A stretch of DNA of 28,878 bases. It comes from Pinguiococcus pyrenoidosus. Lineage: Eukaryota; Sar; Pinguiophyceae; Pinguiochrysidales; Pinguiochrysidaceae. Positions 1 to 28,878 of this stretch are shown here, in pieces. Both the position numbers and the translations under genes were made by a program. The DNA is taken from NCBI GenBank assembly GCA_019677205.1, contig JAAMXY010001167.1, positions 4,526-33,403 on the forward strand. Reading direction: 5' to 3'. The stretch's first letter is position 1. Each line of letters begins with the position of its first letter. The notes under the pieces were generated by a model. It did not search any database, had not been told where the DNA came from, and saw nothing but the letters and a program-made list of their open reading frames with translations.

Positions 1-561
1 GGGGGGGGCTTAAGTGGAGGCGCCGGTTAAAGTGGAAGAAGCAGCTCTTCGGCGCGTGAAATCTCGCGACTGCGGGGGTTCAGGCGAAGGCCGGATTTCA
101 GTATAAGCGTTACGGATGTTGATATTGAAGACATAAAACATTTGATTTCAATAGGTTAATCTATAAGTTTTATTAGCGGAAGTTCAAGAAAGCCGCGGCG
201 CAGCTCTCGCGTTGCGCCTTCGTGAGTGTAGCAAAGCAACTTCCCAATGATTGTCGTCTTGGCTCTCGGCTCTCGGCTCTCGGTCAGTTGATGCTTGGTG
301 AAGGGCTTGCATGGTGGGAACAGACGGGAAAGGCCGCCCCTCCTTCTCTATGCGGTGTGAATGGACTGTGCACGAGGATATGAAGGATATGAAACAACGT
401 GATCGATGAGTGATGGGATCACAAGCAGCTTGAGAGATTTGGAGGGTTTGCCAGCTGCTTACCGAGGCCACGGCGGCCTCCTCCGTCAACTTCAACGGAA
501 CAAGACCTTCTTGCTTCTTCCTTTTGCTTTTCGCTTTTCTATTCCTGGAAGCGCTAACTTG
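1..561. other. Intergenic, downstream of the PI4K gene
   Basis: No convincing gene. The window opens with a run of eight G, possibly a contig edge or low-complexity start. There is an AT-rich stretch around 100-180 and a perfect threefold tandem of the heptamer GGCTCTC at 261-281. The short open frames here have no recognisable domain and no matching splice partner. The right part must hold the 3' UTR of the minus-strand kinase gene whose stop is at 562. Confidence 0.5.
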
Positions 562-3500
562 CTACTGTGCGATACCGTTGCTCCACGTCTGGAACTTGTC
601 GTAGTAGATGGTGCCCCGGTGATGCATGCTCTTGTAGATGAGAGAGTCGACAAGGGCCGGGACCATATCATCGCTCAAGTCCAAGCGAAGCCGACGTCGG
701 AAGCGCTGCAACGGAGCCACACTCCCTGCGTACTGGAAGCAGGGGAAGCGGCTCTTGAACGCCATGATCTCCATCAGGCACTCCACGGTTTCGCCGTGCT
801 TTCGCGCAACGATGAGTCCGTCGATGAGCGCTTGGCGGAACTCCTGGAAGGCCTCCCCGTCCTGGCCGCCGAGAACTTCTATGTACTCGGGCGTGAGCTT
901 GAACGGCGCGCTGAGTTCCATGCTGAAGGCCTTTCCGGGCGCGATGCCCAGGACGAAGCCGAAGTCGATGTGAATCAAATGCCCTTCCGCATCGAGCATG
1001 ATGTTACCGTTGTGGCGGTCCTTGATCAGCAGAAGGTACTGCAGCAGCGAGTAGCCCGCCAGCGAGGCCGCGAAGGCGAGCTTGGCGGTGCGCAAGGCGC
1101 TGGGGTCGGATCCATACACGTCGAGGAAGTGCGAGTCGAGCGACCCCCCATAATCCTCGCGCTTCTTCAGCGCGTCGAGGGAGATGGCGTTCGGCACCAC
1201 CTGGATGCACCCCGTCATCTGACTAGTACTTAAGATACGGTAGGTGAAGGTCCAGATGCTGCAGCCGGCCGCCTTCCAGGCCGCTCGGTAGAAGGTGATC
1301 AGCTGCATGATGAACACCTCCTGCCGCAGGTCGTCGTTGCTCTTGAAAATCACGCCGACGAGATCCCAACCCGGCGTGTCCTTCTGCGGACTCTCCTCGA
1401 AAATCCGCGCCCGCTTCTCGTAGGCGGCTTCCCCGTACGACACCTTCTGGTACGCACGATAACGAATGTCCTCGGGCATGGTCTCCGGGGGGGCCGAGTT
1501 CTGTCGCCTCCAAGGCTCCATGGTTCCTGCGAGCACGTCAAAATTGTCTTCGCGAGACCGATCCATACTGTTCTCCGACTGCAGGCTCATCCGGGCTCGC
1601 TCTGATTGGGCCCGCCGCCTCCTGCCACCGCGCACCTTCTTCGCGAGCTGCTTCAGATCCAGCGACCAGCGCGCGCTATCGTCCGGAGACCGCTTCACGC
1701 TTCGCCACACGTCCGGCCGCTTCTTGCGCCGGGACGTCGTGGCCCTGATGGAGTCGGCCCCGACCACGGAGTGCGCTCCGTTAAGGCTGGCCGTGTCCGC
1801 CGTCGAGGGGGCTCTCATGGGAGGCTCACTGACTGTGCTCACGTTGGTGGGATCGTCGCTCGTTTCGCTACCGTTTGAGTTGATGCCGATGATCGAGGTG
1901 ATGTTTGTCAACGTCTCAGAGCCGATGTTGAGCGCTCCACCGATGACGCTGGAGAGCCCTTCCGACTGTTCACTGGGCGCGACCGATGACCTCGTCTCCG
2001 GATCCTCCTCCATCCGGAACACCGGAGCGCCGAAGCGCTGGTGCAGGAAGTTTGCGACATCCACGAAATCCTCTTCCAACGCCACCTCGAAGGTCACCAG
2101 GCAGGGACAACGAGCGCGCGTGCTGAATGCGTGGTGGTCCTTGGGCGTGATCCGCAGCACCCTGGCCCACGCGTCGGAGGACTTGCAGAGCGGCAGGTAG
2201 CAAGGTTCCGGGATGACGACGTCCTTCAGCTTGTGCTCCAGCATCTCTTCTCGCTCCTCGGGCTCAATGAAACGGAGGTCTTCGCAGATGCTCGTCAGCG
2301 AGCGGATGAACGCCCGCTGATTGTGGTAGAAGTCATACCGCTCCGCCTGCTCGTGCGTCAGCTTGAACTGCTTGTAGTGCTCCGCTTTCGACCAAGTCCG
2401 CGTGTGCCCCCGCGCGCCATTGGCCGCGCCATTGGCGCCGGTGATGACGGATGAGAGACCGCCGTAGTCGGACTTCTTCTCCTCCGATGCCTCCGCCTCG
2501 GACTCGAGCGAGGACATGGACGGGTGCGGGTTCTCCGGGAGCTCACACGACTCGACGGCCTTGGTGAAGTCCTCAATGAGGCTGTCCCCGGGGCGCGGCG
2601 GGGCTTCCGCCCACTGCCTGATGCTTGTGACCCACTTGTCCATCTCCTCCTTGCTGTCGGTGCGAAGATGATAGACTACGGTCGTCCCGCCGCTCTCGGC
2701 CAAGAGCTCGAAGTAGTTCTCATATTCGGGGCTGGAGATGATGCGCACGGCTGCATTGTCGAGATTCACGGCTCGCTTGAGGGTCTTCTTGTGATCGGTT
2801 CGGTAGCAGAAGAGCATGCGATCGCGAATCTCGAGGTGCCGGCGCATCCACTTGTGCTTCCGCCCGGTTCGCTCTTCCTCGCGGGTGTTCTCTCCACGCT
2901 TGCACCAAAGCGTTCCCGCCATGTCACACCGCCCGGGATTCCTCGCGTTCGCCAGCTGGATCGCGGCGTAGCGCCTGTCCGCGATCTCCAGCTCGCTGAA
3001 CTCCTTCTTGTTCACGTATCCCCGCCGATACATGTCTTCCAGGGTAGGATTCTGAAAGTTCCCGTACACCACGCAGCGCTCAATGTCCTGGGAAAGCTTC
3101 GCACACCTGTCAACGACGCGGGAAAGAGAACAGCGGCGTGAGCCGATCTGTGTGTTGGCCCCGCAGAGGCTGCGTTGGAGACCGATCGTTGGGGAGCGGG
3201 CGGCACCTGCTGAAGTATCGCTCGTTGAAATTGCTGTTCTTCTCCCCATTCTCGAGCTCCGGAGCGTAGTCTTCCAGCGCGCCCGTGACGCACCACTCCA
3301 GGAGCAGCGCCATGTGGATGGACTGCTGGCATGCGATGAGCACGAAGTTCTCGAGGGCCGACGAGGGCAGATCCTGCTCCATGTGAATCAGCATATGGGC
3401 GAGCTGCGGCAGATAGAACTCCATTGCGTCGAACACGGTCTTCTCGTCGCTGAACTTGCCCATCATCTCCGTGAGCACCTGGACGAGGTTGGCGTTCTCC

Positions 3501-3751
3501 CGATTCCGCCACAGCACCATGGTGACCTCCCGCATATCGAGCGCCCCAGACGTGCTGAAGAGCTTGTCCACATTGCTGAGAAGGTGACAAATCCGATTAG
3601 TACGCCCGCTTGCGCCCGTCGCCACTACGCCGGGAGCCTGCATTCCTCGAGCTTGTCGCGGTGCTCATGACGAGACCATCTGCGCCCTAGCAAGAAGCGG
3701 CACTTACAACGTCTCATGCTCGTCATTTGCGGAGGACGAAGACGACCCCAT
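562..3751 (-). CDS. Phosphatidylinositol 4-kinase, type III beta-like, with PH domain
   Basis: Makes PI4P from phosphatidylinositol; family members act at the Golgi/TGN. Three exons, 3708-3751, 3207-3575 and 562-3106, joined by introns of 132 and 100 bp with agreeing phases, give 985 aa. Residues 1-6 are MGSSSS, an N-myristoylation-type start. Residues 16-140 hold the helical lipid-kinase-unique region (FYLPQLAHMLIHM). About 200-306 is a PH domain ending in the usual C-terminal helix with its conserved Trp. Then comes a Ser-rich linker. The kinase domain starts near 715: DDLRQE near 730, catalytic KDRHNGN near 833-839, DFG near 852-854, and a C-terminal end (YDKFQTWSNGI) that closely matches the YDGFQYLTNGI end of animal PI4KB. 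The PH domain between helical and catalytic parts is not in animal or yeast PI4K beta. The kinase identity is secure; exon 1 is a prediction. Confidence 0.92.
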
Positions 3752-4781
3752 GGCGACAGGCCTCTTTGGCCGGGCCTGGCAGGGCGAGCGCGAGCGCCGG
3801 AGGAGGTCTGCGCCGCGAGAGTAGCTCTACGCGTCCGCAGTCCGCCACACGCTTGAGAAAGACGGTCTCAAAACTGGACTGCGCCGCGCACGCGTGGCTG
3901 CGCACGCCGGGAGACCAGTCCTTTCGGCGGACTCTTCGGGAGCCGCGGAAACACGACTTCGACGGCAGCTCGGTGGCGCCCAGGAGACTCGGGTCCGGGC
4001 TGGAGAAGACTAGAATGGCATTCGCGAAAAGAGGGCCGCGGAAGAGGCGCGGGCGCGCCTGGAAGCCAGACAGAGAAGCTCAGGCACGCTGGCGCTCAGG
4101 TGGCGTTGTTTCTCGTATGCACACGAACAAATGCAGCACAACGGGATTGGGACTTCTCCGCGATGAAAACAAACCTTTCACCCACGCTGGTTTGTTTTGC
4201 ATGGGAGAAGAGAAACATAGCTTTTGAAACTTATCATGGTGGCATTCGTACTTTCCGAGTATAAGACTACTTCATTGGCTCAAATATATTTTTAAAGATT
4301 AGTTGACACATATTGCTTCCACAAAAATATTCATGATAAAAAAGCATCACATTCTTGAAGACGCGTCAGACGCGCAGAAAGTATTTGCGTTGGATGCCAA
4401 GACTGCACCAATTGGCTCGCGCCCTGTCTTATCCTTCCATACTCTGGCCAGCCGAACCTTCCTGAACTACAAATGTCCCACATGACATCACGGCGCTGAT
4501 CTTATCCGCGCAACGCACAGCCAAAGAGTAACGCAGAGAAGATTCATCTCGAATACCAAAAATGGCGCCCGAAACCGGCGTGCGGGCCTGCCGCCGAAGT
4601 CGCCGTTATGGGCAGCGTGGTTGGCGGAACGCCACGCTCTCACTCCCATCAGCAGCACCGAATTCAACGTTGCATGGACCCAATGGTTGTTGCATTGGAA
4701 AGGAAGCGCCGTCGCTTTTTGTGGCCATAGTATGCCGAAAAGGCGCTGATCCGGCCCGGAAGGAGGGGGACTCTGGCAGCC
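3752..4781. other. Divergent intergenic region between PI4K (-) and WW-like gene (+)
   Basis: About 1 kb with no gene I can support. The left 500 bp is GC-rich and open in several frames, as expected from composition. An AT-rich island spans about 4225-4370. It holds an inverted CCAAT-type motif (ATTGGCT, 4274-4280) just before a TATA-like stretch (near 4282-4293). A second ATTGGCT lies near 4410. These could be promoter elements for either gene, but spacing to the predicted starts is large and no start site can be read from sequence. Confidence 0.4.
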
Positions 4782-5582
4782 ATGCAGAACACCTACGTCG
4801 GGAGGGAGGCCGGTATCCGAAGCACGTCCAAGCCAAGAGCGGTTGCTCGGAAGAAGGCAGAGCTGGAGGCCTACCTGCGCGCCAGCCGAAAGACCCGCAG
4901 CTTGGTAAGGCAGCTTCGTGTCCAGCAAAAAGAACATCGCCCCCTCTTCTGTATGACGTAGTGGCCTAATACAAAGCCCTGCCGCGTAGAAATCGCTCAT
5001 GTATGCAGTGCGGATGACCTACCTGCAAGGGGATGGCCATGCACATCAGACTCAGCTGGAGCAACCGACCGAGTGCCTTCCACGCCAAGAGTCGCGCCGA
5101 AGGTCGCAGATCATGCAGCAAATAGGTCGCAGAAATGCCTCGGCTTCACAAGGGAGAAGCCACAGGAAGGCTCCTCCGAGCTCCTCCGACAGGACGTCAG
5201 TGCCCGTTTTGCAGAGACCTCCAACTCTGTCAGACAGCGACAGCGAGTCCGAGGAAGACGAGGTCGAGCAGCGCTGGGAGTTCAGGAGGATGGCTGGTTG
5301 CTGGTTTTGGGTGAACCTGGACACGGGCGTTGCACAACTCGAGCGACCCACGGGGCACACGCGGGAAGAGGAGGTTCAGCTCCAGGAGCGCGCGAAGCAT
5401 GCGTGTGGACCGCCAAAGTTCAAGGTATAGCAACGCCCAATTTTTTCTCCGGAGAAGCGAGATCGAGCAGGCCTTTGACGTTGGTCTCATCTCTGTAGGA
5501 GTTCGCGACGCAGATGGGCACAGGAGCCGCTCTGTACGATTCCAAGGATTACGAAGAGGCAGTACGCATCCTGGATCAATGA
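4782..5582 (+). CDS. Small protein with a WW-like domain, three exons
   Basis: Exon 1 is 4782-4904 (basic, helix-prone, ends at a GTAAGG donor). Exon 2 ends at 5424 and begins after one of several in-phase AGs (4989, 5049 or 5055). Exon 3 is 5499-5582. All junctions are phase 0; intron 2 is 74 bp. With the 5049 acceptor the protein is 193 aa. An acidic Ser/Asp/Glu run is followed by a WW-type fold, about residues 117-141: first Trp in RWEF, aromatic GCWFWVN, then DTG and the terminal ERP. The usual second Trp is Leu (AQLERP), so Pro-ligand binding may be weakened. The short C-terminus (ALYDSKDYEEAV) looks helical. I do not recognise the family. WW domains bind proline-rich or phospho-Ser/Pro ligands; any role here is inference. 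Confidence 0.6.
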
Positions 5583-6478
5583 CCTGCGCATCCGGAGAGG
5601 GACGACACGGACGTGTTGGGGAAGTTCTGGTCCTGGGCAACTGGGTAACCTCCGAGTCCGAGGGACGCTATCTGCTTGGCCCCGCCCGAATGACCCCAAC
5701 ACTTGCATTGATGTACTACTACTCTATGTGATCCACGATTTCTCCCTGACTTTCCACATCTCTGCGCCGAGGCATGGAGGTCGGCTTCAACGCTCAGTGA
5801 CGAGTCTTTTGGTGGACACACGGCGTTTGTCATCTCTGGCGAAACCCTGGAAGTCAAGGATTATCCCCCAGCGTTGACCTCAACGACCACTGCATCCCAC
5901 CACCTCCATGTCATTCCCACCGTCGAGCACGTACGCTCCATCCCCACTTGCACACGCGTCTTCTGTCCGGCGCGTCGTCCCCCAAACCGAAGCACGCCCT
6001 TGCTTCCATTCCCTCGCACGCGTCTTCTCTACGCACTGAGAATCAAAGCCAAAACAAAGAAGCCTCTTTCCGCGCCTCTTGTTCTCATCACTCGTTGCTT
6101 GAGCCGCTCCCACGCTGGAATCTACCGCTTCGGATACGGTGGAGAGCGCTACACTCGCTGAAGCAGCTCACTTGACTTGAGCGGACCCCTCTGGTGGCGC
6201 AATAAGGCCACCATCTGACTGGCAGATCGTGAAGGCACCGGCGCAAGCGGACGCGCGGCTGCGTTGGCGATCTTTGAACGGCTGACGCCACGCTCGTCTC
6301 TGTCCGCGTTGGCGCGTTCCTTGCGCGGAGATCCGCCTGCGGCCTGTGTGGCTCGCAGCGTGGTTACGCGGCGTCTGAGGAGCCAGGGGGCAAGGCAGCT
6401 GCTGAGGAAGAGCGCCGGGAAGCTGCACACCGCCGCAGAGAATCTCGCCAGCGAAGCCTGGATTCTCCCGGCAGCAGG
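5583..6478. other. Intergenic, upstream of the lumen-protein gene
   Basis: No supported gene. The stretch from about 5870 to 6120 is pyrimidine-rich and contains the 11-mer ACGCGTCTTCT twice (5954-5964 and 6018-6028). The last 200 bp before the ATG at 6479 is GC-rich and open in several frames, consistent with a 5' UTR. The small open frames on both strands have no domain and no splice partner. Confidence 0.4.
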
Positions 6479-7537
6479 ATGGCGAGCAGCTCGCGCGTCT
6501 TGCTCTGGACGTTCCTGCTTTGGTCCAGCGTCTGCGGGCTGAGACAGCCTCCCAGGATCTCAGCCGAGAAGCTGAGGATTCGAGGTGTGGCTCTGGGACT
6601 CCGGCCGGAGAGATCCGCCATGAGACTCATCGGAGCTGCCTTGGCCGCGGCGACCCTGCTGGCGCCGCTCCAGCCAGCTTCGGTCCTTGCCGCCACGGGG
6701 TACACCCGGAGGGAGAACCTCGCCATCGAGGCCAAGAAGCCTCTGCCGAAAGGCATTCCGTTCTCGGACGTCGGGGACGGGCCTCTCTCCTTCGGCAAAG
6801 CGGCGGAGGCTTCGGAGATCGCCACCGCGAGGCGAAAGATCGCCGCTCTCAAGCCGTACATGGACGAGATTGAGCGATACATCTTCACAAATGACTACGA
6901 GCCGCTCCGGGCCTTCCTCAACGTTTTCAGCCAGCAGGAAGATTCCTTTGTGAAGACCATTGATGGCGTTGCCAGCCGAGGGACCGCGGATGCGATCGCG
7001 GCCGCCGAGGCGATGGAGCACGAAGCCAAGCAGCTCTTCCTAGCGCTCGACGAGATTCGCAAGGCCGCCACGCTGGAGAAGCCGTCGGGCCTGAAGAAGG
7101 GGTACATCAAGCTGGCGCTCGCCTATGATAGGTATTTGAAAGCGAGCGACAACTTGCCGGGATACGACAAGATCGTCAGCACGGAGAAGTACTTCGCAAA
7201 CATCCCGGACGAGTGGCTTGTGTTTGACACGGAAAAGAAGCCGGAGCCGCAGGACCCGGTGATCTTCATAGAGGGGCCAGACAAGGGCAGAACAGGGGTG
7301 CTCCTCGGCTACATCACGCCCGCGAAGAATCTGGCCGCCAAGTCGCTGGAGATGGTGGAGAGCAAAGCGAGCGGCATTCCGGGCTTTCCCCGACCGAAAG
7401 GCGATGGCACGGCGTCGAAGCGCAAGGCGGTGATAAAGATGGATAACTACTTGGAAGAACCGCAGCCGGGACAGCAAGTTCTGAACGAGGTCAAGGAAGT
7501 GCCCTGCAACTTCGTAGCGCGGCAGCTAGAGTCGTAG
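6479..7537 (+). CDS. Plastid thylakoid-lumen helical protein, possibly a PSII extrinsic subunit
   Basis: Single exon, 352 aa. The N-terminus has three targeting parts: a signal peptide (1-20, VLLWTFLLWSSVCG), a basic transit-like part (21-48), and a second hydrophobic segment (49-71) ending in an A-x-A-type lumen cleavage site. The second segment has no twin Arg, so Sec-type transfer is suggested. Residues 110-245 are Ala/Glu/Lys-rich helices that could form a four-helix bundle, as in PsbQ or diatom Psb31. This resemblance is by pattern, not confident homology. Residues 257-283 contain a KOW-like turn (EGPDKGRTGVLLGY), which is odd for a lumen protein. Lumen targeting is well supported; the photosystem II role is inference. 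It could also be an assembly factor. Confidence 0.7.
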   Translation: MASSSRVLLWTFLLWSSVCGLRQPPRISAEKLRIRGVALGLRPERSAMRLIGAALAAATLLAPLQPASVLAATGYTRRENLAIEAKKPLPKGIPFSDVGDGPLSFGKAAEASEIATARRKIAALKPYMDEIERYIFTNDYEPLRAFLNVFSQQEDSFVKTIDGVASRGTADAIAAAEAMEHEAKQLFLALDEIRKAATLEKPSGLKKGYIKLALAYDRYLKASDNLPGYDKIVSTEKYFANIPDEWLVFDTEKKPEPQDPVIFIEGPDKGRTGVLLGYITPAKNLAAKSLEMVESKASGIPGFPRPKGDGTASKRKAVIKMDNYLEEPQPGQQVLNEVKEVPCNFVARQLES

Positions 7538-7901
7538 ACGAAGGCGGCAGTCATTCCTTGGTTTTCGAAAGAACCTGGCTCTCCAACACTGTCTCGGTCG
7601 CACCAAGCAGCAGCCACACTCCGCATCGCTTCCCTCCACACGCAGCAACGGTCGAAGGAAGCTCCTCAAGCCAAGGTGGGTGGTGGTTTGACCAGGCTTG
7701 GACGCGTTCGGTGGCCTGCATGCAACCACGACGCGCGCTGTGCTGCAAAACCTGCGAGACCTGCGTACTCTGCGACGTTTTCGAGGTATGCGAGCCCTGC
7801 AACAGATGCAGATGTCCAAACTAGACAACCGAGGCTTCCGTGCATTCACGTCCGAGCGTGGCTACGGCGGGCATGCATGACTTCGCAGCTCGAAGACCGT
7901 C
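7538..7901. other. Convergent intergenic region
   Basis: Lies between the stop codons of the lumen-protein gene (+) and the ubiquitin hydrolase gene (-), so it must hold both 3' UTRs. Short open frames occur in several overlapping frames with Cys/Arg-rich, non-conserved products. I see no gene, repeat or clear poly(A) signal. Confidence 0.5.
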
Positions 7902-9013
7902 TTACGCATGCGCAGGAGCGAGGGCGGTCATGGTAAACCGCAGCTCCCCGGGATCCCTCGCCATGAACTGCTTTACGACCTCCACCGCATCCTGCAGCAG
8001 ACTGGACGCCGATGACGGTCCGTGATTGATGGGCCGCTTCTTTCGGCCGTCCTGAGGAAGCAGACGGAGAGCGTCAGCGAACCGACGCGACGCGACGAGG
8101 TCGTTTCGCTCCGTCTCGCCATGGTTCCTCTACGCACCAGTTCGTAGAGCGCGCCATCGACATTCACGAAAGCGACGAAGTGCGTCACGACGTTGTCTTC
8201 AATATCCACCTGAGTGGACTGGCCTTGCGAGGCTGCTTCTACATGCATGGTGTCGATCTCCTCGTCGCCTTCCAGATACGCAGCCCTTGCGAAGGTCGGG
8301 AGTGAGCAAGGCTGCAAAGCTGCTGCGGACGAGTTCAAGTGCCCACCTCTCCTCCGAATTCATCCCGGCAGTGCTATCGGCAAACATTCGGATATAGCTG
8401 TCTGGCACGGTGCCATCTTCTAGATTGTTGAGCAGCGCATGCATGATGCCCACCGTCCCGCAGGCGTTGCCCACCGTCTGCAATTCGGTGGCACCGGACG
8501 TCGAGTTACCGAGCATCGTCCCCATGAGGTCCTGCACGGCACGACGCACCTGTTGCATGTAGTAGACCTGGTCCGACACCTCTTGCCCTTCGGCTTCGAT
8601 GCGCGAGGCCTCCTCCGCTTTGTGCGCTTCCGACGCCTCGCCAATCGGGAACAGCATCACCACTGCCTTGACTGGAGTGGGCACCTAGATGCGACCACGT
8701 TAGCACCGACCGACCCTGGCGGGAGGCCTTGAGGGCTTCGAGTGAATGAGGTGCTCTTTACCATGTCTAAGGCCCAGTCTTCTACGGAGAAGACATCATG
8801 CCACTGAAGCGTATCTACAAGTCCAATGCGCCGCGAATATGCGGTCATGACCTCTGGGTTGCTCTCCAGCGGAAACCTGTAGCGACAAGTTGTGAGACGC
8901 TCCTCGGCGCTCGAGATAGCCCCCCCAAAGAAACCAATGTGCAAAACGCGTGTGCAGATCCTTTACCAACGCTTGCCGGATTCCGCCTTCTTCCCGTCGC
9001 TTTCGTCTGCCAT
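7902..9013 (-). CDS. Ubiquitin carboxyl-terminal hydrolase, UCH-L1/L3 type (peptidase C12)
   Basis: Thiol hydrolase that frees ubiquitin from small C-terminal adducts. Six exons (8967-9013, 8762-8876, 8550-8684, 8347-8477, 8138-8285, 7902-8051), with introns of 90, 77, 72, 61 and 86 bp, all GT-AG with agreeing phases, give 241 aa; human UCHL3 is 230. Each junction restores a family motif: RWFPLESNPEV, DMVPTPVKAV, MQQTVGNACGTVG, NSEERAAYLE and YELDGRK. The catalytic set is complete: oxyanion Gln99, nucleophile Cys105, His178 (HFVAFVNVDG) and Asp193. The crossover loop lies at about 148-170. The 72-bp intron is open in frame, so keeping it would add 24 residues six residues before the catalytic Cys. 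No C-terminal extension of the UCH37/BAP1 type is present. Confidence 0.93.
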
Positions 9014-9557
9014 TTTGAATCTACTCGTGGCTCTCAGGCCTCCTCTACGACTCAGGAGGCGAGTCGATGAGCGAATGACGAACGAAGGGAGGTGATCTCG
9101 TCTCGGAAAGGCGAACGGCGCTAGCTTTGGGGTTCTTTGGAGGACGGCAATTTTCACCACTATCGATAAAGACAAGCGGAAGCCGAGATCGTCCAACCAA
9201 GTAGGGGTGAAGCCAGTTGTAGATTCTGTTCTTCTAGTTTTCGTGAACATCACACGTATGGATTTGAATTGGGATGATAAACAAATAAATTATATATTGA
9301 AAATAGGCATTTATCAAAGGTTTCCCCTCTATCGCTTTTTCCTTGGTGATCTGGAGCTCAGATGGGCTGCGTAGTTGAAGCGCGTGGCGTTCACATAGAA
9401 GTCCTAGCTGGACGGGAGTGCGCACCTTCCGGAGAAACTTGTTCCGAGTTGGCGCGCGCGTGCACCTCCTGGTCTTGCTCGTTGTCCGCCGCACCTTGTC
9501 CGCAGGCCTTCCTTCACTCCTCGCTTTGGCTCTCAAAGAGGCAGGGCTCCGTTCCCG
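9014..9557. other. Divergent intergenic region (UCH / ClpS)
   Basis: Head-to-head spacer of 544 bp between UCH (-) and ClpS (+). It contains an AT-rich patch at about 9255-9325 with TATA-like sequence (AAATTATATATTGAAAA), the most AT-rich part of this region. A shared or paired promoter is plausible but not proven. Minus-strand open frames here contain no known domain. Confidence 0.4.
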
Positions 9558-10183
9558 ATGAAGTCGCAACGAAGATCGCAACTCCTTGTGGGAGGCCTGA
9601 TCCTGGCAGCCGCCAGCCTCTTGTCGGGAGTGGCTGGCCACGCGACCCGCAGCCCCAGAGTGCTTTCGTCCACCGCGTGGCTCAGACCAGTCTCTCCGCA
9701 GATGGTGTCGCTGCCAACGCCGGGAACAGGTCCGGGCCGTGGCGCAGGAGCTGGAGTTCTCGAGAAGGAGCCCATGCAGAAGAAGGATCCACTCGCCATC
9801 GGGTTCGTACTCGCGATGCAATGGCTCCTGACTCTTGCGGAAACCGCGCAAAGCTCTCGATCTAAGAAACTGTTGCTGTTGTATTGCTTTCTTTATTTGT
9901 TTTGACTTTCCCTTTGGGTTTTCGCGTGAGCAGAGACGAGGCATCGAGGAATGATGGCATGTTCCAGGTGCTTCTGTTTAATGATGAGGTGAACACGCGA
10001 GAGTATGTGGCCAGATGCCTCGTAGTAGTCTGCGGTCTCGCGGAGGGGGACGCCTTCTCAATCATGCACAAGGCACACCGAGAGGGCTGGGCTATCATTG
10101 GAATCTGGGGCTCGGAGGTCGCGGAGATGTACACGAAGATGCTGCAGTCCAAGGGTCTCAGCGTGGATATGTCGGAAGCATGA
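9558..10183 (+). CDS. clpS: Plastid-targeted ClpS N-degron adaptor (ClpS2-like)
   Basis: ClpS delivers N-degron substrates to the Clp protease. Exon 1 is 9558-9802 and exon 2 is 9934-10183, joined by a 131-bp intron with phase 2 on both sides and a long T-rich tract before the acceptor. The product is 164 aa. Residues 9-27 are a signal peptide (LLVGGLILAAASLLSGVAG) followed by a Ser/Pro/Gly-rich transit-like stretch to about 85. The ClpS core is 90-160: FQVLLFNDEVNTREYV, then HKAHREG with the substrate-pocket His, then EVAEMY. The pattern NT..YVA.CL is closer to cyanobacterial ClpS2 than to E. coli ClpS. The usual gatekeeper Met is Arg (NTRE), which should change N-end specificity. The donor (GTTCGT) is weak, so the exact exon 1 end is less certain. 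Confidence 0.8.
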
Positions 10184-10499
10184 TCAACCGCCTCTTGCCT
10201 CTCCTGCTCCGCGCCGGGCGCGCCGGGCCGGGCGCGGAGAACGACCACCAGTAGTATGTTGTGGACATGTGCATTTTCACGGCACAGAGTGTATGTGGCA
10301 CAGATTGCCCGCTCGGCTCCAGGGACAGAGGATCTGCGAGAAGCTACGCGATGCGCGAAGTCCGGAAGGAGCTTGGATCGTGGCGTTGGAAGGCCACCAT
10401 TTTGAGGAGGAGGACCAAACGAAAAACAGGAAAACACCCACATCAAAGAAGGAAGAAAAGGAATCTGCTTCTTGCTCGCTCATCCTCGATGTGGCTGTT
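10184..10499. other. Convergent intergenic region (ClpS / Ste24)
   Basis: Holds the 3' ends of ClpS (+) and Ste24 (-). It contains a very GC-rich self-complementary stretch at about 10211-10240, built from repeated GGGCGCG/CGCGCC units, which could fold as a hairpin. No gene is supported. The long plus-strand open frame starting at 10098 is antisense to Ste24. Confidence 0.45.
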
Positions 10500-12503
10500 T
10501 TATTGCGTCTTCTCCCGTTTGACTTTGTCATGGGTGATGGCACGGAGGCGCTGGATCAACGGCGGATGCGTGTGGTTGAAGGCGCTGTACCACGGGTCGG
10601 GGTCCAAGTTCGACATGTTCTCGAGGCTCAGCTTCAGCAAGCCACGCTCCAGCCCGTCCGCATGCCCACAACGCGACGCGAAGCGATCAGCTTCGAACTC
10701 CTTGCGCCGGGTCTCCAAGGTGTTGATGTAGCCAAATGCCGTCAGAACCGGGGCCCAGATGGTTCGGATGAAAAGGTTCAGGCCCACAATCAAGTTCTGG
10801 TCGGCGAATCCAAAGGCCCCGTATATCTCCGCATCGTTGCGCACCAGCGCAAAGCAGTACAGCGTCGCCAGGGAGAAGGCCTGGACGACCACGAAGTTCT
10901 GGATGATGTGGCCATGCTTCCAATGCCCAAACTCGTGGCAGAGAACCGCGATCAGCTCCGAGTTCGTCACCTGAGTCAGCAGGGTGTCGAAAAGGACGAC
11001 TCTCTTGTCCTTAAAAAGCCCGAAGAAGAACGCGTTGGAGTGGGCGGATCTCTTCGATCCATCCATGACAAAGATCTTCGTCACGGGAAATTGGACTTCA
11101 GGCTGCGCCGCCACCTGCTCGATCTCGGCTTTCAAGGACCGGTCCTCCAGCGGCGTGAAGGTGTAAAACAACGGCATGATCAGCGTCGGCGCTATGACGG
11201 TCAGGGAAAGCATGATCGCCGCGCCAAACACCCACACGTAGACGAAGAAGAGATCGCCTCGTCCCTCGATGTCCGCCCAGCTTGCAACGCCCAAGAGCCC
11301 CGCGAGAATGGCCGACCCCAGCGTCAGTTGCAGAGCGAGGCTCTTGACAATATCCATCACGAACGTGGGCACCGTGGTCTTGTTGAACCCATGCCTCGCT
11401 TCCACGGAGAACGTGCTGTAGGCGTTCCACGGCACTTCCGCCAGCGCCTCGATGATGCTGCATATCTGAGCGAAGGCCACGGCGTGAAGGATCGGCCAGC
11501 TACTCGCTTGCACGCCAAACACCAGCAGGAAGCTCTTCGTCTGGTCCCAGATGAAGGGAGAGAAGCCGGCGAGGAGCAGCGCCGTGTCCAGCACCCTCGA
11601 CCAGAGGCTGTAGCAGATATTGTACTGCATCGAGTCGGCATTGTACCGGAAGGTCTTCGTCTCGGTGGACTGCAGCTTCTCGAGGATGCTCTGCGGTTTC
11701 TTCTCCTGGTCCTTCTGTGTCGTCTTCGATGCCGGCCTGCCGCTTTCACCAGGAGCGGTGGCCACGTCTTCCACCGCCACGGCCGTCGCACTCGAGGGAG
11801 CTGGCAGCGACTCCAACAACGAGCCGAGCAGCGCCTTTTGCAGCGTCTCCTTCTTGCGGTTCGCCACCTGCAGCTTCCGAGAGGAGACCTCGCTGCGCAG
11901 CTCGTGGTACCCAAGTCCGTGCACAAAGTCCTCGACTTCAGCCTCGCTTCCGAAGCGACCACGGTCATTCTAAAGTTGGGTTCCGTAGCGACTCCGTCAG
12001 ATATCCAGGACAGGAAGCTGCCATTTACCAGCCAGACGAACGCTGCATCTCATCGCCTACCTCCTGCCCAGAGGAACCTGTTGGTCCGCCGCCGTTGTCT
12101 TCGGCTCCGCCTGAAGCTGCGGCCGCATCCCTCTCGTCAATGCTTCCGGTGCTTCCGGTGGCGTCGCCTGAGCTCTTTAGAGTTGCCGCCACCTCTGGCC
12201 GCTCGGTGATCTCCACAGCCGAGGAGAAGACGGCCAGCTCCTCGGGCACCTTGCCTTGCAGCAGCTGAATGCGCCAGTACTGCCTGAGCATGAGATCTAT
12301 CCACGGCGGTTAGTTCCTCCTGGCGTTCGAGATTTGCAGCTGGAGAACACCAGGCAAGTTCCAGGAGACTCACAAGTCTCGAAGGCCCAGAGAAGGGTGC
12401 CGAAGAGCACAGCAAACTCCAGGTAAGGAATCTGCGGAGCCGTCGCTCCATCCTGCGTATACAGCAGCTCCCATCGGGGTAGCGAGCTGCGCCACCAGCC
12501 CAT
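10500..12503 (-). CDS. STE24: Ste24-type CAAX prenyl endopeptidase with large N-terminal insert
   Basis: Zinc metalloprotease of the ER/nuclear membrane (M48A) that removes -aaX from prenylated proteins. Three exons, 12374-12503, 12061-12296 and 10500-11969, with introns of 77 and 91 bp and agreeing phases, give 611 aa against 475 in human ZMPSTE24. Residues 28-46 form the first membrane helix and match the family start. HEFGH (467-471) supplies the zinc His pair and Glu, and EFEAD (Glu548) the third ligand. KRSAHSNAFFFGLF and HTHPPLIQRL are typical family blocks. Between the first helix and the region aligning to DSETFEKSRLY sits an extra segment of about 150 aa. Its first part is Ala/Gly/Ser-rich and its middle (about 140-173) resembles a SAP motif. 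The family call is secure; the exact end of exon 2 (GAG|GTAGGC) is the weakest junction. Confidence 0.92.
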
Positions 12504-13088
12504 CGCCTCAAGAATCTGCGGCGCCGTCGGATCACTCCGAGCCCAAAGAACCAGAGGTCCGCAGCTCAGCTCGCCTGGGTCCCCAGATGCGATCTCTGAA
12601 GGCGCACGTGCGGCGCAAGCCTACGCGAAGCCAGGGCGCGACAAAAACCTGGGAAGCGCCGGCAAGATCTGGGCGTGCTCAGCCGCGATCCTGAGGATCA
12701 GGATCGAAAGTGATTGGGAGAGACTCACAACTCACGACCGCGTCCGTCCGTCCCGGACTTGCCACGGACTCGGCGGCCTGCGGAGGGGGTGCTTCTTCTT
12801 CTTTTTCTTCTTCTGCTTTTGTCCGCCGCAGTTGCCGCTGGGAAGTGGTAGAGGGCGCTTTCTAGCCTTATCTGCACCGTCGCCGAGCACCTTCCAGGAA
12901 ACGTTGAGTTTGGAAGCAGTGGACGATGACATGGGCGCATGCATCGTTCTCCTCGTGAGCGGGCAAGAAACGACGGGAGAGGCAGAGACAGTCCATCACA
13001 AAGGAGGGAGAAAGGTATCCCAGTTGGCTTAGCAAGACCTCAGGATCCCCTCGGCTAACCCAGAAGCTACGGCTTCGACCTAATCGAC
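12504..13088. other. Spacer between Ste24 and GST (both -)
   Basis: Apart from the small open frame listed separately, nothing is supported. A CT-rich run (CTTCTTCTTCTTTTTC, about 12791-12815) lies inside that frame. The frame upstream of the Ste24 ATG stays open for about 60 codons but has no other Met, and the chosen start fits the family N-terminus. Confidence 0.4.
12732..12932 (-). CDS. Possible small basic protein
   Basis: Open frame of 66 codons from the second Met (12932); an earlier Met is at 12944. The first 30 residues (MSSSTASKLNVSWKVLGDG and on) look like ordinary protein. They are followed by a Lys run and a Pro/Arg-rich end with stop TGA at 12732-12734. It lies 228 bp upstream of the Ste24 ATG and could be a small gene, the first exon of a longer one, or an upstream ORF of the Ste24 message. 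I do not recognise a family. The Lys run comes from a simple CTT-type repeat, which weakens the case. Confidence 0.3.
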   Translation of the reverse strand: MSSSTASKLNVSWKVLGDGADKARKRPLPLPSGNCGGQKQKKKKKKKHPLRRPPSPWQVRDGRTRS

Positions 13089-14163
13089 TTAGTTGCGAGC
13101 ACTGGCTGGAAGTCCCCTCGGCTGAGGCTCGGCGCCAAACTTGGCATGCATGTTGTTCAGGGGAATGCTGGGCGCCTCGTCGATGAACGTCCTGATCGCC
13201 TCTTGGTCCTCAAAGGCCTGTGCACGGTCGCATGGGGCAAGGAAAAAGCAGATGAGCCCTTGCGCATTCCGTGCTGCCGCATCCCTTGTTCCCTTCCGGA
13301 CTTACCAGGCACAGCCGCTTGAGCGACGGGTACTGGGAAAGCACGCCGGGTGCCATCCGCTCTGAAACATCCAGCAGATCGTAGAGAACAAAGTCTGCGA
13401 TCGTCAAGCGGGAACCGAGGATGTGAGGCCCTCCATGCAGCGCAGCAAACCGCTCAAACTTCGCCAAGAAGCTGGGAATCCGCTGTTGCTGCAGCTCCGC
13501 CCGCACGGCGTCGTCGTGGTAGTTGCGGTACGCCACCCGAACCAGCGTCTGCAGCATTTTGGCAAGGAGATGAGCAATCGACCCAGTCGTGGCGCCGCCA
13601 CCAAGCGACCGAGAGAAGCGGATCCGGTGCTCATACGGCCAACGCTTGGACTCACCATGCGGAAATCCATCGACACGCCGAGCAGCATATCAACTTTCGC
13701 CTGCTCTTCATCGGTCGTGCCCAGCAGCTTCTCATCGATCCGACGGCACAGGTGCCGCAAGATGGCATCCGACTGAGTCAGCTTCAGGCCGTTGTCGAAC
13801 AAGTAGGGGAGATTCGGAAAGTCGAGGCCGATGTGGTTCTTCACGTTGTACCACATACTCTTGTCAAAGTTCACCTGAAGGCGCAAGCATCGTCACCGGA
13901 GCAGTGTCTCGCTGGGGTACCCAAGAGCGCGCAGGTGGAAGCCTTACGCTGCGGTCGCCTTGCTGGTACACAATCGGCTGAACTTCAATGTGCCCATAGG
14001 CACAGAGCGTGCGAATGGGCTCAACCAGGCCCCGGATCTGCCAGTATCCAAGCTTCACCGGCTTCGGAGGAGGCCTCGGAGCTTCGGCCGGCTTGTGCGA
14101 CATGCCCCAGTACGAGAAAAAAGCCACCACCGGCGCGACTGCGGCGCCGGATACGCGAGACAT
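13089..14163 (-). CDS. Glutathione S-transferase, mu-like, with N-terminal extension
   Basis: Conjugates glutathione to electrophiles. Four exons (13948-14163, 13656-13874, 13306-13548, 13089-13217), all phase 0, with introns of 73, 107 and 88 bp, give 268 aa. The thioredoxin-like domain has LGYWQIRGL (catalytic Tyr about residue 40), GLDFPNLPYL and the glutathione-binding TQSDAI block. The helical domain has LTIADFVLYDLLDV with the conserved Asp. The C-terminus (FEDQEAIRTFI) aligns with the end of mu-class enzymes. The first 38 residues are extra: a hydrophobic stretch (AAVAPVVAFFSYWG) then a Pro-rich linker. That could be a membrane anchor or a targeting signal. An upstream Met at 14253 is in frame but the sequence before 14163 is Arg/Gln/Cys-rich and unlike a coding start. 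Confidence 0.88.
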
Positions 14164-14577
14164 TTGGCGCTGTGGCTGAGAGAGCTCCGGCTGACGGCAG
14201 CGAGCGCACCGCTGTCGACTGGTTTTGCACCACGAGAACCGCCGGAAGCACACGGACGATCAGCGCACAGGAAGTCAACGTGACAAGGTCCAGGAAACTG
14301 CGCCCCTCGTTGCCTCTGCCGAAATGCTGGCCACAAGATGCGCTTTGAAAGCCTGCTGGGGAGCGAAAGCGGCGGCAGATCGCGCCCAAAGCACCTCGAA
14401 GCTGAATATACATGTCGATATGGATCGTGCGATCAGATCTGCGTGAACAACGGAAGAGTTTCCGTCTCTGGAAACGCCACAGAACGTCGCTCCTTTGCGG
14501 ACATCGACGCTACCTCTGCAGAGGGCCGCGTGGATTGAGGAGCAGCTGGATTGCAGAGAAGGCCACGAGGAGAGACC
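14164..14577. promoter_or_regulatory. Divergent spacer between GST (-) and twinfilin (+)
   Basis: A 414-bp head-to-head region that must hold the 5' ends of both genes. I see no canonical TATA or CCAAT box and cannot place a start site. Open frames here are not conserved. Confidence 0.35.
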
Positions 14578-15727
14578 ATGGCGCGGGCAAACCTCATAAT
14601 CGACGAGGAACTCAAGGCCGCATTTGCCGCAGCGCAACACGGAGACTTTGTTCGCCACTTTTTGGTCACGATCCAAGGCGAGACCTTGACGTTGGTACTC
14701 ACACCTCCAGAGGCACTGTGTTCTGGTACTCGGCTGCTAACGAATTGGCGATAGACAGGCTCCACGCCGCCCGGCAGTTCAGTGGCGGAGGATTTTGAGT
14801 CGTTAGCCAGGTATCTTGGCGTCTAGCGACCTCGTTTTTCGGCGCTTCCTCACGTTTCGGAGCTTTTGCTGTAGTGCTCTGGATCCAGATTCGGCCGCCT
14901 TTGTCATCTTCTGCTTGGCGGAGGACGTGAGGGACGGTGCGCGGGAGTGGCTTCTGGTGGCCTGGGTTCCGGATACGGCTCCGGTGCGGCAGAAGATGCT
15001 CTTCTCTTCGTCTCGGGACGACATCAAGAGTGCTCTTGGGCGAGCGCTCTTCGCTGGAGACTATTATGCCAACAGCGCAGACGATCTAAAGTTCAGCCAG
15101 TACCAATCCTCGCAGCCGTCGGCGGCGGCGGAAGCGCCGTTGACCGAAGCGGAGATCCTGAGGAAGGAGGCCGCGACCGCGGACATGCAGTCCAGCCACG
15201 TCACGAAGGCAAGCGCGATGGGCGTCGTTCCCTTTAACTTTACCGACGACACGCTCAGCAGCATGGACGACTTTCGGGACGGGCGCGTGAGCTGGGTCGA
15301 GATCGAGCTGATTGCCGAGGAGGAGAAAGTGAGCCTGGTGTCCTCGGGAGACAAGAGCGAGCCGTACAATGGACATGTGAATGCGGAGGAGCCGCGTTTC
15401 ATCTTCATCCGCGTACCGCGGGGTGCCAACGGGAACTCTAGCACGACCTTCTTCCTACTCAGCGTGCCCGAGGGCTCCCCAGTCAAGCTGAAGATGCTCA
15501 TGGCCACCGCGCGCAACACCGTCCTGGCGGAATGCTCGGCGAGGAGCTTGTCCTTTGACAAGACCATTGAGGTCGGGGACGTCAACGACGTGGACAGCAC
15601 CATCGAGTGGGAGATCAATCCTCCCAAGGACCTGGGCGTCTCCTCTGCCGCCGCGGCCATCACGTCGGCCAAGCCAGCTGCGCCTCGTGGACGACGTCCA
15701 AGGACGAACCGCAGGGGTCGCAAATAG
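14578..15727 (+). CDS. TWF: Twinfilin (two ADF-H domains)
   Basis: Binds actin monomers and filament ends through two cofilin-like domains. Exons 14578-14694, 14755-14810 and 14875-15727 are joined by introns of 60 and 64 bp with phases 0 and 2, giving 341 aa (animal twinfilin about 350). ADF-H 1 (about 1-140) has the hallmark WLLVAWVPDTAPVRQKML. ADF-H 2 (about 165-310) has RVSWVEIELI, FFLLSVPEGSPVKLKML and the IEVGDVNDV end. The tail (about 318-341) is Ala/Pro then strongly basic (RGRRPRTNRRGRK), resembling the capping-protein-binding tail of animal twinfilin. The small middle exon supplies STPPGSSVAEDFESL, aligning with the DSWDKDYDSF region. Land plants lack twinfilin, which helps exclude a plant source. 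Confidence 0.92.
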
Positions 15728-17269
15728 AGAAACGGACACCAGAAGTAGGGAAACGCATCCGAAGCCTAGCTGCATATGCATCGGTAGGACAAAAGCCGCG
15801 TGGAAGATCGCCGCATCCTCCAAAGACACACTGTGTGTTTTTGCTTCCGCCTTCCCTCCTTCCCTCCTTCACGTCGCACGGCGTCCCTGAAGTGCAGCCA
15901 TATCAGCGCAACGCGACATGCCATTGCAGCACCGTGACACGAGCCGGCAGGAGATCTTCCTTTCCCCCGTGCCTCGGCATTGGAAAATGCTGGCGCTGCG
16001 TGTGGCTGCTCTTGATGCGCCCGCCATCACAGCACTGGATCAGGAGCCTACTGCTGGCAGAGACTGCTCGCGTCGTAGCCGCGTGTCGTGGTACCACGCC
16101 AAATGGACCATGGCTCGTTTGGGCGTCTGCTGCTGTGGCTGCTGCTGCAGGGTCTTGTGAAGCGGTCGTGGCTTACGCTTTCACGTGCATCCGGCCAACC
16201 CACAGACATGCACTGCGTGAGGTACTGAGACGAAGGTCACGTTGGCTCGGTTCAGGCGTCCTGGCCGATGCGAACACAAGATGGAGGCTGGAATGAATGC
16301 GCGACTCCGTCAAGTCGACATCGGCGGAACACCGCCTGCATGCCGCACCCCAAGCCGCAGGCATTTTCGAATCCACCTGCAGCGTTGTATCTCGCGCGGG
16401 CGTTGGACGCGCCCCATTTTTTTCAAATTTTTGGTCGTCAGGGAAAACGACCGCCGCATTTGCACGGAGATCTAACGACTCGTTGACGCCGCATAGGATG
16501 CATGAGCGAGCGGTTGGCTGCTGCTTCGCGACTGGCAGCCCTGTTTTACCGCCGTTTCGCGCCGGGTGCTGGTGCCAATCCCAACTCCTGGGGTGGAGCG
16601 ACGGGCCAATTGCATGAGCCGAGAAGATTAAAGAGATCGTTGTTGAAGCACGGATGACCCGACATTGACCGCGATTCAAACCGCCTGTACCCGCGAAACA
16701 TCGCAAGACCATTGGCTTCTCCGTCAATCAGTGAAGAGCGCGTCGCTGATGTTGTCGAGATTGGTCATACAAGTTTCCAAAGTGGGTTCAGCAAGAATGC
16801 AGTGCTGAATTTGGCGGGCGCGGTCGACCAATGGGAGCTACGAAATCGAAGGGATCTTGATGAGTGTTGTGCTTCAAGAACTTCCTGGTGGGCAACTCCG
16901 GGTCACAACCGCCGCCAAAGAACGGGCGCGATGGGAGTTGCACCATCCTGATGATGCCCGTTTTCCTTGGGGTGAGCTTGTTCGTCAGGAAACGCTTGAA
17001 CAAGCGGTCACAACTTTCAAATCAGCTGAACCAGCTGACCAATCGTGCCTCTGCCGCGGACAGCGGAGCCGCGATCCCCTATGGAATGGCTTCCGTGGCG
17101 GCTGATTGTGCATTGTTCGAGACCTCGCTGACTCTCTTTTCTTCCTCGCTCTGCCCGAGGAATCTCAGTGCGAGCCAATCGCGAGGCGACCCACCTCACC
17201 AGCGAGCATCGACTGGTCAACCGTCGTCAACGCACCCGCGATGGCAACGTCCCTTCCCGGGCTGTTGTT
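15728..17269 (+). other. Intergenic region left of the assembly gap; possible upstream exon of the next gene
   Basis: About 1.5 kb without a supported gene. A CCCTCCTTCCCTCCTTC pyrimidine run lies near 15851-15870. A T-rich patch is at about 16415-16432. Open frames on both strands are not conserved. From about 16864 a plus-strand frame runs into the gap in the same frame as the gene beyond it, but frame continuity across N means nothing because the gap length is unknown. Part of 16940-17269 could be a 5' exon of the disordered-protein gene. Confidence 0.35.
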
Positions 17270-17361
17270 NNNNNNNNNNNNNNNNNNNNNNNNNNNNNNN
17301 NNNNNNNNNNNNNNNNNNNNNNNNNNNNNNNNNNNNNNNNNNNNNNNNNNNNNNNNNNNNN
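17270..17361. other. Assembly gap (92 N)
   Basis: A run of 92 N. The missing sequence probably removes the 5' end or an upstream exon of the disordered-protein gene that follows. High GC or a repeat may be the cause; neither is visible. Confidence 0.98.
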
Positions 17362-17442
17362 GGCCTGGCCCAGCCGAGCGCCGCTGGCTCGCCTGACTGT
17401 CGCCGAAAAGGGCTTCTGCTTGCGTCGCTGGACACTGGCCCC

Positions 17443-19362
17443 ATGAGAGACGCGCCCAACGGCCCAGCGGAGCTGGGCGCGCACGGCGCTCCCTTTGAGA
17501 GTCCGCCTTTGCGCCCCCTGTCGGTTTTTGACTCCTACAGCAGCGACGGCTCCGACACCGACCCGGAGCTGCACGACCTCACCGCCGGCGAGGCCTTGGA
17601 GCACGCCGTGCTGATGGCTCAGGCCCGCCATGGTGCCGCGCCGCAGGCCGGGCTCAGCCCGGAAGAGCGGCGTTTTGGCACGCCCACCTTGTTTGCGGAG
17701 ATCGCCAACATCTCCGAACGCACTTCCGGCCTGGATCTCGACGAGGACGAGAGAAATGACAGCTGCCAGCGCCCCCGAACCCGACGGCAATCGCTCACCA
17801 AGGTGCTCGCGCGCCCGCTGCTCTCCCTGGACGGCGCCGACGACGCCAGGCTGCCGGAGATCGGCAGCCGCAGAGAGGCCGGCGCCATTCCCTTCTATCC
17901 CAAGCACACCGACCGCGCCACCTGGCTGGCCGAGGCCAGCAGCGGAGCGCGCCCAGTGTACCGAGGCGGCGACACGCTGTCCCCCAGAGAGCTGTCCTGG
18001 GCCAGCCCGTCCGGCTTCAGTGAGCGCCCACCCTGCCGCCAAGGCTCGGCCCATCCGGTGGACCTGCACGCCGACCACTCGCCGGTGCCCGTGCAGAACG
18101 AGGCCGGCAGCAGCAGCCGCAGCGAGGCCTTCTCGCGCCATGCCTGGACGGCCGAGCCGGCGGCGCTTGGCGACGACGCCAATCCTGCGCGCGACCCGTC
18201 TCGCAAGCGGCCGGCCACCGACGTCCTGTCGCCAAAGCGCGAGTACTCGCTTTCGGAGTGGACGCCCTTCCTGTCGCCGCGAATCGCCAGCGAGCCGACG
18301 CTCGTGCCGCAGTGGGACGACGCGGCCAGTCCCGGCCTGGATCGGCGATGCTCCGTGCCCCGCCCGCCCAGCGCGCGCTCCTCCAAGAATCGCAGGGGCT
18401 CCGGGCGGCAGCAGTCCGCGCAGCTGCTCAAGCCGCAGGTGCATCGCGTGGCGACCGAGGAGAGCCTGTCGTTCCAGTCGACCAGCAGCCGATCGTCCGG
18501 GTGGGGCACCCAGACCACCGACGACACCGACGGCCTCAGCTTCCGGTCGAGCGTGTCCTCCATGTCCCCGCCGCTGGAGCCGTCGGCCTTCGCTGGCCTC
18601 GTCCGTGGCACCGTGTCCGTGGAAATGTCCTCGCCGGCGTCCGTGATCGACGAGGACCTGTCTATCCAAGAGGCTAGTTCGCTCTTCCTCGCGCTCCCGC
18701 CGGATGAGCGCAACAATGATCCTGATGCCGATGGATTCACGGCCATCGACGAGCGCGCCGGCATCAGCCACCCCCCGCGGGCTCCGTTCCGCATCTGCGT
18801 GACGGATAGCCAGCGGCCCGGGTCTTCCTTCGGCGCGGACGACAGCGACGTGATCGCCGTGATCGAAGAAGGCCTCGACACGGTGCCCTCGGACGACATG
18901 GTGGCCGACGTCGAGGCCTCCCAGTCGCTCAGCGACTCGTACAAGCTGGAGTATGACATGAATGACGACGGGGACGACCCATTCGGGGATGTATTTAATG
19001 GCGCAGTGGAGCCCGCCAACCCGTTTGCGGTGCGGGCGGCAGACCTCGCCGTCGTGCCCGAGACTGCGGGGGCAGCCCAGACTCCTTCTGTCTCGGAAGA
19101 GTATGCTTCTGACGAGGTGGTCGACAAGCTTCCTGCCAAGCGACGCAAGGGTCGCAAGAAGATGAAAGTGAAGACGAGGATCAGCAGGGCGCAGCCTTCC
19201 CTGAGGCCCAGGGTCCACCGCTCACGCTCGCGACCACGGTCCTCGGAAACCTACGACAGCAAATCGAGCAAGGGATCCTACGGCTCGGACATGAGATCGG
19301 CAACGTCATCCGGCAGGACGCAGCGGCAGCAGTGGATCGCCAAAGCGCCGTTCCGCGTGTAG
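17443..19362 (+). CDS. Long disordered Ser/Asp/Pro-rich protein of unknown function
   Basis: Single frame, 639 aa from the first Met after the gap; the true start may lie in or before the gap. I do not recognise a family. The product is low in Cys and hydrophobic runs and rich in Ser, Asp, Pro and Arg, with many SP/TP sites (SPKREYS, TPFLSPR, SSMSPP) suggesting phosphorylation. An acidic zone precedes DPFGDVF (about 512-518) and ANPFAV (about 525-530), short motifs like those that bind AP-2 appendages and EH domains. A basic cluster (about 562-600, AKRRKGRKKMKVK then Arg/Ser) could be a nuclear signal. The endocytic and nuclear readings conflict and both are guesses. The plus strand is preferred over long antisense frames because it gives a biased but non-random disordered protein with one clean stop. 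Confidence 0.65.
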   Translation: MRDAPNGPAELGAHGAPFESPPLRPLSVFDSYSSDGSDTDPELHDLTAGEALEHAVLMAQARHGAAPQAGLSPEERRFGTPTLFAEIANISERTSGLDLDEDERNDSCQRPRTRRQSLTKVLARPLLSLDGADDARLPEIGSRREAGAIPFYPKHTDRATWLAEASSGARPVYRGGDTLSPRELSWASPSGFSERPPCRQGSAHPVDLHADHSPVPVQNEAGSSSRSEAFSRHAWTAEPAALGDDANPARDPSRKRPATDVLSPKREYSLSEWTPFLSPRIASEPTLVPQWDDAASPGLDRRCSVPRPPSARSSKNRRGSGRQQSAQLLKPQVHRVATEESLSFQSTSSRSSGWGTQTTDDTDGLSFRSSVSSMSPPLEPSAFAGLVRGTVSVEMSSPASVIDEDLSIQEASSLFLALPPDERNNDPDADGFTAIDERAGISHPPRAPFRICVTDSQRPGSSFGADDSDVIAVIEEGLDTVPSDDMVADVEASQSLSDSYKLEYDMNDDGDDPFGDVFNGAVEPANPFAVRAADLAVVPETAGAAQTPSVSEEYASDEVVDKLPAKRRKGRKKMKVKTRISRAQPSLRPRVHRSRSRPRSSETYDSKSSKGSYGSDMRSATSSGRTQRQQWIAKAPFRV

Positions 19363-19878
19363 CTGCGCCTTATCGAGACCTAAGAGTCTTGCTGTCGAGA
19401 CTCGTTGCCTGTGTGTTCTTGTTTTTTTATCCAGACAAGTTATCAGAGGAACATGTACAATCGACAGATAGCGCAGACGACGGCGACTGCCGTCTGCGCA
19501 TGAGATGGCGACACAGGAGTCGATCACGACCCGGCCACATGACGTATGTCGTTCTGCACATGTAGGAATGAATCTGATGACGGAGCTGTTGGTGTTCTCA
19601 CTCTCTCAAGTATCAAAAACTGCGACATCGCAACGGATACGCGCCCAGCACCTACAATCTTTGAAGGGCGTGCGTGTGGGTGTGTCTGCCTGCGTTTTTC
19701 TTGTTGACATGCTTGCTTGACGTTCTCTAAGACCCCAGTCGCCTGCGGATGAAGCAGGCCGAGGCGCATAGTGTGCCTCGCTTCTTCGCTTCCTCACGCA
19801 AGCTTGTCTTCGCAGAGATCCCAGTTTTAAGTGCTTTTTCTATCACTTGGACTATCTGTGGATTCCTTGCACCCTGCT
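19363..19878. other. Convergent intergenic region
   Basis: Between the stops of the disordered-protein gene (+) and the HAD gene (-). It contains T-rich stretches (near 19420 and 19690) and a GT-rich patch (GTGCGTGTGGGTGTGTCTG, near 19670). No gene is supported; open frames are short and unconserved. Confidence 0.45.
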
Positions 19879-20956
19879 CTAAGCACCTTGCGGATCTGCA
19901 AAGCTCACGACGGTCGTCGTCGGCGCATCCACCAATCCCTTGTCCATGGTCATGTGCCTCTGCAAGAGGCGCTCCATGCTCGCTTGCCAATCATCCGGGA
20001 GCTGCCCTTCTTCTATGCCTATCTCCGACGCGTGAATGCCCGACGCAACGAAAATTGAGTCAATCTTCGCCTGCTGTGCCCCGCGAATGTCATGCAGCAG
20101 CGAGTCTCCCACACCAACAACCCGGCGGGCTTCGATCCCGTCTTCCGCCAAAATCCTTAGGGCCTGCTCGTACACCAGCGGGTGCGGCTTCCCGATGTAG
20201 TGCACCATGCCGCCGAGCTCTTCGTACTCCTTTGCAAGGACTCCCGGCATCGGAGAAGCCTGGATGGTTTGCGCATTAGCAAAGGCAGAGCTGCACACGC
20301 GACAGCATCCCGCCTACGAAGCGTCTCACCTTCCCATCCGGCCTCACGTAGTCCGGATTCGCGACCACCATTGGCAAGCTTCTTCGCTTTGCGACCTCCA
20401 AGATCTCCCGCGCGCGTTCTTGCCGATACTCCTGATCCTCCGAGGCGTCTCGCACGCAGAAGAGCCCCCTGGCTAGCAGGAAGTCCGCGTCTTCCACAGA
20501 CGCCATCGACAGCCCTGCAGACGCCACATACTCGTCGTCCTCGTCGGCATTGCCAAACACGACGCATCTCCGTCCCAGCGCTTCGTCAAAGGGGGCTCCT
20601 GGGCGATCGTGAAGCAGACGCCAGGCTGTCTCTCCACTGGTCAAAATGTCCGTCACTTCCGGAAATCCCATCTCTGCCAGCTTCGTTTCCGCGTCAGCTT
20701 TGCGTCTCGAGCTGTTGCTAAGGATAACAACGCGCTTGCCGAGGCACAGCAGAGCGGAGAGCGTCTCCGGGGCGCCGGCGTAGGCGTTCTTTCCATCGTG
20801 GATCACGCCAAACTGATCCAGAAGGAAGGCGTCGTACGCTTTCGCCACCGAAAGGAAGCCCGGGAGCTTGGCCGGTGCCAGAGACAAAGCATTCGCACCG
20901 AGGATGCTCAGACCCAGAGCGAAAGTCGCCACACGGACGCGTCCTGGCAGCGTCAT
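19879..20956 (-). CDS. HAD-superfamily class IIA hydrolase with secretory/plastid-type leader
   Basis: Exon 1 is 20330-20956 and exon 2 is 19879-20259; the 70-bp intron is phase 0 with a CTAAT branch-like site and CCATCCAG acceptor. The product is 335 aa. A hydrophobic leader (about 8-22, VATFALGLSILGANA) precedes the core. HAD motifs: I, FLLDQFGVIHDG (near 43-54), with the nucleophile Asp but no second Asp of DxD; II, LSNSSRRKA; III, Lys in IGKPHP; IV, GDSLLHDIRGA. This arrangement fits the NagD-like subgroup typified by the TIGR01459 bacterial family (FLLD.(F/W)GV.HDG). Phosphatase activity on a small metabolite is likely; the substrate is unknown. The start at 20956 is chosen because it begins the leader; an in-frame Met at 21037 would bury it. 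Confidence 0.85.
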
Positions 20957-21075
20957 ATCCGTTTGTGTCGTGATGCAAAGTGCACAAGAGACTTGCAAAG
21001 CGATCCCCCACTGTCTCAGAACCGCCCCGCGCGACACAGTTGGACGGGGAGAGCAGGACAGTACGCGACACAGAT
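20957..21075. promoter_or_regulatory. 119-bp divergent promoter region (HAD / TBC)
   Basis: The HAD gene (-) and the TBC gene (+) start only 119 bp apart by the preferred Met codons, so both promoters and 5' UTRs must fit or overlap here. An in-frame plus-strand Met at 20980 would shrink the spacer to 23 bp and is less likely. No TATA box is visible. Confidence 0.45.
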
Positions 21076-24043
21076 ATGCAGCTGATCGACAGGCGGTTCG
21101 AATTTGCCAAGATTCCGCTCGCGGTACTTCGGATCTCTGTTGAAGAGGCGGAGGCGCGCGTCATGCTGGGCGTTCGCTGGCGTCCGCCGCGCTTCGGTGC
21201 AGAGGTCGAGCCGCTCTCTGTCGCGAGACAGCGCAGCGCAGAAGCGGTGTCGCGGTTCTGTCACGCGCTGCGACACGCGGAAGCGGCGCTTGGCGGCGGC
21301 CAAAGGATCTTCGGAGGCCTGGAGAGCGCGCGAGAGCGCGCAGTGCAGCAGATCTTGGACCCACCCGACGCCACTGATGATGATAGCGATGCGGAGCACT
21401 GGCGAGCGAATCTGGTCGCCGCACTTGAAACGGTGGCGCAGGCCTTGCGGACTCCACGGGAGGCTCCCAGCGCCACGGACCAGGAAGTGGAGGCTGCAGT
21501 AGCGCGCGTGGAGGACGGCTTGGCGGAAGACTGCATCCTGGAGTTCCTCTCCGTGGCCTATGCGGAGAAGGAGTTCGAGTCCGAGCAAGCGGAGAGCCCT
21601 TCGGAGGACGAGGATCGCGGCACCAAAAGCGAGGCCAAAGTGCCAGACGAACACAAGCGACCCCCGCGGATCTTCCCGGACCTCAAGATTCGCGACTTCG
21701 TCCTCAAGCACCAGCACCTGCGAGATGCCCAGCTACACCGTGACGCGGATGGCCGCTCGAAGCATCGCCTTGGTGGCATCCTTGGCAAGCTCATGCCTCG
21801 GGGGAGGCAGGATCCGGGCCACGGGGACGACCTGTACACCAATCTCTCCACGGATGCGACTCCCTTGCCGGACAGCCCAGACAACGTGGAGGCGGATTCG
21901 CCTGCGGCTGCCCCGCGGGAAATCACGATCGTGCCGAACGAAATTCTGGAGGACGTGGAGAACCAGGCCGAGACGCCGAAGCGGAGCTCACCGCCGCCGC
22001 CGCTAATGCGCCTGCCCCCGCCTCCTAGCCAGAGCGCGAGTAAGGCGCAGCGTCGACTGCCCCACATATCGGAGACGCACCCACATGCATCTGCCCCGGG
22101 GGAGACGCCCATCGTGCGCGAGAGTGATCACCGAAGCTTCAGCGCAGACAACGAGACGGGATCGGTTCTGTGGGCACTTTGCGCGGCCATCGGCCACGCG
22201 TTCATTCCAGAAGCGCGCTCCCCAACAGAGTCGGAGGGGCAGTCGTACAGCCACTTCGACTTCCAGAGGAGGCCCTTGTTCGAGAGAAGGTCCTGTCTGC
22301 TGTCCCTGGAGGATCTCTACCGAGCCAGGGCGACATGCCGCGCATGGCGCCAGATACTGGATTCTGCAACAGGCGTCTTCAGGAGCGTCATGAAGAATAC
22401 AGGTATTGCTCCTGGTGGGCGAGTCCCTTGCTCTCGCCTCCACGCGGTGCAGAACCTCTGACACCAGACTCTTGTCTTCTCTTGTGCCCCAGGGCCGCCG
22501 AGCGGAACCCAGAGGTTCCGCCTCTGGCTGCAGATCGCCTGGAGAAAACCGGAATGGGCGAGCGCGCGGATTCGGCGATGGGCCGAGAACGACATCAGCG
22601 CGGGAGTCATCGATCTGGATAACCTGGACGTTGACCAACGATACAACCCGGCCGACAAGCTTGAAAAGGAGCGGGGCCTCGGGCTATCTCGCAGCGCCTC
22701 CTCGATCATCAAGTTCGTGCCCAACGAGCAGACCTACAAGTCGTGCCTCGAGGCTGCAGAGAAGCTGGATGGCACTGCGCTCGTGCTGGGCTCACGGGTG
22801 TACCTGCCCGGGAGGGAACCGGGCAGTCTCGAAGTCACCTCACCAGATCATCGACGAAAGTCCCGGAGACTTACGCGAACGAACTGGGCAGAGGAAGTAG
22901 ACATTGACGTAGTTAGAACGTACCCAAGGGACCATCCGGAGGGGCATGGTACCGCCGGTAGTGCTCCCGCAATCACGGCGTTGAATAGCGACAGCCTTAC
23001 CGTAGAAGACGAGCAGCTCACGGAACAGGATGCGGACACAGACGCAGCGGTCGCGAACACAGAGACCACTCAGAGCGACGTGCCGTCGAATATGACGAGC
23101 GCCGATGAGAGCATCGGAGCCTCAGAAGTTGGGTTCGAGGGGTTCTCTGATGATTCGGACGAGTACGAGTTTGTGTGGCACGAGTGCACATTCGAGCCCG
23201 TGGACGCGAGCTTGGGCGCAAATCCGGAGGCACCGGAAACGACTGACGCACAGGCTGACGGCCCACGGCGACGGAGCTTCACGGCCAACACCTGGGACGA
23301 AAAGATTCGAGCAACGCGAAACGTCCTCCGAGCCGTCGCAGTCCGCTGCCCCATGGTTCGATACTGCCAGGTACTCCCATTCGCCTCAACCCTCTCTCTC
23401 CGCAGGTGGAATAGATCCTGAGCGGTGACATTTCTTCACTTTTGGATAGGGAATGAATCTGGTGGCGGCGTTTCTTCTCTGGGCCTCTCGTGGCGTGGAG
23501 GCGGCGGCCTTTGCGCTGATGGTCGGGCTCATTGAGGAATATGAGCTCGTGGACATGTGGCGGCCGGGCTTGTACAAGTTGCGCTTTTGCCTTTTCGCGC
23601 TGGATCGACTGGTGAAAGACAGATTGCCGCGCCTTGCCTTTCGGTTCCAGGCGGAAGGCATCTCTATGGGCATGTTCTCGTCTCGCTGGTTCCTGACGAT
23701 CTTTACCTCGAGAGAAGTGCTTCGGGCGGAGGTCGTCCTGCGCCTCTGGGACGCGTTCATGGTGGACGGCGTCAGCATCCTTCTCAGTATGGCGCTGGCT
23801 ATCTTGGAGTCCTTGCAAGACCACTTGCTCCAAGAAGATCTCAGCGGCATCCTGCGTGCGTTAAGACTGCCTCGCGAGGTGCTGAACAGAGAGAGGGGTG
23901 AAGGGGACGACGGCTTCGACGCCGACGAGATGCTCTTTCAGAAGGCCACTCAGATGCGGATCAGCGAAGATCTGATTCGGGATCTCAAGGCCGACTATCA
24001 CTTGAGACCCAGCCAAGAAGAGGACGACGGCTCCATTTCGTAG
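21076..24043 (+). CDS. TBC-domain Rab GTPase-activating protein with F-box-like segment
   Basis: Three exons (21076-22402, 22493-23370, 23450-24043), introns 90 and 79 bp with agreeing phases; 932 aa. Residues 1-400 are helical then acidic and Pro-rich, without a known domain. Residues 408-442 (LSLEDLYRARATCRAW) resemble the second half of an F-box. The TBC domain follows: RFRLWLQIAW (about 450), the Arg-finger motif VDIDVVRTYP (Arg584), then the Gln-finger YCQGMN (Gln735) rebuilt exactly across intron 2, then WFLTIFT and RLWDAFMVDG. Both catalytic fingers are kept, so GAP activity on a Rab is expected. Unusually, about 115 mostly acidic residues (591-707) are inserted between the two fingers. 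The C-terminus is acidic. Target Rab and membrane are unknown. Confidence 0.9.
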
Positions 24044-24250
24044 TGAAATCAAAGCAGAGGTTCTTTATGGGGGTCGCATCCTGTACAACGAAGAGAAGTC
24101 GTCTTTCTGGTGTTTCGAAGAAAGCGGCCACGCTGGAGCCAAGGCTGTGCGCGCAAGTGCTTTGCCACGGCATGCACACTGTTCGTCTTCCACTTCTTCA
24201 GCTCACCAACTGATTTTGCCACCGTGTCCTTCCCGAGTCATCTCTTGCGC
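24044..24250. other. Convergent spacer (TBC / RPB10)
   Basis: Short region between two stop codons, holding both 3' UTRs. Nothing else is seen. Confidence 0.5.
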
Positions 24251-24567
24251 TCAACCCTCGAAGTTCAGGTCCTCATCGCCGCCGGTGGTGTTGGCGTGGT
24301 AGTTGAGAAGCTTCTCGATCAGATCCACGTGAGTCAGCACCATTCGTCGGCAGCAGTACCTCGTGAGCTTTATCCTATTAAGCGCGTCTCTGTTTGATCG
24401 AGCATTGGGAGCATTCGCAAGGATAAGGCTGCGCTCCGCCGGAGAGACCCGTCGCGAACTTGAACGCACCCTTCATCCTCCTGTGCCACTTGCAGAAAGT
24501 AGATGTAACTCTGGTACTTGTTCGCAATGACCTTTCCGCACGTGAAGCACCGGACAGGAATAATCAT
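24251..24567 (-). CDS. RPB10: RNA polymerases I, II and III subunit RPB10 (RPABC5)
   Basis: Small zinc-binding subunit shared by nuclear RNA polymerases (archaeal subunit N). Exon 1 is 24470-24567 and exon 2 is 24251-24389; the 80-bp intron is phase 2 and the join rebuilds EDEGDAL. The product is 78 aa. It starts with the invariant [12 protein letters not shown] (first Cys pair, CxxC) and continues with RYCCRRM (second Cys pair) and [11 protein letters not shown]. Human RPB10 is 67 aa and yeast 70; the extra length is an acidic C-terminal tail ([10 protein letters not shown]). Start and splice choice are fixed by family conservation, although an upstream Met (24603) is in frame. Confidence 0.95.
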
Positions 24568-25137
24568 GGCGAAGAACGCGCGCGTCTGTGGCGCAGGGCT
24601 CAAGCCAGTTTGTAGCCACCAGCTTTCTCGTCTTCCAATGCACCTAAAATATAGCTTGATTAATTCCGTGTCGAATGAGCGACGGGGATTGGCTGATGGA
24701 CTAGTCCGGATCGATCAGGATCGACGTTGACATCTGCTTTCGCGCGCAAGAATGAGACGATGCACGGTGGGCGATCCAGCAACCAAATGCATGGATCGCG
24801 CCGCATTCGCGATCCCGTGGACGTGCCTGGTCTAGGATTCTGTTGATTTTTTACCTCTTCAATGGAACAGATGAATTAAGAGAGAGAGAGAGAGAGAGAG
24901 AGAGACACAGAGAGAGAGAGAGAGTAAGAGAGAGTAAGAGAGAGAAAGAGAGAACGAACAAGAGAGACAAAAAGGCAGAAGAGAGAGGGGGGGAGGGGGA
25001 ACAGCAGAGAGGCAACGAGACAAGAGTGAGAGAAAAGAGGAAGAAGGAGAGGAAAGGAGACATCCGGGACGTCTGCTCTGCAACGAGTTGTAGAGGGGAA
25101 CTCGGCAGATCTTCCGCATACCGTTGTTCTGCGCAAT
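24568..25137. other. Divergent spacer (RPB10 / glycosyltransferase fusion)
   Basis: Left half holds CG-poor sequence and small inverted repeats around GGATCGATC (near 24710-24725), of unclear meaning. The right half is dominated by the purine tract listed separately, which lies within the 260 bp before the ATG at 25138. No gene is supported; the Arg/Glu dipeptide open frame here is a repeat artefact. Confidence 0.45.
24878..25060 (+). repeat. (GA)n microsatellite and polypurine tract
   Basis: Starts with about 15 uninterrupted AG dinucleotides and decays through interrupted AGAG blocks into a G/A-rich tract of about 180 bp. It ends about 75 bp before the start codon of the glycosyltransferase fusion, so it is in that gene's 5' UTR or promoter. 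Long polypurine tracts can form triplexes and often act in promoters; no function is shown here. Confidence 0.9.
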
Positions 25138-27609
25138 ATGATCCGTCGCGCTTGGACGCCTCAACCTCTCGGAAGGCCTCGGCGCTCCTACCAAGCTTGT
25201 CTGGGAGCCTTGGCATTCGTGGTAGGCCTTGGCGTGCTCGTTTGCTCATCCATTCTGCTCGTCCGAGGGACAAGAGGCTTCGAGTCTCCTCTCTGGAGGT
25301 CTGGCTGGAGTGCATACGCTTCCCGGGGCTTCTTGAGAAGCGTTGTGGATAAGCAAGCTTTTGAAGAGGCTCAGAAGTGGAGCCATGCTATCATTGACCT
25401 GGGGGAGCGGCTGAGGCGACCGACGCCTTCTCCGTATAGCACGACCGACAGCCTTGACGACGCGCATATCGAGTGGTTTCCTGAAGAACTGTCGCGAGAA
25501 GAGCTCGGCAAGGTCTTGCAAGCTAGGGGATACAAGACAGGCGTGGAAGTGGGCGTGCAGCGCGGCGACTTCTCCGCAGCTGTGCTGAAAGAGTGGCATG
25601 GTGCGAAGCTTTATGTCCTGGTCGACCTCTGGAGGGAGCAGACGAACTACGTCGACGGCGCAAATGTCCCGAGCGTAAAGCAGGAGGCTTTCCTGCGTGA
25701 GGCCGTCGAGAAGACACGTCGGTTTGGAGCAGAAGTGAGACTCTGCCAGGACTTCGCGACCCAATGCGCCCTGCGCTACCCGGATGGCTTCTTCGATTTC
25801 ATCTACATCGATGCTCGTCATGACTACTTGAGTGTCCTGGAGGACTTGGTGATGTGGCTTCCAAAGCTGCGCCGGGGGGGGCTGATTGCTGGCCATGATT
25901 ACATCGATTCACGAGCCAGCATCGCTGCTGAGCCCAACCGGCGGAGCTACTGGGAGATCAATTGGGACGCCTCGCTGGACACGACTCTTCGCGCATCGAA
26001 AGGCGCGGTGAACGACTTCTTCGGTCTCCGCGGAGATCCGATCCAGCAGATCGATGTGCAGATACCCTGGAGAACCTGGGCCGTGGACTACGCGAGAGAA
26101 AAGCCAGCTCCGGGGACCTTCCCGCGTGCTTTGCACTTCCTATCGGCGTCTCCCGGACTCGCTACGCAATCCGCAGAGATGGCAGGCGCAGACCTGGCGA
26201 TGATCACAGAGTGGGAAGAGACGCATCCACGCTGGCCAGTAGTGATATGGACGAACAGCCTGGTTCGCCTCGCCTTCGAACCCGAGCTTGTTGAGGAGCT
26301 GGTGCTGCTGGAATCGCAGAAGTTGCTCAACTCGGTCCTCCGCTTGCTGATCCTGTACGAGTATGGTGGAGCGGCGGTTCCTCAGGAGATACATCCGATA
26401 TTGGATCTGGAGAGGTATCTAAAGGTAGCAGAATCATCGGGCAAAGGTTTTTGGAAGGGCTTGGGCTTGGGGCTCGATATAGAGCAGCCGGCCAGTCAAG
26501 ACCCGTACACGCTCACCAGCGATAACGTCATGGAGGAGAGGAGGATGGTCTTGGCTGCGATCCGGACGAGTTCTACGCTGTCGCAAGTGCTTGCGCAGCT
26601 TGTTGGCGCGAGCTTCCGAGACGCTTTGGAAAGCAGCAAGCGTCGTCCTCTCGCGGCAAAGGATCCGATCCTGCCGCTGCTGACTCATCAAGGCGAGGAA
26701 AAGAACGCCAGCGCCTTGGCAACCAATATTCACTTTGTATCTACGGGTAGTCGCGCGACCTTTGCGGACATCGACTGTTGTGCCATTCGATCGGCGGCAT
26801 CGCACAATCCGCAAGCTAGAATCATTGTGTTCATGTCCGGAGAAGCTGGGGACCGTGTCGCGAGTGCTGATCGCTTTGCCGATCAGTGTCTCGGCGATCT
26901 TTCCAATGCTCACGTGGTCTACTTCAGGTTTGAGGACATTTTCGCGGACACTCCGTTCGCGGCGTGGTACAGAAACCTCCCAAGTACTGCTAGTGACAAG
27001 TGCTACACAAAGCAGAATCTTGCAAACGCGGCAAGGATAGCGGTCGTTTACAAGTTCGGAGGCGTCTACCTGGACCTGGACATGATTTCGATGGCGCCAA
27101 TGGATGACGTCTCAGACCGTGGACTTGCGTGGCAAAGTTCTGACTTGTCGCTGGTGAACAACGCCTTCGTGTCCTTCCGGAAGCCCAGAGACCCGCTGCT
27201 CATGGAATACATGCTTCGATTCATTGCGGAGTTCAACAATTGCAGATGGGCCTGGCAGGGTCCACGGCGACTAACCGACACTCTCAAGGCCTTGGGATGC
27301 TTTGCCCCGAAAGCTGATGGGATGGTCGCTGAGATTTGCGTGGGCTTGGAGCTGTACAGCCGCAAAGCCTTCTACCCATACGAGTTTAATTCCGATAGGC
27401 TGTTCCAAGTCGTAGACGACGACAAATGGCAACGGGTCTTCCAGACATTCGTGCATGAGCCGAGAACGCACACCGTGCACCTGTGGACGCATGCGCATGC
27501 TGAGAGACTAAAAAGAAGTGGCCCAGGCGCCACCACCATCTTCGAGCGCTTGATGGTGCAGGCATGCGGCGTTTCCTGGCGAGAGAAGAAGCTCGGAATG
27601 GGAGCTTGA
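25138..27609 (+). CDS. Membrane-anchored fusion: SAM methyltransferase, degenerate glycosyltransferase, active-type GT32/Gb3-synthase-like glycosyltransferase
   Basis: Single exon, 823 aa. A short basic N-terminus and one membrane helix (about 19-42) predict a type II Golgi protein. Residues 125-260 form a class I SAM methyltransferase of the Methyltransf_24 type: GVEVGVQRGD (135-144, SAM loop), then DFIYIDARHDY and the GGLIAGHDY strand end. Residues 330-490 resemble a GT32-type domain (HFLSASP, PVVIWTN, LYEYGG) but the DxD site is replaced (GGAAVPQE, 410-417). Residues 529-790 are a full DXD glycosyltransferase: HFVSTGSR, YKFGGVYLDLDMI (Asp646/Asp648), NNAFVSF, WAWQGPRRLT and HLWTHA, matching the alpha-1,4-galactosyltransferase (Gb3 synthase) plan. 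It probably adds and methylates sugars on glycans or glycolipids; donor and acceptor are unknown. Confidence 0.88.
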   Translation: MIRRAWTPQPLGRPRRSYQACLGALAFVVGLGVLVCSSILLVRGTRGFESPLWRSGWSAYASRGFLRSVVDKQAFEEAQKWSHAIIDLGERLRRPTPSPYSTTDSLDDAHIEWFPEELSREELGKVLQARGYKTGVEVGVQRGDFSAAVLKEWHGAKLYVLVDLWREQTNYVDGANVPSVKQEAFLREAVEKTRRFGAEVRLCQDFATQCALRYPDGFFDFIYIDARHDYLSVLEDLVMWLPKLRRGGLIAGHDYIDSRASIAAEPNRRSYWEINWDASLDTTLRASKGAVNDFFGLRGDPIQQIDVQIPWRTWAVDYAREKPAPGTFPRALHFLSASPGLATQSAEMAGADLAMITEWEETHPRWPVVIWTNSLVRLAFEPELVEELVLLESQKLLNSVLRLLILYEYGGAAVPQEIHPILDLERYLKVAESSGKGFWKGLGLGLDIEQPASQDPYTLTSDNVMEERRMVLAAIRTSSTLSQVLAQLVGASFRDALESSKRRPLAAKDPILPLLTHQGEEKNASALATNIHFVSTGSRATFADIDCCAIRSAASHNPQARIIVFMSGEAGDRVASADRFADQCLGDLSNAHVVYFRFEDIFADTPFAAWYRNLPSTASDKCYTKQNLANAARIAVVYKFGGVYLDLDMISMAPMDDVSDRGLAWQSSDLSLVNNAFVSFRKPRDPLLMEYMLRFIAEFNNCRWAWQGPRRLTDTLKALGCFAPKADGMVAEICVGLELYSRKAFYPYEFNSDRLFQVVDDDKWQRVFQTFVHEPRTHTVHLWTHAHAERLKRSGPGATTIFERLMVQACGVSWREKKLGMGA

Positions 27610-27804
27610 TCCAGGTGATGTACTTGCTCAGTCGCAGATCAACGGAAGCTCGCTGTTTTGTTTCTTCCGTGAATCGCTGGCCCTGCCCACTTGCTGACCT
27701 TCGCGTTCACCTCTTCTCTCGCGTCACATCCTTCTCCTACGGTGCCTTCCGCGTCTAGCCAAAGGAGTCAAACCCGGCAAAGGCACGGCGCTTCCTCCAC
27801 TTCT

Positions 27805-28878
27805 CTATGCGCTTGCCTTCTTCGGTGATCCTCTCTCTTTCTTCCATGTGGATGCAGCAGCATTCAGCACTTGAACGGAATGGCTGTAGCTCGACTTGCT
27901 CTGTGCGAGCTCCTCCTTCAGCTTCATGACGGTCAGGCCATCGCGGAAGTTCGCCACCAAAGCTTGCACGTCCACAACGGAGGAACTAGCCTGGCTGCTG
28001 CTGTGCCAGAAGACAAGGACTCAGTATGACGGCATATGGTATATGGCGTTAGGCGTTTGGCGTTTTGCGTTTTGGCGTTTGGCGTTCGGCATTCAGAATA
28101 TTGCTGCGACTCCAACTCATGTATGTATGCATACTTCCCTCCACAAGACTTCAAGATTTCTGTTTGCCTTACCTTTCTGTGTGGAGGTCATTGTCAAACT
28201 CCGGCCTTTTCGCGCTTCTGTTGGACAGCGGCTTCCTCTGCGAGCTGCTGCTTCGAGACCGCAGTGACAGCTTCAGCTCAGGAGCTCGGGTCGCTCCGCT
28301 GCAACCGGCAGAACTACATTTTGCAGCATCTGGGACGACGATCCTGGTACTCAGTTGTTGTTCCTCAAGCAGAGAACAGTAGCCAGAAGACGAGAAAAAC
28401 GCTTGCGTACCCACGCTCAGCTTCCGCGGTGGCTCTTTTTGGTTCATCGCCGAGAAGTACGATAGGGCCAGTGCCGTCGACGCCGTCTCCATGGAAGGTT
28501 TCTGCCCTTGGGCCCGGACTCTTTGCGTGGCGCTGAAATGCGCTGGATCACGTTTTCCCTTTCCCTTTGATCACGAGCGTGCTTAGCGTTAACCCTCCAG
28601 CGCCCCTGGGCACGCGGCATGCACTTGCTCACCACGGAGGAGGGTGCTTCATCTCCAAAGTCCATGCCATCTTCAGAAGCCAGCGAGTTGACGTACGCAA
28701 AAGCCTGCCGCAGCAGCTGCATATCCAGCTCCTGCGATGCGGATCAGCATTGTGCTTCAGCTGACTTCCAGAAGCTACGAGCCATACCTTCCTCTTTGGC
28801 GTCTCTTTTGCGCCTCGTCGCCCTTGTGCAGTTGCTCTAGCTGACAGGTTGCGGGCACGCCCGGGCTTCCGATTCCGC
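27805..28878 (-). CDS. 3' part of a multi-exon gene of unknown function (runs off right edge)
   Basis: Reconstructed minus-strand exons: 28788-28878 (partial, basic), 28633-28731 (LDMQLLRQAFAYVNSL), 28173-28501 (METASTALALSYFSAMNQ, then Ser/Arg/Lys-rich) and 27805-28000 (VVDVQALVANFRDGLTVMKL, coiled-coil-like). Introns are 56, 131 and 172 bp, with agreeing phases 0, 0 and 2 and good donors (GTATGG, GTGAGC, GTAAGG). The frame ends at 27805, but another frame stays open to a TAG at 27755 and encodes a natural-looking C-terminus (EEGKRIEKWRKRRAFAGFDSFG). The join may therefore be a further intron or a 2-nt indel in an AG run. I do not recognise the family. The acceptor at 28502 is one of several possible. 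Confidence 0.5.
28045..28094 (+). repeat. Degenerate GGCGTTT heptamer array in an intron
   Basis: About seven imperfect copies of GGCGTTT (variants GGCGTTA, TGCGTTT, GGCGTTC, GGCATTC) in tandem. It lies inside the longest placed intron of the unknown minus-strand gene, so on the transcribed strand it reads AAACGCC. It is not a known telomere repeat (TTTAGGG or TTAGGG). Confidence 0.75.

Follow-up and report, generated by a model that had tools for sequence, protein, structure and literature searches.

In the window, that is, the whole 28,878-nucleotide stretch of Pinguiococcus pyrenoidosus DNA analysed, a single stop-free frame of 823 codons encodes a methyltransferase (MT), a GT32-derived domain from which the DxD motif has been lost and a glycosyltransferase (GT) that bears one. 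The three domains and their order, put forward in the original prediction, were recovered by Pfam and profile searches; the observation is confirmed, and the interpretation given with it is partly supported and plausible. The reading favoured here, tentatively and at a little less than an even chance, is that of a Golgi-lumen enzyme. The protein, which has a predicted membrane anchor, would add a sugar to a glycan with the C-terminal, DxD-bearing domain, the middle domain would hold the glycan without catalysis, and the MT would O-methylate the newly made end. That the methyl goes to the sugar, that the two reactions follow in this order and that the middle domain plays this part are what we infer. 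The features located are:

25138..27609, + strand: open reading frame, MT / degenerate GT32 / DxD-bearing GT32-Gb3-type, 823 aa (stop-free frame, Pfam matches)
25201..25263, + strand: hydrophobic stretch, residues 22–42, behind a basic N-terminus, predicted type II signal anchor (Kyte-Doolittle scan)
25489..26091, + strand: MT domain, residues 118–318, Pfam core 136–255 (Pfam and MT profile)
25540..25566, + strand: GVEVGVQRG, residues 135–143, presumably the SAM-binding motif I region (alignment)
25807..25827, + strand: IDARHDY, residues 224–230 (alignment)
25888..25902, + strand: AGHDY, residues 251–255 (alignment)
26107..26697, + strand: middle domain, GT32-derived, predicted GT-A fold with fold matches over residues 324–495 (profiles, structure model)
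26365..26388, + strand: GGAAVPQE, residues 410–417, where DxD-bearing GT32s have GGxYxDxD (alignment)
26719..27591, + strand: GT32/Gb3-synthase-type domain, residues 528–818 (Pfam, profiles)
27073..27081, + strand: DLD, residues 646–648, DxD motif within GGVYLDLD (alignment)

Concerning the gene model, the longest stop-free stretch in 100 random Markov-1 windows, matched to the window in base and neighbour composition, was of 385 codons (mean 291). The window also holds a 703-codon frame (10098–12209, + strand) without an evident gene, antisense to a 474-codon frame that resembles a real one; length is thus not proof, and the case rests on the domains. The existence of that other long frame, and the fact that P0003, the closest relative (MT identity about 58%), lacks a third domain behind the middle one, would agree with an artefact of the gene model, in which an anchor-MT-middle gene and a GT gene shared one frame with a promoter, an intron or an alternative start between them. 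This seems quite improbable, as the three domains lie in one frame more than twice as long as the random maximum, the C-terminal domain has no preceding anchor of its own, and third-position GC is similar across all parts of the frame (0.61–0.71). The uninterrupted frame fits a single exon. A GA-rich simple repeat occupies positions 24880–24955, some 180 bases 5′ of the start codon.

The membrane anchor proposed earlier was retained as a prediction only: hydrophobicity over 19 residues peaks at 24–42 (Kyte-Doolittle mean 2.68), after the basic N-terminus. Hydrophobic N-terminal stretches were also seen, by eye, in the relatives P0006, P0009 and P0012. Judging from the predicted anchor and the enzyme types, the 823-residue protein would be located in the Golgi. 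The whole sequence matched no solved structure and no NCBIfam family.

The MT domain was matched by Methyltransf_24 (PF13578) in the whole protein with E 4.7e-14 (residues 136–255) and 53.6 bits against a cut-off of 26.3; no window sequence entered the training of the MT profile. The columns of the SAM site are present, with 19 columns invariant across 15 proteins, the window's included; among the invariant residues are D225 and H228 of IDARHDY and D254 of GHDY, and the AGHDY stretch is likely to form a metal or catalytic site. The nature of the acceptor can be approached from the matches. That it is a lipid, a protein or a small molecule instead of a sugar would be in line with the breadth of the Methyltransf_24 family, with the second strong match in the same genome (locus L026), which is matched by the Methyltransf_3 O-methyltransferase family too, and with the top PDB profile match, the unspecific O-methyltransferase 3ntv (E 2.7e-4). 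This possibility is weakened by sugar O-methyltransferases being found both among the fold matches (MycF, SpnH and NovP, the last presumably an antibiotic-sugar methyltransferase, but all tied with unrelated methyltransferases) and among the weak profile matches (SpnH at E 6e-4, where no stretch reaches significance by itself). A further point against it is that MTs of this type are found fused, again and again, to GTs from several families (described below), and we consider it the least probable of the alternatives, by a hair. The likeness of the domain to MycF, SpnH and NovP, bacterial enzymes acting on antibiotic sugars, is of low similarity and is common to many other methyltransferases.

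The middle domain required several lines of comparison, since PF04488 gave 18.6 bits on this region alone, below the cut-off of 23, and Pfam by itself is therefore insufficient to settle its identity. A profile of five relatives, with the window excluded, scored 60.2 bits on it, as against 5.5 for the best among 200 shuffles; one built from five GT32 domains, of which four have DxD and one NCD, scored 20.6 bits, the best shuffle reaching 3.4. In profile-profile comparison, the middle-domain family matched the five GT32 domains with probability 98.2, against 0.1 for the GT34 and MT controls. These results, together with the predicted fold, indicate that the domain shares descent and fold with GT32. 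GGAAVPQE takes the place of the DxD at residues 410–417, the loss claimed at the outset, so the domain is filed as GT32-derived and not as a GT32 enzyme. A recent intragenic tandem duplication of one GT was considered and found no support, as the middle-domain family is closer to other GT32 domains (98.2) than to the Gb3-type group containing the C-terminal domain (43.4); plain identity does not discriminate here (25.8% between middle and C-terminal domains, 28.8% between the middle domain and that of P0003).

For structure prediction the two halves of the protein were folded apart, because the alignment of paralogues placed their GT onto the middle domain. The models are weak, resting on 6 and 5 sequences with mean pLDDT of 57.5 and 62.7, and parts of the middle domain are below 50. 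It had been stated beforehand that models lacking a GT-A fold in the middle region would count against the proposal; a GT-A fold was predicted there, on a low-confidence model.

The C-terminal domain was matched in the whole protein by Gly_transf_sug/PF04488 (E 7.9e-17, best stretch 548–659) and Gb3_synth/PF04572 (E 6.8e-12, 683–811); when this part was searched alone, the scores were 48.5 bits (cut-off 23) and 48.8 bits (cut-off 22.3), respectively. A GT-A fold was predicted by the structure model. The complete DxD attributed to this domain was found as DLD at 646–648, which aligns with the DTD of two paralogous domains and the DHD of a third, a fourth such domain having DAG. From these features we infer an active GT. 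The domain shares PF04488/PF04572 and the DxD with GT32 (Och1) and Gb3-synthase-type GTs, but, unlike them, is joined to two other domains. When the C-terminal region was searched against 2883 candidate proteins of 453–1440 aa, nothing matched at E 1e-3, and the relatives at hand are paralogues of the same genome only; sequences from the window and those paralogues served to train the Gb3-type profile. A solved Gb3 synthase was absent from the fold matches, an absence that is uninformative here.

One paralogue, a 2060-codon frame (L010, contig C179; L008 634–1440 and 1489–2301), has two tandem Gb3-type GT domains, the first with ALDAG instead of DxD and the second with YLDTD, and behind them a GT92/GT2-like domain. 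It represents a second pair of degenerate and intact GTs in one chain of this genome; its profile E-values come from a profile trained on L010 itself. A 626-codon frame on the minus strand of contig C41 (L006) holds a GT32-like domain with VLDAD at 21.8 bits, just below the cut-off. It was examined as a further tandem of this kind and discarded, since its first half, with GGVVVLNPF, was not significant (domain E 20); that stretch may be another degenerate GT32.

Relatives were collected with the whole protein (2 matches among the 7995 candidates sharing most words) and with the MT part (51 matches), which combined into a set of 53 proteins. An MT followed by the GT32-like profile was found in eight of them: P0003, P0004, P0005 (partial), P0006, P0007 (from Amoebophrya sp. 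A120), P0009, P0012 and P0013. Five of the eight helped to train that profile; the three outside the training gave 1.1e-19 (P0004), 6e-10 (P0005) and 1.1e-6 (P0013). The original prediction slightly understated the case, because MT and middle domain form a recurring family. The expectation of finding the fusion in related algae thus held for its first two domains and failed for the third, which was never behind them in anything found: the Gb3-type domain follows the MT-GT32-like pair in none of the 53 relatives, and in the 54 proteins including the window's the three-domain order MT-GT-GT occurs in one only. P0003, P0004, P0006, P0007, P0009 and P0012 share with the window the MT followed by its type of middle domain, several with a hydrophobic N-terminus (by eye), and differ from it in having no DxD-bearing GT behind the middle domain, whose own DxD is intact in P0004 only.

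Four of the 53 relatives (P0001, P0031, P0035 and P0040) have the reverse order, GT32 then MT. P0001, P0035 and P0040 combine the same two families as the window in one chain (GT32-Methyltransf_24), but with GT32 first, DxD present, no third domain and, by eye, no N-terminal anchor; from the character of their sequences they appear bacterial. P0031 (713 aa) has two GT32 domains ahead of the MT, the first with DCD and the second with NCD, a chain that might mark another stage on the way to a degenerate GT next to an MT of this type. In P0004 (957 aa) the intact GT32 behind the MT is accompanied by a sulfotransferase match below cut-off ahead of it, possibly a case of multiple glycan-modifying domains in one chain. 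P0003 (1019 aa) contains the MT-middle unit twice, in copies 93% identical, which may reflect either a real repeat or an annotation that merged a tandem gene array. No frame with both MT and GT32 profiles was found across 49 viral loci and 10 genome loci (0 of 63 MT frames; 2 GT frames); in one viral contig (L045), a GT32-like frame (5782–6417) and a Methyltransf_24 frame (8667–9245) are separate, with about 2.2 kb between them.

Among the 51 MT-part matches, PF05637, which we take to be GT34, is fused to the MT in 16 and PF04488 in 5, so this MT type is often joined to GTs, and fusions of Methyltransf_24-type MTs with other glycan enzymes seem common; PF05050 is listed for 7 of the 51 (FkbM-type in some source names). 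This recurrence of GT-MT pairs with several GT types suggests that the pairing matters. It argues against the two enzymes being merely co-located and uncoupled, with the MT acting on sugars placed by other Golgi enzymes, the C-terminal GT fused for the sake of anchoring, and each working on different residues. The evidence for such an arrangement comes from P0006, P0009 and P0012, which have MT, middle domain and hydrophobic N-terminus but no DxD-bearing GT, so that the MT there would act on the product of another enzyme. We regard it as unlikely, though it is the strongest competitor of the coupled Golgi enzyme favoured here.

With respect to the history of the middle domain, the DxD column is degenerate in six of seven aligned proteins (the window's, P0003, P0006, P0009, P0012, and P0007 with DLE), P0004 with DTD being the sole intact one; P0005 and P0013 were left out of this alignment. 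The replacements differ between proteins (HPS, DPS, DFR, ARG, PQE), and the DLE of P0007 might retain metal binding. In a tree of 57 MT domains, with seven viral rows drawn from six hand-picked loci and without the distant P0050–P0053, the window grouped with P0003 (100/89), P0004 came next (95/56), and P0007 with P0013 stood beside them (94/58). The character "MT_then_GT32like" took two changes on this tree, and one change in 10% of the bootstrap trees. At face value the DxD would have been lost at least twice, because its regain is unlikely, with the deciding branches weak (SH-aLRT of only 56–58). The middle domain has changed faster than the MT, with identities of 28.8% vs 58.7% between the window and P0003 and of 53.3% vs 82.9% between P0006 and P0009, which fits release from catalysis and equally fits drift. 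On the favoured reading, the ancestor would have been an MT-GT32 enzyme whose GT lost its donor chemistry and stayed on as a module holding the acceptor, a second, DxD-bearing GT being gained later in this lineage.

The nearest tested counterpart is A064R of the chlorovirus PBCV-1, in which two rhamnosyltransferases and an MT assemble an N-glycan end and 2-O-methylate it, according to its description (PMC9614988). Both proteins have two GT domains and a SAM MT in one chain, a likeness of domain make-up. A064R is ordered GT-GT-MT with both GTs active, as described there, whereas the window protein is MT-GT-GT with one GT devoid of DxD. The latter has a predicted membrane anchor. Most PBCV-1 GTs are predicted to be cytoplasmic and soluble, and the two exceptions that the paper names do not include A064R (PMC9614988). 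Because that tested protein makes a methylated glycan end, the principle is not new and is shown to work; what differs here is the order MT-GT-GT, the loss of one motif and the anchor predicted for the protein.

A064R also bears on the middle domain, as its domain 2 is described in the same source as metal-independent and overlooked by sequence analysis (PMC9614988). By analogy, the middle domain could be a metal-free active GT and the window protein an enzyme of three activities; its retention with a predicted GT-A core points in that direction. However, the varying residues at the DxD column do not resemble a new conserved site, and the intact DTD of one relative suggests a DxD-type ancestral chemistry, which makes a metal-free enzyme as improbable as the gene-model artefact. 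The non-catalytic, glycan-holding role is thus preferred.

The original prediction knew of no described enzyme with the MT-GT-GT order, and none came up in a limited search of the open-licence literature (titles and abstract openings); at that level, searches on pseudo-glycosyltransferases and on a glycan O-methyltransferase showed nothing on such a fusion either. Several microalgae are reported to carry O-methylated sugars on N-glycans, and the O-methyltransferase of the green alga Chlorella vulgaris was still to be identified in 2019, according to a paper of that year (PMC6344472). A 2022 moss paper notes that much was left to learn on the enzymes responsible (PMC8773788), and the word "methyltransferase" is absent from the main text of a 2025 review on microalgal N-glycosylation (PMC12507850). 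The window protein is put forward as a possible representative of the enzymes that give rise to methylated glycans in algae. The broader idea that MT-GT32-like fusions are the missing Golgi glycan O-methyltransferases of several algal and alveolate lineages, with the GT repeatedly turned into a glycan-holding module and a second GT added here so that one protein both extends the chain and methyl-caps it, is rather unlikely. As Chlorella and moss are only remotely related to the window's alga, the family should be considered first of all as a candidate within its own lineages. The family supplies concrete sequences and a direct test, and would provide a clear case of a GT kept after the loss of its catalytic motif beside a partner able to use the acceptor site.

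The assembly containing the window (23.7 Mb, 768 contigs) showed no match to a phycobilisome linker and 29 places matching light-harvesting proteins, as would suit a eukaryotic alga. The idea of a red alga with methylated polysaccharide was dropped, given the lack of a linker match, and the frame at 6479–7537 gave no useful clue to the organism. An ochrophyte-like alga is suggested by two of the light-harvesting proteins, whose best matches were ochrophyte-type chains, presumably from diatoms and eustigmatophytes.
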